From assembly GCF_014191305.1 (NCBI RefSeq), contig NZ_JACHWJ010000003.1:124001-188000 (forward strand): DNA of 64,000 nt, given 5' to 3'. The notes beneath the pieces were generated by a model that searched no databases, was not told the DNA's origin, and saw only the letters and a list, made by a program, of their open reading frames with translations. This stretch comes from Pseudoclavibacter helvolus. Lineage in GTDB: Bacteria; Actinomycetota; Actinomycetes; Actinomycetales; Microbacteriaceae. Both the position numbers and the translations under genes were made by a program. Positions 1 through 64,000 of this stretch are shown in pieces; the first letter of the stretch is position 1, and each line of letters begins with the position of its first letter.

Positions 1-2
1 TC

Positions 3-617
3 GACCTGTGGGTTGTGCAGCGAGAAGACGCGACCCCGGTCGAGTACGCCGATATGTGGCTGAAGGATGCGGCAGAGAACGCCGAGCTGTCGAGCTGGCA
101 GCACGCGTTCCGCCGGTACCTCCAGGACTTCGCGAGTCGCGACGTCGAACGGATCGGAATGGGGATGTTCTTCCTGCGTCGCACCCACGAGGGCGCGGTC
201 GGCGGCCCGCTGCGTCGTTTCGAGCACCTCACGCACGCGCTTGGTCACCCGCTGGCCGAGCACATCCGCGACGGCTTCGAGGCCATCACCTGGCTTCGCG
301 GCGTGGACGACGCCGAGCTCTTCGACGAGCCGCTCGTCGTTGCCGGAGACGTCACCGAGGAGCGGCACTCGCGGCCGGGCGACGAGGACCCGAGCATCAT
401 CATGCTCCGTCAGGGGGCAGGCTTCCGCCGCACCATGTCCATGTCGACCGAGCTCACTGGCTTCGTTTCGGTGTGTGACGGCGAGCTGGTCGGGTCGCAG
501 ATCGTCACCGCCATCGCCTCGCTCGTCGACGTCGAGGAAGAGGCGCTGCGCGCAAGCCTCGTCCCCGACGTGCGAGAACTCGTCGCGCTCGGCTTCCTCG
601 AGCCGCGCTGGCGCTAG
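3..617 (+). CDS. C-terminal part of a SAM-dependent methyltransferase (5' truncated by window edge)
   Basis: The reading frame is open from the first bases, so the true start lies upstream of the window. The visible 204 residues contain no Rossmann core; they look like the C-terminal accessory region of actinobacterial class I methyltransferases of the HemK/small-methyltransferase type that carry DUF7059/DUF7782 regions. Supporting features are the opening segment DLWVVQRE followed by a Tyr-x-x-x-Trp-Leu helix (VEYADMWLKDA), a GMGMFFLRR strand, and the terminal Leu-rich helix ending in ELVALGFLEPRWR. The catalytic NPPY-type motif would be upstream and cannot be checked. The next gene starts 7 bases later on the same strand. 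Family call from pattern memory. Confidence 0.6.
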   Translation, partial: DLWVVQREDATPVEYADMWLKDAAENAELSSWQHAFRRYLQDFASRDVERIGMGMFFLRRTHEGAVGGPLRRFEHLTHALGHPLAEHIRDGFEAITWLRGVDDAELFDEPLVVAGDVTEERHSRPGDEDPSIIMLRQGAGFRRTMSMSTELTGFVSVCDGELVGSQIVTAIASLVDVEEEALRASLVPDVRELVALGFLEPRWR

Positions 618-624
618 GCACACG

Positions 625-1914
625 ATGAGCTCGGCAGGTCGAATCGCCCCACTCGACGGGGTCCGAGTGCTCGAACTCGGCAACTTCATCGCGGCCCCAA
701 CTGCCGGGCGGATGCTCGCCGACTTCGGCGCGGAGGTCATCAAGGTCGAGCGGCCGGGGACCGGCGACGAGCTGCGCTCCTGGCGCCTGCATCCGGGATC
801 GACGACGTCGATGCTCTTCCACACGATCAACCGCAACAAGAAGTCGATCACCCTCGACCTCCGCACGGAGGAGGGGCGGGACGCGGTCCGAGCGCTCGCG
901 GTCGACTGCGACGTGATCCTCGAGAACTTCCGACCGGGCACGATCGAACGCTGGGGCATCGGGCCCGACGTGCTCAACACGATCAATCCGGAGATCGTGA
1001 TCGGGCGGATCTCCGCGTTCGGCCAGACGGGCCCGCTCTCGAGCAGGCCAGGGTTCGCGGCGGTCGCTGAGGCCATGGGCGGATTCCGGAACCTGGTCGG
1101 CGACCCAGACCGTGCCCCCGTGCGCGTCGGCGTCTCGATCGGCGACTCCATCGCAGGCGTCTATGCCGCCTACGGGGTCATGATGGCGATGTTCCAGCGC
1201 GAGCGACGCCGCGGCACCGGCCTCGAGCCCGCGCCCCTCGAGGAGCGAGTCATCGACGTCGCCCTCAACGAGGCCATGTTCTCGATGATGGAGTCGCTCA
1301 TTCCCGACTACCAGGCGCACGGAGTTGTCCGCGAGCGGGTCGGCGGTCGGATCGAGGGCATCGCGCCCACCAACGCGTACGTGTGCGCCGAAGGGAAGAA
1401 CGTTGTCATCGCCGGCAATGCGGATGCGATCTTCCAGCGCCTCATGGTGATCATCGGCAGGAACGACCTCGCGGAAGACTCGGGGCTGGCGACGAACAAC
1501 CTCCGCTGGGAGCGTCGTGACGAGCTCGACGCAGCGATCGGGGCCTGGACGGCGACGCTCGCGGCCGACGAGGTGCTGGACATCCTCGACGAGGCCGGCG
1601 TTCCCTCCGGCCCCATCTACACGGCCGCCGACATCAGCGAGAGCCCCCAATACGAGGCGCGGGACATGATCCAGAAGTTCGACGTCGCCGACGGAGAACG
1701 GACCATCGAGGGTGTCGGCTTCCCCGGTATCGTGCCCGTGCTTGGCCCCTCTTCCCTCCCGATCCGCTCGCTCGCACCCGAACTCGGGCAGGACACTGCG
1801 GCCGTGCTCGCCGCCTACCTCGGGCTTCCCTCCGCACCGATCGCACCGGGCGGCCCAGGCGACTCAGGCGGCCCAGGTGCTGACCACGACGACGAAGGAG
1901 CAGACACACGATGA
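625..1914 (+). CDS. CaiB/BaiF family CoA-transferase
   Basis: 429 residues, usual length for class III CoA-transferases, which move CoA between carboxylic acids through an aspartyl-CoA thioester. The N-terminus LDGVRVLELGNFIAAPTAGR and the following DFGAEVIKVERPGTGDE are the family signature; the likely catalytic Asp is D174 in IGDSIAG. The ATG at 625 was chosen because the family begins about eight residues before the conserved GVRVLEL; an earlier in-frame start would run through the preceding gene. The stop overlaps the next start as ATGA, so the gene is [15 protein letters not shown] coupled to the lyase behind it. The pair suggests that an acid such as a methylated hydroxy-dicarboxylate is activated to a CoA ester and then cleaved; the substrate is not known. 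Confidence 0.88.
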   Translation: MSSAGRIAPLDGVRVLELGNFIAAPTAGRMLADFGAEVIKVERPGTGDELRSWRLHPGSTTSMLFHTINRNKKSITLDLRTEEGRDAVRALAVDCDVILENFRPGTIERWGIGPDVLNTINPEIVIGRISAFGQTGPLSSRPGFAAVAEAMGGFRNLVGDPDRAPVRVGVSIGDSIAGVYAAYGVMMAMFQRERRRGTGLEPAPLEERVIDVALNEAMFSMMESLIPDYQAHGVVRERVGGRIEGIAPTNAYVCAEGKNVVIAGNADAIFQRLMVIIGRNDLAEDSGLATNNLRWERRDELDAAIGAWTATLAADEVLDILDEAGVPSGPIYTAADISESPQYEARDMIQKFDVADGERTIEGVGFPGIVPVLGPSSLPIRSLAPELGQDTAAVLAAYLGLPSAPIAPGGPGDSGGPGADHDDEGADTR

Positions 1915-2843
1915 GGCAGACGCCACTCGCCGCGGCGCGACTCCGCGACGTGACCCTGCGCGACGGACTGCAGCTCACAGGGCGGATGCTCGGGGCCGAG
2001 CGCAAGGTCGAGCTCGCGCGGGAGCTCTTCGCGGCTGGAATCCCGGAGCTCGAGATCGGCTCCATGGCGAGGGGCGACCTCGTGCCTCCCATGGCCAACA
2101 CGCTCGAGGTGATCGAGGCGCTCACTCCCGAGGAGCTTGAACGCTGCTGGGTGTGGGTCGCTACCCCAAGGCACGTCGAGAAGGCCGCCGCTGCTGGAGC
2201 CCGCAACTTCCAGTACTGCTTCTCGGCATCCGACGCCCACAACGAAGCAAACATCGGGCGGTCCACCGAGGCGAGTCTTGCGGCCATGCCAGACGCGATG
2301 GCCCTCGCGCAGCAGGCGGGCGGGCGCATCCAGTTGTGCATCGCGACGTCGTTCACGTGCCCCTTCGATGGGCAGGTGGACCCCAACCGGGTCATCGCCA
2401 TCGCGAACGACCCACGAGCCGAGGGCGCCGCTGACATCGTGATCTGCGACACCCTCGGCCAGGCACATCCGGGGCAGGTGTCGTCGCTCATCTCGCGAGT
2501 CGTCGCCGAGACACCCCAGCGCGAGATCGTCTTCCACGGCCACGACACTTGGGGCGCCGGTGTCTCCAACGCGCTGGCCGCGGTGCAGGCGGGGGCGAGC
2601 GTCGTCGACGGGGCGCTCGGCGGGCTCGGCGGTTGCCCGTTCGCTCCCGGCGCGAGCGGCAACACCGCCACCGAGGACCTGCTCTTCGCGATGCGACCCG
2701 AGTGGCTCACACTAGACCGGTTCGCGCGCATCGTGCGATCATCCGAGAGCTTGCTCACCGAACTCGACGAGCCGAACCGTTCGAAGGCTCGGCAGGGAGC
2801 GCGGTCGAAGGCGCCGGCGTTCGACTGGGTGCTGCCGGACTAG
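1911..2843 (+). CDS. HMG-CoA lyase-like (HMGL/DRE-TIM family) enzyme
   Basis: 310 residues forming a DRE-TIM barrel. It keeps the active-site residues of HMG-CoA lyases: Arg-Asp-Gly at TLRDGLQ (residues about 16-22) for substrate and metal, the metal-binding His pair in HGHDTWG, and the glycine-rich loop GGLGGCPFAPGASGN with the catalytic Cys and the Asn ligand. The family strand usually read as SVTS/SFVS-type is SMARGD here, so the acyl pocket differs from true HMG-CoA lyase. Four-base overlap with the CoA-transferase upstream supports one pathway, for example activation and retro-aldol cleavage of a citramalyl- or methylglutaryl-type CoA ester (inference). No leucine-catabolism partner genes are visible. 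Confidence 0.85.
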   Translation: MRQTPLAAARLRDVTLRDGLQLTGRMLGAERKVELARELFAAGIPELEIGSMARGDLVPPMANTLEVIEALTPEELERCWVWVATPRHVEKAAAAGARNFQYCFSASDAHNEANIGRSTEASLAAMPDAMALAQQAGGRIQLCIATSFTCPFDGQVDPNRVIAIANDPRAEGAADIVICDTLGQAHPGQVSSLISRVVAETPQREIVFHGHDTWGAGVSNALAAVQAGASVVDGALGGLGGCPFAPGASGNTATEDLLFAMRPEWLTLDRFARIVRSSESLLTELDEPNRSKARQGARSKAPAFDWVLPD

Positions 2844-2955
2844 GAGAGCGCTCGCGTACCTGACCGCCATCCGCTCAACCGCGCGGGATATGCAGGCTCA
2901 CACGCGAACAAGCCAGCGATTCTCGTGTGCTGACGGGCCGAGCCGGGCCGGGCGG

Positions 2956-2997
2956 GCTGGGGCTGACATGCTGGGGCTGACGTGCTGGGGCTGACGT
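2956..2997. repeat. three tandem 14-base repeats
   Basis: Three head-to-tail copies of GCTGGGGCTGAC followed by AT or GT (starts 2956, 2970, 2984). The last copy stops just before the stop codon of the minus-strand DoxX-like gene, in the convergent gap after the HMG-CoA-lyase-like gene. No clear fold or coding role seen. Confidence 0.8.
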
Positions 2998-2998
2998 G

Positions 2999-3526
2999 TC
3001 AGCTGGGATGCTCGGCGTCGCGGCGGCGGAATGGCGTGAGCAGCAAGCGGCGGTCGCGCCAGGCGGCCGTAGACCAGAGCGCGAGCCCGATGAGCAGCAC
3101 CTGGAACGGCAGGCGGATGAGCCGGGCCGCGTCGGTATCGAGCCCGAACGCATCCGTTCCCGTCACGTACTGGGAGATGTTGCCGGGGAACACCGCGACG
3201 AAGAACGCGGCCACGGTGAAGCCGACCGCGACCCTCCAGCGCCAGGCAACGATGAGCGCAAGCCCGAGCAGCACCTCGACGACGCCGGACGCGAGCACCA
3301 CGAAGTCGGCGTCGAGCGGCAGCCACGTCAGCACCTGAGCCTGAAAATCGGCCCGCGCGAACGTCAGGTGTGCGGTCCCGGCGAAGAGCAGGAACCCGCC
3401 GAGCACCACGCGCGCGAGCGTCCGCGGCAGCGAAGTGCGGGGCGTGCCCGGTGAGCTTGGCGTACTTGGCATGCGTGACGTGCGGGCGCCTGGCTCAGTG
3501 CTGCCTGCTGGTGTGGGGGACTTCAT
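2999..3526 (-). CDS. DoxX-like small membrane protein
   Basis: 175 residues if started at the ATG at 3526; a later ATG at 3472 would give about 157. The first 30 residues are Pro/Ser/Thr-rich and probably cytoplasmic. After them come four hydrophobic helices: one beginning at LARVVLGGFLLFAGTAHL, a second around VVLASGVVEVLLGLALIV, a third at VAVGFTVAAFFVAVFPG with the N-I-S-Q-Y segment typical of DoxX/DUF4267-like proteins, and a fourth at LPFQVLLIGLALWS. The FAGTAHLTF motif in helix 1 is characteristic. It lies downstream of, and slightly overlaps, the broken CPBP gene. Function unknown; the family includes electron-transfer partners and stress proteins. Confidence 0.75.
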   Translation of the reverse strand: MKSPTPAGSTEPGARTSRMPSTPSSPGTPRTSLPRTLARVVLGGFLLFAGTAHLTFARADFQAQVLTWLPLDADFVVLASGVVEVLLGLALIVAWRWRVAVGFTVAAFFVAVFPGNISQYVTGTDAFGLDTDAARLIRLPFQVLLIGLALWSTAAWRDRRLLLTPFRRRDAEHPS

Positions 3527-3545
3527 CCGCCAAGTCTGTGCCCTC

Positions 3546-3629
3546 CGCCTGCGCCCGCCCTGCGCCCGCCCTGGCTCCGCCTTGCGCCCGGCCTGCGCCC
3601 GGCCTTGCGCCCGGCCTGGCTCCGCCCTG
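3546..3629. repeat. degenerate low-complexity repeat
   Basis: Runs of CCTGCGCCCG/CCTGGCTCCG units repeated about eight times. Read on the minus strand they would encode Gly-Ala-Arg-Pro/Gly-Arg-Ala-Gln strings at the end of the CPBP reading frame, which is not conserved family sequence. The region lies in or beside the 5' part of the DoxX-like gene's leader. Confidence 0.75.
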
Positions 3630-3655
3630 ACCAGAACCGGCCGCAAGAGAGAGGC

Positions 3656-3689
3656 AGATGCAGGTTCGCGCGCCAGCGAACCTGCATCT
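3656..3689. repeat. intergenic hairpin, 14-bp perfect stem
   Basis: Arms AGATGCAGGTTCGC (3656-3669) and GCGAACCTGCATCT (3676-3689) pair perfectly around a six-base loop GCGCCA. The inner stem and loop are nearly the same as those of the hairpin at 49913-49972, with one compensatory pair exchange. It lies between the body of the CPBP gene and the DoxX-like gene, inside the apparent CPBP read-through tail. Confidence 0.85.
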
Positions 3690-4818
3690 CACCCACTCCT
3701 GTCGCAGGGGCGCGGCTGGGTGATGGTTTGGGGGAGCGGTTGGGTGAGGGCTTAGGGGTGGCGCGGGGAGTGGCTTCGGGGGCGCGAACTGCTTTGTCGC
3801 GAGCAGCACGCCGACGAAGATGAGCGGCACGATCCAGCCGGTCCAGCCGACGATCGTCGCCTGCGTCGTGTCGACGCGCTCTCCGGCCGCCGCGAACAGC
3901 AGGTAGGAGCCGCCGGCCTCGTTGAACGCACCGTGCGCGAGGGCCGCAGGCCACACCGATTCCGAGCGGATGCGCAACCAGTCGAACACCGACCCGACCA
4001 GGATGCACATCCCGGTCATCATGGTCAGTCCGAGCCAGCCAGGCGCATCCAGATAGTTGTAGCCGAGCAGGATCAGCGGGGCGTGCCAGAGGCCCCAGAT
4101 CACACCGGAGATGAGCAGCGCGGGGACAATGCCGAACTTCAGGAGCTTCGGGAGCAGCCAGCCGCGCCAGCCCAGCTCCTCGCCGAGCGCGGGGATGACG
4201 TTGATGACGGCGCCGAGCGGGATGCTCGCAAGCTGCAGCAGGACAAGGAGCGCGATCGGGAGGGCGATCTCGGGGATCTCCGTTCCGGTGGCGGCGCTCG
4301 CGGCGGCGAGCTGCTCGTCGAGGTTCTCCTGGTAGCCGGAGAAGTTCACGAGGTCCATCGAGTACACGCCGAAGAGCGCCCCGATAGGGAGCGCGATGAG
4401 GACAAGCGCGACGGGACGACAACGGCGAGCGCGAGGTACGCGATGAGCCTTCGAGCCGGCTTGAGGGGGACGATGCCGAGCGCACGCCACGGCCGCGCTG
4501 GCCGCTCGACGATGAAGACCGCGACCAGAGCCGCGATGGCGGGCGTCAGCATCATCGCGATGGAGATGACCGTGAACCAGGGGTGCGCGAGGCCCTCGCC
4601 AAGCCAGAGAGGCAACGTCACGAGCCATGGAAGGCCGAACGCCAAGGCGAGGAAGACGCCGATCGCGAGCTTCTCCCGTCCGCTCGCAGCGGGGGTGGTC
4701 TTGGCGGTCAGCGAGGTGAGCTGCACGGACCCACCCTCTCGTTTCGCTGGGTGCGCTGTCAACGAGCAACGACCCGCAGGCACACAGACGCGACGACGCG
4801 GATGCGTGAGAGAAACGA

Positions 4819-4852
4819 GGATGCCCCCGCCCGTCTCCGAGCGGGGGCATCC
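4819..4852 (-). terminator. rho-independent-type terminator
   Basis: Twelve-base perfect stem (GGATGCCCCCGC / GCGGGGGCATCC) with a ten-base loop, 24 bases past the stop of the second CNNM-like gene. On the minus strand it is followed by TCGTTTCTC, a weak T-rich tail. It separates the CNNM pair from the CPBP gene. Confidence 0.8.
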
Positions 4853-4875
4853 CGTGGTTGGTTTCGAAGCTGCCG

Positions 4876-5919
4876 CTAGGCGGCCGCGGCGGTCGCGTTG
4901 ACCTCGCCGACCAGCACCTCGAGGACGTCCTCGAGGAACAGGAGGCCGGTCACGTTGCCCTCGGAGTCGAGGGCCTTCGCGACGTGCGCCCCGCGGTTGC
5001 GGAGCACCGCCATGGCGTCCTCGAGCTCCGCGTCGCGCGACACGGAGACGAGGCTCCGCAGGCGCTTCTGCGGGATCGGCGCCGTGAAGGCGTCTGCCCC
5101 CATGAGGTCCATGACGTCCTTCATGTGGATGTAGCTGGTCGGCTCGCCGCGCTCGTCGGTGACGACGTAGCGCGAGAAGCCGTGCTCGGCGACTGCCTTC
5201 TGCACGTCGATGGGGCGAGCGCCTGCCGGCAGGAGCACCATCTCGGCGATCGGCACGTCGACGTCGCTGACCTTCTTCTCCGTGAACTCGAACGCGCCCG
5301 CGAGCGTGCCCGAAGTGTCGTTCAGGGTTCCCTCGCGGGTCGACTGCTCGACGATTCCGGCCACCTCCTCGAGCGTGTACGTGCTTGTCGCCTCGTCCTT
5401 CGGTTCGACCTTGAAGAGGCGGAGCACGCCGTTCGCGATCGTGTTGAGGCTCCAGATGATCGGGTTGAAGATCTTGGACACCACAACGAGGGGCGGGGCG
5501 AGGAGGAGGGATGCGCGGTCCGGCACCGAGAACGCGAGGTTCTTCGGGATCATCTCGCCGAACACGACGTGCAGGAACGTGACCAGCACAAGCGCCACGA
5601 TGAACGCGATAGCGCTGATGACCTCGGACGACAGCGCGGTGAGTCCGAGCGGGATCTCGAGGAGGTGGTGGATGGCCGGCTCCGACACGTTCAGGATGAG
5701 CAGCGAGCAGACGGTGATGCCCAGCTGGCTCGTCGCCAGCATGAGCGTCGCGTGCTCCATCGCCCAGAGGGTCGTCTTCGCGGCCCGGCTGCCCCGCTCG
5801 GCGAGCGGCTCGATCTGGGATCGCTTCGCGGAGATGACCGCGAACTCGGCGCCGACGAAGAAGGCGTTGCCGATGAGGAGGACAAACAGCCACAGGATTC
5901 CTGGCAGGTACTCACTCAT
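4876..5919 (-). CDS. CNNM/HlyC-CorC family membrane protein (second of pair)
   Basis: 347 residues. The N-terminal CNNM (DUF21) domain has about four membrane helices: LWLFVLLIGNAFFVGAEFAV, then the conserved LATSQLGITVCSLLI, and a helix before VVFGEMIPKNLA, the family PK-N motif. Two CBS domains follow (about residues 210-335) with PIAEMVLLPAG and SRYVVTDERGEPTSYIHMKD. Unlike its upstream partner it ends right after the CBS pair and lacks the C-terminal transporter-associated domain. Members are linked to Mg/Co efflux or homeostasis. Its start overlaps the upstream gene's end by eight bases, so the two are [12 protein letters not shown] and may form a heteromer (inference). Confidence 0.88.
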   Translation of the reverse strand: MSEYLPGILWLFVLLIGNAFFVGAEFAVISAKRSQIEPLAERGSRAAKTTLWAMEHATLMLATSQLGITVCSLLILNVSEPAIHHLLEIPLGLTALSSEVISAIAFIVALVLVTFLHVVFGEMIPKNLAFSVPDRASLLLAPPLVVVSKIFNPIIWSLNTIANGVLRLFKVEPKDEATSTYTLEEVAGIVEQSTREGTLNDTSGTLAGAFEFTEKKVSDVDVPIAEMVLLPAGARPIDVQKAVAEHGFSRYVVTDERGEPTSYIHMKDVMDLMGADAFTAPIPQKRLRSLVSVSRDAELEDAMAVLRNRGAHVAKALDSEGNVTGLLFLEDVLEVLVGEVNATAAAA

Positions 5920-7291
5920 TGGTCATCACCTCCTTGACTCGTTCGTGCGCTCTGTCGTGCGCGAGCTCCTGATTGGTCATGAGGCTCTGGTCGCCGTCCG
6001 GTTCGTTGGGCAGGTAGCGGACCCGCACGATGCGGGTGCCGTCGATGCGCTCGACGCGCAGCGTACCCGTCTCGATGGCGACCTCGTCGCCGAGCTCGGG
6101 GAGGCGCTCGAGGGTGTCGGTGATGAATCCGCCGACCGTGTCGTAGTCGCCGTTTTCCGGCACTTCGATGGCGAGGCGGTCGAGCACCTCGTCCGGGCGC
6201 CAGGAGGCGTCGAACGTGACCGAGCGGCCGCGCCGGATGAATCCGGTCTGGTGTCGGTCGTGTTCGTCCTCGAGCTCGCCGACGATTTCCTCGACGAGGT
6301 CTTCGAGCGTGACGATGCCGGCCGTGCCGCCGTGCTCATCCACGACGACGGCCACCTGGTGGCGTTCGGCGCGCAGCAGGGTCAGCAGGGCGGATGCCCC
6401 CATCGACTCGGGCACGCGAAGCGCCTCGGTCTGCAGGTCGCGGGCCGTGACCTCGGCCTGCTGCTCGACGGCGACCGCGAACGCCTGCTTGGCGTGCACG
6501 AACCCCGTGATGTTGTCGGGGGTGCCGTCCACGACAGGGAACCGGGAGTACCCGGTCTCGATGGCGAGGGCGATGATCGCCTGCGCGGTGTCGTAGACCT
6601 CAACGCTCGCCATGCGCACGCGGGGTGTCATGACGTCGGATGCGTCGTGCTCGGCGAACTTGAGGGTGCGGCGCAGCAGGGCTGCGTCGTCTTCCTCGAG
6701 GAGGCCGGAGAGCGCCGAGTGGCGGATGAGGTACGACAGCTCGTCGGCGCTTCTGGCGCCGGAGAGCTCCTCCTTGGGCTCGATGCCCATGGAGCGGATG
6801 ATGGCGTTCGCCGTGTTGTTCAGGAGCAGGATCACGGGCTTGAACACCGTCGTGAAGAGCGCCTGGAACGGGATGACGATCTTCGCCGTCGCCCGGGGGA
6901 GGGCGAGCGCGAAGTTCTTGGGGACGAGCTCGCCGATGATCATCGAGAACAGCGTCGCGAGGACGATGCCGACGATTGCTCCCACGACGGGCACGAGGCC
7001 CGCGGGGATCCCGAGGCCAGTGAGGGGCTCCTCGAGGAGAGAGCTGACGGCCGGCTCGAACGTGTATCCCGTGAGCAGGGTCGTGAGCGTGATTCCGAGC
7101 TGCGCGCTGGAGAGGTGCGTCGACGTGATCTTCAGGGCCTTGATGGTGGGCCCGAGTCGCTTCTCTCCGCGGCTTTGCCGTTTTTCGAGTTCGTTTCGGT
7201 CGAGGTTGACGAGAGCGAATTCACTCGCGACGAACAACCCGGTTCCGACTGTGAGAACGAGGCCGATGCCGAGCATCACCCATTCGTTCAT
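5912..7291 (-). CDS. CNNM/HlyC-CorC family membrane protein (first of pair)
   Basis: 459 residues with the full domain set: CNNM membrane domain (about 1-200) with [36 protein letters not shown] and [13 protein letters not shown]; a CBS pair (about 215-330) containing DVMTPRVRM and [10 protein letters not shown]; and the C-terminal CorC/HlyC domain (about 350-435) with [17 protein letters not shown]. Probable role is divalent-cation (Mg or Co) export or homeostasis in the cytoplasmic membrane. It leads a two-gene operon with its shorter paralogue, overlapping by eight bases. The 120 bases upstream hold no other gene. Confidence 0.9.
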
Positions 7292-7411
7292 GCGTGGTGC
7301 CTCCAGACTGTGGCGGCTGAGAGTGCGGCCGGAACGTCGAGAGGCTTGGGACTATGACTAGGAGGGTCTTCCATGAGGGGAGATTCTAGTGAGCTTTCGT
7401 TTGCATGCAAT

Positions 7412-8473
7412 TCAGAGAGCTGAGAGAACGCCTTCTTCTCTGCCCTGCGACGTCCACGCGGGGTCGGCCGAACGGTGGCCGACAACACGTTCCGCGAGCC
7501 CGTCGAGCTGCTGGAGCTGCTGGCCGGACAGCTCGAGGCCGATGGCGCGCAGGTTCTCGTCGATGCGTTCCGGGCTGCGGGTTCCCGGGATAGGGGAGAC
7601 GCGCACGCCGAACTCGGCCGACTTCGCGTACACCCAGGCGATGGCGACCTCGGCGACCGAGACGTGCTGGCCGTGCTGCTCGCTCAGCTGCTGCGCGACG
7701 GCCGCGACCTCGCCGGCAAGGGCGCGGTTGGTGGGCAGGTTCTCAGGGAAGAATCGGGGGAAGTTGGCGCGTACGTTGGGCTTCTCGGCGCCGAGCTCAG
7801 CCCACGAGTCGGTGAGCAGGCCACGGCTGACCGGGGAGTACGGCACGAAGCCCGCGCCAACCTCGCGGATGGCGGGGATAACGTGCGCCTCGAGGTCGCG
7901 GCTGAAGATGCTGTACTCGCTCTGCACGGCCGCGATGGGGTGCACGGCGGCGGCGCGGAGGATCTCGGCACCCGTCGGCTCGCTCAGCCCGATGTGCCGC
8001 ACCTTGCCGTCGGCGACGAGCTCGGAGACGAAGCCGACAGTCTCCTCGATGGGCACGTTCGGGTCGACCCGGTGCTGGTAGTAGAGGTCGATGTAGTCGG
8101 TGCCGAGGCGCTTGAGGGAGAGCTCGACCTGCTCGCGCACGTGCTCGCGGTCGCCGCGCACGCCGCGCTTTCCGACGCCGTCGCCCTTCGTGATGCCGAA
8201 CTTCGTGGCGAGCTGGATGCGCTCCCGCTGCGCCGGCAAGATCTTCGCGATCGTGAGCTCGCTGCGGCCGTCGCCGTAGATGTTGGCGGTGTCGATGAAC
8301 GTGATGCCTGCATCCACCGCGTGCTGGAGCGTGCGCAGGGCCTGTTCATCGTCGATGGGGCCGTACGCGTCGCTGAGGCTCATGGCGCCGTAGCCCTGCA
8401 CCGTCGTCACGAGGCCGTCGCCGAGGAGGGTCGTGGGGAGTTCAGCTGCGGGGCCGTTCGTCTCGTGCGTCAT
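7412..8473 (-). CDS. aldo/keto reductase
   Basis: 353 residues, a TIM-barrel NADPH-dependent reductase of the YajO/AKR13 type. The catalytic tetrad is visible: Asp and Tyr in FIDTANIYGDGRSE, Lys in LATKFG, and His in LYYQHRVDPN. The cofactor segment near the end, SPIPGTRSPERIDENLRAI, binds the phosphate of NADPH in this family. The protein begins with an acidic stretch before TTLLGDGLVTTVQGYG. It lies 64 bases downstream of the MFS transporter on the same strand and may be co-transcribed. Physiological substrate unknown; the family reduces aldehydes and ketones. Confidence 0.9.
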   Translation of the reverse strand: MTHETNGPAAELPTTLLGDGLVTTVQGYGAMSLSDAYGPIDDEQALRTLQHAVDAGITFIDTANIYGDGRSELTIAKILPAQRERIQLATKFGITKGDGVGKRGVRGDREHVREQVELSLKRLGTDYIDLYYQHRVDPNVPIEETVGFVSELVADGKVRHIGLSEPTGAEILRAAAVHPIAAVQSEYSIFSRDLEAHVIPAIREVGAGFVPYSPVSRGLLTDSWAELGAEKPNVRANFPRFFPENLPTNRALAGEVAAVAQQLSEQHGQHVSVAEVAIAWVYAKSAEFGVRVSPIPGTRSPERIDENLRAIGLELSGQQLQQLDGLAERVVGHRSADPAWTSQGREEGVLSAL

Positions 8474-8537
8474 GCATCAAGTGTCGTGCGCACCACCGAC
8501 ATTCCGCCAGCGGGCCCTGCCCCGGGGGTAACAGTAG

Positions 8538-9992
8538 CTACGCGCTCGCCTGCTTCACCTTGCTTGGCACGGGGAGCATCATCAGGAAGCCGACGGCGAG
8601 CACGATGCCGATGCCGATGATGCCCATCTTCGGGTTTCCCGAGAGGAATACGAAGAGGCTGAAGAGGGCGGGCGTGATGAAGCTCGCGACCCGGTTCGTG
8701 GTCGCGTAGAGGCCGAACAGCTCGCCCTCGCGGCCGGGAGGCGTGGCTCGGGAGAGGTAGGAGCGGCTCGCGGCTTGCGCAGGTCCCACGAAGAGGCAGA
8801 GGGCGAGGCCGAAGATCCAGAACACGGTCTGCTCTGAGGGAAGGAAGATGAGCACCACGGAGAACGCGGTGAGCGAGACGAGCGACGCCATGATGACGAG
8901 CTTCGGCCCGAAGCGGTCGTCGAACCAGCCGGCGGCGAGCGTCCCGAGCCCCGCGACGAGGTTCGCGGCGACCGCGAAGTAAATGACTTCGCTCGGCGCG
9001 AAGCCGTACACCTGGGCCGCGAGGATCGCCCCGAACGCGAAGATCGCCTGCAGCCCGTCGCGGAACACGGCGCTCGCGGCGAGGAACAGCAGGAGCTTCG
9101 GGTCGCTCTTCGCGAGCTTCCCGATCACCCTGAATAGCACACCGTACGAGGCGAAGAAGCTCACCTTCGGGCGGTTCGTGTCCTTCGGGATCTCGGGCAC
9201 CTTGAACATGACCGGCAGTGCGAAGACGACGTACCAGACCGCCGCGAGCACGATGGCGAAGCGGATGTCGAGCGCGCCCCCATCCACCCCGCTCGGCACC
9301 GCCAGCACGCCGTTTCGCCCTTCGACGCCGAACGACTGGATGAACAGTACGAGCAGGAGCACAAGCAGCACGATGCTGCCGAGGTAGCCGAGGCCCCAGC
9401 CGATGCCCGAGATGCGGCCGACGTTCTTCGGCGTCGACACCTGCGAGAGCATGGCGTTGTAGTTGACGCCGCTCAGCTCGGCGAAGATCGTGCCGACCGC
9501 GAGCAGCAGCGCGCCCCAGAAGAGGTACTCCTCGCCCGGTTGGATGAAGAACATGGCCAGCATGATCACGACCGTGACGGCCGTGAAGATGCCGAGCCAC
9601 AGCTTGCGCCTGCCGGAGCCGTCGGAGCGCTGGCCGAGCACGGGCGCGATGAGCGCGACCAGCAGACCGGCGACGGTGCTCAGGTTCGCGATGACGTTGG
9701 TGGATGCGGCCTGAGCTGCCAGGTACTGCGGGTCGAGCGGGTTCGCGTCGCCGAGCGCCGCGACCTGCGGGTCGATGAAGAGGTCGCTCGCGAGGTAGGT
9801 CGCGAAGACGAAGGTGACGACGACGGCCTGGAAGGCGGAGTTGCCGACGTCCCACAGCGCCCAGGCGGTCGCCCGCTTCTTCAGCTCCTTCGGCGTGACC
9901 GCCGCCCCGCCGTCGACGGTCTCGACCCGTCCGCTCGGGGTGGGGTCGCTGGGGGAGGGTGCGCCTTCGTCGGCGCGGCCGGGGAGTGCCAT
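8538..9992 (-). CDS. MFS transporter, UMF1 (Atg22-like) type
   Basis: 484 residues with about 11-12 membrane helices. The start of the core, RATAWALWDVGNSAFQAVVVTFVF, is the hallmark of UMF1 / vacuole-effluxer-like (Atg22) MFS proteins, as is the late SRSYLSRATPPGREGELFGLYATTNR segment between helices. The first 40 residues are Pro/Ser/Asp-rich and cytoplasmic. The substrate of bacterial members is not established; Atg22 exports amino acids. It precedes the aldo/keto reductase on the same strand. Confidence 0.85.
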   Translation of the reverse strand: MALPGRADEGAPSPSDPTPSGRVETVDGGAAVTPKELKKRATAWALWDVGNSAFQAVVVTFVFATYLASDLFIDPQVAALGDANPLDPQYLAAQAASTNVIANLSTVAGLLVALIAPVLGQRSDGSGRRKLWLGIFTAVTVVIMLAMFFIQPGEEYLFWGALLLAVGTIFAELSGVNYNAMLSQVSTPKNVGRISGIGWGLGYLGSIVLLVLLLVLFIQSFGVEGRNGVLAVPSGVDGGALDIRFAIVLAAVWYVVFALPVMFKVPEIPKDTNRPKVSFFASYGVLFRVIGKLAKSDPKLLLFLAASAVFRDGLQAIFAFGAILAAQVYGFAPSEVIYFAVAANLVAGLGTLAAGWFDDRFGPKLVIMASLVSLTAFSVVLIFLPSEQTVFWIFGLALCLFVGPAQAASRSYLSRATPPGREGELFGLYATTNRVASFITPALFSLFVFLSGNPKMGIIGIGIVLAVGFLMMLPVPSKVKQASA

Positions 9993-10049
9993 GCGCGGAT
10001 TCTATGCGCGGGAGGCGGCGCGGAGGCGAACGGGCGAGTGGGCCGCCTG

Positions 10050-10120
10050 CGAACTTCGATGACAACTCCACCGAGCCCGCTCGAAACGAGCAGGAAAGGC
10101 AGAGTTGTCACCGAAGTTCG
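10050..10120. repeat. long intergenic hairpin (19-bp outer stem, one mismatch)
   Basis: CGAACTTCGATGACAACTC (10050-10068) pairs with GAGTTGTCACCGAAGTTCG (10102-10120) with one A/C mismatch. The apical part contains a second small stem GCTCG-AAA-CGAGC. It sits 41 bases past the stop of the peptide-binding gene and upstream of the MFS gene, so it could end transcription of the former; there is no T run. Confidence 0.8.
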
Positions 10121-10161
10121 ACGGTGTGGGCGCAGCCCAGGCGGCGAGCGCCGGCGTGCTC

Positions 10162-11787
10162 CTACTGGCCGATCCAGGTGTCGTAGAAGTACGGACGCCC
10201 CACGGCGTTGGTCTCGATGCCGTGCACCTCGGGGCTCGTGACGAACACCTGGTAGTTGTCGACGATCGGCACCGTGTACGCCTCTTCGAGGACGGTCTCC
10301 TGCAGCTTCGCGAGGTTCGCGGCCCGCTCGTCGGTGCCGTTGGCCGTCTCGGAGACGCCGAGCAGCTGCTCCTCGAGCTCGCCGTTCTTCAACTGGAACT
10401 GGTTCGTGTAGTCCTGGCCCCAGTATTGGCGGAGTGTGGTGGCGTCGAGGAACGAGTTGGCGACGGGGAAGATCGGCGTGCCTCCCGCCGCGAAGATGTC
10501 GCTGTACGTGCTCGCATCCGTCTGGCGGATCTCGAGCTCGATACCGACCGCCTTGAGCTGCTGCGCGGCGAGCTCGAGGATCTGCCCGGAGCCGTTCACA
10601 AACGGCGAGGTGTATGCGGGGATCGTGAGGCGCGTGCCGTCCTTGACGCGGTAGCCCTCCGCATCCTTCTCCGTCCAGCCGGACTCATCGAGGAGCGTGC
10701 TCGAGAGATCCTGGTCGAAGGCGAGGTTCTCGCTCAGGTCGACCCAGCCCGGCGTCGCCGCCTGCACGGAGGAGGTCGCCGGCTTCCAGTTGGAGTTGAA
10801 GACTGTGTCGACGATCTCCTGCCGGTTCACGCCGTGCTGGATGGCCTGGCGCACGTTCACGTCGTTCGTGATCTCGGCGTTGGGGCGCAGCACGAAGTTG
10901 ATGGGCGTGCCCAGGTACTCGCCGTAGATGACGTTGAAGCCGTCGTCGATGAGGCGCTGCTCCTCGCTCGGCTGCACGAAGTGGACGGAGTCAACCTGGC
11001 CGGCTTCGAGGGCGCCCTGGCGAGCGGAATCCTCTTCGAGCACGTTGAAGGTGATGGAGTCGAGGTAGGCGGGACCTTCGTGGTCAAACGCCTCGCTCGC
11101 CCAGTTGTAGTCGTCTCGTTTCGTGAGCACGATTTCTCGCTCCGGCACCTGCGACTCGAAGACAAAAGGACCCGTGCCGACGACGTTCTCGAGCTTCGCC
11201 TGCTACTCGAGCGACAGGTTGATCGTGCTCTCGCCCAAGAAGCCGGCGGCGAAGAAGCCGAGGCTCGGGATGAACCCGCGGTTCGGGGACTTGAGGGTCA
11301 CGAGCACGGTCGAATCGTCGACGGCCTCCGCGCTCGCGAACTCGCCAGGCACGATGGGAGAGCGCGTGATGCCCTTGCTCTCGTCGCCGAGGCCGAGCAC
11401 CTCGAGATTCTTCGCGACGATGTCGGCGTTCAGCGCGGTGCCGTCGGAGAAGGTCACGTTGTCGCGCAGCTTCAGCGTGAACTGGAGGCCGTCTTCGCTC
11501 TCCTCCCACGATTCGGCGAGCCACGGATGAACCTCACCCGTGTTGTCGACGCAGACGAGCGTCTCGACGAGCTGCGTCCACACCTGGCTCTTGTGCCAGT
11601 TGTTCGCCTGCTGCTGCTGCCAGCCGTCAGCGATCGCTGTGACGGCGTGCACGAGGTCGCCGCCCTCAACGGGGGTGTCCGAGCCTGCGCTCGCGCTGCT
11701 CTGCCCGGTGGCGCATCCGCTGAGGAGGAGGGAGGTGAGGGCCGCGCCGATGACGGCGGCGGAGAAGATGGAGCGGCGTCTGGTCAT
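10162..11787 (-). pseudogene. ABC transporter peptide-binding lipoprotein (SBP family 5), amber stop inside
   Basis: One frame of 542 codons interrupted by TAG (forward 11203-11205). The ATG at 11787 follows AGGA six bases upstream and begins a lipoprotein signal MTRRRSIFSAAVIG with lipobox LSGC. The first part carries SBP_bac_5 features (VEGGDLVHAVTAIADGW, HPWLAESWEESEDG, GTALNADIVAKNLE). After the stop the same frame continues with VGTGPFVFESQVP and REIVLTKRDDYNW, a classic motif of this family, up to the C-terminus SPEVHGIETNAVGRPYF. The family normally binds oligopeptides or similar solutes for Dpp/Opp-type import. No permease or ATPase gene is adjacent. The stop may be a true nonsense mutation, a readthrough codon or a base error. 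Confidence 0.85.
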
Positions 11788-11968
11788 GACGGTCCTGTCG
11801 TGAGTGGATGCGCGGGGTGGCGCTGCGGCGCCTCCGCCTGGTGCGGCGGGCTGGCGAGAGCGTGGCAGGAAGCTCCGGCGGCGTCCAGGGAGCGCGTAAC
11901 AGAGGGGCCGGGGCTGAAGTCTTGTGACTATGCGCGCGGAATGGTTGCCCCGCGTGACCGCGCTAAGA

Positions 11969-14001
<2,033 letters not shown>

Positions 14002-14003
14002 TC

Positions 14004-14714
14004 ATGGCTGAAGAGCGAAACGAGTCAGAAGCACGCGGTCCCGAGAACTCGGGCGAAGCAAACGAGCCGATCATCAACGACAAGCGTCGGATCGACCCGG
14101 AGACTGGCGAAGTTCGCGACCTCGGCAAGGCTGCCGGAGCCGAGTCGGCGGAGTCCACCACGGACGCCGCCGACCCGGCCGCCGGCCAGGCTGCTGACGC
14201 CGCGGCTGAAGGCCTGAGCGTTGAGGATCTCGAGAAGCTCCTCAGTGGCGAAGGTGCGGAGGACGCACCAACCGAGGGTGCCCCTGGTGAGAGCGATCTC
14301 GCCCAGGAGCGCCTGCAGGACCTCCAGCGCGTCCAGGCGGAGTACGCCAACTACCGCCGTCGCACCGACCGCGAGAAGGCCGAAGCATACGACGCCACCA
14401 AGGCTGAAGTGCTCCGCTCCCTCCTCCCGGTGCTCGACGACTTCGACCGTGCCCAGAAGCACGGCGACCTCGTCGAGGACACGCCCATGGCAGTCATCGC
14501 GAACAAGCTCCGCACCGCAGTCGAGCGCCTCGGCCTCACCGCCTATGGCGCGGCCGGCGAAGCGTTCGACCCGCAGCGCTATGAGGCGATCGCCCAGCTG
14601 CCCAACCCGAGCGTCACGACCGACACGGTCGCCGACGTCGTCGAGCGCGGCTACACGGTCGGCGACCGCGTGGTCCGCGTCGCGAAGGCAGCGGTCTTCG
14701 TACCCGCTTCATAA
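14004..14714 (+). CDS. grpE: nucleotide exchange factor GrpE
   Basis: 236 residues; starts 2 bases after the dnaK stop. Releases ADP from DnaK as a homodimer. Residues 1-95 are acidic and Ala-rich, probably disordered. The coiled-coil helix runs through LQRVQAEYANYRRRTDREKA, followed by LLPVLDDFDRA and the small beta-domain with FDPQRYEAIAQLPNPS, GYTVGDRVVRVAKAAV. The long acidic N-terminus is typical of actinobacterial GrpE. Followed by a 97-base gap with two hairpins before dnaJ. Confidence 0.98.
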   Translation: MAEERNESEARGPENSGEANEPIINDKRRIDPETGEVRDLGKAAGAESAESTTDAADPAAGQAADAAAEGLSVEDLEKLLSGEGAEDAPTEGAPGESDLAQERLQDLQRVQAEYANYRRRTDREKAEAYDATKAEVLRSLLPVLDDFDRAQKHGDLVEDTPMAVIANKLRTAVERLGLTAYGAAGEAFDPQRYEAIAQLPNPSVTTDTVADVVERGYTVGDRVVRVAKAAVFVPAS

Positions 14715-14720
14715 GCACCG

Positions 14721-14780
14721 CGATCGGCGCATCCGCTCCGATCGAACACGGGAGGGGGCACCGCTGATGCGGGCCCCCTC
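14721..14780 (+). terminator. two hairpins between grpE and dnaJ
   Basis: First stem CGATCGG / CCGATCG (14721-14744), then GAGGGGGC / GCCCCCTC (14752-14780) followed by TTGTG. Inside an operon this may act as an attenuator or mRNA-processing structure, lowering dnaJ-hspR relative to dnaK-grpE, rather than a full terminator (inference). Confidence 0.6.
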
Positions 14781-14811
14781 TTGTGCTCATATCTAGGAAC
14801 AGAAGGACCAT

Positions 14812-15825
14812 ATGGCCAGTCAAGATTGGTTCGACAAGGACTTCTACGCGGTGCTCGGCGTATCGAAGGACGTAGACGAAAAAGACCTCAAGAAGCAGTA
14901 CCGGAAGCTCGCGCGTCAGTATCACCCTGACTCGCACCCGGGCGACGACGCAGCAGAGGCGAAGTTCAAGGAGATCTCCGAGGCGTACTCGGTCATCTCC
15001 GACCCAGAGCACCGCGCAGAGTACGACCAGATGCGTGCCATGGGCTCAGGCGCCCGCTTCCAACAGGGCCCAGGCGGGCCAGGCGGCGCGGGCTTCGAGG
15101 ATGTGTTCGGCGGGATGTTCAACGGCGGCGGTGGTGGGCGCCGCGGGGCGTCCAACGCCGACTTCGAGGACCTCCTCGGCTCCATGTTCGGCGGAGGTGG
15201 CGGCGGATTCGGCGCAGGCAGCTTCGGCGGAGGCGCTGGCGGACCTGCCGGGTTCCAGACGGGGCCGCGGAAGGGCCGCGACCAGAGTGCATCCACGACT
15301 CTCGGGTTCATGACCGCCATCAAGGGCGACACCGTGGAGTTGCAGGGTCAGGATGGGCGTGTCGTGAAGGTGCGCATTCCCGCTGGTGTCGAGGACGGGC
15401 AGAAGATCCGACTTCGTGGCAAGGGCGGGCAGAGCCCCAACGGCGGCGAGCCCGGAGACCTCATCCTCACCGTAACCGTGCGCCCCGACCCGGTGTTCAC
15501 CCGCTCGGGTCTCAACCTCGAGGTGACCGTGCCCGTCTCCTTCGCGGAGGCAGTGCTCGGCGCCACCATCGAGGTGCCGACTGTCGACGGCAAGACCGTG
15601 CGCGTCAAGGTCGCGCCCGGCACCCCGAACGGCAAGACGCTGCGTGTCAAGGGTCGAGGAATCGAGTCCAAGAAGGGCAAGGGTGATCTGCTCGTTCACC
15701 TTGAGGTCGCCGTTCCCAACCACCTCTCGAGCGCGCAGGAGAAGGCGCTCGCCGACTTCGTCGCCGCATCCGGTGACGAGAGCCCGCGCGAAGACCTCCT
15801 CCGCCTCGCCCGCCAGGGCAGGTAA
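14812..15825 (+). CDS. dnaJ: DnaJ-family co-chaperone lacking zinc-finger domain
   Basis: 337 residues. J-domain at residues 8-75 with DFYAVLGVSKDVDEKDLKK and the HPD motif in YHPDSHPGD. A Gly/Phe-rich segment with many GGG runs follows (about 80-155). The C-terminal beta-domains carry VRIPAGVEDGQKIRLRGKGG, TVPVSFAEAVLGATIEVPTVDG and KGDLLVHLEVAVPN. There is no CxxCxGxG cysteine repeat, so it is a type II (CbpA/DnaJ1-like) protein, as is common for the copy in actinobacterial dnaK operons. It delivers substrates to DnaK and stimulates its ATPase. Start ATG at 14812 follows AGAAGGACC. Confidence 0.96.
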   Translation: MASQDWFDKDFYAVLGVSKDVDEKDLKKQYRKLARQYHPDSHPGDDAAEAKFKEISEAYSVISDPEHRAEYDQMRAMGSGARFQQGPGGPGGAGFEDVFGGMFNGGGGGRRGASNADFEDLLGSMFGGGGGGFGAGSFGGGAGGPAGFQTGPRKGRDQSASTTLGFMTAIKGDTVELQGQDGRVVKVRIPAGVEDGQKIRLRGKGGQSPNGGEPGDLILTVTVRPDPVFTRSGLNLEVTVPVSFAEAVLGATIEVPTVDGKTVRVKVAPGTPNGKTLRVKGRGIESKKGKGDLLVHLEVAVPNHLSSAQEKALADFVAASGDESPREDLLRLARQGR

Positions 15826-15834
15826 GGAGCCCTC

Positions 15835-16353
15835 ATGGCTTTCCCCTCCGACCTCGACGAGGACTCCCCGATCTTCGCGATCGCGATGGCGGCCGAGCTC
15901 GCGAACATGCACCCGCAGACCCTGCGGCAGTACGACCGGATGGGCCTTGTCACGCCCCAGCGCACGGCTGGCCGTCTGCGCCGCTACTCGCTCCGCGACG
16001 TGGCGCAGCTGCGCGAAATCGCGGTGCTCTCGAACGAGGGCGTGAGCCTCGAGGGCATCGCCCGCGTGCTCGAGCTGCAACGTGAGGTGCTCGGCCTGCG
16101 CCGCCGCGTCCGCGCGCTCGAGGGTGAGCTGGCCGACGAGCGCCTCACCAGGCTCGGCGGCCGCATCTTCGCGGCCGGTGAGCGCGGCGACGTTGTACCT
16201 CTCGCACACGGGCGTCGCACTGCACGCCGCACGGAGGTCGTCGTGTGGCGGCCTGCCCGGATGCACGATGCCGGATCGGACGTCGACGCTGCGGAGCGTC
16301 CGCGCACGGTCCGCAGGCGCCGGCCCACCGCGAAGGAGCCCGCGAGCGAGTAG
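15835..16353 (+). CDS. hspR: MerR-family heat-shock repressor HspR
   Basis: 172 residues, nine bases after dnaJ. The N-terminal winged HTH has IFAIAMAAELANMHPQTLRQ, YDRMGLVTPQRT and GRLRRYSLRDVAQLREI, as in HspR. A coiled coil LELQREVLGLRRRVRALEGE follows, then a basic tail (ERPRTVRRRRPTAK) longer than in many homologues. It represses its own operon by binding the two HAIR sites upstream of dnaK, using DnaK as co-repressor in studied species (established for Streptomyces and mycobacteria). Confidence 0.96.
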   Translation: MAFPSDLDEDSPIFAIAMAAELANMHPQTLRQYDRMGLVTPQRTAGRLRRYSLRDVAQLREIAVLSNEGVSLEGIARVLELQREVLGLRRRVRALEGELADERLTRLGGRIFAAGERGDVVPLAHGRRTARRTEVVVWRPARMHDAGSDVDAAERPRTVRRRRPTAKEPASE

Positions 16354-16390
16354 GCGCCGCTGCGGTTGACGCCGACGCCGAAGCCCAGAG

Positions 16391-16442
16391 AGTTGTGGCC
16401 CGATGTTGTTCCCGGAAACGGGAAGAGCATCGGGCCACAACT
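16391..16442. terminator. convergent hairpin with GAAA tetraloop
   Basis: Outer stem AGTTGTGGCCCGATG / CATCGGGCCACAACT is perfect over 15 pairs; a 3x3 internal loop leads to an inner stem TTCCCG / CGGGAA closed by GAAA. It lies between hspR and the convergent XRE gene and could end both transcripts. The terminal octamer AGTTGTGG recurs in the hairpin at 43493-43544. Confidence 0.8.
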
Positions 16443-16477
16443 GTGTCTGCGGGAGGGCGCGCGGAGGCGGCGCGGGC

Positions 16478-17323
16478 TCAAGCGTCGGCGGTGAGGCGCT
16501 GCGTGCCGAGCACGGCGAGCAGCTGGAGCTTGTCGTAGCTGTCCGTGCCCGGAGTCGCCGTGAGTACCAGCAGGGTCTGCCCCTGCATCGGGTCCACGAG
16601 GAACTGGCACTGCACGGTCATGACCCCGAGTTCCGGATGCTGCACCTGCTTCTCCATGTCGTGCACCGCGTTGATCTCGTGGTCGGCCCAGATCTCCGCG
16701 AACTCGGGGCTCTCCTGGTGGAGCGCATCCACCACCCGGTGCGCCCGGGAGCCTGGCCCCTGCTGTGCCGCGAAACCGCGCAGGTCGGCGACAAACGCGC
16801 GCGACAGTTTCGTGTGGTCGGACTCCGGGTAGACGCCTCGGGTGCTGGGATCCGTGAACCAGCGGTAGACGGCGTTGCAGGCATTGCCGGTGAAGCGGGT
16901 CTCGTCGCCGAAGAGCGCCCTGGCCGCCGGTGTCTGCACCAGCGTCTCGGCCATCGAGGTCATCACCTGGGCCGGAGTGTCGGCGAGGCGGTCGAGGATG
17001 CGCATGAGCCCAGGCGAGACGTGCTCACCATTGAAGGTGCGTGCGGGCGGCTGGTGGCCGGCGAGGTGGAAGAGGTGGTCGCGCTCCGCGACAGTCAGGT
17101 GCAGGCCGCGCGCGATGGCGGCGAGCATCTGCTCGGACGGCTGCGGGCCACGGCTCTGCTCGAGTCGGCTGTAGTAGTCGACCGTCATGTCGCTGAGCGC
17201 GGCGACCTCCTCCCACCGCAGGCCCGCCGTCCGGCGGCGCGGCCCCTTCGTCAGGCCAACGTCTTCCGGCTGCAGCGCCTCGCGGCGGCTGCGCAGGAAG
17301 TCGGCAAGCTGGGCTCTGTCCAT
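16478..17323 (-). CDS. XRE-family regulator with MmyB-like ligand domain
   Basis: 281 residues. HTH at residues 5-75: LADFLRSRREALQPEDVGL, GLRWEEVAALSDMTVDYYSRLEQSRG in two pieces. The C-terminal part (about 100-280) matches the MmyB-like PAS-fold ligand domain common in actinobacteria, with YRWFTDPSTRGVYPESDH and a late beta-strand pair ending in KLQLLAVLGTQ. These regulators usually control an adjacent short-chain dehydrogenase; here the SDR gene ends nine bases upstream on the same strand, so both are likely one operon and one circuit. Confidence 0.88.
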   Translation of the reverse strand: MDRAQLADFLRSRREALQPEDVGLTKGPRRRTAGLRWEEVAALSDMTVDYYSRLEQSRGPQPSEQMLAAIARGLHLTVAERDHLFHLAGHQPPARTFNGEHVSPGLMRILDRLADTPAQVMTSMAETLVQTPAARALFGDETRFTGNACNAVYRWFTDPSTRGVYPESDHTKLSRAFVADLRGFAAQQGPGSRAHRVVDALHQESPEFAEIWADHEINAVHDMEKQVQHPELGVMTVQCQFLVDPMQGQTLLVLTATPGTDSYDKLQLLAVLGTQRLTADA

Positions 17324-17332
17324 GAGGCGAGG

Positions 17333-18268
17333 CTAGCGGGCTACGTGCTCGGCGACGAGCTGCTCGGACAGCTCCCACAGGCGACGCGCATCCGCTTCGC
17401 TCGTGACTCGCGAGTAGAGCTTCTGCTCGGCGGGGCCGCCACCGATGTGGCCCGGGCCCTTGGGGCCGTAAAGGCGGCCGCCCTTCGCGTCTGGGCTCGT
17501 TGCCGCGAGAACGGCGGGGCGGTCAGCGCTCTGCGGGGTCCCGGCGATGCCGATGCGGGAGAGGACGCGAATGACCTTCACCTCGGTGGTGTCGCTCGTG
17601 CGGCCCATGCCAGGCTGCGCCGACAGCAGGTTCGTGGGGGAGATGCCGGGGTGCGAGAGGTTGCTCGTGATGCCCCAGCCGTTCGCCTCGCTGAGTCGGT
17701 GCAGGTGCATCCCGAGGAGCCCCGTGGCGATCTTCGACGAGCTGTACGAGCCCATGTTGCTGTAGCTGCGCTCCCAGTTGATGTCGTCCCAGTTCACGGC
17801 GCCCTGGCTGGCGGCGACGCTGATCTGCGTCGTGACGTGCGCCTTGCCCTCCTTGAGTACCGGGAGGAGGCCGGTCGTGAGCGAGAAGTGGCCGAGGTGG
17901 TTCGTGCCGAACTGCAGCTCGAAGCCGTCACTGGTCGCGCGTCGTTCGGGCGGCGTCATCACCCCGGCGTTGTTGATGAGGATGTTGATGGGGCGCCCCT
18001 CCGCGACGAGCTCGTCGGTGAGGGCCGTGACCGATGCGAGGGAGGAGAGGTCGAGGTCGCGCAGCTCGAGCTTCGCGCTCGGGTTCGAGCCCAGGATGCG
18101 CTCGGCAGCCTTCTCGCCCTTCTCGCGGTTGCGCACGGGCATGATCACTTCGGCGCCAGCGCGGGCCAGACGCGCTGCGATGTGGAACCCGATGCCGTCG
18201 CTGGCGCCCGTGACGAGAGCGAGCTTGCCGTTGAGGGACGGGACCTGGATGTCGATGTTCTTCGGCAC
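17333..18268 (-). CDS. short-chain dehydrogenase/reductase
   Basis: 311 residues, Rossmann fold. Cofactor motif TGASDGIG near residue 20 followed by a basic [13 protein letters not shown] that suggests NADP(H). NINNAG-type motif [15 protein letters not shown], and an active-site Tyr-Ser-Ser-Ser-Lys in [13 protein letters not shown]. It resembles retinol-dehydrogenase/protochlorophyllide-reductase-like SDRs of actinobacteria that occur with an XRE/MmyB regulator, which is the next gene downstream. Substrate unknown. Confidence 0.9.
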
Positions 18269-18384
18269 GGGATTCTCCTGAATTGTGCGGGCGCAAAGCT
18301 CGCGAGTGGTGGTGAAGTGAATCTGCAGTGCAGTCTGGCTGCTGGAACCAGTGTGATGCTTCGATCTTCTTCGATTCAGGACTC

Positions 18385-18417
18385 GCTCATCCAGGGATTC
18401 CCGATCCCTGGGTGAGT
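18385..18417. repeat. inverted repeat in divergent promoter region
   Basis: GCTCATCCAGGGAT and ATCCCTGGGTGAGT form a 14-base stem with one mismatch and one G-T pair around a short spacer. It lies between the divergent SDR (minus) and the hypothetical gene (plus), where an operator for the XRE regulator would be expected; it could instead be a hairpin in the leader. Confidence 0.55.
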
Positions 18418-18493
18418 GCTCAGCGCCGAACTCAGAATGTCGGTGGTGGGCAACATACTGGCGGCAACGAATCGAACGGGGCGGTGTATTGCA

Positions 18494-19174
18494 ATGGGTC
18501 TTTTTGGCGGGGAAGCGCGCAGGCTGAGTGAGACCGTGCGGCAGATGCGCCAGGAAGTCCAGGTCGCGCTGCTAGCGCGCGGTTGGGCGGTCACTGACGC
18601 TCGGGTCGAGGATGACCAGCCGATGGAGTTCTTCTGGCCGCCGACGGCACCCCATGGTTACGGGAGGCGACCCCCAGAACCTGCCGTGGTGACCCGAGAC
18701 CGGGCGAGGTTGGGGGAGCCAGAGCCGACTCCGTGGCTGATGCCAACACGGATCGCACAGGTGGATGGTGGTTGGCGAGTCCAGTACGGAGAGGCAACCG
18801 CGGCGGGGGTGGCCGAACCGGCTTTGCATCGCGACAACGCCTCACTGCTCGCGGATATCGAAGGCATCGAGTGCTGGCCGATGAGCGTTGAGGAGTCTCT
18901 CCGGATCCGGATGGAGCGGGTCTTCCAAGCGACATACGCCGCCGCGCACAACGAGCACTATCTCGGATTCACCTACACCGAGCCCTACGTGACCAGGCAC
19001 AACCTCGTGATGCGGCAGCTCCGTTTCGAGAAGACTCAGGGAGGTGTCCCCGGCGCCGACGCGGTGTCGTCTCCTCCCTGGCCGAGGGGTGACCTCAACG
19101 CGCAACTGCTGCTCATCGATGCGGAAGCCTGGGCCTCGGCGGTGCGCACGGCGCGCGCGGAAGGTGAGGGTTGA
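18494..19174 (+). CDS. hypothetical protein
   Basis: 226 residues from the ATG at 18494; in-frame GTG 18416 and ATG 18437 would add 26 or 19 residues. I do not recognise it. It is soluble, begins with a charged helix ([25 protein letters not shown]) and has a Trp/Pro-rich middle. The latter half includes [20 protein letters not shown] and [20 protein letters not shown]. It has no signal peptide or membrane helix. It is flanked by the divergent SDR and by the HxlR remnant, with no obvious operon partner. Confidence 0.6.
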
Positions 19175-19213
19175 GAACGGGGGCCCAACAGGAGGGGCGG
19201 GGCATAGTGAGGC

Positions 19214-19498
19214 CTAGCTCCGCACGAACGTGACTTCGTCTGCCGGGACGGCGACATCGTGTTCGTCCACGAGCTGGGAGGTGACGGAGCTCTCGCCGTC
19301 GCGGACGCGGGCATCCACCTTCGCCGGTACCTCTCGGGGCACATGTGTTTCACCCCACTGCTTCATGGCGAAGAGGACAGCGCTCGGCTCGTGGCCTGAC
19401 GGGGTGAGGTCGTACGCCGCTCGCGTGCGCTGCAGGCGGGCACCGCGACCGGTGCTGGGGCCATCGCCACGGGTGGAACGCTCGACGCTGCTGTCGAG
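19214..19498 (-). pseudogene. remnant of an HxlR-family regulator (C-terminal part only)
   Basis: The frame gives AAYDLTPSGHEPSAVLFAMKQWGET, which matches the end of the HxlR winged helix (YxLTxxG...LxxxxxWG), and a tail RVRDGESSVTSQLVDEHDVAV like the C-terminal strands of actinobacterial HxlR proteins. The HTH core (about 60-80 residues, with a Cys/Trp start) is missing; upstream the frame runs into the promoter of the divergent oxidoreductase. The gene was probably cut by a deletion. Typical partners are oxidoreductase genes, and one lies divergently here. Confidence 0.6.
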
Positions 19499-19511
19499 CC
19501 CTTCGTCGTCA

Positions 19512-19553
19512 TTGACAAAGAAACTGAGTTGACTCAGAATTGAGTAGACTCGG
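19512..19553 (+). promoter_or_regulatory. promoter with two adjacent TGAGT-ACTC operators
   Basis: TTGACA (19512-19517) and CAGAAT (19535-19540), 17 bases apart, are a good promoter. Two dyads overlie it: CTGAGT-TG-ACTCAG (19524-19537) in the spacer and TTGAGT-AG-ACTCGG (19540-19553) just downstream, 16 bases centre to centre. The arrangement suits a dimeric repressor such as the HxlR protein whose remnant lies next to it. The oxidoreductase gene begins 50 bases later. Confidence 0.6.
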
Positions 19554-19602
19554 TAGTTGCGGAGCGATTCACCCACGCGATCCGGAATCCGGAGTCTCAC
19601 CC

Positions 19603-20598
19603 ATGCGAGCGTTCACCTTCTCCAACTACAAGGGGCCTCTGCGCGAGGCCGACGTCGCAGAGCCGATCGTGGGTGACCACGACGTGCTCGTCCAAGTCCA
19701 GGCCGCCGGCGTGAACCAGCTCGACGAGAAGATCCGCATCGGCGAGTTCAAGCAGATCCTGCCGTACAAACTGCCGCTGACCCTCGGGCACGATGTCGCC
19801 GGTACGGTGCTCCGGGTCGGCGCCGCAGTTCGCGGGTTCCGCCCGGGAGACGAGGTCTACGCGAGGCCCCGCGACCACCGCATCGGCACGTTCGCCGAGC
19901 GCATCGCAATCGACGAGGCGGATGCGGCGCCCAAACCGTCCTCCATCTCCATGGAGCAGGCGGGCTCGCTGCCCCTCGTCGCCCTCACCGCCTGGCAGGC
20001 GCTCGTCGAGATCGGCAACGTGCAGCGCGGGCAGAAGGTTCTCATCCACGCCGGTGCCGGTGGGGTCGGGTCCATCGCGATCCAGCTCGCGAAGCACCTC
20101 GGGGCCGAGGTCGCGACCACCGCAAGCGCCGCCAATGAGGCGTTCGTTCGCGAGCTGGGTGCAGACCATCTGGTCGACTACCGGTCAGAGGACTTCGAGC
20201 AGCGCCTCGCCGGCTACGACTTCGTCCTCGACAGCCTCGGCGGCGAGAACCTCGAGAAGTCGCTCCGCATCCTGAGGCCTGGCGGAATCGCCGTCGGCAT
20301 TTCCGGTCCACCCACCCCCGAATTCGCCCGGAGCGCCGGCTTGAACCCCGTGCTTCGCCTCGCGATCGCCGGGCTCAGTGGCAAGGTCCGCAAGCAGGCG
20401 AAACGGCTCGGCGTCAACTACCGCTTCCTCTTCATGCGGGCGAGCGGCGAGCAGCTGCGCGAGATCTCCGAGCTCGTCGACGGTGGCGCGCTGAGGCCCG
20501 TGGTGGGGCGAATTTTCCAGTTCGCTGAGGCGGTGCAGGCGCTGGAGTCGCTGAAGGCTGGCGGCATCCGTGGCAAGGTGGTCATTAGCAACCCGTAG
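19603..20598 (+). CDS. NADP-dependent quinone oxidoreductase-like protein (zinc-free MDR)
   Basis: 331 residues of the medium-chain dehydrogenase/reductase family, QOR branch. GroES-like part with LPLTLGHDVAGTVLRVG; cofactor motif AGAGGVGSIAIQLAKHLGAEV; then VLDSLGG. The zinc-binding Cys/His pattern of alcohol dehydrogenases is absent. The ATG at 19603 was chosen for its match to the family start (MRAFTFSNYKGPL) and the GGAG eight bases upstream. Probably reduces quinones or enones with NADPH. Likely regulated through the two dyads in its promoter. Confidence 0.9.
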   Translation: MRAFTFSNYKGPLREADVAEPIVGDHDVLVQVQAAGVNQLDEKIRIGEFKQILPYKLPLTLGHDVAGTVLRVGAAVRGFRPGDEVYARPRDHRIGTFAERIAIDEADAAPKPSSISMEQAGSLPLVALTAWQALVEIGNVQRGQKVLIHAGAGGVGSIAIQLAKHLGAEVATTASAANEAFVRELGADHLVDYRSEDFEQRLAGYDFVLDSLGGENLEKSLRILRPGGIAVGISGPPTPEFARSAGLNPVLRLAIAGLSGKVRKQAKRLGVNYRFLFMRASGEQLREISELVDGGALRPVVGRIFQFAEAVQALESLKAGGIRGKVVISNP

Positions 20599-20622
20599 CG
20601 CTGCGGGGTTGTCGTGCAGGAA

Positions 20623-21656
20623 CTACGGCATCTCGATCACGGTGACGCCGTGGCCAGCCGAGGGGGCGCTCATATCGGCCAGGGCTTCTGCCGCTTCGCT
20701 CAGCTCGATTCGCTCGCCCACGAGGCGATCGGGCCTGAGGGTGCCGGATGCGACCAATTCCAGCATTCCCGGGTAGTCGTGTGCGGGCATTCCGTGGGAT
20801 CCGTAGATCTCGAGTTCCTTGGCGATGACCTCACCCATCGGCAGGGGTGGCGTCGAATCTGCGCCGAGTAGGAGGCCTACCTGAATGTGCCGACCGCGCG
20901 GCCTCAACGACCTCACCGACGCGATCGATGTGTCGGTGGAGCCCACGGCGTCGAGGGAGACGTGGGCGCCGCCGTCCGTCAGCTCCACGACGCGTCGGCT
21001 GGTGTCGCCTTCGGCTTCGAGCACGCATTCGGCGCCGAACTCGCTGGCAAGCTCCAGCGCCGCGGGCGACCGGTCGACGGCTATGACTCGCGCGCCCATG
21101 GCGGAGGCGATCATGACCGCTGACAGGCCGACCCACCGCATCCGTAGACCGACACCCACTGGCGCGCCTCGACGCGGCCGTGCACAGTGATCGCGCGATA
21201 GGCCGTGGCGAAACGACATCCAAGAGAGGCTGCCGCGACGAAATCGAGGTTGGCGGGGAGGGGCACGACGTTGAAGTCGGCGGCGGGGATCGCGACGAGT
21301 TCGGCGAATGAGCCGTCGATCGTGAAACCGGGCTGCGACTGGTCGGGGCAGATCTGGGCGTCGCCGGAGAGGCACCACGAGCACTTCCCGCACCCGCAGA
21401 CGAACGGGGCGGTCACCCGGTCGCCGATGGCGTGCGAACGCACTCGTGCGCCCACGGCGACGATGACGCCGGCGAATTCATGACCCGGGATGTGTGGCAG
21501 CGCCACGGGGTCGTGCCCTTGCCAGGCGTGCCAGTCCGACCGGCACACTCCCGTGGCCCGCACATTGATGACAACACCATCGTCTGGGCACTCCGGATCC
21601 GGGACCTCCACGAGCGAGGGGAGGACGCCGTACGCGTCGTATCGCACTGCTTGCAC
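20623..21656 (-). pseudogene. zinc-dependent alcohol dehydrogenase, frameshifted
   Basis: Two frames together give a complete enzyme of about 344 residues. The first, from the ATG at 21656, has the catalytic zinc ligands in GVCRSDWHAWQGHD and GHEF, and the structural zinc Cys cluster CGCGKCSWCLSGDAQIC. It reaches VSVYGCGG and then leaves frame. The second frame continues VGLSAVMIASAMGARVIAVD and ends in GHGVTVIEMP. The break falls at the CCC triplet 21132-21134, inside the codons for the GxGGVG cofactor loop; one added base restores the sequence. Either pseudogene or base error. The protein would be an NAD(P)-dependent alcohol dehydrogenase; substrate unknown. Confidence 0.85.
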
Positions 21657-21731
21657 ACGCGAAGCCTAGCCAGTTGCCTAGCTGAGGTGTCTGCAGGACG
21701 GACGCGCTCAGCCCGTTGCGACTCCGCATGC

Positions 21732-21773
21732 ACGAGGCGCCGCCAGGAGCCGATGCTCCGGGCGGCGCCTCGT
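21732..21773 (-). terminator. strong hairpin terminator
   Basis: Thirteen-base perfect stem ACGAGGCGCCGCC / GGCGGCGCCTCGT with a further GGAGC-cgat-GCTCC stem in its apex. It lies 35 bases past the stop of the SDR gene at 21808 and before the alcohol dehydrogenase. Confidence 0.82.
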
Positions 21774-21807
21774 CGTGCCCACTGGGGAGGCGGGCGCTGG
21801 TCGTGAT

Positions 21808-22515
21808 CTAGCTGCGGTTGAGTTGCGGGTAGACAGCCTCGGGCGGGGCGCTGAGCCCTGCCCTCAGCTGGACGGACGTCTCGTCGGCGAGCACCGCGTA
21901 CTCACCAGCCTCGGTCGCGTCGAAGACCTTCGAGACGAGCACGGCCGGGTCGGTCTTCGGGTCATCCGTGTGCGCGGCCGTGGCTGTGTCGACCCAGCCG
22001 ACGTGGACGCCGACGACGTGCACACCTGCTGGCTGAAGCTCGAGGCGCAGCGAGTTCGTCGCCGACCAGAGTGCTGCCTTCGTGGCGCTGTAGATGCCGT
22101 TGACCGCGTACCAGCTGAGGGCTGAGTGTACGTCGATGATGGCTGCGCCCTCACGGTTCGCGAGGAGCGGCGCGTAGGCGCGCGCGAGGAAGAGCGGGCC
22201 GAGGAAGTTGGTCTCGACGTTAGCCCGAATCTCCTCGTCGCTGTGCGACAGGATGCCTGGGGACGAGACCGAGGTGCCGGCGTTGTTGATGAGCACGGTC
22301 ACGTCGGGCGCCGCCCCGACGGCGGCCGCGATGGATGCCGAGTCGGTGACGTCGAGGGTGATCGGGACGACGCGATCGTCGTCCCAGGTGCGTGGCGTGC
22401 GGGCCGTGGCGTAGACCTTGGCGGCGCCGCGCGCGAGGGCCTCGCGGACGAAGTTCGTACCGATGCCCCCGTTCGCGCCGGTGACGAGGACAACTGCTCC
22501 AGAGAGTGATGGCAT
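21808..22515 (-). CDS. short-chain dehydrogenase/reductase
   Basis: 235 residues, classical SDR. Cofactor motif VTGANGGIGTNFV, then TARTPRTWDDD, INNAG motif VLINNAGTSVS, catalytic Ser in DVHSALSW and Tyr-Ser-Ala-Thr-Lys in GIYSATKAAL. It is close to the group that actinobacteria keep beside a TetR gene; the TetR gene is divergent, 158 bases away, with palindromes between. Probably repressed by that regulator. Substrate unknown. Confidence 0.9.
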   Translation of the reverse strand: MPSLSGAVVLVTGANGGIGTNFVREALARGAAKVYATARTPRTWDDDRVVPITLDVTDSASIAAAVGAAPDVTVLINNAGTSVSSPGILSHSDEEIRANVETNFLGPLFLARAYAPLLANREGAAIIDVHSALSWYAVNGIYSATKAALWSATNSLRLELQPAGVHVVGVHVGWVDTATAAHTDDPKTDPAVLVSKVFDATEAGEYAVLADETSVQLRAGLSAPPEAVYPQLNRS

Positions 22516-22628
22516 GGTGGTGTTCCTTCAGTCGCGATCGGGATGCGTCCCTGGTGTCCGGTCGATGAGGTCGTCGACCGGACGTGGAAGAATCGGCACA
22601 GATACTGATTCCACGCGTTAGCGACTAA

Positions 22629-22650
22629 GCTCATAAGTGAGCATACTCAC
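22629..22650. promoter_or_regulatory. overlapping palindromes, probable TetR operator
   Basis: GCTCATAAGTGAGC (22629-22642) overlaps GTGAGCATACTCAC (22637-22650); both are dyads built on GTGAG/CTCAC. They lie 24 bases before the TetR start and between it and the divergent SDR, the usual position for an autoregulatory operator. Confidence 0.65.
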
Positions 22651-22673
22651 GAATTCTTCCCGGGGAGATCTGG

Positions 22674-23276
22674 ATGACCACCGACGCCCGTCCGATGGGT
22701 CGCCGCGAGCGAAACAAACTCGACAAGCTCGAGCGCATCACGGCGGCGGCTGGCGAGCTCTTCGCTGAGCGCGGGGTCGGCGACGTCACCACGCAGGAGA
22801 TCGCGGACCGGGCCGACATCGGTACCGGAACGCTATTCCTCTACGCCAAGACCAAGGGTGAGCTGCTCTTGCTCGTGCAGAACTCGATGTACGAGACCGC
22901 GCTCGAAGAGGGTCGGGCCGCCGCGGCGAAGGCAGACGGCGCTCTCGACTCCGTGCTCGCCGTGCTTCACCCTGTCGTCGCCTGCAACCGCAAGCAGATC
23001 GACAACGGCCGAACCTACCTGCGTGAGATGGTCTTCGGTGACCCGGAGGAGCCGAGGCATGCAGAGGCGCTGACGCTGACGCTGCAGACCCAGGTGCTCG
23101 TGGCCGAGGTCATCGAGCGCGAGACCGCGGCAACTGCCGACACGGCGAGCACCCTCGCGCAGGTCATCTCCGCCATCATGTTCACGACCATGGCGGCGTC
23201 GATCAACGTCTCGCTGACGAACGACGAGATCATCGACCGGGTTCGCGCGCAGGTCGCAGCGGTGCTGCCGAGCTGA
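22674..23276 (+). CDS. TetR-family transcriptional regulator
   Basis: 200 residues. N-terminal HTH at about 10-60: GRRERNKLDKLERITAAAGE, LFAERGVGDVTTQEIADRAD and IGTGTLFLYAKTKGELL. The C-terminal ligand domain is all-helical and has no recognised sub-family signature. ATG at 22674 is preceded by GGGGAGAT. It faces an SDR gene and probably represses both through the palindromes at 22629-22650. Confidence 0.92.
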   Translation: MTTDARPMGRRERNKLDKLERITAAAGELFAERGVGDVTTQEIADRADIGTGTLFLYAKTKGELLLLVQNSMYETALEEGRAAAAKADGALDSVLAVLHPVVACNRKQIDNGRTYLREMVFGDPEEPRHAEALTLTLQTQVLVAEVIERETAATADTASTLAQVISAIMFTTMAASINVSLTNDEIIDRVRAQVAAVLPS

Positions 23277-23284
23277 TTCTCGGT

Positions 23285-23330
23285 ACAGCAAAACGGCAGC
23301 CGACCCGAGGGTCGACTGCCGCTGCGCTGT
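23285..23330. terminator. bidirectional terminator hairpin
   Basis: CGGCAG-c-CGACCC and GGGTCG-a-CTGCCG (23294-23321) pair around a tight apex, with outer ACAGC/GCTGT arms. It lies between the convergent TetR and csbD-like genes. Confidence 0.75.
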
Positions 23331-23341
23331 GCCGGTGGGAG

Positions 23342-23515
23342 CTAGTTCTTGAAGGCGTCCTTGACGTCTTCGCCAGCCTGCTTCACGTCGGCCTTGGCCT
23401 GGTCAGCCTTGCCTTCGGCGACGAGCTTGTCGTTGTCGGTGACCTTGCCGAGTGCTTCCTTGGCCTTGCCGCCGAACTCTTCAGCTGCGTTCTTGATCTT
23501 GTCTCCTGCGCTCAT
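23342..23515 (-). CDS. CsbD-family stress protein
   Basis: 57 residues, small acidic-basic protein starting MSAGDKIKNAAEEFGGKAKE and containing DNDKLVAEGKADQAKADVKQ, the CsbD pattern. CsbD-like proteins are abundant general-stress proteins of unknown mechanism. It is last in the Asp23 operon, 66 bases after the AmaP-like gene, so it may share its envelope-stress control or have its own promoter. Upstream AGAAAGGAACTGCC gives a good ribosome site. Confidence 0.9.
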   Translation of the reverse strand: MSAGDKIKNAAEEFGGKAKEALGKVTDNDKLVAEGKADQAKADVKQAGEDVKDAFKN

Positions 23516-23581
23516 GGCAGTTCCTTTCTGTTGGGGGTTGCGGTGCCTCGGAATCGGGGTGCCGCGGTGAGGGAGTCGTGG

Positions 23582-24187
23582 TTACTGCAGGCGCGTCGAC
23601 TGCTGCACTCGGGCTCGGAACCCGCCGCTCAGCTGCAGCAGAACAGGAATCTCCCGGCCGAGGAGCGTATCCAGGGCCTCGAGGTTCTGCTCCACAATCG
23701 CCGTCGCATCTCTGGGCGAGACGCCGCGTCGGCAGGTCGCCGAGACCTTGAGCACTGGGGTGTGCTTCACGTCGTAGGCAGACACGCTTGTCGTGAGGAA
23801 CTCGTCACGCTCGCTGAGCGCATCCGAGAGTGCATCCTTCGCGACGGTGACATCGACGATCGTGCGCCCCGTGTCGGGGGTGCGGTCGCTGATGATGGTG
23901 CCCGTCCTGCCCTGCCCCTGACGGAGGCTGAACGCGAGGAGCAGGATGATGCCGATCACGATCACCGCGACGAGGGCGATCAGGAGCCAGCTGGACCCGG
24001 TGTTCGCGAGCGGAGTCTGCTGGAGCCAGCTCGTGACCTGCGTGTTCACGCCGTCTGCGATGGGGGTCCAGGTGTCCTTCGCGCCGGGAACCCACGCGCC
24101 GACTGCTGCTGCCGCGCCGACGAGGAGGAGGAGGAGGCCGAGGGCGACGATGAGGAGGCGGTTGAGGCCTCGGTTCGTGCTGTTCAT
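23582..24187 (-). CDS. AmaP-like alkaline-shock membrane anchor
   Basis: 201 residues. Two membrane helices: LLIVALGLLLLLVGAAAAVGA near the start and WLLIALVAVIVIGIILLLAF at about residue 70-90. They are separated by a short extracellular loop; the C-terminal half is cytoplasmic with RTIVDVTVAKDALSDAL and VKHTPVLKVSATCRRGVS. This layout matches AmaP, which tethers Asp23 to the membrane in Staphylococcus. It overlaps the DUF6286 gene by four bases. Confidence 0.8.
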   Translation of the reverse strand: MNSTNRGLNRLLIVALGLLLLLVGAAAAVGAWVPGAKDTWTPIADGVNTQVTSWLQQTPLANTGSSWLLIALVAVIVIGIILLLAFSLRQGQGRTGTIISDRTPDTGRTIVDVTVAKDALSDALSERDEFLTTSVSAYDVKHTPVLKVSATCRRGVSPRDATAIVEQNLEALDTLLGREIPVLLQLSGGFRARVQQSTRLQ

Positions 24188-24765
24188 GCGCCGACCTTCC
24201 CGTTCTCTGCGATGCGCACCTTCGCGGTGACGCTGGGCTTCAGGTTGTACTGCTCGAGCTGCTCGTTGACCGCCGCGGAGATCGCAGCCGCATCGACGGG
24301 CACGCCAGAAGCGGGTACCAGATGGACATCCGCGCGTCGGTGCGAGACCGAGACGGTGACGTTGTCCGGGCTGACGTGGCCGGCGCGAGCCGCGTGGCGG
24401 GCGAGGGCAGATGCGATGACCGCGTTGTCGGCGATCGTCGCGGTGCGAGTGGAGTTCAGGGTGTGGCGTGCGCGTCGTCCGGGGGCGAGCCCCGCGATGA
24501 GCAGGATCAGGCCGACGACGGCGGCGATCACACCGGCGATCCCGACGTATTGTGCGGGCTTCTCGAGTATCCCGAGCGCCGAGTTGAACATGTCGACAGG
24601 GGCGACGAGCAACGCCGGCTGGGCGAGGAGCGAGAGCACGATCTCCGTGCCGATCCAGGCCGCGACGATGATGAGCAGTACCGCGAGGATGATCGCGAGC
24701 AGCGACCGGGGGGAGTGCGTCTCTCGTCGCGAGATGCGTGAGTAGAGCGACGTGGGGGTGCTCAT
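24184..24765 (-). CDS. DUF6286 domain membrane protein
   Basis: 193 residues. Two membrane helices (LLAIILAVLLIIVAAWIGTE and GIAGVIAAVVGLILLIAGLA) around an extracellular loop with EIVLSLLAQPALL. A cytoplasmic Asp23-like beta region follows, with DNVTVSVSHRRADVHLVP and the charged end SVTAKVRIAENGKVG. This is the DUF6286 architecture found in actinobacterial Asp23 operons. Four-base overlaps on both sides show tight [13 protein letters not shown] coupling. Confidence 0.82.
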   Translation of the reverse strand: MSTPTSLYSRISRRETHSPRSLLAIILAVLLIIVAAWIGTEIVLSLLAQPALLVAPVDMFNSALGILEKPAQYVGIAGVIAAVVGLILLIAGLAPGRRARHTLNSTRTATIADNAVIASALARHAARAGHVSPDNVTVSVSHRRADVHLVPASGVPVDAAAISAAVNEQLEQYNLKPSVTAKVRIAENGKVGA

Positions 24766-25142
24766 CTGACTCGCTCCTCGGCTTTGATGTTGAGCCCGGT
24801 CACTCGGATGGTGACGAGGCTGACGTGCGAGCCGGTGAGGGCTTGCACGCGATCGCGGATGGTGGTCTTCGCGGTTTCGACTCGCTCGAGGAGTGGGCCG
24901 CCGCTGCGCTCGAGTGCGCCTGGCTGCTCGCGGATGCGGGCGAGCGATGGGACCCGGATGGGGGTCCGCAGGCGGAGTGCGAGCTTGCCGTTGTGGTCGT
25001 CGAGGTCGACGCTGACGCTGCCAGCGTCGACCCCGAGCGCGTCACCGGCGACAGCTGACACGAGACGAGTCAGGGCCTTCGCGGTGAGTCGTGTTGTGCC
25101 TCGCTGCGCCGCGCCGCTGAGTGTGGTCGCGGCCGCGCTCAT
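24762..25142 (-). CDS. short Asp23-like protein
   Basis: 126 residues. It begins AAQRGTTRLTAKALTRLVSAVAGDALGV and has alternating beta strands GSVSVDLDDHNGKLALRLRT, then a helical middle and VSLVTIRVTGLNIKAEERV. The pattern is that of an Asp23/Gls24 domain: a start helix, then beta-alpha-beta. No membrane helix. It lies between the DUF2273 and DUF6286 genes with four-base overlaps at each end, and probably forms part of the same membrane-linked Asp23 complex. Confidence 0.7.
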   Translation of the reverse strand: MSAAATTLSGAAQRGTTRLTAKALTRLVSAVAGDALGVDAGSVSVDLDDHNGKLALRLRTPIRVPSLARIREQPGALERSGGPLLERVETAKTTIRDRVQALTGSHVSLVTIRVTGLNIKAEERVR

Positions 25143-25339
25143 GAGGAGGTGTTCCGTCCTCGGATGACGTCAACGAGCGCGGTGGCGTCGAGCTTGCCTT
25201 CGAGGATGCGCCCGATGATGCCGCCGACAATCATCGCGATCGCCACGAAGAAGAACGCCCAGAAGCCCAGGATGATCCAGGTGAGCGCGAGGACCGCGCC
25301 GATCAGGATGCCGGTTCGTGTGAGGGATGCGGTGTTCAC
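25139..25339 (-). CDS. DUF2273-like small membrane protein
   Basis: 66 residues with a continuous hydrophobic stretch TGILIGAVLALTWIILGFWA followed by FFFVAIAMIVGGIIGRILEG and a short charged tail. This is the DUF2273 layout, normally encoded beside asp23 and amaP. It overlaps the Asp23 gene and the following gene by four bases each. Confidence 0.82.
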   Translation of the reverse strand: MNTASLTRTGILIGAVLALTWIILGFWAFFFVAIAMIVGGIIGRILEGKLDATALVDVIRGRNTSS

Positions 25340-25803
25340 TGGACTCGCGCTTCTTCCGTCTTGTCGTTGTTGTCGTCTTCGGAGGGGAGGTGCACGTCGT
25401 TGACCGTGACGTTGACCTCGGTGACTTCGAGGCCGACGATGGTCTCGATGGCGCGGATCACGTCGGCGCGGACGCCGTCTGCGACGTCCTGCAGCGAGAC
25501 GGGGTACTCGGCGACGATGGTCACGTCGACGGCGACCTGCTTCTCGCCGACCTCGACGTTCACGCCTTGGCTCTGGTCGGTGGCGTTGATGGCGTTACGG
25601 ATGGCGCCGATGGCACGTGCCGCGCCGCCGCCGAGGTCGTAGACGCCGCGAGCGTCGCGTGCGGCGATGCCAGCAACGCGGGCCACAACACTGTCGACGA
25701 TCGTCGTCGTTCCGCGTCCATCCGAGTGGTCCGTGGGGACGACGCTGCTTGAAGTCTGAACCGTCTTGGGGGCGGAAGCGGTGTTGGGGGTCGTGTTCGC
25801 CAT
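25336..25803 (-). CDS. Asp23/Gls24 family envelope stress protein
   Basis: 155 residues. The first 40 are Thr/Ser-rich and probably disordered. The Asp23 domain follows: IVDSVVARVAGIAARDARGV, YDLGGGAARAIGAIRN, VNVEVGEKQVAVDVTIVAEYPVS-type strands, and VTEVNVTVNDVHLPSED. Asp23 proteins coat the inner membrane via AmaP and respond to cell-wall stress. ATG at 25803 follows AAAGAAGAGC. First gene of a six-gene operon with ATGA overlaps throughout; its promoter must lie in 25804-25924, where I see no clear consensus. Confidence 0.92.
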   Translation of the reverse strand: MANTTPNTASAPKTVQTSSSVVPTDHSDGRGTTTIVDSVVARVAGIAARDARGVYDLGGGAARAIGAIRNAINATDQSQGVNVEVGEKQVAVDVTIVAEYPVSLQDVADGVRADVIRAIETIVGLEVTEVNVTVNDVHLPSEDDNNDKTEEARVQ

Positions 25804-25924
25804 GATGCTCTTCTTTCTGGTCTCTGCCCCGGTGCGGCTGCACCGTGTGGGCTTGTACAGGTGAGACGCAACCAACCCCCGATGTGTCACAAACCCGTTT
25901 TGTGCTCACAGGGAGCGCTCAGCT

Positions 25925-26524
25925 TCAGCGGTCCGAGCCACGACCTACGAGGGCGTCGAGCACGACGGTGAGGGAGGTCATCCCGTCTACCTCGAGGAAG
26001 TGCCCGGCTCCCGGCACGACCAGCACCTCCGCGCCGAGGCGCTCCGCGAGCGCGTCGCCGGCCGCGGCTGGCACGAGCGTGTCGTTGTCCGAGCGGATGA
26101 CGACTCGGGTGCCGATGTTCTCGGCGACCGATTCCGCGTCGACGTCGCCGGCGAGATAGTCGTCGAGGGCGGGGAGCGTGTCGAGCCTGCCGGTGAAGCC
26201 GGCGACGAAGACCACGCCGCCGAGTCGCCAGTCGCCGAGCTGGGCGGCCAGCGCGCGGAGGCTGGTGACAGCTCCGAGCGAGTGCCCGACGATCCAGGTC
26301 TTCTCGTCCGGGGTGCCGAGGGCGAGCGAGACTTCGCGCTCCCAGTCGGCGGCGTTCGGCGAGTCCGCAAGCGGCAGGTCGACGCTCATCGCGTCGATGC
26401 CCCGATCAGCGAGCGCACTCCGCAGCCACGGGAACCAGTGCGCGTCGACGTGCGCGCGGAAGCCATGCACGATGATCACTCGGGTCGGGAGGAGGTCCGG
26501 GGATGCGTGCGCGGGGGATGCCAT
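25925..26524 (-). CDS. RBBP9/YdeN-like alpha/beta hydrolase
   Basis: 199 residues from the ATG at 26524 (a TTG nine bases upstream is less likely). Serine-hydrolase fold of the RBBP9/YdeN family: RVIIVHGFRAHVDAHWFPWL near the start, nucleophile elbow TWIVGHSLGAVTSLRAL, acid in IRSDNDTLVP and His in VPGAGHFLEVDG. Small cytoplasmic hydrolase without known substrate. It lies between the Asp23 operon and the divergent DUF418 gene. Confidence 0.85.
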   Translation of the reverse strand: MASPAHASPDLLPTRVIIVHGFRAHVDAHWFPWLRSALADRGIDAMSVDLPLADSPNAADWEREVSLALGTPDEKTWIVGHSLGAVTSLRALAAQLGDWRLGGVVFVAGFTGRLDTLPALDDYLAGDVDAESVAENIGTRVVIRSDNDTLVPAAAGDALAERLGAEVLVVPGAGHFLEVDGMTSLTVVLDALVGRGSDR

Positions 26525-26664
26525 GGCAGTCAAGCTAGTGGCACGAGTTGCGAGCCTGCGCGGCGAGGCCCGGCTGGGCTTCGGGCAGCTGTGGTCGCGA
26601 CGTCACCCCAGAGGATGACGCCGGTCCATCCCGGGCACGACGCGGTCCGGCGCGCAGTCGGCCC

Positions 26665-27783
26665 ATGATGGGTCGTCGCGCCAATCCTGAGATCCGGGCC
26701 GCGCCGCGAAAGGCACGTCTTGACCTCCCTCTCCTCCCCCGAGCGAACCTCCTCCGCACACACTGCACCCACCGCACTCCCCCATCCGGCGGGCGGATCG
26801 CGGCGCTCGACGTCATCCGTGGAGCCGCCATCTGCGGCATCCTCTTCGTCAACATCGGGCCGCTCGTGCACTTCGGCTACGACACCGGCGTGCCCCAGCC
26901 CACCAACCTCGGCGACCCGACTGGGTGGCTGCAGCTGTTCGTGCAGCAGCGCTTCTTCCCGATCTTCTCGCTGCTCTTCGGAATCGGCTTCGCCCTGTTC
27001 TTCGAATCCGCCGCGAGGCGGTCCGCGCGGCCGAGGGTGCTCCTCCTCCGACGGCTTCTGCTGCTGCTCGCGATCGGCATCCCCTTCGACTTCCTCCAGC
27101 CTGGATCAGCCCTGTGGCCGTATGCAGTCGCGGGCCTCATCGTGCTGTTGCCGAGCACCTGGCTGCCACGCTGGGTCAGCGCCGCCGGGGCAGTCGTGCT
27201 CATCGTCGCGAGCTTCGCGCTCACGGGCGGCGGCATCAGCCTCATCCCCGGCCTCTTCCTGCTCGGCGCGAGCCTGACCCGATACGGCGTGGTGCGCTCG
27301 ATCGGCCGCTCGCGCGGCGGCTCGGTCGTCGCGCTGATCGCCTTCGCCGTGGCCTCGGTGCCACTCGCGATCTGGCAGGCGGGCGATATCAGAATGTCGG
27401 GCTTCGACCTCGCTTCGGGGCTGGCGGGGCTCGCGATGGCCGGCGCCTACGTGGCCCTGCTCTCCCTCATGATGACGACGGGCCTCGCACGTCCGCTGGA
27501 GGTCGTCTTCGCGCCACTCGGCAAGATGGCGCTCACCAACTACGTCGTTGGCGCCCCGCTCATGCTCGCGGCGGGCGCGCTCTTCGATCTCTCCCACAGC
27601 ACCTCGTGGGGGCTGCTGCTGAGCTGCGCGATTGTGATCCTCGCGCTGCAGTGGATCGCGAGCACGCTCTGGCTCCGGTTCTTCACGCAGGGCCCACTCG
27701 AATGGCTCTGGCGCTGGGGAACGTGGGGCACGCGTGGGCCTCTCCGGAGGGTGCACACCGGAGAGGCCACGCGGGCGGAATGA
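26665..27783 (+). CDS. DUF418 family membrane protein
   Basis: About 372 residues from the ATG at 26665. The conserved family start [22 protein letters not shown] lies about 45 residues in, so the first part may be [12 protein letters not shown], but no nearer start codon is present in frame. Around eight hydrophobic helices follow, including [19 protein letters not shown]. The DUF418 C-terminal block [44 protein letters not shown] (split here for length) is clear. Function unknown; members are polytopic inner-membrane proteins, some near envelope genes. A hairpin overlaps the last codons. Confidence 0.85.
27732..27772. terminator. hairpin overlapping the end of the DUF418 gene
   Basis: GCGTGG-g-CCTCTCCGG pairs with CCGGAGAGGCCACGC over 15 bases with one bulged G. 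It ends 11 bases before the DUF418 stop and 15 bases before the glgX stop, so it may end both convergent transcripts. Confidence 0.75.
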
Positions 27784-27786
27784 GGG

Positions 27787-29832
27787 TCAGCGCTGGGCGA
27801 GCGAACGGAGCAGCGTGAACGAACCCTCCTTGACCATGAGCGTCGTCACCGGGTCGCTCACCCGCTGATCGCCATCGCTCGAGAGTGCCAGCTCCCAGGT
27901 GCCGAGAGGCGCATCTGGAACCGTGAACTCGACCGCGTTCTCCGCGGCGTTCAACAGCAGAGCAAACGAGTCGGCGCCCGTGTGTGAGAACACGAACGCG
28001 ATCGAGCGGGCGTCCGGGTTCTCCCAGTCGGCGTCGTCGAAGCCGCGCGCATCCGATCGGAGGACGTCGACGGTGTCGAGTGCGTCCGCATCCGGTGCCT
28101 GTCGGAACCAGGCTGGCCGAAGCGCGGGATGCTCGGCACGCAGCGAGATGAGCGTCCGAGTGAACTCGAGCAGGTCGGCATCCACGGCCTCCCAATCGAA
28201 CCAGGAGATTTTGTTGTCCTGGCAGTAGGCGTTGTTGTTGCCACCCTGCGTGCGGCCGAGCTCGTCGCCGCCGAGGATCATCGGCACGCCCGCGGAGAGC
28301 AGCAGCGTGGCGAGGAGGTTGCGGCGCTTGCGACCGCGGCGCTCGTTCACCGATTCGTCGTCAGTGGGGCCCTCCGCGCCGCCGTTGGAGGAGCGGTTGT
28401 CGCTCTCGCCGTCCTGGTTGTCCTCGCCGTTCGCGGCGTTGTGCTTGTCGTTGTAGGACGTGAGATCGGCGAGCGTGAACCCGTCGTGCGCGGTGATGAA
28501 GTTCACGCTCGAGAGCGGCGAGCGTCGGCTCAGCTCGTACACATCCGGTGAGCCGAGGATGCGCTGGGCCGTCGTCCCGAGCGTCGCGTCGCTGCCGTTC
28601 CAGAAGTCGCGGGCGTCGTCGCGGAACTTCCCGTTCCACTCCGACCAGTCCGCGGGGAACCCGCCCACCTGGTAGCCGGCGGTGTCCCACGGTTCGGCGA
28701 TCATTTTGACCGGTGCGAGCACCGGGTCCTGCTGGATGAGCGTGAGGAACGCGCTGTGCAGCTCGGCGTCGCCACCCTGGCGGGTGAGGGTCGTCGCAAG
28801 GTCGAATCGGAACCCGTCGACGTGCATCTCGGTTACCCAGTAGCGGAGCGAGTCCATGATGAGGCCGAGCGCCGCCGGGTGGCCCACGTTGACGCTGTTG
28901 CCGGTACCTGTCGTGTCGAAGTAGTGGCCCTCGTCTCCCTCCACGAGCCGGTAGTAGGCGGCGTTGTCGAGGCCCTTGAACGACAGCGTCGGGCCCATGT
29001 GGTTGCCCTCGGCGGTGTGGTTGTAGACGACGTCGAGGATCACTTCGAGGCCCGCGGCGTGCAGAGCCTTCACGAGCTCCTTGAACTCGGCGACCTGTCC
29101 GCCGCCATCACCCGTCGAGGAGTAGTCGCCGTGGGGTGCGAAGAAGCCAATCGAGTTGTAGCCCCAGTAGTTGCGCAGGTCTTTCTCCTCGAGGTGGCTG
29201 TCCTGCACAAACTGCTGCACGGGGAGCAGCTCGACGGAGGTCACGCCGAGGTCGACGAAGTGCTTGATGGCGGCGGGGTGCGCCAGCCCGGCGTACGTTC
29301 CGCGGATCTCCTCCGGCACGTCGGGGTGCAGCTGCGTGAAGCCCTTGACGTGCACCTCGTAGATGACGGTCTGGTCGAGCGGGATGCGGGGAGCCGCGTC
29401 ATCGCCCCAGTCGACGCTGGGGTCGGTGACGACGCTCAGGGGCACGGAGCCCGCCGAGTCGGTGTCGTCGCGCTGCTCTGGCTCGTTCATGTCGTGGCCG
29501 AACACTGCCTGCGACCAGGCGTACTGGCCCTCGATCGCCGTGGCGTGCGGGTCCAGGAGTAGCTTGTTGACGTTGTGGCGGAGGCCATGCTCCGGTTGCC
29601 ACGGGCCGTCGACCCGGAGTCCGTAGCGGGAGCCGAGTTGCAGCTCGTCGACGAATCCGTGGAACACGTGCCCCGTGCGCTGGTCAAGGCGCGTGCGGGT
29701 CTCAGCCCCGGCCTCGTCGAACGTGCTCACGTACACCGCGTCGGCGGTCTCCGAGTAGACGGCGAAGTTCGATCGGCCGTCGACAGTGCTGAAGCCGAGC
29801 GGATACGGGCGGGAGCGATCGGAGTGCGGCAA
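27787..29832 (-). CDS. glgX: glycogen debranching enzyme GlgX
   Basis: 681 residues if started at TTG 29832, which has GGAAGG seven bases upstream and fits the family N-terminus ([21 protein letters not shown]). The open frame continues to 30096 but that extension is Pro/Gly/Arg-rich and unlike the family. Hydrolyses alpha-1,6 branches of limit dextrins during glycogen breakdown. CBM48 domain first, then the GH13 barrel: [46 protein letters not shown] with the nucleophile Asp, MIAEPWD with the acid/base Glu, and [15 protein letters not shown] with the stabilising Asp. The [20 protein letters not shown] block is typical of GlgX. Convergent with the DUF418 gene. Confidence 0.93.
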
Positions 29833-30025
29833 CGGAAGGCCTTCCAGTGGCGGGGGATCGGGGCCCTGGCGCGGAACCCCGCCGTTGAGAGTAAGGCAGG
29901 CGCGGGGCGGCTCTGCCGACGTTCTCCCAGGTACGCGCGGCGCGCATCCACGGGCATCACCGTTCTCCCAGCCTGTGGGGCGACGCTTCCCGTCTCCCCA
30001 CTCGATCCCCACCGGAGGAACCACC

Positions 30026-30328
30026 ATGAAGGCAACCGTCAACGGAACCGTCATCGCCGAAGCGCCCGAGTCCGAGCTCGTCGGCATCGAGGGCAACCAC
30101 TACTTCCCGCCGGCGTCGCTGAACTCCGGGTCGTTCACGAAGAGCGACACGCAGTACACCTGCCCATGGAAGGGGCACGCACAATACTGGGACGTCGTGG
30201 TCGACGGCGAGGTGCACCGCGACGCCGCCTGGAGCTACCCGGAGCCGTTCGATGGATCGACCGAGCGGGTCGGACACGACTTCGCCGGCTACGTCGCCTT
30301 CGACAAGTCGCAGGTCAGCATCGGCTGA
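30026..30328 (+). CDS. DUF427 domain protein
   Basis: 100 residues, complete small DUF427 protein. Diagnostic features are MKATVNGTVIAEAPES, GNHYFPPASLNSG and YTCPWKGHAQYWDV, then AAWSYPEPFDG and GYVAFDKSQV. A beta-tent fold is known for the family; activity is not established. ATG 30026 follows CCGGAGGAA, a strong ribosome site. It is divergent from glgX; its neighbours give no functional hint. Confidence 0.93.
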   Translation: MKATVNGTVIAEAPESELVGIEGNHYFPPASLNSGSFTKSDTQYTCPWKGHAQYWDVVVDGEVHRDAAWSYPEPFDGSTERVGHDFAGYVAFDKSQVSIG

Positions 30329-30373
30329 CGCCCGTGCTCAGGGTGACGTGCTCGGTGCGGAGCCTTGGCCGGT

Positions 30374-30811
30374 CTAGCTCATCGTGAGCTCGAACCCCTT
30401 GCCGCTGTCGGGGAAGACTAAGTCGACGAAAACCGGGACATCGGGCACCTGACCGCTCGGGAAGTCCAGCGTTTCAGAGTAGATATGCCCAAGACCGAGA
30501 CACGCAGTCGAGTCCGATGTGGTCTTGATCTCGATGGTGAAGTTGTGGTCATCGGCCTGAGTGATGTCTGCGGCGTGCTCTTGCGAGCATGACGTCAGCA
30601 AGCTATCCGGGAACTGGACGGCAACACTCTTCCGGTCAGCCGTCCACATGAGTGTCGGGGCATACCCCGGCGGCCATTCCAGGTTCTCGTAGTCGATTGG
30701 AAGTGGCAGGTCGACGGGATCAGGTTCAGGAGCGCAGCCGGCGAGCAGGGCCGTCGCCATGAGCGCAGCGAAGACAGGTAGCGCTTGACGTTTCCTCGCT
30801 CCTGTTCCCAT
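30374..30811 (-). CDS. hypothetical lipoprotein
   Basis: 145 residues. Signal peptide with basic start (MGTGARKRQ), hydrophobic core LPVFAALMATALLAG and lipobox LAGC at about residues 23-26. The mature part starts with a Pro/Asp-rich linker and contains a short conserved-looking beta domain (TLMWTADRKSVAVQFPDSLL, FTIEIKTTSDSTACLGLG) with two Cys that could form a disulfide. I do not recognise the family. GC is slightly lower than around it. It is convergent with the DUF427 gene and upstream-adjacent to the GlcNAc regulator. Confidence 0.75.
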   Translation of the reverse strand: MGTGARKRQALPVFAALMATALLAGCAPEPDPVDLPLPIDYENLEWPPGYAPTLMWTADRKSVAVQFPDSLLTSCSQEHAADITQADDHNFTIEIKTTSDSTACLGLGHIYSETLDFPSGQVPDVPVFVDLVFPDSGKGFELTMS

Positions 30812-30943
30812 GCGGCGACGCTAGCGGACCTGGAGTGAGGTCGGCAACGGGCCCCTCGTGTCCCGGTGTGAGTGCTCGGCGTGAGTGCATCGTCTGTGAC
30901 GCCCCCGCGAGAAGGGTTGATTGCGCGATGGGATACTTACGAC

Positions 30944-31660
30944 ATGGCAAGTGCTAGTGGGTCAACAGCTCTCGAGGGCGTCCGCGCCCTCGCCGCAACG
31001 CTCTCGCCAGGCGAGCTGCTGCCGTCGGAACGCACGCTTGCCGCGCAGCTTGGGGTTGCGCGCATGACGGTCCGCGCGGCAATCGATGTGCTCGAGCGTG
31101 AGGGTCTCGTCCGCACGAAACGAGGCATCGGCACGGAGAAGCTCGCACCACCCGTCTCCCTGCAGGTTCGGCTTCGGTCGTTTGCCAGTGCCGTCCGCGA
31201 GCACGGGATGCGCGCCGAGACGCAGGTGCTCTCGTTCGTCCGCAGCACCGAGCGCCCGCCCGAAGTTGAGGAGCACCTGCAGCTCCCTCCGGGCGCTGAG
31301 ACCATCCACCTGCGCAGGCTGCGCCTCGGGGATGACCGTCCGCTTGCTCTCGAAGACGAATGGCTGCCCGCGGCGCTCGTTCCGCAGCTCAAAGAGGAGA
31401 CCGCGAAGGGGAGCATCTACGAGATGCTCGAGGGTCTCGACCTCCTGCCGACGGAGGGCGTCGAGGTCGTCACGGCCACATTGCCGAGCTCCGAGGAGAT
31501 CGAGCTGCTCGGTATCGCGGCGAGCTACCCCGTTCTGCGTCTCTCGCGCGCCGCGATCGCCCGCGGGCTGCCGATGTCCTACTCGCGGGCGACGTTCCCG
31601 GCCGACCGTTTCGAGCTGACGTTCCCTCTCGTGGAGCGCCTCTCGCTGCCCCACTCCTGA
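30944..31660 (+). CDS. GntR/HutC-family regulator (DasR/NagR-like)
   Basis: 238 residues from ATG 30944. GntR winged HTH at about 10-70: LSPGELLPSERTLAAQLGVA and RMTVRAAIDVLEREGLV, then GIGTEKL. UTRA ligand domain follows, with TQVLSFVRSTERPPEVEEHL and RGLPMSYSRATFPADRFEL. DasR/NagR proteins bind GlcN-6-P or GlcNAc-6-P and leave TGGTCTAGACCA-type operators. Three such operators stand in front of the PTS, nagB and nagA genes here, so this is very probably the local GlcNAc repressor. No operator is seen before its own start. Confidence 0.9.
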   Translation: MASASGSTALEGVRALAATLSPGELLPSERTLAAQLGVARMTVRAAIDVLEREGLVRTKRGIGTEKLAPPVSLQVRLRSFASAVREHGMRAETQVLSFVRSTERPPEVEEHLQLPPGAETIHLRRLRLGDDRPLALEDEWLPAALVPQLKEETAKGSIYEMLEGLDLLPTEGVEVVTATLPSSEEIELLGIAASYPVLRLSRAAIARGLPMSYSRATFPADRFELTFPLVERLSLPHS

Positions 31661-31684
31661 CCCAAACCGAACCACTGGCGAACT

Positions 31685-31698
31685 CTGGTCTATACCAG
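31685..31698 (+). promoter_or_regulatory. dre-like operator before the GlcNAc PTS gene
   Basis: CTGGTCTATACCAG, a dyad matching the DasR/NagR consensus TGGTCTAGACCA with one centre change. It ends 56 bases before the PTS start codon. Confidence 0.85.
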
Positions 31699-31754
31699 GG
31701 CGGATTTTCCAAGTAGAGTCCCCCTAACTTTTCCTTTGACCATGGAGTCACGCC

Positions 31755-33674
31755 ATGAAATATCTCCAGAAACTCGGCAAGTCGCTCATGCTGCCGGTGG
31801 CTGTCCTGCCGGTAGCGGCGATCCTGTCCGGTATTGGGTACTGGATCCTCAACACAGCGGGCGAGAACTTCGTCCAGGCCTTCTTCACCGCGGCAGGAGG
31901 CGCGCTGCTCGACAATCTGCCGCTGCTCTTCGCGCTCGGTGTGGCGATCGGTATGGCATCGAAGCCAGACGGTACCGCCGCACTCGCAGGCCTCGTGTCC
32001 TGGCTCGTGGTGACTCGGCTCCTCAGTCCTGAGACGGTCGCGACGCTACAGGGCATCGCGGTTGAGGACGTCAACATCGGCTTCGGGCGCATCGAGAATG
32101 CGTTCGTCGGCATCATCTGCGGCCTCATCGGCGCCTACTGCTACGACAAGTTCAAGGACGTGAAGCTCCCATCGGCGCTCTCGTTCTTCTCCGGCAAGCG
32201 CTCCGTCGCGATCGTCACGACCGGTGCATCCCTGGCTGTCGCACTCGTGCTGTACTTCGTGTGGCCGATCCTGTTCGGCGGCCTCGTCTCATTCGGTGAG
32301 TGGATGGTCGGGCTCGGCCCGGTCGGCGCGGGCCTCTACGGCTTCTTCAACCGCCTGCTCATTCCGCTCGGCCTGCACCACGCGCTCAACGCCGTGTTCT
32401 GGTTCGACGTCGCCGGCATCAACGACCTCGGTAACTTCCTGAACGGCACTGGCACGGCAGGTGTCACCGGCCAGTACATGACCGGTTACTTCCCGATCAT
32501 GATGTTCGGCCTGCCGGGTGCCGCCCTCGCTATGTACCTCACGGCCAAGACGCACCGCCGCAAGGTCACCGCGGGCATCCTGCTCTCCGGCGCCTTCGCG
32601 TCGTTCTTCGTCGGCGTCACCGAGCCGCTCGAGTTCGCCTTCATGTTCCTCGCGCCTGCCCTGTACGTGGTCCACGCGATCTTCACTGGCATCTCGATGT
32701 TCATCATGGCGCTGCTGCCGGTGCGCATGGGCTTCGGGTTCTCGGGTGGCTTCATCGACCTCATGCTCGGCTGGGTCAATCCGCTGGCGCAGAACCCGTG
32801 GATGATCTTCCTTGCCGGCGCCGTCTGGTTTGTCATCTACTTCGCGGCCTTCTACTTCATCATCAAGCGCTTCGACCTGAAGACGCCGGGTCGTGAAGAC
32901 GAAGAGGTGGAGGTGGACGAGGCGTCGACAGGGTCGTCGAAGTTCCTCAACCAGGCCTCCGCGATCCTCAAGGGGCTCGGCGGCAAGGAGAACGTGCTCG
33001 AGCTCGACAACTGCGCGACGCGACTCCGCATGGAGGTTGCTGACGTGTCGAAGGTCGACGACGCGGCGATCCGTCGCGCGGGTGCTGCCGGAATCATGAA
33101 GCCCGGCGGAAAGTCCGTGCAGGTCATCTACGGCCTCGAAGTGCAGTTCGTCAAGGATGCGATGGAGGACCTCATCGCCGGTCGCGTCGAGGCGCCAGTC
33201 GCGACGGTTGTCGCCGCTGATGCTGCTGTGGCCGAGGTCCCGCAGGGCGGTGTGGCTACGAAGACCGTGCTCACCGTGCGCCAGCCGCTGGCGGGTCGCG
33301 TCGTCGCGCTGTCCGAGGTACCGGATGCGACGTTCGCCGAGGGGATCATGGGTCAAGGCGTGGCAGTGGAGCCTACGGGTGACACCGTGTGGGCCCCGGC
33401 CGACGGCACTGTCGCGCACATCTTCCCAACGAGCCACGCGGTCGCGCTGAAGCTCACCGATGGCACCGAGCTCCTCGTCCACGTCGGTGTGGACACCGTG
33501 GAGATGAAGGGCGAGGGATTCAAGACCCTCGTCTCCGTCGGGGACGAGGTCGCAGAGGGAACGCCGCTCCTGCGGTTCGACCTCGACGCGATCCGCGCGG
33601 CCGGGCATCCTGCCGTGACTCCCGTCATCGTGCTCGGGGGTGCCGACGTCGAGCTGAAGCTGCGCGAGGTCTAA
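31755..33674 (+). CDS. nagE: PTS N-acetylglucosamine transporter subunit EIICBA
   Basis: 639 residues, all three domains fused. EIIC (about 1-380) is the membrane channel: GKSLMLPVAVLPVAAILSGI, ALGVAIGMASKPDGTAALAG, NRLLIPLGLHHALNAVFWFD and the GVTEPLEFAFMF motif. EIIB (about 395-470) carries the phosphocysteine in LELDNCATRLRMEV. EIIA (about 510-635) has the phosphohistidine in LLVHVGVDTVEMKGEGF and GQGVAVEPTGDTV. Imports and phosphorylates GlcNAc; the order C-B-A and the FWFDVAG and YFPIMMFGLPGAALAMY segments fit NagE. Upstream ribosome site GGAG at 31744. Controlled through the operator at 31685. General PTS genes ptsH/ptsI are not in the window. Confidence 0.95.
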   Translation: MKYLQKLGKSLMLPVAVLPVAAILSGIGYWILNTAGENFVQAFFTAAGGALLDNLPLLFALGVAIGMASKPDGTAALAGLVSWLVVTRLLSPETVATLQGIAVEDVNIGFGRIENAFVGIICGLIGAYCYDKFKDVKLPSALSFFSGKRSVAIVTTGASLAVALVLYFVWPILFGGLVSFGEWMVGLGPVGAGLYGFFNRLLIPLGLHHALNAVFWFDVAGINDLGNFLNGTGTAGVTGQYMTGYFPIMMFGLPGAALAMYLTAKTHRRKVTAGILLSGAFASFFVGVTEPLEFAFMFLAPALYVVHAIFTGISMFIMALLPVRMGFGFSGGFIDLMLGWVNPLAQNPWMIFLAGAVWFVIYFAAFYFIIKRFDLKTPGREDEEVEVDEASTGSSKFLNQASAILKGLGGKENVLELDNCATRLRMEVADVSKVDDAAIRRAGAAGIMKPGGKSVQVIYGLEVQFVKDAMEDLIAGRVEAPVATVVAADAAVAEVPQGGVATKTVLTVRQPLAGRVVALSEVPDATFAEGIMGQGVAVEPTGDTVWAPADGTVAHIFPTSHAVALKLTDGTELLVHVGVDTVEMKGEGFKTLVSVGDEVAEGTPLLRFDLDAIRAAGHPAVTPVIVLGGADVELKLREV

Positions 33675-33704
33675 CCGCCCGCTCAGCGACAATCGCTCAA
33701 CGGC

Positions 33705-33740
33705 AAGGGGTGGGCTTCCGGACTCGGGAGCTCACCCCTT
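33705..33740 (+). terminator. terminator after nagE
   Basis: AAGGGGTGGGCT / AGCTCACCCCTT, 12 pairs with one G-T, loop of 12 bases, followed by CTGCC. Located 31 bases past the nagE stop. Confidence 0.75.
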
Positions 33741-33748
33741 CTGCCATG

Positions 33749-33762
33749 GTGGACTAGACCAC
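33749..33762 (+). promoter_or_regulatory. dre-like operator before nagB
   Basis: GTGGACTAGACCAC contains TGGACTAGACCA, one base away from the DasR/NagR consensus TGGTCTAGACCA. It lies 110 bases before nagB, immediately after the nagE terminator, so nagB has its own regulated promoter. Confidence 0.8.
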
Positions 33763-33871
33763 GCCGTGGTTTGCCGGTATTGTGAAGCGCAACACGCCTC
33801 ACCGATCAGACTGCAACTCCATGAGACTGGACTGAGGCATCCCGATCGTCGTCGATCTCTAGGAGCAGCAC

Positions 33872-34654
33872 ATGGAAGTTGTCATCATGGCCGGGCCGGC
33901 AGAAGTCGGTGCCTTCGCAGCAGGACGCATCTCGGATGTCGTTGACGCGAACCCGGAGGCAGTGCTGGGTGTCGCCACCGGTTCGAGCCCCCTGGAGACG
34001 TACCGGGCGCTTGCCGCCCGACGGGAGGCGGGGCTCGATTTCAGCCGGGTGAGCGCCTTCGCGCTCGACGAGTATGTCGGGATCGACCGATCGCATCCCG
34101 AGTCGTACCACGCCGTGGTCGGGCGCGAGGTTGTGGAGCCGCTTGGCCTCAACCCCGCGCGAGTCCACGTTCCCGACGGCCTCGCGGACGACCTCGACGC
34201 GGCCTGCGCAGACTACGAGGCCAAGATCCTCGCCGCGGGAGGCGTCGACGTGCAGCTCCTCGGCATCGGCGCGAATGGACACATCGGCTTCAACGAGCCC
34301 ACCTCCTCACTCTCCTCGCGCACCCGCGTCAAGACCCTCGCCCCGAAGACCCGCACCGACAACGCGCGCTTCTTCGACAGGCCCGAAGACGTCCCCGTGC
34401 ACTGCCTCACGCAGGGGCTCGGCACCATCCTCGACGCGAGAAGCGTCGTGCTCGTCGCGCAGGGCGCCTCCAAGGCGCGCGCGGTCGCCGCCATGGTCGA
34501 GGGACCAGTCTCCTCGATGTGGCCGGGCTCCGTCCTCCAGCTGCACCGTAGGGCGACGATCGTCATCGACGAGGCCGCAGCCGCCGAGCTCGCCATGGCC
34601 GACTACTACCGGTACACGGTCGAGCACCGAGCGGGCGTGCAGCCGGAGGCGTAG
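33872..34654 (+). CDS. nagB: glucosamine-6-phosphate deaminase
   Basis: 260 residues, normal length. Converts GlcN-6-P to fructose-6-P and ammonia. Conserved blocks: VLGVATGSSPLETYRAL with the phosphate loop, SAFALDEYVGIDRSHPESYH with the catalytic Asp and neighbours, and GIGANGHIGFNEPTSSLSSRTR with the catalytic His. RBS AGGAGCAG just upstream of ATG 33872. Works after NagA on sugar imported by the adjacent PTS. Confidence 0.96.
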   Translation: MEVVIMAGPAEVGAFAAGRISDVVDANPEAVLGVATGSSPLETYRALAARREAGLDFSRVSAFALDEYVGIDRSHPESYHAVVGREVVEPLGLNPARVHVPDGLADDLDAACADYEAKILAAGGVDVQLLGIGANGHIGFNEPTSSLSSRTRVKTLAPKTRTDNARFFDRPEDVPVHCLTQGLGTILDARSVVLVAQGASKARAVAAMVEGPVSSMWPGSVLQLHRRATIVIDEAAAAELAMADYYRYTVEHRAGVQPEA

Positions 34655-34715
34655 TCGGGGCTGCAGCTCTGGCGACGTGCTGCGCCATGGTTAGCACTCG
34701 TGGTGTTAGCGACCC

Positions 34716-34796
34716 TGATGGGTTTCGGGATACAAGTGATGGGTTTTGGTGACGGGTGATGGGTAAAAACCCATGACCAGTCGTCGGAACCCATCA
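34716..34796. repeat. phased cluster of GATGGGT elements between nagB and nagA
   Basis: Five copies of (T)GATGGGT: direct at 34716, 34737 and 34757; inverted within 34769-34774 and at 34788-34796. The third and fourth make a dyad ATGGGT-aaaa-ACCCAT (34759-34774). Direct copies are spaced 21 and 20 bases. The composition is less GC-rich than the surroundings. It lies in the 230-base convergent gap and may be a terminator, or a binding array for a protein. No gene seen there. Confidence 0.7.
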
Positions 34797-34884
34797 CACG
34801 CGCCGCGATCGGACGGGTCATTCTCGCGCATCGCGGTCCTCCGTGTATCGGAGTTCGCGCGTGTCGGCGTCCCGTGGGTCGCGG

Positions 34885-36012
34885 TCAGCGCACCCACGTG
34901 CCGTGACGCATGACGCGCTGGACGCCCAGAGAGGCGTCCAGGACAACAAGGTCTGCGTAGTTTCCCGGCGCGAGCGCGCCGACTCTGTCGAGCCCGAGGG
35001 TTGCGGCGGGGGTCGCGGTCGCGGCGCGCACGACGTCGGCGAGCGGCAGCCCAACTACGGCAACCGCGTACTGCACGGCCTGCGCCATCGTGAGTGTCGA
35101 CCCCGCGATGGCGCCGCCCTCGGTGAGGCGGGCAACGCCGTCGCGCACCTCGACGTCGAGCGAGCCGAGTACGTAGTCGCCGTCGTGCATGCACGCCGCC
35201 GACATGGCGTCGGTGACGAGCATGAACTGGTTCGGCTTGGCGACCGCCGCAAGTCTGAGGGTCGCGGGATGCACGTGGGTGCCATCCGCGATGAGCTCGA
35301 TCACCGCATCCGGATGCTCAAGCAGTGCGGCAACTGGGCCCGGTTCGCGGTGGTGCAGTCCGCGCATCGCGTTGAAGAGGTGGGTGCCGACGGTCGCGCC
35401 GTGATCGAGTGCGTCGCGCGCAATGTCGTAGCTCGCGTCCGTGTGTCCGATCGCGGCGATGACGCCGGCTTCGGTGAGCGCGCTGACGGCCTCGAGGCCA
35501 CCAGGCAGCTCGGGCGCGAGCGTGACCATGCGCACCTGGCCACGCCCGGCCGAGAGGAGGGCGGCGAGATCCTCATCGTTGGGTTCGATGAGGTGCTGCT
35601 GCGCGTGCGCGCCCGGATGCAGCGGGCTGAGCCAGGGGCCCTCGAGGTGGACGCCCGCGAGCGTCCCCTCCTCGACGAGCGTGGCCAACCCGGAGACTGA
35701 GTCGCACAGTGCGGAGACCTCTTCCGTGACGAGGCTCGCCACGATCGAGGTCGTGCCGCTCTCAAGGTGCGTGCGGGCCGCAGTTTCGGCTGTCTCTCTG
35801 GCGCCTCCGTCGAACGAGGCGCCGCCGCCGCCGTGCACATGCCCATCCACGAATCCGGGCACGATCGTCGCATCCCCGAGGTCGATGACGTCGCTCCGCC
35901 CGGCTGGAGGTTGCCCCGCGCCGACGTTGTGCACAAAAGCGCCGTCGATCTCGACCCAGCCTGGCGAGAGGAGACGACTCGGAGTGATGACGTTTGCAGC
36001 GCTGACGATCAT
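34885..36012 (-). CDS. nagA: N-acetylglucosamine-6-phosphate deacetylase
   Basis: 375 residues, amidohydrolase superfamily. Removes acetate from GlcNAc-6-P. Metal-site and substrate motifs: IVPGFVDGHVHGGGGASFD, HLEGPWLSPLHPGAHAQQHL with the metal-binding Glu, IGHTDASYDIARDALDHGA with metal His, GTHLFNAMRGLHHREPG and VTDAMSAACMHDGDY with the catalytic Asp. Convergent with nagB; its upstream region carries a strong DasR/NagR-type operator. Confidence 0.96.
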   Translation of the reverse strand: MIVSAANVITPSRLLSPGWVEIDGAFVHNVGAGQPPAGRSDVIDLGDATIVPGFVDGHVHGGGGASFDGGARETAETAARTHLESGTTSIVASLVTEEVSALCDSVSGLATLVEEGTLAGVHLEGPWLSPLHPGAHAQQHLIEPNDEDLAALLSAGRGQVRMVTLAPELPGGLEAVSALTEAGVIAAIGHTDASYDIARDALDHGATVGTHLFNAMRGLHHREPGPVAALLEHPDAVIELIADGTHVHPATLRLAAVAKPNQFMLVTDAMSAACMHDGDYVLGSLDVEVRDGVARLTEGGAIAGSTLTMAQAVQYAVAVVGLPLADVVRAATATPAATLGLDRVGALAPGNYADLVVLDASLGVQRVMRHGTWVR

Positions 36013-36044
36013 TCTGCTAGCTCCGTCTTTCGAGGGTTCGGCTC

Positions 36045-36060
36045 ACTGGTCTGTACCAGT
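36045..36060 (-). promoter_or_regulatory. dre-like operator before nagA
   Basis: ACTGGTCTGTACCAGT, a full 16-base dyad with six-base arms, 33 bases upstream of the nagA start. The longest of the three local matches to the DasR/NagR operator. Confidence 0.88.
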
Positions 36061-36207
36061 TGTACTTTTGCTCGTGCGCGCGTCGGTGTCAAGTCGAAAG
36101 TGGCGGGCGGAGGCCGGGCCTGAGGGCTTCGATTACGCTCGTCGAGGCGTACTCGGCCTGGTTCTGGAGGGTGGCCACGTATCCCCGGGGCTGCACCCGG
36201 GCAAATC

Positions 36208-36242
36208 TTTGGACGAAGTCCAAACTTGACCAGAGTCCAAAC
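36208..36242 (+). promoter_or_regulatory. probable TetR operator and promoter
   Basis: TTTGGAC-gaa-GTCCAAA (36208-36224) is a perfect dyad; a further half-site GTCCAAAC stands at 36235-36242. TTGACC (36226-36231) between them could be a -35 box. The TetR gene starts at 36268, so this is a likely autoregulatory site. Confidence 0.75.
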
Positions 36243-36267
36243 TTCTCACTACTCTCGGAAGCACACC

Positions 36268-36897
36268 ATGAATGCACCCAACTCGCCTTCTGGTGGCCTC
36301 CGTGCCCGTAAGAAGCGAGAGACCGAGAATGCCATCGAGAACGCCGCCGTCGACCTGGCCCTTGAGCTGGGCTTCGACGCCACGACGGTCGAGGCGATCT
36401 GCGAGCGCGCCGGCATCTCGCGGTCCACGTTCTTCAACTACTTCCCCAGCCGTGAGACGGCCATCACGGGGCGAATGGTGCAGCTCCTGCGCGGCGACGA
36501 CGCCGACCGCATCCTCGACGAACATGCGCCGGACCTCGCACACGGCATGCTCGCGCTGGTCCTCGCATCCATCGGCCACGCCCATATCAACAGTGACGTG
36601 GCACGCAAGCGAGCCCAGCTCAGCGCAGAGCAGCCTGACACCATCACCCGCTCGACGGGAACGCTCCTCGCGATCGGGACGCAGCTCCTCGAAGTCGGGG
36701 TCGGCTGGCTCGTCCGTCGCCCCGAGTATGCGCGCCTGCCAGGTGACCCCGGGCGGGAAGCCGTCATCGCGGCAGGCCTCTGCCACGCCGCCTTCAGCTC
36801 CATCATGGTCGACGCCGCCTCGAACCTCGGCGACCTCGAAGTCAGCGACGACGACATCACGAGCGCATTCGACGCAGTGCGCGTCGTCCTCGACTGA
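36268..36897 (+). CDS. TetR-family transcriptional regulator
   Basis: 209 residues from ATG 36268. HTH at about 12-58: RARKKRETENAIENAAVDLA, LELGFDATTVEAICERAG and ISRSTFFNYFPSRETAI, the AcrR-like pattern with F-F-N-Y-F. The C-terminal domain has a Met/Ala-rich last helix. It stands alone: nagA is divergent and the wall-anchored protease follows 153 bases later on the same strand, so the target may be itself or those proteases. Operators at 36208-36242. Confidence 0.92.
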   Translation: MNAPNSPSGGLRARKKRETENAIENAAVDLALELGFDATTVEAICERAGISRSTFFNYFPSRETAITGRMVQLLRGDDADRILDEHAPDLAHGMLALVLASIGHAHINSDVARKRAQLSAEQPDTITRSTGTLLAIGTQLLEVGVGWLVRRPEYARLPGDPGREAVIAAGLCHAAFSSIMVDAASNLGDLEVSDDDITSAFDAVRVVLD

Positions 36898-37050
36898 CCG
36901 CGCCCTTCCGCACTCCCCGCCCCACTCGTAGCCTCTTTCCGACCGCGCTTCCTGCTCGACCCGCACGTTCTGCTTCCCCCTGCACCGCCGCTCCATCAGC
37001 TCCTGCTCCAGCTCTGCCCCTGTTTCAGTGCCTACCCCCGAGGTGTTCTG

Positions 37051-39363
37051 GTGAAACCTTTCCGTACCCTTTTCCGCGCCACTGTCGTCGCGCTCGCCGC
37101 TTGCCTCGTCGCCGGAAGTTTCGGCGTCGGAGCGGCCTCCGCGGCTCCAGCGCCCGATGACAGCGAGAAGCTCTCTGGCAGGCTCGCAGCCCTTGCCGAA
37201 GTGGACGTTTCGTCCGACCCGGCAGTCGCTGAAGAGCAACTCAAGTCGACGACGACCGAGCAGCTCGCCCTTCCCGACTCCGGGCCTGCGAGTATGCGTG
37301 TGACCGGCGACAGCGTCGCCGTCACCGTCTACTACTCGACGCCGCCAGTCGCCGCCGACATCGAGGCGCTCGCAGCGCTGGGAACCGTCGACTCCGTGGC
37401 AGCCAAGTACCTCGTGATCGGCGCCACGATCCCGACGAGTAACCTCGAAGCGGTCGCCGCGCTCGAGCACGTGCAGTCCGTGCAGGAGACGCTGACCCCC
37501 GGCTCGAGCGGAACCGCATGGGACGGCGCCATCGCGCCAACGGTGACAGAGACCGATACCAAAACGGATGCGCCGTCCGAGGCGTCGGCCGATGCCGACA
37601 CCTGCCGCGCAGTGCCCGCGAACCTCGCCGAGCCGCTCAACGTGCCCCTCGCACGCGAGCTCTACGGGCTCGACGGCGAGGGGGTCCGCATCGGGATCAT
37701 CTCCGACTCGTTTGATCACGCAGCCGAGCTGCTCCCGAGCACACCGGCACAGGACGTCGCTGCTGGCATGCTCCCCGGCTCGGGAAACCCGTGTGGGTAC
37801 GAGCAGCCTGTCGAGGTCCTCATGGAAAGCACGGACCCGGCCAGCGACGAGGGTCGCGGCATGGCGCAGCTGGTGCATTCCATCGCCCCGGGTGCCACGC
37901 TACTGTTCGCGTCCGGCTGGGACGGCCAGGCCGGATTCGCGGAGGCCGTTGAGCGTCTGACCGCAGCCGGTGCAGACATCATCGTCGACGACGTCAGCTA
38001 CTTCGACGAACCGATCTTCCAGGACGGGGTTCCCTCCAACGCCGTGAACGATGCGGTTGCTCTTGGCGTCACCTTCTTCAGCTCGGCTGGCAACACCACC
38101 AGCATCGGCACGCAGGGTGAAAGCGCAGGGCGCGTGATCTCCTCATGGGAGGCCCCAGAGTACCGGCCCACGGCCTGCCCGGCGGTGGTGACCGATCTGC
38201 TGCCCGAGTCTGGTGCCGCGAGCGTCGACTGCATGGACTTCGACCCTAGTGCCGGCCAGGACTCGACAAACACGCTGACGTACCCGGACCTCGAAAGTCG
38301 CGGTTTCACCGCGATCACGATGCTGCAGTGGGCTGAGCCGGTGGGCGCTGCAACCAACGAACTCGCCGTCTTCGTCCTCGACGACTCGGGAACGGTCGTC
38401 GGGCTAAGCCTCGCCGGTACCGCGGGCTCCCCGATCCAGATCGCAGGTTTCCAGCCGAGCGCTGGTGACTACGACTTCGTGATCGTCCGTGACACGAGCG
38501 ACGGGGTCCCCGCGCTGAACCCGCGCGTGAAGATGATCTTCATGGGCGGCTTCCTCCAGGCCGCGGAATATTCGAAGAGCACGGGCGGCGACATCGTCGG
38601 CCCGTCCATCTTCGGGCACAACGGCACGCCCGCCGTCGTGAGCGTCTCGGCAGCGAACGCGGCCACGCCCACGGAGCTCGAGCGCTTCAGCTCGACCGGG
38701 CCGACCACGCTCTACTTCGAGCCCTTCCCCAGCACGAACGCGCTGCCGGAGCCCATCTCGGGCGCACCCACCCTGACCTCGCTTGATGGCGGGTGGACGA
38801 ACTTCTTCGGCAACCCCGTCGACGGTCAGCCGGGGGTCTACTCGTTCACGGGCACCTCCGCGGCTGCTCCGGCCGCGGCCGCTGTGACCGGGCTCGGGCT
38901 GCAGCTCGACCCCGGTGCAACGCCGCAAGAACTGCGGGATGCGCTCACGGACACGGCCGTCCCGATCGACAGCATCGTCGAGTCCGTTACAGTGGCCGAC
39001 TCAGCTGGTGCCGGACTCGTGGATGCGGTTGGGCTCCTCGCGGCCCTCCCCTCGTCGACCCCCATTCCGACGCCGACCCCGACCCCGACCGTCACGCCGA
39101 CCGTCTCGCCGACGGTCTCGCCGACCGTCGAGCCGACCACGGCTCCGACCGTCGTGCCCGTGAGCCCAACAGCAGTCCCCGTGCCCGGCGTCGAGACAGT
39201 GGCACCGGTTCCCGCGACCTCAACGCCCGCCCCCTCGGCAGACGACAAGCTCGCATCCACTGGAGAAGACGCCCCTCTTGGGCTTGCCGCACTCGTCGGT
39301 GCGCTTGTCCTCGCGGCGGGCATCACGATCCTGACGCTCCGCCGACGGACAGGCGAGCGATGA
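37051..39363 (+). CDS. LAxTG-anchored sedolisin/subtilisin-like protease (paralogue 1)
   Basis: 770 residues. GTG start with signal peptide (VVALAACLVAGSFGVGAASA). A prodomain-like region follows to about 195. The peptidase domain has Asp219 in IGIISDSFD, Glu267 in SDEGRGMAQLVHSIAPGA where subtilases have the His of HGTH, Asp314 in DIIVDDVSY, Asn348 in FFSSAGN and Ser603 in FTGTSAAAPAA. This Glu/Asp/Asp/Ser set is the S53-like pattern, on a subtilase-like frame. A non-catalytic beta domain of about 130 residues (365-500) is inserted before the Ser. A Pro-Thr stalk (670-730), LASTG at 734-738, a membrane helix and RRRTGER complete a sortase signal. Substrate unknown. Confidence 0.82.
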   Translation: MKPFRTLFRATVVALAACLVAGSFGVGAASAAPAPDDSEKLSGRLAALAEVDVSSDPAVAEEQLKSTTTEQLALPDSGPASMRVTGDSVAVTVYYSTPPVAADIEALAALGTVDSVAAKYLVIGATIPTSNLEAVAALEHVQSVQETLTPGSSGTAWDGAIAPTVTETDTKTDAPSEASADADTCRAVPANLAEPLNVPLARELYGLDGEGVRIGIISDSFDHAAELLPSTPAQDVAAGMLPGSGNPCGYEQPVEVLMESTDPASDEGRGMAQLVHSIAPGATLLFASGWDGQAGFAEAVERLTAAGADIIVDDVSYFDEPIFQDGVPSNAVNDAVALGVTFFSSAGNTTSIGTQGESAGRVISSWEAPEYRPTACPAVVTDLLPESGAASVDCMDFDPSAGQDSTNTLTYPDLESRGFTAITMLQWAEPVGAATNELAVFVLDDSGTVVGLSLAGTAGSPIQIAGFQPSAGDYDFVIVRDTSDGVPALNPRVKMIFMGGFLQAAEYSKSTGGDIVGPSIFGHNGTPAVVSVSAANAATPTELERFSSTGPTTLYFEPFPSTNALPEPISGAPTLTSLDGGWTNFFGNPVDGQPGVYSFTGTSAAAPAAAAVTGLGLQLDPGATPQELRDALTDTAVPIDSIVESVTVADSAGAGLVDAVGLLAALPSSTPIPTPTPTPTVTPTVSPTVSPTVEPTTAPTVVPVSPTAVPVPGVETVAPVPATSTPAPSADDKLASTGEDAPLGLAALVGALVLAAGITILTLRRRTGER

Positions 39364-39401
39364 CCCGCAACGGTGCAGTACCTACCCCCAAAGGTGTTCA
39401 C

Positions 39402-41695
<2,294 letters not shown>

Positions 41696-41699
<4 letters not shown>

Positions 41700-42574
41700 C
41701 AAGCGTGACTGCCAGGCCGCCCGGCGCGGCTGGGCAGCCGAGAGAGGATGACGGCTACTTCGGGCCGGGCAGCGTCACCTGGCGGCTGTTCGCCGACCCG
41801 AGTCTCTCCCTCGGCGGCATCGCGGCCATCCTGCTGCAGGCGCTCAACCCCGACATGATGCGGCTCTTCACGAAGGTGAGCGACTTCTACGGCGACGCCG
41901 CCGGCCGCTCGGAGCGGACCGGTCGCTACCTCGAGACGATCACCTACGGGGATCGAGCTCACGCTGACGCCGCGGCCAGGTCCGTCCGGCGGATGCACGC
42001 GCACGCGCGCTGGGTCGACCCGGAGACCGGGCTGGAGTGGAAGGCGGATACGGAGAGCTGGCAGGACTGGACCCACAACACGCTCGTGTGGTCCATCGTG
42101 CGGGCGGCGGCGCTCTATGGCCCCGCGTTGACGGGCGACGAACGCGACCGCTTCGTCCGCGAGCAGCACGCCTCCGCCAGGCTCCTCGGCATGGACGCCT
42201 TCAGGCTGCCCTCGACCTGGGCCGAGCTCGACGCCGAGGTTCAGCGCCAGGGTGAGCACATGGCGTTGACGATGGCCGCGAACGAGCTGGCGAGGAACCT
42301 GCGCAAGCCGAGCCTCAAGGGGAACCCCGTCGCCGTGCTGATCGGGGTCTCCATCCAGGACGGGATCCTCGCGATCCTGCCCGAGTGGGCTCGCCAGCTG
42401 TACGGCATCGAGGGGCGGCCCATGAGTCTGCGGGCGGCCACTCGGACAACGCGCCGTCTCCTCGCCGTCTCACGTCGGCAGGGTCGCGGCGACCGGGCAG
42501 TCGTGGCGATCATCCAGCGAGTGGAGGAGCACCCCTATCGGAAGGTGCGGAAGCGGCGACCCATCACCCCGTGA
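41696..42574 (+). CDS. MpaB-like oxygenase (DUF2236)
   Basis: 292 residues. MpaB/latex-clearing-protein-like family, heme oxygenases or catalase-like proteins. Typical features: YFGPGSVTWRLFADPSLSLG, GIAAILLQALNPDMMRLFT, the TITYGDRAHADAAARSVRRM-HAHARWVD block with candidate heme His, and WTHNTLVWSIVRAAALYGPAL. No signal peptide. It overlaps the second protease by four bases, an odd partner; a link in function is not obvious. Confidence 0.85.
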
Positions 42575-42857
42575 CGAGGCGGTGCTCGTAGGCGAACACG
42601 ACGATCTGGGCGCGGCTCGTGAGCTCCAGCTTCGCGAGCACGTTGCGCACGTGGGTCTTCACGGTCGCCTCGCTCACGAACGCGGCGGCCGCGATCTCGC
42701 TGTTGCGCAGGCCCTTCGCTGCGAGGAGGAAGATCTCGCGCTCGCGTGGCGAGAGGGCCGCGATCGCGAGGTCGGGGCGGGGCGCGATCTCGACCGGTTC
42801 CGTGGCCGGGGAGGCACCCCGTGCGATGCGTCCGACAGGCATGGCCGGGGCGTGCAT
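42564..42857 (-). CDS. small LuxR-type DNA-binding protein (HTH only)
   Basis: 97 residues. After about 32 variable residues comes a complete LuxR HTH: LSPREREIFLLAAKGLRNSE, IAAAAFVSEATVKTHVRNVL, AKLELTSRAQIVVFAYEHRL. This is the C-terminal output domain of NarL-type response regulators, but no receiver domain precedes it. The ATG at 42857 has a strong ribosome site (GAAAGGAAG), which argues for a deliberately short gene rather than a truncation. Its 3' end overlaps the end of the MpaB-like gene by 11 bases. Targets unknown; it could bind as a dimer or interfere with a full-length homologue. Confidence 0.72.
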   Translation of the reverse strand: MHAPAMPVGRIARGASPATEPVEIAPRPDLAIAALSPREREIFLLAAKGLRNSEIAAAAFVSEATVKTHVRNVLAKLELTSRAQIVVFAYEHRLVTG

Positions 42858-43041
42858 CCGCCGCTTCCTTTCATCCGAAGGGGTGAGCGGCGGTCGGGAC
42901 GATGACGGTCTCGCAGGCTGATGCCCCGCATCCGCACTCGTGATGTGTGTTTCGGGACGGCGACGGGCAAGCTGGAGTCGCCAGCGTCGGCACCGGCGCG
43001 ATGCCCGCTCACGCCCGCCGACTGAAGGTCGAGACCCACCG

Positions 43042-43413
43042 ATGACGGACAACCGCGCAGCGTTCGACCACTTCGTCGAACTCTTCTACACGCGGAAGCG
43101 CGTGGCCGAGGCGTTCGACTACCTCGTCGCCGACGACTACCGGCAGCACAACCCGAACATCCCGGATGGGCCGGCGGCGGCCGTCGAAGCGCTGACCCCG
43201 AAGTTCGACGGGTCGCCGGATGCGACGTTCAGCGTCGAGCGCATCCTCGTCGACGGCGACCTGGCCATGGTGCACGTGCGCGCCTCCCGGCCGGGCACCG
43301 CCGATGCGGCCGTCGCCGACATCTACCGCTTCGAGGGCGGCCGCATCGTCGAGCACTGGGACGTGCTCCAGCCGGTGCCCGGGACGAGCGTGCACGACCA
43401 CCCCATGTTCTGA
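43042..43413 (+). CDS. SnoaL-like protein (NTF2 fold)
   Basis: 123 residues. Compact alpha+beta NTF2-like protein: FDHFVELFYTRKRVAEAFDYLV, then DDYRQHNPNIPDG, ATFSVERILVDGDLAMVHVR, and DIYRFEGGRIVEHWDVLQPV. The YRQHNP and EHWDVLQ motifs place it with predicted SnoaL-like aldol-condensation enzymes. Divergent from the LuxR-type gene, sharing a 184-base control region. Reaction unknown. Confidence 0.88.
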   Translation: MTDNRAAFDHFVELFYTRKRVAEAFDYLVADDYRQHNPNIPDGPAAAVEALTPKFDGSPDATFSVERILVDGDLAMVHVRASRPGTADAAVADIYRFEGGRIVEHWDVLQPVPGTSVHDHPMF

Positions 43414-43492
43414 ACTCGCGCTCGCGGACCAGCTTCCTCGGCCGGCGCTACTCTGCCGCTCGGGGTCGATGAGCACAGAGAACTCTCGCAAG

Positions 43493-43544
43493 AGTTGTGG
43501 CGAAGTGCTGTCTGGGCCTGCGCGGACAGCACTTCGCCACAACT
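43493..43544. terminator. convergent hairpin, 20-bp perfect stem
   Basis: AGTTGTGGCGAAGTGCTGTC pairs without mismatch with the sequence at 43525-43544 around a 12-base loop. It lies between the convergent SnoaL-like and pdxY genes. The basal octamer AGTTGTGG is shared with the hairpin at 16391-16442. Confidence 0.85.
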
Positions 43545-43595
43545 TTGGCCGAACGGCGAAGCGGAAAACGCGGGCTCTGGAGCCGAGCGCAGTGG

Positions 43596-44447
43596 CTACC
43601 GGATCTGCCGCACCTCGAACTGCATGCGCGGGTTCGCGAACGCATCCTGCGCTGCGACGATCTGAAGCTCGCGCTCGCCCGAGTCGAGCGTGGCCTGCAG
43701 CAGGTCGAAGACGCTCGAGACCGTTGCTGCGAGCGCCTCGGCTGCGGAGCCCGACGTGCGGTAGTGCGCCGTGAAGAGCGCCGACGTGACGTCGCCGGAG
43801 CCGTTCGCCTTGAACGGAAGGTACGGCGTCTGCACGATCCAGGCGCCCGAGTTGTCTACTGCCATCATCTCGATGGTGCCCTCTGGGCGGTCGGGGCGCT
43901 CCACGCTCGTGACAAGCACGGTGCGCGGTCCGAGCTCGCGAGCGAGGTCGACGGACTCCAGGGTCTCGTCGATCGTCGCGGGCGTCGTGCGCGTGAGGAA
44001 GCCGAGCTCGAATTGGTTCGGCGTGAGGATGTCGGCGACCGGGACGACGCGTTCGCGAATGAGTTCCGGGATCGCGGGCGCCACGAAGCAGCCCGACTTC
44101 GCGTTCCCCATGACGGGATCGCACGTGTAGGTCGCCTTGGGGTTGAGCTCCTTGGTGCGCTTCACCGCGTCGACGACGACGTCGACGATCTCCTCGCCGC
44201 CCAGGTAGCCGGACAGCACCGCATCGACCTGCGCGAGCGCGCCGCGCTCCTCGACACCGAGAATGACGTCGCGAACGTCGGATGCGGGCAGCAGCGGGCC
44301 ACGCCACGCGCCGTACCCCGTGTGGTTCGAGAACACGACCGTCGAGACCGGCCACACCTCGTGTCCAAGTCGCTGCAGCGGGAACACCGCAGCCGAGTTG
44401 CCCACGTGCCCGTAGGCGACCGACGACTGAATCGACAGGATCTTCAT
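43596..44447 (-). CDS. pdxY: pyridoxal kinase
   Basis: 283 residues from ATG 44447. Ribokinase-like fold; phosphorylates pyridoxal in B6 salvage. Diagnostic start MKILSIQSSVAYGHVGNSAA, then VVFSNHTGYGAWRG, VLSGYLGGEEIVD, TYTCDPVMGNAKSGCFV, ADILTPNQFELGFLT, and the ATP site PFKANGSGDVTSALF with the catalytic Asp. The long upstream extension of the open frame is not family-like. The IS110 element is inserted 124 bases upstream of its start, so its promoter may be affected. Confidence 0.95.
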   Translation of the reverse strand: MKILSIQSSVAYGHVGNSAAVFPLQRLGHEVWPVSTVVFSNHTGYGAWRGPLLPASDVRDVILGVEERGALAQVDAVLSGYLGGEEIVDVVVDAVKRTKELNPKATYTCDPVMGNAKSGCFVAPAIPELIRERVVPVADILTPNQFELGFLTRTTPATIDETLESVDLARELGPRTVLVTSVERPDRPEGTIEMMAVDNSGAWIVQTPYLPFKANGSGDVTSALFTAHYRTSGSAAEALAATVSSVFDLLQATLDSGERELQIVAAQDAFANPRMQFEVRQIR

Positions 44448-44587
44448 CCCCCGATCTTGCCACGCCGTTCGTGGCCGTGCAGCCGCGCGACCCCGTGAGT
44501 CGAAACCGCGCATCTCGGTCAGATCTCCGGCGCGCGGCGGATGCATCTCCCGCCCACGGCCGAGGACAGTGATGCTTCTATTGGTTG

Positions 44588-45790
44588 TCAAGCCGCGGTG
44601 AGCCATTCGCGGTAGCTGTTCGCGAGGTCGTCATCGCGGTGTTTTCCGCGCTCGAGTTTCGAGATCGTGGCGGGCCAGACGTTGAAGTGTTCCGCGACGG
44701 TCGTGAGGCTCAGTTTCCGTGCCTGTCGCAGCGGGCGGAGATCATCGATCACCGGAACCTCGACCCTCGTGGTGAGCAGCGTGAACACCTCGCGCGCGAG
44801 CGCTCGCTTCAGGCAACGGATGATCTCCTTGTTGCTGTGGCCCAGCGCGCGTTTACGAGCGACGTAGTCGCGCGTGCGGGGCTCGTACGACATACGAACC
44901 AACGCGATCCGGTGCAACGCGGCGTTCGCTTGCCGGTCCCCGCCTCGATTCAACCGGTGACGCGTCGTCTTCCCCGACGAAGCCGGGATCGGACTGACCC
45001 CGGCCAGCGCCGCGAATGAGGCCTCGCTGCGGAGCCGGTCCGGATTGTCGCCCGCGGTGACCAACAACTGCGCAGCCGTGATCGTGCCGATGCCTTTCGC
45101 CGCGACAAGAGCCGGGTTCGCGGCCGCAGTCAACGCCGCCAGCGCTTGATCGAGGTCGCTGACCTCCTCGCCCAACAGCTGGTGACGCCTCGCGAGCGAT
45201 CGCAGGCCCTGCCCGACCGCGGCGAGTAACGGATCGGTCGAGAGCCGCAACCGGGCCAGCGCCGCGATCAGTGCCTTGTCGCCCAGCGACCGGTAACGCT
45301 CCCGGATCAGGTCCGGAGCCGTGACCAGGAGAGACTTGATCTGGACTATCGCGGCGGTGCGCGCCTTGACCGCGCTGCGACGCGCGACCAGCAGATACCG
45401 GATCGCCTCGACCTGCCCGGCCCCCGCTTTCGGTGTCGCATGCTCGTCCTGCGCGAGCGCGGTCCGCGCCGCCGCGTAGGCATCCAACGGGTCAGACTTC
45501 CCGCGCGTTCGACGGAGCTGTCGATTCGGCCGCAACACCTCAACAACCACGAACCCAGCCGCTCCCAGGTGGCGCGCCAGGCCAGCACCGTAGGAACCGG
45601 TCCCCTCGACCCCGACGCGCACGGCCATCCCGAAGGCGGTCAGGAACGCGGCCAGCGCCGCGTAGCCGGCCGGTGTGGTCGGGAACTGCGCATCACCGAG
45701 TTGTTTCCCGTTGCTATCGATCACCGCGGCATGATGCGTGTCCGCGTGCGTATCGACACCCGCGAAGATTTTCTCGAGTCTTGTTGTCAT
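44588..45790 (-). CDS. IS110-family transposase with C-terminal XRE-like HTH
   Basis: 400 residues. RuvC-like DEDD domain at the start: Asp13 in AGVDTHADTHHAAV, Glu62 in VGVEGTGSYG, and Asp100/Asp103 in KSDPLDAYAAART. Transposase_20 domain at about 225-310 with IGTITAAQLLVTAGDNPDRL, FAALAGVSPIPASSGKTTRH (the reactive Ser, 271 or 272), and NRGGDRQANAALHRIALVRM. From about 345 an extra Cro/C1-type HTH follows: LRPLRQARKLSLTTVAEHFN and ATISKLERGKHRDDDLANSY. Most IS110 recombinases stop before this. The gene is intact. It would recombine DNA guided by an RNA encoded in the upstream non-coding end. Confidence 0.92.
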   Translation of the reverse strand: MTTRLEKIFAGVDTHADTHHAAVIDSNGKQLGDAQFPTTPAGYAALAAFLTAFGMAVRVGVEGTGSYGAGLARHLGAAGFVVVEVLRPNRQLRRTRGKSDPLDAYAAARTALAQDEHATPKAGAGQVEAIRYLLVARRSAVKARTAAIVQIKSLLVTAPDLIRERYRSLGDKALIAALARLRLSTDPLLAAVGQGLRSLARRHQLLGEEVSDLDQALAALTAAANPALVAAKGIGTITAAQLLVTAGDNPDRLRSEASFAALAGVSPIPASSGKTTRHRLNRGGDRQANAALHRIALVRMSYEPRTRDYVARKRALGHSNKEIIRCLKRALAREVFTLLTTRVEVPVIDDLRPLRQARKLSLTTVAEHFNVWPATISKLERGKHRDDDLANSYREWLTAA

Positions 45791-45799
45791 GATGGTCCT

Positions 45800-45990
45800 G
45801 CCCTTCTTGATCGGATCGGCAGCCGACCGGGCGGGCAGACAGGACGTTGATGGGGCCTCTTCGACCAGGCTCCTATGAGGTCATGTCCGCCTGGTCGGCG
45901 CACTCACAAAGCGCCCCGTCCCAGCCGACGGATCAAGCGCAAGACACGAAGTCAGTCGGTGGCAGAGTCAGACCAAAACGAGGCCCTATA
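45800..45990 (-). ncRNA. probable bridge-RNA region of the IS110 element
   Basis: IS110-group elements encode a bridge RNA in the non-coding end ahead of the transposase (established for IS621). Here that stretch folds on the minus strand: a 9-bp perfect stem CGACCAGGC / GCCTGGTCG with an 18-base loop (forward 45862-45897), preceded by a GGCGC-TTTGTGAGT-GCGCC stem inside GTCGGC/GCCGAC arms (about 45895-45940). Loops of this size could be target- and donor-binding loops. Exact ends and loop assignment are not determined. Confidence 0.55.
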
Positions 45991-46063
45991 AGCATCAACG
46001 TCGGTGGTCGCTCGTAGCGTTGAAGCACGGGTCGAGAGTCGGCACTGAAGGCAGGGGAAACGA

Positions 46064-47596
46064 ATGTCAGACGAGTGTCAGCAGCACCACCCACTCGAGG
46101 TGGTGGAGGCTCCCCGCGGCCCCGCCAAGCGCATCTTCGTCATCGCGGCAATCGTGGCGGGGCTCGCCGCGGTGGTGCTCGGGATGCTCATCGGGCCGCA
46201 GCGGCAGGCGCTCAGCACGCAGGTCTCCGGCGACGAGGCGCTCGCGGCGAGGGTTGTGGATGCGGTTGGAGGCCACGGTGGCTACCGCTCCGTTGTCGTC
46301 GCCGAGGTCACTCCCGCCGGCACAACGTGGGCAGGGGTCGGCAAGACGGGCGACGGACGCGACGGGCCGGCGCCGACCGACGAGACGCTCTACGAGCTCG
46401 GTTCGGTCACCAAGACGTTCACGGCGTCGCTGTTCGCTGACGCGATCGAGCGCGGCGAGGCCAGTCCCGAGGAGCCGCTCTCAACGCACATCCCTGAACT
46501 CGACGGAACTCCTGCGGGTGGGGTGACGCTCGCGAGCCTCGCGCAGCACAGCTCCGGCCTCCCGCGGCTCGGCCCGGCGTTCGCCATCGAGTCGCTCGCG
46601 GCATCGCTTTCGGGCGGCAACCCCTACGGGCCGCAGACGACCGAGATCCTGATCCAGGATGCGGCGGCCGCGCCGGTCGACCCCGCGCAGGGGCCCGTCT
46701 ACTCGAATCTCGGGGTTGCGCTCCTGGGTGAGGCGCTCGCCAACGCCGCCAGCGCTGAGAGCTATTCGGCGCTCCTCGACGAGCGGGTCCTCGGCCCAGT
46801 CGGCATGGACTCGACGAGCATCGCGACGACCGAGGCCGAAGTGCCGGAGGAGACCACTCCCGGTTTCCTGACGAACGGGGCCCCGACCGACCACTGGTGG
46901 GGTGAGGGCTACGCGCCCACCGGCTCCTCCACGACGACGAACATCGACGACCTCGCGGCGTGGGCAGCCGCGAACCTCGACGGGACCGCGCCTGGCAGCG
47001 CCGCGCTCGAGCCGACCGCCGAGTTCGCCGAGGGCTCCGGCATCGGTTGGATCTGGCAGTCGACGCAGGTCACCAACCCGAGCGCCGACAGCAACCCGAC
47101 CCTCACATGGCACAACGGTGGCACTGGCGGATTCACGTCCGTCGTCATGCTCGATCGCGAGGCAGACAGGGCCGTCGTGGTGCTCGGCAACACGCAGCAG
47201 ATCGTCGACCCCATCGCAGTCGCGCTGCTCACGGAGGCCGAGGTGCCAGACCTTGGCGCGCAGGGCTCGCTGCTGCTCTGGGTGACGTTCGGGTTCGCAG
47301 TTGTCGCCTCTGGTCTCGCGCTGCTCTTCGCGTTCCGCTCGAAGGCCGCGCTCCCCATCGTGAACTGGCTGCTGCTCGCAGTGTCTGGTCTCGTGAGCCT
47401 CTGGGTTGCGGGTCCTTGGGCGAGCGTCGGCGGCTGGGCGTTCGGGCTCGCGCTTGCCCCCGCGCTCGCGGTACTCGTCGTCGGCATCCTGCGCTCACCG
47501 ACGCTCCGCTTCCAGCCGAAGAGATGGGCGTGGCTCAGCTGGGTCGGCCTCGCGGTTGTGGTGGTGATCCTCGTGTCGACGCTGCTCGTGGTGTGA
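46064..47596 (+). CDS. membrane-bound class C beta-lactamase-like serine hydrolase
   Basis: 510 residues. N-terminal membrane anchor RIFVIAAIVAGLAAVVLGML. The external beta-lactamase-fold domain spans about 60-380: Ser-Val-Thr-Lys in ELGSVTKTFTASLF (SxxK), YSN in PVYSNLGVALLGEALA, and HNGGTGGFTS as the KTG-equivalent. Four to five further helices follow at the C-terminus (about 395-510). The architecture fits an esterase or penicillin-binding-protein-like hydrolase rather than a secreted beta-lactamase. ATG 46064 follows AGGGGAAACGA. The IS110 element is inserted just upstream and may carry away or supply its promoter. Confidence 0.88.
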   Translation: MSDECQQHHPLEVVEAPRGPAKRIFVIAAIVAGLAAVVLGMLIGPQRQALSTQVSGDEALAARVVDAVGGHGGYRSVVVAEVTPAGTTWAGVGKTGDGRDGPAPTDETLYELGSVTKTFTASLFADAIERGEASPEEPLSTHIPELDGTPAGGVTLASLAQHSSGLPRLGPAFAIESLAASLSGGNPYGPQTTEILIQDAAAAPVDPAQGPVYSNLGVALLGEALANAASAESYSALLDERVLGPVGMDSTSIATTEAEVPEETTPGFLTNGAPTDHWWGEGYAPTGSSTTTNIDDLAAWAAANLDGTAPGSAALEPTAEFAEGSGIGWIWQSTQVTNPSADSNPTLTWHNGGTGGFTSVVMLDREADRAVVVLGNTQQIVDPIAVALLTEAEVPDLGAQGSLLLWVTFGFAVVASGLALLFAFRSKAALPIVNWLLLAVSGLVSLWVAGPWASVGGWAFGLALAPALAVLVVGILRSPTLRFQPKRWAWLSWVGLAVVVVILVSTLLVV

Positions 47597-47600
47597 GCTG

Positions 47601-48383
47601 CTACGCGCAGTCCGCGAGTACGTCGCGCATCGCGTCGTGCTCGGCCTGCGTGACCCACAGGTTGTAGGTGGCCTTCACCACGATCTGCCGTGCCACGTAG
47701 GTGCAGCGGTACGACTCCTGCGGGGGCAACCAGTTCGCCGCATCCTGGCTCTTCTTGTCGTCGTTCACCCACCCGGCCGTCGCCTGCAGGTTCATGGGGT
47801 CGTTCGACAGTTCGACGCGTTCCTCGAACGACAACTCCTTCGCACCCGTCCTCCACGCGTTCGCGAGCGCCACGACGTGGTCGATCTGCACAAGCGGGCT
47901 CGTGTTCGGCCCGCGCTCGAAGTCGATCTCGTCACCCGAGTACGGGTCCACGAAGACGCCGGTGTCAACGCGGCACGCATCACGGTTGCGCTCGACGTCG
48001 GTCATGGATGCGGCGAGAGCATCGTTGCGTGCGTCGCAGCCGTTGCCGTCCGGGTCCTGCCAGCCCTCGCCGAACGAACCTTCACGGTCGAACTCCTCCC
48101 ACTCGTCACGCGGGGCGATGGGGAGCTTGCCGAGCACGTCGAGTGCGTCCGACGCAAACGACGTCGACGCGTCGCCTTCCGCGGTCGCGGCCTCGACCTC
48201 CTCGGACAGCGCAACCAGCTGACTCGCAGGCGGTGAGGCGGTGCCGGAGGTGGAGCGCGTCGACTGCGTGGCAAGGGGCGTGCACCCCGCGAGCAGGCTC
48301 GCGACGCCGACAAGAGCGATGGTCGCGAGCAGGATGCGGCCGGCTCGGCGAGTGGCGGCCTTGGAAGAAGAAATGGGAAGCAC
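47601..48383 (-). CDS. DUF1524 (GmrSD-type HNH) nuclease lipoprotein
   Basis: 260 residues from GTG 48383. Signal RILLATIALVGVASLLAGC with lipobox LAGC. The C-terminal half is the DUF1524 HNH-like nuclease: SPLVQIDHVVALANAWRTGA with the Asp-His pair, ELSNDPMNLQATAGWVNDDK with the Asn, and ANWLPPQESYRCTYVARQIV. Exported members are thought to be secreted nucleases, perhaps for DNA as nutrient; no restriction partner is present. Convergent with the serine hydrolase gene, 4 bases apart. Confidence 0.88.
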   Translation of the reverse strand: MLPISSSKAATRRAGRILLATIALVGVASLLAGCTPLATQSTRSTSGTASPPASQLVALSEEVEAATAEGDASTSFASDALDVLGKLPIAPRDEWEEFDREGSFGEGWQDPDGNGCDARNDALAASMTDVERNRDACRVDTGVFVDPYSGDEIDFERGPNTSPLVQIDHVVALANAWRTGAKELSFEERVELSNDPMNLQATAGWVNDDKKSQDAANWLPPQESYRCTYVARQIVVKATYNLWVTQAEHDAMRDVLADCA

Positions 48384-48560
48384 TGGGAACTTTCTCGAGC
48401 GGGTCTGCCGCACAAGACTGCCACAGGGCGCGGCAGCCGATGCGGGGCGCGCGTCCTCCACACGGCGGCATCCTCGGAGGGAGCGCGTAGCAGGACGGTG
48501 GCAGAATGTTCAGGCCACCGCTGTCCGCGGTCACGCACCGCAGAACCCCGGGGGAAGACC

Positions 48561-49295
48561 ATGACTGAAGCAGGCCAGTTCGCCGCACCTGTTGAGACCC
48601 AAGACAAGGGCCGACGGCCCGTCGCGCTCGTCACGGGGGCAACGCGCGGCATCGGCGAAGCTATCGCCCAGGAGCTGGGACGGACCCACCACGTCCTCGT
48701 TGGTGGTCGCGAGCCGCGAGCCGTCGCCGAGGCCGCCGCTCGAATCCCGGGCGCAACGCCGTTTGTCGCCGACCTCACCGACGAACGTCAGCTCGCCGAG
48801 GCGACCCGCAGCATCCAGCGCCTCGACGTGCTCGTGCACTCGGCTGCCGTGCTCGGCGGGCACGACGCAATCGCCGAGAGCTCCCGTGAGCGATTCCGCC
48901 GCGCGTTCGAGCTCAACGTGTTCGCGGTGGCCGACCTCACACGCCTCCTCCTACCGCTCATCCGCGCGAGCAAGGGCACGATCGTCATGATCAACTCGGG
49001 TTCCGGCTACGCGAGCGGCGCGGGCACAAGCGTGTACAGCGGCACCAAGTTCGCGTTGCGCGCACTGACGGATGCGCTCCGCGAAGAGGAACGCCAGCAC
49101 GGAGTGCGCGTCTCGAGCATCCACCCCGGCCGCGTCGACACCGACATGCAGCGGGAACTGCGGCAACTCGAGCAGGGCAGCTACGAGCGGGAACGCTACC
49201 TCACCCCGCAAGCCGTCGCGCAGGCCGTGCGCCTCGCCGTCGATACCCCGGCAGGCGGGGCGGTCGACGAACTCAAGATCCGCCCGATGCGCTGA
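48561..49295 (+). CDS. short-chain dehydrogenase/reductase
   Basis: 244 residues. Cofactor motif VTGATRGIGEAIAQELG, VGGREPRAVAEAAARIP, LVHSAAVLGGHDA in place of NNAG, and Ser/Tyr/Lys in MINSGSGYASGAGTSVYSGT followed by KFALRALTDALREEE. HPGRVDTDMQREL is typical of SDRs. ATG 48561 follows GGGGGAAG. Reaction unknown. Followed by a small membrane protein. Confidence 0.9.
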   Translation: MTEAGQFAAPVETQDKGRRPVALVTGATRGIGEAIAQELGRTHHVLVGGREPRAVAEAAARIPGATPFVADLTDERQLAEATRSIQRLDVLVHSAAVLGGHDAIAESSRERFRRAFELNVFAVADLTRLLLPLIRASKGTIVMINSGSGYASGAGTSVYSGTKFALRALTDALREEERQHGVRVSSIHPGRVDTDMQRELRQLEQGSYERERYLTPQAVAQAVRLAVDTPAGGAVDELKIRPMR

Positions 49296-49311
49296 TCGGA
49301 CGCACCACGTC

Positions 49312-49884
49312 ATGGCCGGCACCAATCAGATCTTCACCATCGTCGCGTTTGCGCTGCTCGTCGTGCTTGTGCTCGGCCTCGGCCTCCTCGTCGCTATCCT
49401 CGTGCAGCGTCGGCGCACGAAGAAAGCGAAGGCTGCATCTGCGCAGCGCAAGGCCGAACGGCTGAGAGCCGCGGAGCTGGGCGTCGCGGGACTCCATGAA
49501 GACACTGCAACGAGCGGCGGCATCTCGCTCCTCGGGCTGTCCGTGCAGCAGGCCGTGCCCGACTCGTCGGCAGTCGCGCCGCCAGCCCCATCGCCCTGGG
49601 CGGCGGCGCCCCGGCCAGTCGAACGGCCAGCCGCTTGGCTGCCGGCCTCGGTGCAGCAGGCGTCTGGGCGAGCGGAGCCCGGGCCGCAACGGCAGGGCCC
49701 TCCGCCGCCAGCGTGGCAAGCGTCGAGCACGGCGCCACCGGCGGGAGCGCCTTCAGTGCAGCAGGCGCCGTCCTCTCCCTCGCCCCGAGTGGCGCCCAAG
49801 CCGGTTGACTCGGCACCGGCCGCTCACCCGGCACCGCACTCCTACGGCTCGACGTTCTCCGGCGGCGGCACCAGCAGAAGCTGA
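49312..49884 (+). CDS. single-helix membrane protein with Pro/Gln-rich tail
   Basis: 190 residues. N-terminal helix IFTIVAFALLVVLVLGLGLL then a very basic QRRRTKKAKAASAQRKAERL, suggesting an N-out, C-in topology. The last 120 residues are Pro/Ala/Ser/Gln-rich with three VQQA repeats and probably disordered. It starts 16 bases after the SDR. No family recognised. Confidence 0.68.
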   Translation: MAGTNQIFTIVAFALLVVLVLGLGLLVAILVQRRRTKKAKAASAQRKAERLRAAELGVAGLHEDTATSGGISLLGLSVQQAVPDSSAVAPPAPSPWAAAPRPVERPAAWLPASVQQASGRAEPGPQRQGPPPPAWQASSTAPPAGAPSVQQAPSSPSPRVAPKPVDSAPAAHPAPHSYGSTFSGGGTSRS

Positions 49885-49912
49885 ACGCCCTCGAGCGCTC
49901 TCCACTCAGCGG

Positions 49913-49972
49913 GCATCCACACGAAAAATGCATGTTCGCGCGAGAGCGAACATGCATTTCTCGTGTGGATGC
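49913..49972. terminator. convergent hairpin, 27-bp stem with one mismatch
   Basis: The arms at 49913-49939 and 49946-49972 pair over 27 positions with a single A/C mismatch, loop GCGAGA. The apical part ATGCATGTTCGC-GCGAGA-GCGAACATGCAT matches the hairpin at 3656-3689 (ATGCAGGTTCGC-GCGCCA-GCGAACCTGCAT), with the G-C pair replaced by T-A. Located between the membrane protein and the convergent transaminase. Confidence 0.88.
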
Positions 49973-50003
49973 GGCCGGGCCCGGCGGAGCAGTGACCGCA
50001 GTG

Positions 50004-51329
50004 CTACGCGTGCGACGCGACGTGGTCCTCGACGGCGTGCTGGGCCTCGGTGTCGTCGCCAGCGAGGACGGCGTCGAGGCTCTCGCGCACGATGCCGAGG
50101 CCGGACTGCAGTTCTTCGCTTGTGAGCGTGAGCGCTGGGAGGAACTTGAGGACTTCCTCGAACGCGCCGGCGGTCTCGATGACCAGGCCGCGCTGGAACG
50201 CCTCAGCGGAGATGCGCGACGGAAGGTCTCGGTCGTTCAAGCTGACGATGCCGTACATGAGGCCTCGGCCGCGCACGGTGAAGGCGAGCTGCGGGTAGTC
50301 GGCGGCGATCGCCTCGAGGCCGGCGCGGAGTTCTGCTGAGCGCTCGGCGACCGTCGTCATGAAGGCGTCGTCGGCCCAGTAGTTCTCGAGGGCGACACGT
50401 GCCGTGACGAACGCGAGGTTGTTGCCTCGGAACGTGCCCGTGTGCGCGCCCGGCTTCCACACATCCACGGCTGGACGCAGCAGCACCAGCGACATGGGGA
50501 GTCCGGAGGCGGAGATCGACTTCGACAGCGTCACGAGGTCGGGGACGATGCCCGACTCCTCGAACGCGAAGAAGGAACCGCTGCGGCCGATTCCTGCCTG
50601 GATCTCGTCGAGGATGAGCAGGATGCCGCGCTCCTCGGTGATCTTGCGGAGACGCTGCAGCCACTCGGGGCTCGCGACGTTGATGCCACCCTCACCCTGA
50701 ATCGCCTCGACGATGACGGCTGCAGGCAGGTCGAGGCCGCTGCCGGTGTCGTCGAGCATCTTCTCGAAGAGGTCGAGCGTGTCGAGCTTGTCGCCCAGGT
50801 AGCCCTCGAAGGGGAGGCGCGTGACATCGCCGAGGGTCGTGCCCGCGGCGTCGCGGTACTTCTTGTTTCCCGTGACGGCCACGGCGCCCAGGCTGAGGCC
50901 GTGGAAGCCGTTCGTGAACGCGACGACGTTGGTGCGTCCCGTGGCCTGGCGGGCGACCTTGAGGGCCGCTTCCACTGCGTTCGCGCCGGTCGGGCCCGTG
51001 AACTGGATCTTGTAGTCGTAGCCGCGCGGCTCGAGCACATACTGCTCGAACGCCTCGATGAAGGCGCGCTTCGCGGAGGTTGCCATGTCGAGGCCGTGCA
51101 GGATGCCGCCGTGCTCGATGTACTCGACGAGCGCCTTCGTGAAGAGCGGGTTGTTGTGCCCGTAGTTGAGCACGCCTGCCCCCGCGAAGAAGTCGAGGTA
51201 CTCGTCGCCGTCGGCAGTCACGAGGGTCGAGCCGAGTGCGCGGTCGAACACCACGGGGAACGAGCGGATGTATCCGCGGACTTCTGACTCGCGACGGTCA
51301 AATACTTCAAGGGGCGAGAAGTCGCTCAT
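50004..51329 (-). CDS. EctB-like diaminobutyrate--2-oxoglutarate transaminase
   Basis: 441 residues. Class III PLP aminotransferase: DEYLDFFAGAGVLNYGHNNP, FTGPTGANAVEAALKVARQ for cofactor phosphate, FHGLSLGAVAVTGNKKYR, LDEIQAGIGRSGSFFAFEES and the PLP-Lys in LVTLSKSISASGLPMSLVLL. The N-terminus DRRESEVRGYIRSFPVVFD is specific to EctB. EctA and EctC are absent nearby, so this is probably not for ectoine; it may make L-2,4-diaminobutyrate for peptidoglycan or take part in diamine breakdown with genes downstream. ATG 51329 chosen because it fits the family start. Confidence 0.85.
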   Translation of the reverse strand: MSDFSPLEVFDRRESEVRGYIRSFPVVFDRALGSTLVTADGDEYLDFFAGAGVLNYGHNNPLFTKALVEYIEHGGILHGLDMATSAKRAFIEAFEQYVLEPRGYDYKIQFTGPTGANAVEAALKVARQATGRTNVVAFTNGFHGLSLGAVAVTGNKKYRDAAGTTLGDVTRLPFEGYLGDKLDTLDLFEKMLDDTGSGLDLPAAVIVEAIQGEGGINVASPEWLQRLRKITEERGILLILDEIQAGIGRSGSFFAFEESGIVPDLVTLSKSISASGLPMSLVLLRPAVDVWKPGAHTGTFRGNNLAFVTARVALENYWADDAFMTTVAERSAELRAGLEAIAADYPQLAFTVRGRGLMYGIVSLNDRDLPSRISAEAFQRGLVIETAGAFEEVLKFLPALTLTSEELQSGLGIVRESLDAVLAGDDTEAQHAVEDHVASHA

Positions 51330-51530
51330 GCTCAGTTCACCTTCTGCTTGTTGACGGGGCCAGTTTTTGACCAGCCGGGCTTGCCTTTGTGGAGCCGCAG
51401 GGCGGATGCGCGGGTCGGTTCGCCGCACATCCCGAGATTCCGAGCTTACGGCCATGCCCGGGAATCCGGAGGCTGCCTTGCTACATTGTGGCCGTTCGGG
51501 CGTCCATCGCCCGCAGAAAGATGGGGTCCC

Positions 51531-51863
51531 ATGACTGAAATCACAGTGCCTGCGCCGGTGCAGGCTCTTGTTGATGCGATCAACAGCGGTGACGAGCACG
51601 CATTTGTCGACGCGTTCACCGAAGACGGCTCGGTCGATGACTGGGGTCGCGTGCTCGAAGGTCGCGAGGGCGTCAGCAGTTGGGCGCAGAGCGACGCGAT
51701 CGGGCAGAGCGCTCAGATGGTCATCAAGGAGGCCACGACCGAGGACGACACGACGGAGCTGTTCTTCGATTGGCGCAGCAACTGCTTCAACGGCACATCG
51801 CGTGCGTTCGTGACCGTCGAGGGCGACAAGGTGAAGAAGTTCCGGATACCTTCGCACCGGTAG
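51531..51863 (+). CDS. small NTF2-like (SnoaL-type) protein
   Basis: 110 residues. Begins VPAPVQALVDAINSGDEHAF, then VDAFTEDGSVDDWGRVLEGR, and ELFFDWRSNCFNGTSRAFVT. This is the NTF2-like cone fold used by many small ligand-binding or polyketide-type enzymes. ATG 51531 is preceded by AAAGATGGGG. Divergent from the EctB-like gene and followed 32 bases later by an Lrp regulator. Ligand unknown. Confidence 0.78.
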   Translation: MTEITVPAPVQALVDAINSGDEHAFVDAFTEDGSVDDWGRVLEGREGVSSWAQSDAIGQSAQMVIKEATTEDDTTELFFDWRSNCFNGTSRAFVTVEGDKVKKFRIPSHR

Positions 51864-51895
51864 GTGCGAATGCCGGAGTGGGGGAGACTGTCGGC

Positions 51896-52405
51896 ATGGG
51901 CTTGGAAGCTATTGATGTCATCGACCGAAAGATCATCGACCAGCTTCGCGTGGACGGTCGTCGCTCCCTCAGCGAGATCGGTCGATACGTCGGTCTCTCT
52001 GAGGCCAGCGTTCGAACCCGCTACAAGCGGCTTCTCGCTCTCGGAGTCGTTCAGGTCGTCGGCATGCCCAACAGTCTGCGACTCGGTCAGTCAGAGGTGC
52101 ACGTCTTCCTGCAGGTGCGTGGTGCCGAGCTCGAGACCGTGGCTGCGACGTTGTCGGCCTTCGACGAGGTGAAGTTCGTGGCGGCCTGCGTCGGTCGCTA
52201 TGACCTTTCCGTTGATGTTCGGTGCGCGACCGCGGCAGATATGGCCACGTTCCTGTCCCAGACGTTGCGGAGGGTCCCTGGAGTTCAGCGCGTCGAGGTC
52301 GAGACGGTGCTGGAAGTCGTCAAGGACGAGTACGTGTGGGCGGGATTCCGCGACCCGGTCCGGCGCGGGACGCGCCCGCACCCGAGTACCGGGCAAGTCG
52401 GGTAG
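51896..52405 (+). CDS. Lrp/AsnC-family regulator (A)
   Basis: 169 residues. HTH: IDRKIIDQLRVDGRRSLSEI, GRYVGLSEASVRTRYKRLLA; then the RAM/AsnC_trans_reg domain with VHVFLQVRGAELETVAATLS and AACVGRYDLSVDVRCATAAD. Lrp proteins sense amino acids or amines. It is convergent with a second Lrp gene 15 bases away, an unusual tail-to-tail pair. Possible targets are the divergent EctB-like gene and the Pot operon. Confidence 0.92.
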   Translation: MGLEAIDVIDRKIIDQLRVDGRRSLSEIGRYVGLSEASVRTRYKRLLALGVVQVVGMPNSLRLGQSEVHVFLQVRGAELETVAATLSAFDEVKFVAACVGRYDLSVDVRCATAADMATFLSQTLRRVPGVQRVEVETVLEVVKDEYVWAGFRDPVRRGTRPHPSTGQVG

Positions 52406-52420
52406 GGCGCGGCCCTGACG

Positions 52421-52924
52421 TTAGGTGTGCGCGCGTTCGCCCGAACCGCCGAGCGACCAGTCACCTGAGCGATTGCGGAGCCCACGCCAGGAGTAGTCCT
52501 TGTAGAGACGCGAGATGACATTGGGTTCGATGTCCGCGATTCCGCGAATCTGGCGGAGCTCATCGAGCAACGTCATGAGCTGGTCCAGATCTCGCGCGGT
52601 CGCCTCGAGGTAGATGTCGTTGCGGCCCGCTATGAGGGCCACGTGGCCGACCATCGCAATGTCCGCGATGGTGCGCGCGACATCTGCTGGCGTGAAATCG
52701 CGGACGGTGATCCGAAAGCGGACTGGCTGATGTCCGAGCGTCAACGGATTGCAGAGCGCCACGATCCGCAGCGTGCCGTCAGACGTGAGTCTGCTGACGC
52801 GCGTGCGGATCGTGGCCTCGGAGACCCCCAGCTCTACGGCGATGTCGGTGAACGCTCGCCGACCGTCGGTCGCCAGCAGGTCGATGAGCCTGCGATCGAG
52901 TTCATCAACAGCCACGTGGAGCAC
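52421..52924 (-). CDS. Lrp/AsnC-family regulator (B), end of the Pot/BKACE operon
   Basis: 167 residues. HTH DELDRRLIDLLATDGRRAFT, DIAVELGVSEATIRTRVSRL; ligand domain with VRFRITVRDFTPADVARTIA and ALIAGRNDIYLEATARDLDQ. Starts three bases after the BKACE stop, so it is the last gene of the run from potB. It is likely the local regulator of that pathway, responding to the imported amine or a product. About as distant from Lrp A as from most family members by eye. Confidence 0.92.
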   Translation of the reverse strand: MLHVAVDELDRRLIDLLATDGRRAFTDIAVELGVSEATIRTRVSRLTSDGTLRIVALCNPLTLGHQPVRFRITVRDFTPADVARTIADIAMVGHVALIAGRNDIYLEATARDLDQLMTLLDELRQIRGIADIEPNVISRLYKDYSWRGLRNRSGDWSLGGSGERAHT

Positions 52925-52927
52925 CAG

Positions 52928-53704
52928 TCATGGTTGATGACGATACTCCCTAGCGCGCATCTCAGCCTCGAGCGCTCGAGCTCCCAGCACCATGGCAGTG
53001 TTGCTCGGCGACAGGCTGCCATCCCGTGCGACGAGCATGTCCTCGAACCCGACGCGGGTCTCCGCTCCGTCTTCGAAGGCCGCGGCGACGACCGCCCATG
53101 CGGCCCCGTCGAAGCCGTGATAGCACAGGGGCGTCGTCACGCCCGCATCCCGGATGAGCGCGGCCATGCGGCGCGCGTGCGCCACAGCTGCCGCGGGGTC
53201 CTCGTCTTCCGGTTCGATGAGGATGCGCACGTTGTGGTGCAGGGATGGAGCGGCGAGCAGAGCTGGGACATCCTCAACCGACCAGACAGCGCTCTCGAGC
53301 ACGATTCCGCGCTCGATGAGGTAGTCGGCGGCCTCCGCGGCCCCCTCCTCGCAGAATGCGACCGAGGCGAAGTCGGGGAGGCCGTCGTCGTGCCACGAAC
53401 GCAGCGTCCGCATCCGGTCTTCGTGCCCGTCGCAGGTCCAGAGGCCCGTTGTCGTCCCGATCGGGATTCCCGGGTTCACCGCGTGCGAGGCTTGGACGAG
53501 CTCTCGCACGGCGTCTGCGTCGATCGTCTGTCCGCCATCGCTGGTCCTGGCGTGCGCGTGGATGACGTCGGCTCCGGCAGCGATGGCCGCAGCCGCGTCG
53601 ATCGCCACTTCCTGCGCCGTGACCGGCGTCGCTGAGTGCTCTGACTTCGTGCGGCCGCCGTTGACCGCGACCTTGATCAGCGTGCGCTGTGTGTTAGTCA
53701 TCAC
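52928..53704 (-). CDS. BKACE family (beta-keto acid cleavage) enzyme
   Basis: 258 residues. Known members use acetyl-CoA to split a 3-keto acid into acetoacetate and a CoA ester, with Zn. The Zn/substrate motif is HAHART (His49, His51, Arg53) in AGADVIHAHARTSDGG, and the family Glu is Glu221 in TRVGFEDMLVARDG. GTTTGLWTCDGHEDRM replaces the usual STGG loop, so the substrate pocket is atypical. The protein is shorter than Kce (about 275-300). It overlaps the RraA-like gene by four bases and precedes the Lrp gene by three. Confidence 0.87.
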   Translation of the reverse strand: MMTNTQRTLIKVAVNGGRTKSEHSATPVTAQEVAIDAAAAIAAGADVIHAHARTSDGGQTIDADAVRELVQASHAVNPGIPIGTTTGLWTCDGHEDRMRTLRSWHDDGLPDFASVAFCEEGAAEAADYLIERGIVLESAVWSVEDVPALLAAPSLHHNVRILIEPEDEDPAAAVAHARRMAALIRDAGVTTPLCYHGFDGAAWAVVAAAFEDGAETRVGFEDMLVARDGSLSPSNTAMVLGARALEAEMRAREYRHQP

Positions 53705-54384
53705 GCCCTCTCCCGCCGCGCGGTCAGGCGTTCGACGGCCTCGCTCGCGCCCGTGAGTTCGCCGAGTCTGGCGCCGTTTGCGATCTGCTGCGCGAGATCG
53801 ATCTCGTCGTCGTCGTCGGCGAGGATCTCGTCGACAAGAGGTTCGAGGAGCTCAGCGGGGGCCACGAATACGCCGTTGCGGTCGGCGAGCACCACGTCTC
53901 CGGGGCGCACGAGCACTCCACCTGCGACGACAGGGACATTGATGCCTCCCTCGTCGAGGTGCAGCAGCTTGGTCGTGAGAGCGCTCGTGCCACGCGCATA
54001 CGCGGCGATGCCTTGCGCCTCGATCTCGTCGAGGTCGGTGACTGCTCCGTCGACGAGCACGCCGAGGCCGCCGCGTGCCGCGACAGCTCTCGCGATCATC
54101 TCGCCTACTGGCGCGTGCGTCCGGTCGCCGCCAGTGTCGATGACGAGGAAATCGCCAGCCTCGAGCTGACCGACGACGTGGTGCAGCAGCGTTGAGTCCT
54201 GGGCAGTCAGGCGCACGGTCACAGCGCGACCGACGAGGCGGCCCGCGCCGCAGAGGCGGTGGATCTCGGGCGATACGAATCCGACCTCGAGGTAGTGCCC
54301 GAAAGTTGGCACGGATGCGCGGGCGAGCTTGCTGACGAGCTCGGGGTTCAGCGGTGCTGGGGAATCGCCGATGACGATGGCCAT
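53701..54384 (-). CDS. RraA-like fold protein (HMG-aldolase/decarboxylase family)
   Basis: 227 residues. RraA/HMG aldolase fold: GAGRLVGRAVTVRLTAQDST, AGDFLVIDTGGDRTHAPVGE, VVAGGVLVRPGDVVLADRNG, VFVAPAELLEPLVDEIL. The usual active-site motif is VDGAVRD, with Arg for substrate and Asp for metal; here it reads VDGAVTD (Thr116-Asp117), so the Arg is lost. It therefore is probably not a standard pyruvate aldolase and may act on a basic or uncharged substrate. Overlaps neighbours by one base upstream and four downstream. Confidence 0.82.
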   Translation of the reverse strand: MAIVIGDSPAPLNPELVSKLARASVPTFGHYLEVGFVSPEIHRLCGAGRLVGRAVTVRLTAQDSTLLHHVVGQLEAGDFLVIDTGGDRTHAPVGEMIARAVAARGGLGVLVDGAVTDLDEIEAQGIAAYARGTSALTTKLLHLDEGGINVPVVAGGVLVRPGDVVLADRNGVFVAPAELLEPLVDEILADDDDEIDLAQQIANGARLGELTGASEAVERLTARRERA

Positions 54385-55205
54385 TAGGCCTCCTGTTCGA
54401 TGGTGACGGTGGAAATGATGCGCCGGTTCGCAAGGGAGGGCACGGTGTGTCGCACGGCTGCGGTCTCGTCGAGTGAGATCACCTGGTGGATGACGCCGTC
54501 GCCTCGAGGGCCGAGCGATGCGCGCGCGGTGCCGAGGGGATCGATGATCGAGCTCTGGCCGATGCAGTCCTCGGACGACGTGCTCGCCGCGAGCACCCAG
54601 CAGGTGTTCTCGATGGCGCGGGCGCGCAGGAGCGTCGACCAGTGCTCTTCCTTGCGGAGCCCCGCAACCCAGGCTGCAGATACGGCGAGCGCATCAGCGC
54701 CTCGAGTGACGAGGTCCCGGCTCAGCTCGGGGAAACGGATGTCGTAGCAGTTGACGAGGCCGACGGCCACGCCTTCGATCATCACCACGGGCGGCATTTC
54801 GGTACCGCTGGTGACGTAGTCGGATTCCCGGTAGGAGAAGGCGTCGTAGAGGTGCAGCTTGCGGTAGCTGTCGATGATCGCTCCGGTCGGGTCGATCACG
54901 ACGAGTGTGTTGAACGGACGCGGAGAGCTGTTGTCTTCGTACCCGCCGGCGATGAGCCAGACATCGTGTTCGGTGGCGAGTGCTGAGAGTCGGGCCACGA
55001 ACTTCGGCCACGCGTCCGCGACCGCGGTCTGGAGGTCCGGCACGTCGGAGGCGAGGATCATGGCCTCTTCGGGAAACACCACGAGGCGGGCGCCGTCGGC
55101 GTTGGCTTCGGCGGTGAGCCGAGCGATCGTCTGCAGGTTGACTTCGGCGTCGACGGTCGGCGCCATCTGGGCGACGGCGACGGTGAGGGAAGGATTGCTG
55201 GTCAT
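54384..55205 (-). CDS. carbon-nitrogen hydrolase (nitrilase superfamily amidase)
   Basis: 273 residues from ATG 55205. Catalytic triad: Glu in VVFPEEAMILAS, Lys in SYRKLHLYDAFSYRES and Cys in VGLVNCYDIRFPELSRDL. A second Glu follows (WSTLLRARAIENTCWVLAAS). Typical of omega-amidase/N-carbamoylamine amidase-like enzymes that split amides to acid plus ammonia. It overlaps potA by four bases (ATGA), so hydrolysis is tied to import. A polyamine-derived or amidated substrate is plausible; exact reaction unknown. Confidence 0.9.
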   Translation of the reverse strand: MTSNPSLTVAVAQMAPTVDAEVNLQTIARLTAEANADGARLVVFPEEAMILASDVPDLQTAVADAWPKFVARLSALATEHDVWLIAGGYEDNSSPRPFNTLVVIDPTGAIIDSYRKLHLYDAFSYRESDYVTSGTEMPPVVMIEGVAVGLVNCYDIRFPELSRDLVTRGADALAVSAAWVAGLRKEEHWSTLLRARAIENTCWVLAASTSSEDCIGQSSIIDPLGTARASLGPRGDGVIHQVISLDETAAVRHTVPSLANRRIISTVTIEQEA

Positions 55206-56371
55206 GCGGCGACCTCTTCGCTGAGGGGTGAGACTGCGGTCGTTGAGTCGTCGGCGAGCACTTGCGCGTCGGCGGCGCTCCAGGTGATCCAGGCTGAGGC
55301 TCCGTTCGGCAGCGCTATCACGTCGGCCATCACCTCGTTGCTCGCGACGCGAACGCTCAGCAGCTGCCCACCGTCGAGGGTGACCCGGTACATCCATTCG
55401 TCGCCGAGGAAGACGCGCTCCTTCACGGTCGCTCGCAGCGCGAGGCGGTCGTCGGGAGGCAGTACTGAGATCTGCACGCGCTCGGGTCGGATGGCGACAG
55501 CCGCGGCCGAGCCGGCGCTCGTCGGAATGCTTGTTGTCGTGGGCACCGGGCCAACCTCGGGAATCTCGACGCCGGACTCGAGCGCGACGCCCTCGACGAT
55601 GTTGCACTCGCCAATGAATGTGGCGACGAACCTGGAGTTGGGCTTGTCGTAGATCTCCGTGGGGCTTGCGAGCTGCAGGATTCGCCCTTCCGACATGACC
55701 GCGATGCGGTCTGACATGGTGAGCGCCTCTTCCTGGTCGTGTGTGACGTAGATGAAGGTGATGCCGACTTCACGTTGCATGCGTTTCAGCTCGAACTGCA
55801 TCTCCTTGCGGAGTTTCTGGTCGAGCGCGCCGAGCGGCTCGTCGAGGAGGACAACGGCTGGGCGGCCGATGACGGCTCTCGCAAGCGCGACGCGCTGACG
55901 CTGCCCTCCGCTGAGCTGGCTCGGCTTGCGCTGAGCGAAATCTCCCAGACGCACGAGCTCGATTGCATCCCGAACCCGACCGTCGATCTCGTCTTTCGCC
56001 GTCTTGCGGACCCGCAGCTCGAACGCCACGTTCTCGTAGACGGTGAGGTGAGGGAAGAGGGCGTAGCTCTGGAAGAGCATGTTCAGATCACGGTCGCGTG
56101 TGCTGACGCCATCGACGTTTCGGCCGTCCAGCTCTATGGAGCCCGCTGTCGGCGCCTCGAAGCCCGTGATCATGCGCATGAGGGTGGTCTTGCCGCATCC
56201 AGAGGGGCCGAGGATGCTGAAGAACTCGTTCTCGTAGATGTCGACGTCGGTGGGTGCGACTGCTTGGTGGTCTCCGAACGTTTTCGTGAGACCGCGGAGT
56301 CGGACAGCGACCTTCGGAGTGGTGTGTGCTGACGCGGAGGCGCCTTGGTCGCTCTGGATTGTGAGTGCCAT
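55202..56371 (-). CDS. polyamine-type ABC transporter ATP-binding protein
   Basis: 389 residues. ABC ATPase: Walker A LGPSGCGKTTLMRM, Q-loop LNMLFQSYALFPHLTVYENV, signature KPSQLSGGQRQRVALARA, Walker B VVLLDEPLGALD and switch YVTHDQEEALTMS. A TOBE domain follows from about 290. PotA-like by sequence layout, and placed downstream of potD in a BCDA gene order. ATG 56371; the open frame upstream is unrelated. Ends by overlap with the amidase. Confidence 0.93.
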   Translation of the reverse strand: MALTIQSDQGASASAHTTPKVAVRLRGLTKTFGDHQAVAPTDVDIYENEFFSILGPSGCGKTTLMRMITGFEAPTAGSIELDGRNVDGVSTRDRDLNMLFQSYALFPHLTVYENVAFELRVRKTAKDEIDGRVRDAIELVRLGDFAQRKPSQLSGGQRQRVALARAVIGRPAVVLLDEPLGALDQKLRKEMQFELKRMQREVGITFIYVTHDQEEALTMSDRIAVMSEGRILQLASPTEIYDKPNSRFVATFIGECNIVEGVALESGVEIPEVGPVPTTTSIPTSAGSAAAVAIRPERVQISVLPPDDRLALRATVKERVFLGDEWMYRVTLDGGQLLSVRVASNEVMADVIALPNGASAWITWSAADAQVLADDSTTAVSPLSEEVAA

Positions 56372-56391
56372 GTTCGAGACTCGTTTCTGGC

Positions 56392-57453
56392 TCAGGACGC
56401 GCGAACGCGCGTCCAGCCGGCCTGGTAGAAGCTGAGGGCAGCACCTGGATCGGTGATGAACTCGGCGTTGGTGAGCTGCTCTTCCGGGGCGTAGATGGCG
56501 GGGTTGGAGACGAGGTCCTGGTTGGCGATGACCTCCAGGGCGGCCGCGTTGGTGCTCGCGAGGCTGGCGTCGTCGGTCACGAGGGCTGCGACTTCCGGGC
56601 GGAGCGTGTAATTGATCCACTGGTAGGCGGCATCCGTCGCATCGGAGTCGTTGACGATCGAGAAGCTGTCGGTCCAGAGCGTTCCGCCCTCCGTTGGCAG
56701 GGTGAAGCGCACGTCGGGGTTGGCATCGACGGCTGTTGCCGCGACCGTGCCGCTGTAGGCCTGCGCGATGCAGGCGTCGCCGGCGCCGACCAGGTCGGCG
56801 TAGTTCGTGCTGTTGTAGCCGGCGAGGTTCGGCTTCTGCTCCAGCAGCGAGTCGGTGGCTGTGCTGATCTCGGACTCGGACGTCGAAGTGGCCGAGTATC
56901 CGTTCACCTGCAAGCCGGCGATGTAGGCCGAGAGCATGTTGTCGAGCATGTAGACCTTGCCGGCGAACTTCGGGTCCCAGAAGTCTTCCCAGGAGGTGAT
57001 CTCGCGCCCCGTGCAGGCTTCGTTGTAGAGGATGCCCGTCGTGCCCCACGCCCACGGGATGCTGTGCTCATTGCCGGGGTCGAACGACGGGTCGCGGAAC
57101 TTCTCCGCGATGTTGTCCAAGCCCTCGATCTTGCTCTCGTCGAGCTTCTGAATGAGTTCTCGCTCTGCGAGCAGACCGACCGCGTATTGGCTCGGCTCGA
57201 CGATGTCGTAGCCGCTGCCGCCTGCCTGGAGCTTGGCGATCATGGTCTCGTTGCTGTCGAACGTGTCGACGGTCACGCTGATACCGGTCTCGGCTTCGAA
57301 CCCGGCGATGACGGAGTCTGGGATCTCCCCGGCCCAGGCGTAGATGCTGAGGGAATTGGGCGCGCCTTCGGTGCTACCGGATGCTGAGCATCCGGTGAGG
57401 ACCAGGGCGGCGGCGACAGCTGCGACGGACGCAGCTCGAGTGGTGTGCTTCAT
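56392..57453 (-). CDS. PotD-like solute-binding lipoprotein
   Basis: 353 residues. Signal VAAVAAALVLTGCSASG with lipobox LTGC. Binds and presents polyamine-like solutes: SIYAWAGEIPDSVIAGFEAE, TVDTFDSNETMIAKLQAGGS, YDIVEPSQYAVGLLAERELI, then SIPWAWGTTGILYNEACTG and TSWEDFWDPKFAGKVYMLDN. These blocks match PotD/PotF-type proteins. The classic polyamine-site acidic and Trp residues are only partly recognisable, so the ligand may be another amine. 20 bases before potA. Confidence 0.9.
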   Translation of the reverse strand: MKHTTRAASVAAVAAALVLTGCSASGSTEGAPNSLSIYAWAGEIPDSVIAGFEAETGISVTVDTFDSNETMIAKLQAGGSGYDIVEPSQYAVGLLAERELIQKLDESKIEGLDNIAEKFRDPSFDPGNEHSIPWAWGTTGILYNEACTGREITSWEDFWDPKFAGKVYMLDNMLSAYIAGLQVNGYSATSTSESEISTATDSLLEQKPNLAGYNSTNYADLVGAGDACIAQAYSGTVAATAVDANPDVRFTLPTEGGTLWTDSFSIVNDSDATDAAYQWINYTLRPEVAALVTDDASLASTNAAALEVIANQDLVSNPAIYAPEEQLTNAEFITDPGAALSFYQAGWTRVRAS

Positions 57454-57493
57454 GCGAGTTCCTAACGGTGAGCAGAAGGGTGAAATGTGCGGA

Positions 57494-58282
57494 CTACTTG
57501 GCGGGTGTGCCGGCGAGGATGCGTCGGAGCTGCCCGACGCCGATGATGAGGATCAGGACGACGGTTGCGACGACCATGAGCGTTCCGAGCGCATTCAGCT
57601 CGGGGCTGAGGCCGGTGCGGACCGAGCTGTAGATACGCAACGGAAGCGTCGTGGTTCCGACGCCCGCGGTGAATGTGGAGATGACGATGTTGCTGAACGA
57701 GGTCGTGAAGGCGAGGAGGAAGGAAGCGAGCACAGATGGCAGCACCAGGGGGAGCGTGACGAGTCGGAAGCTCGTCCAGCCGCTTGCCCCGAGGTCGTTC
57801 GCAGCCTCCGGAAGGCTCGGGTCGAGCGCACTGAGCGCACCGATCATGATGAGCGTTGCGAGCGGCAGCGTCACCACGAGGTGGCCGAGCACAAGCGTCA
57901 GGTAGCCCATCGGCACGCCGATCCCTTGGAAGATCGAGAGCAGAGAGACGCCGAGCACGATCTCAGGGACGATGAGCGGCACGAGGATCGCGCCGAGGAA
58001 GAAGCCGCGGCCACTGATGCGGTAGCGATTCACTGCGAGGGCCGTCGCGAAGCCGATTGCGGTCGCGAGCACCGCAGAGACCACTCCGACGATCGCGCTT
58101 GTCTGCAGAGTGTTGAGCAGGAGCGTGTCCTGAAAGAGCTCTGCGTACCAGCGGAGGCTGAAGCCGTCGAAGCGGTAGCTGACTTCTGACGCGTTGAAGG
58201 AGTAGACGATGAGGCCGACGATCGGCACGTAGAGGAAGACGAACGCGAGGCGCGCGATCCAGTTCAGCAGGCGGTCCATCAT
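57494..58282 (-). CDS. polyamine-type ABC permease (PotC-like)
   Basis: 262 residues, six membrane helices. Start ATG 58282 overlaps the potB stop as ATGA. Begins LAFVFLYVPIVGLIVYSFNA and FDGFSLRWYAELFQDTLLLN, the PotC pattern. The EAA loop SLPEAANDLGASGWTSFRLV gives the ATPase contact. Later helices TLMVVATVVLILIIGVGQLR. Functions with PotB, D and A. Confidence 0.93.
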   Translation of the reverse strand: MMDRLLNWIARLAFVFLYVPIVGLIVYSFNASEVSYRFDGFSLRWYAELFQDTLLLNTLQTSAIVGVVSAVLATAIGFATALAVNRYRISGRGFFLGAILVPLIVPEIVLGVSLLSIFQGIGVPMGYLTLVLGHLVVTLPLATLIMIGALSALDPSLPEAANDLGASGWTSFRLVTLPLVLPSVLASFLLAFTTSFSNIVISTFTAGVGTTTLPLRIYSSVRTGLSPELNALGTLMVVATVVLILIIGVGQLRRILAGTPAK

Positions 58283-59190
58283 TTGGCCTTCTTCCTGGAG
58301 ATGGCGCGCAGCACGAGGCCCGCTGCGACGACCGACAGCAGCATGAGCACGAAGACGACCACGGAGAGCGCCGAACCGAGCGGCTCGTTGCGGAACTCGG
58401 TGAAGAGGGTCACGATGAGGTTGCCGACGAGCGGATCCTTGCCGCCGCCCAGCAACACGGGGATGACGAAGACGCCGAGCGTCGGCACGAAGGTCAGCAT
58501 GACGGCGCCGGCGATGCCCTGAGCAGAGAGCGGTACGAAGATGCGCGCGTGGGTCTGCCACCAGCCCGCCCCGAGATCCGCCGCCGCCTCTCGGAGCGAT
58601 GGGTCGATCGTGCGCATGGACGCGTAGATGGGGAACACGGCGACCGGCAGGAACGCGTAGATGAGCGAGAGCGTCACCGCCAACTGCGATGGGACGAGCG
58701 ACTCGGCCGGCAGGCCGGTCAGGCTCACGAGCCACACGATGGGGCCGGCGCTGCCGAGGATGTTGATCCAGGCGAAGCTGCGGACCATGAAGTCGGTGAA
58801 GTACGGGATGATCACGAGCACGAGCAGAATCGGCTGGACGCGCGCGGGCCGTGTCGTGATGTACACGGCCACGGCGTAGCCGAGCACGACGCACAGCACC
58901 GCGTTGAGCAGCGCCATGCCGAGGCTGTATCCGATCGTCTTCGCGTAGACGGGGTCGAGCAGAGTGAGGTAGTTGTCGAGGGTGAAGCCGCCGAGGTCAC
59001 CGCCGAGCGGGTCGCTGATCGCGAAACTGTCCCGGATGATGAGGAGCATCGGCAGGATCACGAGCGCGAGGATGACGAGGGCGGCTGGCAGGATCAGCAG
59101 GTAGCCGGCGGCGTTGCCTGAGCTGCGCTGATCTGGCGTCGGCTTGGGTTGTGCTGCCTTGCCCCGTTGAGCGGGTCGCAGTTGAGTCAT
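58279..59190 (-). CDS. polyamine-type ABC permease (PotB-like)
   Basis: 303 residues. About 30 basic-polar N-terminal residues, then LLILPAALVILALVILPMLL and six helices in all. EAA loop SLREAAADLGAGWWQTHARI. GNLIVTLFTEFRNEPLGSAL is typical of PotB. First gene of a probable operon of eight (potB, C, D, A, amidase, RraA-like, BKACE, Lrp). The upstream 208 bases to the next gene hold the promoter region; the dyad TGCGC-gaca-GCGCA (about 59219-59232) is a possible operator, but no -35/-10 pair is clear. Confidence 0.93.
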   Translation of the reverse strand: MTQLRPAQRGKAAQPKPTPDQRSSGNAAGYLLILPAALVILALVILPMLLIIRDSFAISDPLGGDLGGFTLDNYLTLLDPVYAKTIGYSLGMALLNAVLCVVLGYAVAVYITTRPARVQPILLVLVIIPYFTDFMVRSFAWINILGSAGPIVWLVSLTGLPAESLVPSQLAVTLSLIYAFLPVAVFPIYASMRTIDPSLREAAADLGAGWWQTHARIFVPLSAQGIAGAVMLTFVPTLGVFVIPVLLGGGKDPLVGNLIVTLFTEFRNEPLGSALSVVVFVLMLLSVVAAGLVLRAISRKKAK

Positions 59191-59398
59191 GTGGGTCCTT
59201 TGCTGGGTTGCAGCAATCCTGCGCGACAGCGCAGACCCACGGGGGAGCGGAGTGCCTCGAAAAGCGACGTGTTCGCGTTACCTCAGATCGCATTTCGTGG
59301 AATGAAGAAGAAACAAGGTCGGGTGTATCGCAGCCGTCCTCAATTCGCGGGCGATCACGTCCCGCTACGAGATTCGAAGCGCCCTCGGTGGAGCGGCC

Positions 59399-60370
59399 TC
59401 AGCGCACCGTGAACAGGTACCCGTCGATGAGGTCGACAAGCTGCTCGGGAGTGAGCTGTTCGTGCAGCGGCGTCAGCCAGTCGGGCCGAATGTCGTCGAG
59501 CAGCCCTTCCCGCACCATGATGTCGGCCTGTTGCGCGTATCCGCGTGCCACGTCTTCTGAAGAGCCGAACATGACGATGTCGGCGAAGCCGAGGTTCTCA
59601 GCGAAGGCATCGAGGTAGGTGACGCGGGTTGCGCCGATGCCGCGCTCGGCGAGTGGCAGCTCGTGCAGATGCCGGGTCTCGGTGCGGTACCGCTCCCACA
59701 GCTTCGTCCACCGGCGCTGCAGCGGCGGGCGGATGAGCGTGAGCGCAGCGAGGGAGGCGAGCCCGACGAGGTAGAGCGGAACGGCCCACGACGGCAGCCA
59801 CGGGGCGAGCAGCACGAGCGCCAGCGGCACGAAGAGAAGTCCCGCCGAGGCTCGGCTGTACGGGCTCGCGAGCAGAAGCGTCACCCATGAGTCCCGGTCG
59901 GTGTGATCGACGCGTGCGCGATCGAGCTCGGCGACGACAGTGGTCTTGAGCGCGGAGCGGCGTGCCGGATCGTCCGCGCCGGTGCGATCGACTCTGGCCC
60001 GGTTCCCGCGGCTCCGCCGCCCGCCCGGGAAGTAGGCGTCGATGACGGCACTGGACCACGCTGGCAGCGACGGGTCGTCGCCCAGCCATTCGACCTCCCA
60101 TCCGCTCGAGCGTGGTGCGCGGTACCCGGCGGTCGTGATGCGGGCGGCCGCGCCCGAGTCTTCGACTTCGTGGATGCGCAGCACCCCGCGGTGCGCGAGC
60201 CAGGTCACCTCCCCGGCGAACGCCGTCTCCCATCCGCGTAGGTCCTCGTCGAGGCGCGTGAGTCGGTGCTGCGCGGCGAGCGGGGTGAGCAGGAGTCGGG
60301 AGCGCGACCAGATCGGCAGCTTCGTCAGGAACAGCGCGAGCGCCGAGGTCACGACGAGCGCGAGTGCCAC
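59399..60370 (-). CDS. hypothetical membrane protein, N-terminus uncertain
   Basis: 323 residues from GTG 60370, the first start codon in the frame. Helix 1 (LALVVTSALALFLTKLPIW) begins at once and homology-like sequence seems to continue upstream in the same frame (ENLWHTLALVAL), so the true start may be missing or changed. A cytoplasmic domain follows (residues 25-155) with ETAFAGEVTWLAHRGVLRIH and VEWLGDDPSLPAWSSAVID. A helix pair LLFVPLALVLLAPWL and VPLYLVGLASLAALTLI comes at about 175-215. The tail holds RYRTETRHLHELPLAERGIG and MFGSSEDVARGYAQQADIMV. Resembles the C-terminal membrane and cytoplasmic parts of DUF2207-type proteins, but I am not certain. Confidence 0.55.
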   Translation of the reverse strand: MALALVVTSALALFLTKLPIWSRSRLLLTPLAAQHRLTRLDEDLRGWETAFAGEVTWLAHRGVLRIHEVEDSGAAARITTAGYRAPRSSGWEVEWLGDDPSLPAWSSAVIDAYFPGGRRSRGNRARVDRTGADDPARRSALKTTVVAELDRARVDHTDRDSWVTLLLASPYSRASAGLLFVPLALVLLAPWLPSWAVPLYLVGLASLAALTLIRPPLQRRWTKLWERYRTETRHLHELPLAERGIGATRVTYLDAFAENLGFADIVMFGSSEDVARGYAQQADIMVREGLLDDIRPDWLTPLHEQLTPEQLVDLIDGYLFTVR

Positions 60371-60549
60371 GAGGGCGAGGGTGTGCCAGAGGTTCTCGAA
60401 GTCGGCGTTGGAGATACGGGACTCGTTTCGGAGCTGCGGTGGAGTCGGGGCGTTCGTCGGGTCGGGACGCGAAGACGCGAGGAAGGGCCGAGCCGATTCT
60501 AGGCCGGCGCTTCCTCGCGTATCCGCTGCCGCTCGAATTCAGCCGCGGC

Positions 60550-61188
60550 TCAGCGCTTGCCGCCGCCGAGCAGTCCGCCGAGGATGTCGCCGAGGCCGCC
60601 GCCGGCCGAACCGCCTGAGCCGCCTGCCGCCCCGCCGAGAACCTGGCCGAGGATGTCCCCGAGGCCGCCACCCGCTGAGCCGCCCGCCTTGCTCCCGGAG
60701 CTCGCACCGCCGCCGAGGATTCCGCCGAGGAGGTCCTCGAGCCCGCCGCCGGTGCTCGCACCTGCGGTGGTGGATGCGCCCTGCTGGCCGCCGAGGAACT
60801 TCTTCGCGAGCCACGCGAGCACGATGGGCGCGAGGATCGGGAGCAATTTCTGTACGAGGCCGGAGGTCTGGCCGCCCGGCGCCGAGCCGAGGGCGGCGGC
60901 GACCTGATCTGTGTTGCCGCCGAAGACGTTCTTGACGATCTTCTCGCCGTCGGTCGTGTCGATGTCAGCGAGCGAGACGCGGCCATCGATGAGCGACGTG
61001 TCCTTCTGCTCGAGCGCGTGCTCGAGCGACGCGGCGCCCGCGGGGTCCGCCGCATTCGCCTGGAGGCCGCCAATGAGGGTCGGCAGCGCTGCCTGGATAC
61101 CCTGCTGTGCGGTCTGCTTGTCGACGCCCAGCTGGCTGGCGATGTCGTCGACTGGAATGAGCGAGAGCAGTTCTGAGATGTCGGTCAT
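60550..61188 (-). CDS. DUF937 domain protein with Gly-rich tail
   Basis: 212 residues from ATG 61188 (GGGGAA upstream). DUF937: ISELLSLIPVDDIASQLGVD, KQTAQQGIQAALPTLIGGLQ, IVKNVFGGNTDQVAAALGSA and LVQKLLPILAPIVLAWLAKK. The last 80 residues are repeats of GGGLGDILGGLLGGG type. DUF937/YidB-like proteins have no firm function. Neighbouring genes do not help. Confidence 0.85.
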   Translation of the reverse strand: MTDISELLSLIPVDDIASQLGVDKQTAQQGIQAALPTLIGGLQANAADPAGAASLEHALEQKDTSLIDGRVSLADIDTTDGEKIVKNVFGGNTDQVAAALGSAPGGQTSGLVQKLLPILAPIVLAWLAKKFLGGQQGASTTAGASTGGGLEDLLGGILGGGASSGSKAGGSAGGGLGDILGQVLGGAAGGSGGSAGGGLGDILGGLLGGGKR

Positions 61189-61318
61189 GAGTTCCCCTTG
61201 ATCGATGGCGCGGCACCGATCATGGGGCCGCGTGTCCAAGAGGGTAGCGGTGGGGGTGGTGCATCCGCCGTAAGCTGCGGATGTATCTCGGACGAGACGT
61301 CGGGACTCTCGCCGCCGC

Positions 61319-61771
61319 CTATCCGACGCCCCACCCGTAGGCGAGCTTGTGGGCTTCGAGCACGAAGAACGTTTCCGTGCGTCGCACGCCCTCGGTGGTC
61401 TGGAGCCGTTCGAGGAGCAGCTCCTTGTAGTGTTCCATGTCGCGGCAGATGACCTCGACCATGACGTCGAAGCCGCCGCTCGTGAGCACCACGTAGCTGG
61501 TCTCGGGAAGTGCGGAGAGTGCTTCGCAGACGCTGCGGGCAAAGCCGGGTTCGCAGTGGATGCCCACCATGGCGAGGTGATCGAAGCCGATGGAGAGCGG
61601 GTTCGCGATGCCGACGATCTGCAGAATTCCCGAGTCCTCGAGACGCTGCACGCGGTACCTGACCGACGACGCCGGGTGGCCGGTCTCATCGGCGATGTCC
61701 TTGAACGACCGTCGCCCGTCCTTCTGGAGGATCGCGATGAGCTGCCGATCGATGTCGTCGAGTTCGTTCAC
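61319..61771 (-). CDS. Lrp/AsnC-family regulator (C)
   Basis: 150 residues from GTG 61771, which follows GAGGAGCAGCC; an ATG at 61804 is a weaker alternative. HTH IDRQLIAILQKDGRRSFKDI, ADETGHPASSVRYRVQRLED; ligand domain MVGIHCEPGFARSVCEALSA, VVLTSGGFDVMVEVICRDME. It lies downstream of the aldehyde dehydrogenase on the same strand, separated by a terminator, and may control it together with the divergent permease. Confidence 0.92.
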   Translation of the reverse strand: MNELDDIDRQLIAILQKDGRRSFKDIADETGHPASSVRYRVQRLEDSGILQIVGIANPLSIGFDHLAMVGIHCEPGFARSVCEALSALPETSYVVLTSGGFDVMVEVICRDMEHYKELLLERLQTTEGVRRTETFFVLEAHKLAYGWGVG

Positions 61772-61840
61772 GGCTGCTCCTCGGTTCCTGTGCTGCGGTG
61801 TCATCACGTTCTGACCTGCTTTCATGCTCGCACGACGGGG

Positions 61841-61879
61841 CGGGTCCTGCCGCAGCGCGCATGCTGCAGGCAGGACCCG
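61841..61879 (-). terminator. terminator after the aldehyde dehydrogenase
   Basis: CGGGTCCTGCC / GGCAGGACCCG, 11 perfect pairs, with GCAGC / GCTGC in the apex. Starts 17 bases past the dehydrogenase stop. Confidence 0.8.
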
Positions 61880-61895
61880 GCCGAGGGGGGGCGAA

Positions 61896-63356
61896 CTAGG
61901 AGCCGACGTGGATGGCGCCGGTGCGGAGGTCGGTCATGTCGTGCAGCGTGTACATGCCTCCGATGCGTCCCCATCCGGTGCCCTTGCCGCCGGCACCGCC
62001 GAACGGCATGTTGATGTCCCACCAGCCGTTCGAGTCGTTGACGATGACCTGACCGGTCTCGAGCTCTTCGATGAAGCGGTACGCCTTGCTGAGGCTCTCC
62101 GTGAACACGGCCGACTGGAGGCCGAGGCGGTCGGCGTTCGCGATCCGCAGGGCGTCGTCGTCGTCTTTCGCGGTGAGGATCGGCAGCACGGGACCAAACG
62201 ACTCCTCCTGCGAGAGCAGGCTGGCTTCGCTGACACCGTCGACGATCGTGAAGTCGTAGTACAGGTCGGTGGGGTGCCCAGCTGCGCGACCGCCGCCGAG
62301 GAGCACGTCGAACCCGAGGCGCCGGGCCTCGTCGAGGTGCCGATCCATCTTGGCGGCGACGCCCTCGTTGTTGAGCGGGCCGAGGTTGACGGATGCATCG
62401 AACGGGTCGCCGAGCACAACGTGCGAGCTCGCGTAGGCGAGCGCCGACTCGACGAAGGCGTCGTGCACGCGGTGGTGCACGATGAGGCGCTCGGTCGCGC
62501 AGCACACCTGGCCGCCGCAGTAGAAGGCGGAGTCGACAGCGGCTTTCGCGGCGCGTTCGATGTTCGCGTCCTCGAGCACCACGATCGGCCCGTTGCCGGA
62601 GCACTCCATGAGCGAGCGCTTGAGGCCGGCCGTCTGGACGATCTTCGCGCCGGTCGCGGAGGACCCGATGAAGCCGATCGCGTCGATGCCGGGGTGCGAG
62701 ACGAGCTGGGCGCCGAATGGGCCGTCGCCGGGGAGCACGCTGACGAGTCCGTCGGGAACGCCCGCCTCGAGCAGGCAGTCCATGGCTGCGAGGACGGCGA
62801 GGGGCGTGTTGCTCGGCGGCTTGACGATGCACGCGTTGCCGGTCGCGAGGCCGGGGGCCACGAACTCCGTGAACATGAGGAGCGGGAAGTTCCAGGGAGT
62901 GATGATGCCCCACGTGCCGACGGGCGCTCGGTAGGTGAACATGCGCTTGTCGACGTCGCTCGAGGGGAGCGTCTCGCCGTAGAGGCGCAGTGCGTCCTCG
63001 GCGTGCAGGTGGAAGAGCTGTGCGGCTTCCTTGATATCTGCGATCGACTCCGCGACGGGCTTGCCCTGCTCGAGCGTCTGGAGCCGCGCGAGCTCGTCGA
63101 CGCGGTGTTCGATGGCGTCGCCGATGCGGTGGCAGACCTTGGCGCGCTCGAAGACGCCGAGCTTGCGCCACGCCTTCTGGGCGGTCCGAGCCTTCTCGAC
63201 GGCCCTGTCGAGATCCGCCTGGCCCGGCACTGCGATGGACGCGATGACCTGGCCGGTCACGGGGCTCACGACGTCAGTCTGCTCCCCGGTGGAGCCATTG
63301 ACGAAGTCTCCAGCGAGGAAGAGCTGGGTACGGGTTGCTGCAGGCAGAGTTGTCAC
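61896..63356 (-). CDS. aldehyde dehydrogenase family protein
   Basis: 486 residues from GTG 63356, fixed by the strong ribosome site AAGGAGGTGCGGA. NAD(P)-dependent oxidation of an aldehyde to acid. PWNFPLLMFTEFVAPGLATG, KPPSNTPLAVLAAMDCLLEA, GFIGSSATGAKIVQ, catalytic Glu in LMECSGNGPIVVLEDAN and Cys in YCGGQVCCATERLIVH, then EESFGPVLPI and NMPFGGAGGKGTGWGR. Placement beside an APC permease and an Lrp regulator suggests oxidation of an amine-derived aldehyde (inference). Shares a 197-base control region with the permease; its AT-rich stretch 63421-63475 may bind an Lrp protein. Confidence 0.93.
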   Translation of the reverse strand: MTTLPAATRTQLFLAGDFVNGSTGEQTDVVSPVTGQVIASIAVPGQADLDRAVEKARTAQKAWRKLGVFERAKVCHRIGDAIEHRVDELARLQTLEQGKPVAESIADIKEAAQLFHLHAEDALRLYGETLPSSDVDKRMFTYRAPVGTWGIITPWNFPLLMFTEFVAPGLATGNACIVKPPSNTPLAVLAAMDCLLEAGVPDGLVSVLPGDGPFGAQLVSHPGIDAIGFIGSSATGAKIVQTAGLKRSLMECSGNGPIVVLEDANIERAAKAAVDSAFYCGGQVCCATERLIVHHRVHDAFVESALAYASSHVVLGDPFDASVNLGPLNNEGVAAKMDRHLDEARRLGFDVLLGGGRAAGHPTDLYYDFTIVDGVSEASLLSQEESFGPVLPILTAKDDDDALRIANADRLGLQSAVFTESLSKAYRFIEELETGQVIVNDSNGWWDINMPFGGAGGKGTGWGRIGGMYTLHDMTDLRTGAIHVGS

Positions 63357-63553
63357 TCCGCACCTCCTTGTGTGGTGAACGATCTCCTTCACCATACGGC
63401 GTTGCTTTCTCACGAACAAGCAGTTATGTTTCGCATCAGTTACGTTTTGAGCAACTTGGGTGCCAATATCTTGCGCTGACGAAGAAGTCGGAGTCAGAGT
63501 TGGCGCACCGCGACGGCGAGAGCATCGCCGCCCCCGAATCGATGGAGTCACGC

Positions 63554-64000
63554 ATGTCGACAGAACAGATCACCGCTGCGGCCCAAGCCGAGCACCTCCC
63601 CAAGCGAATGCGATGGTTCGACGGCTTCGCCATGGCGATGACGATGCCCGCCGCGCTCATCGCCACGCTCGGCGCATCCATCGCAGGGCTCGGCGGCTGG
63701 GGCGCCGCCGTGCTGTGGGCAATCTCAATGCTGCTCGCGATGGGCGTCAACTGGATCTACACCGAGCTGGCGACCATGTTCCCCGACTCGTCAGGCGGCA
63801 TCGCCCACTACGCGGCCGAGGCGTGGAAGAAGCGGGCACCGTGGGTCGCCCCGCTCGCAGGCGTCGGCTACTGGCTGCCCTGGGGCACGAACCTGGCGAC
63901 CTACGGTGCCGTCACCGGGTCCCTCGTCATGGCCCAGTGGTTCCCAGACCAAGACTGGGTGCTGCAGCTCGGCCCGATCTCGATCACCTTCCCCGTCATG
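63554..64000 (+). CDS. APC-family amino acid/amine permease (3' truncated by window edge)
   Basis: 149 residues visible. ATG 63554 with GGAG nine bases upstream; an in-frame ATG at 63542 is possible. First helices are GFAMAMTMPAALIATLGASI, AAVLWAISMLLAMGVNWIYT and later WVAPLAGVGYWLPWGTNLAT. The ELATMFPDSSGGIAHYAAEA loop, with the conserved P-x-x-G-G, is typical of APC transporters. Divergent from the aldehyde dehydrogenase, so probably imports its substrate. Confidence 0.88.
   Translation, partial: MSTEQITAAAQAEHLPKRMRWFDGFAMAMTMPAALIATLGASIAGLGGWGAAVLWAISMLLAMGVNWIYTELATMFPDSSGGIAHYAAEAWKKRAPWVAPLAGVGYWLPWGTNLATYGAVTGSLVMAQWFPDQDWVLQLGPISITFPVM

Follow-up and report, generated by a model that had tools for sequence, protein, structure and literature searches.

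The window analysed here, a stretch of 64,000 nucleotides from Pseudoclavibacter helvolus (contig NZ_JACHWJ010000003.1, positions 124,001 to 188,000), contains a set of nine genes, made up of eight minus-strand genes at positions 52421-59190 and a second Lrp gene on the opposite strand (Table 1). The minus-strand open reading frames follow the order potB-potC-potD-potA-amidase-RraA-DUF849/BKACE-Lrp, and their successive junctions measure -4, +40, +20, -4, -1, -4 and +3 bases, as computed with the GTG start of the DUF849 gene, which has an ATG one codon downstream. A sequence-only reading of this DNA had described eight closely packed genes, a layout that the spacing of -4 to +40 bases bears out, and Pfam agrees with the families it had named for the importer, amidase, RraA-like, BKACE and AsnC/Lrp proteins. 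It had also taken the operon to be closed by an Lrp gene; one is indeed found at the operon end, but the description was incomplete, as a second, convergent Lrp gene is present.

Table 1. Genes and conserved element of the cassette (positions within the window).
Feature	Position	Strand	Characteristics
potB-like permease	58279..59190	-	Pfam BPD_transp_1; best NCBIfam model PotB
potC-like permease	57494..58282	-	Pfam BPD_transp_1; ATG at 58282, 4-base overlap with potB
potD-like solute-binding protein	56392..57453	-	SBP_bac_8; lipobox-like LTGC (Cys22)
potA-like ATPase	55202..56371	-	ABC_tran and TOBE_2; ATG at 56371 within a longer open frame
Nitrilase-superfamily amidase	54384..55205	-	CN_hydrolase, 181 bits
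RraA-fold protein	53701..54384	-	RraA-like, 109.6 bits; Thr116 in place of the aldolase Arg
DUF849/BKACE-fold protein	52928..53704	-	PF05853, 96.8 bits; 258 aa, altered active site
Lrp/AsnC regulator 1	52421..52924	-	HTH_AsnC-type and AsnC_trans_reg; kept with the cassette
Lrp/AsnC regulator 2	51896..52405	+	Convergent with regulator 1
47-base conserved element	59253..59299	-	Operator candidate upstream of potB

The sequence-only reading had suggested looking for this gene order in other actinobacteria, where it proved to be conserved: of the 149 other genomes in the family sample, 5 share it, and so do 31 of the 35 loci taken from named actinobacteria, which include Microbacteriaceae, Streptomyces, Kineosporia, Mycolicibacterium and others. 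Because of this recurrence, the conservation of the cassette is more than chance. In the family-sample search, the cassette gene looked for was missing from two other Pseudoclavibacter genomes. Among loci with distant DUF849 relatives (~34-39% identity), the cassette was absent from the 7 family loci (matches ranked above G110) and 20 phylum loci inspected, several of the latter lying near contig ends. At L033, a distant Pot-type importer is located 3.6 kb from a distant DUF849 relative, on the opposite strand. Relatives on plasmids (50 records) were without exception below 60% identity.

In some loci, cassette genes share a reading frame. RraA and DUF849 are joined in one open frame of 476 aa at L022, and amidase and DUF849 lie in one frame at L060 and L065, both from Leucobacter (512 and 513 aa), which argues that these enzymes catalyse linked steps. 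L060 carries an Opp-type importer in place of the Pot importer, in a set that also includes a C45-family acylase/hydrolase (209 bits, cut-off 85), an RpiR-type regulator, the RraA gene and a weakly PHB-depolymerase-like protein; clustering identified orthologues of the genes of this set at L065. The C45 family found at these two loci is again one that acts on amides.

Of the 31 named loci that carry the complete cassette, 29 have both lrp genes, and the pair occurs at L022-L026 as well. The candidate operator upstream of potB was detected in 14 of 27 loci scanned. It reaches a leave-one-out score of 24.4, compared with 5.7 for the next best site in the window, and represents the one site in the 3.84 Mb window genome with at most three mismatches to the consensus pattern. 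At L035, the element sits between a putrescine oxidase gene and potB, so that a common transcript of the two is not required.

The nitrilase superfamily uses Glu-Lys-Cys as catalytic residues, and the corresponding Glu46, Lys116 and Cys153 of the cassette amidase are conserved in 40 of 40 proteins (Glu47 in 39 of 40). Its best NCBIfam and PDB matches place the protein nearest to Nit1/Nit2-type amidases (deaminated glutathione amidase, omega-amidase), with deaminated glutathione amidase as the best NCBIfam model (228 bits, cut-off 355). It stays below the cut-off of each of the nine named NCBIfam equivalogs listed. An assignment as N-carbamoylputrescine amidase was rejected, its score falling far short of the threshold (103 bits vs a cut-off of 410).

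The predicted model of the RraA-fold protein (pLDDT 95.8) gives its best Foldseek E-value with the HMG/CHA aldolase 3noj (TMq 0.88, 1.8 A). The cassette proteins share the fold of this aldolase and of RraA proteins (PF03737), as well as the Asp of the R-D pair (Asp117, 41 of 41), which we take to belong to a D/G-X20-R-D motif and which is visible for 3noj in the sequence alignment with the cassette RraA; Asp168 and other site residues are likewise invariant or nearly so. However, the Arg of this pair is replaced by Thr116 in 40 of 41 proteins, including every cassette copy seen, the sole Arg being found in an RraA of another kind (33-34% identical) near the remnant at L068. The earlier proposal that RraA performs canonical keto-acid carbon-carbon chemistry, as a pyruvate-type aldolase or decarboxylase would, is weakened by this replacement, and the chemistry of the enzyme probably differs from that of canonical RraA aldolases.

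A comparable picture emerges for the DUF849 protein. It clearly exceeds the cut-off of the PF05853 (BKACE) profile (24.8 bits), matches an alignment of five other DUF849 genes with a profile-profile probability of 99.6 and is predicted (pLDDT 95.9) to adopt the TIM-barrel fold of DUF849 structures, including that of Kce (TMq 0.79 to 2y7e). The His-x-His and Glu metal ligands (His49, His51 and Glu221), which presumably correspond to the Zn ligands His46, His48 and Glu230 of Kce, are kept in 40 of 40 proteins, as are the Arg and Asp of the RxGxED motif (Arg217 and Asp222) and Arg18. On the other hand, the protein shows only ~21% identity to Kce, misses the NCBIfam BKACE equivalogs (best score 64.7 bits vs 382), carries an Arg that falls on the position of Glu14 or adjoins it, contains Glu-Pro instead of the glycine-rich stretch after strand 6, and has Trp141 and Ala139 at the positions of Tyr145 and Glu143, again in 40 of 40 proteins. 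PMC12871164 describes His-His-Glu metal ligands for BsfD and states the catalytic Tyr (Tyr145 of Kce) for all BKACE. This Tyr criterion is itself loose, because four of the five other aligned DUF849 genes carry Phe and only one carries Tyr. Within DUF849, groups that lack BKACE activity (PMC4922564) as well as one protein of divergent chemistry (PMC12871164) have been reported, and the chemistry of the cassette protein may differ from that of canonical BKACE. Its earlier designation as a beta-keto acid cleavage enzyme thus holds for the family and the Zn ligands, whereas standard CoA-dependent cleavage is weakened by the Trp and Ala residues. Canonical keto-acid chemistry by RraA combined with a CoA-dependent retro-Claisen cleavage by DUF849, as originally envisaged, would fit the aldolase match and the Kce-like fold with its Zn ligands and Arg/Asp pair, but the invariant Thr, the three active-site changes in DUF849 and the reported diversity of this family make it unlikely.

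A route resembling beta-lysine degradation would put the same fold to a different use. N6-acetyl-beta-lysine or another N-acylated beta-amino acid could be imported and converted to a 3-keto acid, which DUF849 would cleave with acetyl-CoA to acetoacetate and 4-acylaminobutyryl-CoA; the amidase would then release 4-aminobutyrate, to be handled by GABA transaminase and succinic semialdehyde dehydrogenase (SSADH). Such a route reportedly has a precedent in a pseudomonad. It is compatible with the retained Zn ligands and Arg/Asp pair, and the loss of the Glu143-type residue would suit an acylated, uncharged side chain. Moreover, the Kineosporia cassette (L035) adjoins a GABA transaminase gene whose product scores over its cut-off, and aldehyde dehydrogenases that are nearest to SSADH models, if under their cut-offs, are encoded beside five other cassettes. 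However, the conserved set contains neither an aminotransferase nor an acetyltransferase, Trp occupies the catalytic Tyr position, RraA would have no role, and none of the papers listed by a search of the open-licence literature dealt with the route. We therefore regard this scheme as rather improbable.

The importer resembles the PotABCD spermidine/putrescine system in its four subunits, and its ATPase exceeds the cut-off of the PotA subfamily model TIGR01187 (387.6 bits, cut-off 355.6), while staying under that of the PotA equivalog (392.4 bits, cut-off 482). The nearest solved relatives of the potD-like protein are PotD/PotF-type structures, which are polyamine binders. In contrast, the PotB (169.6 bits, cut-off 348), PotC (234.9 bits, cut-off 326) and spermidine/putrescine-binding PotD (199.9 bits, cut-off 582) equivalogs of NCBIfam are all missed. 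Trp40, Glu43, Ser88, Tyr90, Asn172, Trp260 and Asp262 of the potD-like protein are present in 37 of 37 orthologues. With Asp168, Glu171 and Asp257 as what we take to be the numbering of the acidic ligand residues in PotD, the pocket Trp, Ser and Tyr residues and one of three acids (Asp262, equivalent to Asp257) are kept, whereas the Asp168, Glu171 and Tyr37 positions are occupied by Asn172, Ser/Ala175 and Glu, respectively, in all 37. Since two acidic ligand positions have changed, a polyamine is doubtful as the substrate; the pocket reading is itself uncertain, because 36 of 37 orthologues retain Asp171 next to Asn172 and Glu43 adds an acid. Hence, the importer may still be called PotABCD-type, but the polyamine ligand once assumed for it is weakened.

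Plain uptake and catabolism of putrescine or spermidine, with the three enzymes as accessories, could also appeal to a putrescine oxidase gene located at most 1.5 kb upstream of potB in six loci (L022, L034, L035, L036, L040 and L043), whose product at L035 matches putrescine oxidase 2yg6 with 577.5 bits. Five of these loci, four from Herbiconiux and L022 (oxidase ~81% identical), seem to form one group of close relatives; in G011, which belongs to the same genus as the L022 genome (G093), the gene lies on another contig, and the window genome encodes such an oxidase (57% identity) away from the cassette. In the family sample, co-occurrence with the cassette was not significant (4 of 6 cassette genomes vs 49 of 144 others, one-sided p 0.12), and the oxidase, near potB in six loci only, was rejected as a tenth member. 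Together with the missed cut-offs and the altered pocket, and given that a polyamine would not need the amidase or RraA/DUF849, these results leave little room for this explanation. It is very improbable that the RraA-like protein instead regulates an RNase or its partner enzymes and leaves catalysis to the amidase and DUF849, since the lost aldolase Arg, the nearly equal sequence matches to HMG/CHA aldolase (9.6e-20) and the Streptomyces RNase ES inhibitor RraAS2 (5x15; 3.1e-19) and the similar target-normalised TM-scores for 3noj and 5x15 are countered by the conserved site residues, the frame shared with DUF849 at L022 and the best whole-length fold match, which is to the aldolase.

With moderate confidence, we favour a self-contained actinobacterial catabolic cassette that serves amine-amide import and breakdown under local Lrp control. 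The gene set with its order and spread, the shared frames and conserved residues, the predicted folds and the conserved element are results of computation, from which we infer import, substrate class, reaction order and Lrp action as follows. The binding protein would take a small molecule that carries a single positively charged amine and is neutral, probably an amide, at its far end; the PotABC-like transporter would import it, and the nitrilase-type amidase would hydrolyse the amide. The RraA-fold and DUF849 enzymes would process the freed acid, without an oxidoreductase of the cassette's own, and housekeeping enzymes would finish the pathway, while the two Lrp proteins may sense the substrate or product and act at the one element upstream of potB. 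The substrate most likely belongs to the N-acyl- or omega-amides of a short putrescine/4-aminobutyrate-type amine. Besides the conserved order, the shared frames, the C45 family and the retained pocket residues, this model draws on the putrescine oxidase genes near potB and elsewhere in the window genome, the GABA transaminase at L035 and the ethanolamine ammonia-lyase genes at L044; the non-significant co-occurrence with the oxidase, the uncertain pocket reading, the missed amidase equivalogs and the two Pseudoclavibacter genomes without the gene speak against it. We are least sure of the chemistry of the RraA-fold and DUF849 enzymes. Import and breakdown of an amine/amide compound, as first proposed, thus remains the best reading, but the accompanying keto-acid/CoA chemistry is doubtful in light of the RraA Thr and the DUF849 Trp. 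Tentatively, and with more doubt than conviction, we can envisage a new route comprising two new reactions on the amidase-released acid, one catalysed by an RraA-fold enzyme that lacks the pyruvate-binding Arg and the next by a DUF849 enzyme without acetyl-CoA-dependent cleavage, whose step could be a hydrolysis, a decarboxylation or another C-C cleavage.

As the sequence-only reading had surmised, no description of this gene set came up among the papers listed by searches of the open-licence literature. The pathway is probably undescribed, because residues typical of their families are missing from two of its three enzymes. The cassette, which brings an importer, a pair of regulators and a conserved upstream element and stays intact across several actinobacterial groups, represents a well-bounded target. 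Its study could reveal what some subgroups of RraA and DUF849 proteins do; for the cassette members of these families, the usual database names (ribonuclease regulator and 3-keto-5-aminohexanoate cleavage protein) may be wrong.

A scan of 20 flanking proteins, ten at a time, revealed no common metabolic function. An EctB-type aminotransferase gene lies beside the window cassette (50007-51329). Ectoine metabolism was rejected, as the other loci showed no EctB-type gene close to the cassette, the sole hit being the GABA transaminase at L035; the window genome gave no match to the ectoine synthase family, a weak result, with 14 control genomes equally silent. Four further candidate substrates, rhizoferrin, tropane alkaloids, 4-methyleneglutamine and acyl-homoserine lactones, were dropped because no evidence pointed to them. 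A LytR-type envelope protein flanks L034 and L037, and ethanolamine ammonia-lyase genes adjoin the cassette at L044.

New gene calls on both strands place eight cassette genes on the minus strand, running from potB through potC, potD, potA and the genes for an amidase, an RraA-like protein and a DUF849 protein to a first Lrp gene, with junctions of -4, +40, +20, -4, -1, -4 and +3 bases; a second Lrp gene on the plus strand completes the nine-gene set. The gene families named in the sequence-only reading, which had proposed an amine/amide catabolic operon, are borne out by Pfam.

Cassette boundaries and neighbouring features in the window
Feature	Coordinates	Strand	Remark
IS110/IS116-type transposase frame	44588-45790	-	about 6 kb from cassette
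EctB-type diaminobutyrate aminotransferase	50007-51329	-	above TIGR02407 cut-off
Second Lrp gene	51896-52405	+	downstream of cassette, pointing toward first Lrp gene
First Lrp gene	52421-52924	-	
potB	58279-59190	-	
47-base element	59253-59299		upstream of potB
Nearest further frame upstream of potB	ends at 59399	-	
Third Lrp gene	61319-61825	-	adjoins aldehyde dehydrogenase
Aldehyde dehydrogenase	61896-63551	-	below cut-off of all 25 NCBIfam models listed

The same gene order recurs in other actinobacteria. In a family sample of 150 genomes, including the window's own and drawn from a larger group, the DUF849 protein had matches in 21. Of the 20-kb stretches surrounding the 12 top-ranking matches in other genomes, five contained the full nine-gene set (loci L022-L026); the cassette was absent from the other seven, with DUF849 relatives about 34-39% identical, and a further two members of the window's genus in this sample gave no DUF849 match. 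A scan of named genomes yielded at least 35 loci, and among those listed potBCDA, amidase, RraA and DUF849 genes are consecutive and in the same order in 31/35, including one with potD in two pieces (L050). The exceptions are a cassette cut by a contig end (L051), two loci with a different importer (L060 and L065) and a truncated DUF849 frame adjoining a transposase-like frame (L068). Hosts include Herbiconiux, Leifsonia, Agromyces, Leucobacter, Microbacterium, Agrococcus, Kineosporia, Streptomyces, Mycolicibacterium and Microtetraspora. With L025 and L066 apparently one record, the loci of the family sample, those listed for the named genomes and the window together comprise at least about 36 distinct full cassettes. 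In a phylum sample of 396 genomes, 131 with some DUF849 match, no cassette was seen in the 20 regions examined of the 22 best outside the window's genome (DUF849 34-39% identical; several regions near contig ends). This distribution describes a rare, patchy and coherent cassette; it is real, more firmly so than the sequence alone could tell the earlier reader, and is a candidate for a tractable, probably undescribed pathway.

In L022, a single open frame of 476 aa spans RraA and DUF849, and in L060 and L065 amidase and DUF849 lie within one frame (512 and 513 aa); these predicted shared frames may yield single-protein products. L060 carries an Opp-type importer in place of the Pot importer, together with a C45-family acylase/hydrolase, a protein with a weak likeness to PHB depolymerases (below their cut-offs), an RpiR-type regulator and the RraA gene, all on the opposite strand; clustering finds orthologues of these variant genes in L065. 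Together, the shared frames and the importer swap therefore define amidase, RraA and DUF849 as the core, with an exchangeable importer. In both Leucobacter loci, the amidase-DUF849 frame is divergent from the Opp importer, C45 acylase/hydrolase, hydrolase-like protein and RraA, and this variant perhaps imports a different compound. Leucobacter sp. G161, the strain with L060, carries a full cassette as well (L050). Near the Lrp pair of L050, L051 and L041 there is another nitrilase-type amidase, with 39-43% identity to the one in the window.

An AlphaFold2 model of the DUF849 protein (33 orthologues; mean pLDDT 95.9) is matched best in Foldseek by DUF849 structures, Kce among them, with cis-epoxysuccinate hydrolase and ObcA ranking lower. 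His49, His51, Arg217, Glu221 and Asp222 are invariant in 40 sequences (one probable duplicate). When five other DUF849 genes are aligned to it by profile, Ala139 occupies the conserved Glu143 position and Trp141 the Tyr145 position, which is Phe in four of the five and Tyr in one; one alignment pairs Arg18 with Glu14 of Kce and another puts it in the adjacent position, and by eye strand 6 ends in Glu164-Pro165 versus a glycine-rich stretch in the others. According to a preprint on BsfD, all BKACE have the catalytic Tyr, and a DUF849 enzyme with Phe there has a different chemistry (PMC12871164); a clustering paper describes some DUF849 groups without BKACE activity (PMC4922564). We therefore do not class the cassette protein as a working BKACE, although it may work in a BKACE-like manner.

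The RraA-like protein is unlikely to act as a canonical pyruvate aldolase or oxaloacetate decarboxylase: Thr116 takes the place of the R-D motif's Arg in 40/41 sequences, the sole Arg belonging to an unrelated RraA beside the L068 remnant, Asp117 is present in 41/41, and Glu95 (36/41) and Glu120 (33/41) vary. In Foldseek, the structure that matches its model (31 sequences; pLDDT 95.8) with the best E-value is HMG/CHA aldolase 3noj (TMq 0.88, 1.8 A, 27% identity), with target-normalised TM-scores similar for shorter RraA regulators; in sequence, this aldolase is barely closer than the RNase ES inhibitor RraAS2, and the protein could, less probably, be a regulator. The chemistry proposed earlier, import of an amide or amine, ammonia release, carbon-carbon chemistry on a keto acid and CoA-dependent cleavage, thus stays plausible in outline and becomes doubtful in detail, given Thr116 in RraA and Trp141 and Ala139 in DUF849.

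The closest solved relatives of the binding protein are PotD- and PotF-type. Of the PotD ligand residues Trp34, Tyr37, Ser83, Tyr85, Asp168, Glu171, Trp255 and Asp257, five are kept as Trp40, Ser88, Tyr90, Trp260 and Asp262 (each 37/37), and Tyr37, Asp168 and Glu171 are changed to Glu43, Asn172 and Ser/Ala175. This pattern would tentatively suggest a ligand that carries one amine and is neutral at its far end, tentatively because Asp171, the neighbour of Asn172, is kept in 36/37 proteins.

A putrescine oxidase gene lies at most 1.5 kb upstream of potB in six loci (in L034 with two short predicted frames between), followed in L022, L034, L036, L040 and L043 by an aldehyde dehydrogenase closest to SSADH models, whose cut-offs it does not reach; L035 has a GABA transaminase near the cassette. 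Putrescine oxidase is common, occurring in 53/150 family genomes and 4/6 cassette genomes (co-occurrence p 0.12), and these neighbours therefore hint at the putrescine/GABA field and no more than that. In L044 the cassette is bordered by ethanolamine ammonia-lyase genes, and no common metabolic function emerged among 20 flanking proteins scanned. The EctB-type aminotransferase gene of the window had no counterpart beside the cassette at the other loci; the window's genome had no ectoine synthase match, a weak result since control genomes were also silent.

The 47-base element upstream of potB, to which the Lrp proteins would bind, was first chosen by eye from upstream sequences. A matrix built from 13 sites and scanned over the window, locus L126 and 27 loci scored at least 26.9 in 14/27, gave a weak 13.1 for L025 and L066 and found no site above 12 in 11/27 (L026, L037, L046-L048, L058, L060-L062, L065 and L067); ten shuffled windows gave zero sites above 12. 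Scores of 44-59 in the non-training loci L040, L043 and L053 come from close relatives of training loci. Under leave-one-out, the candidate element ranked top in the window (24.4; runner-up 5.7), and among the remaining 12 training sites 11 scored at least 31.7 and L041 only 6.7. The window's genome contains one site at up to three mismatches to the consensus pattern. Both Lrp genes are present in 29/31 full-cassette loci listed, the exceptions being L040 and L043, and the Lrp pair lies upstream of potB in eight loci, seven of them from Streptomyces and the eighth from Microtetraspora.
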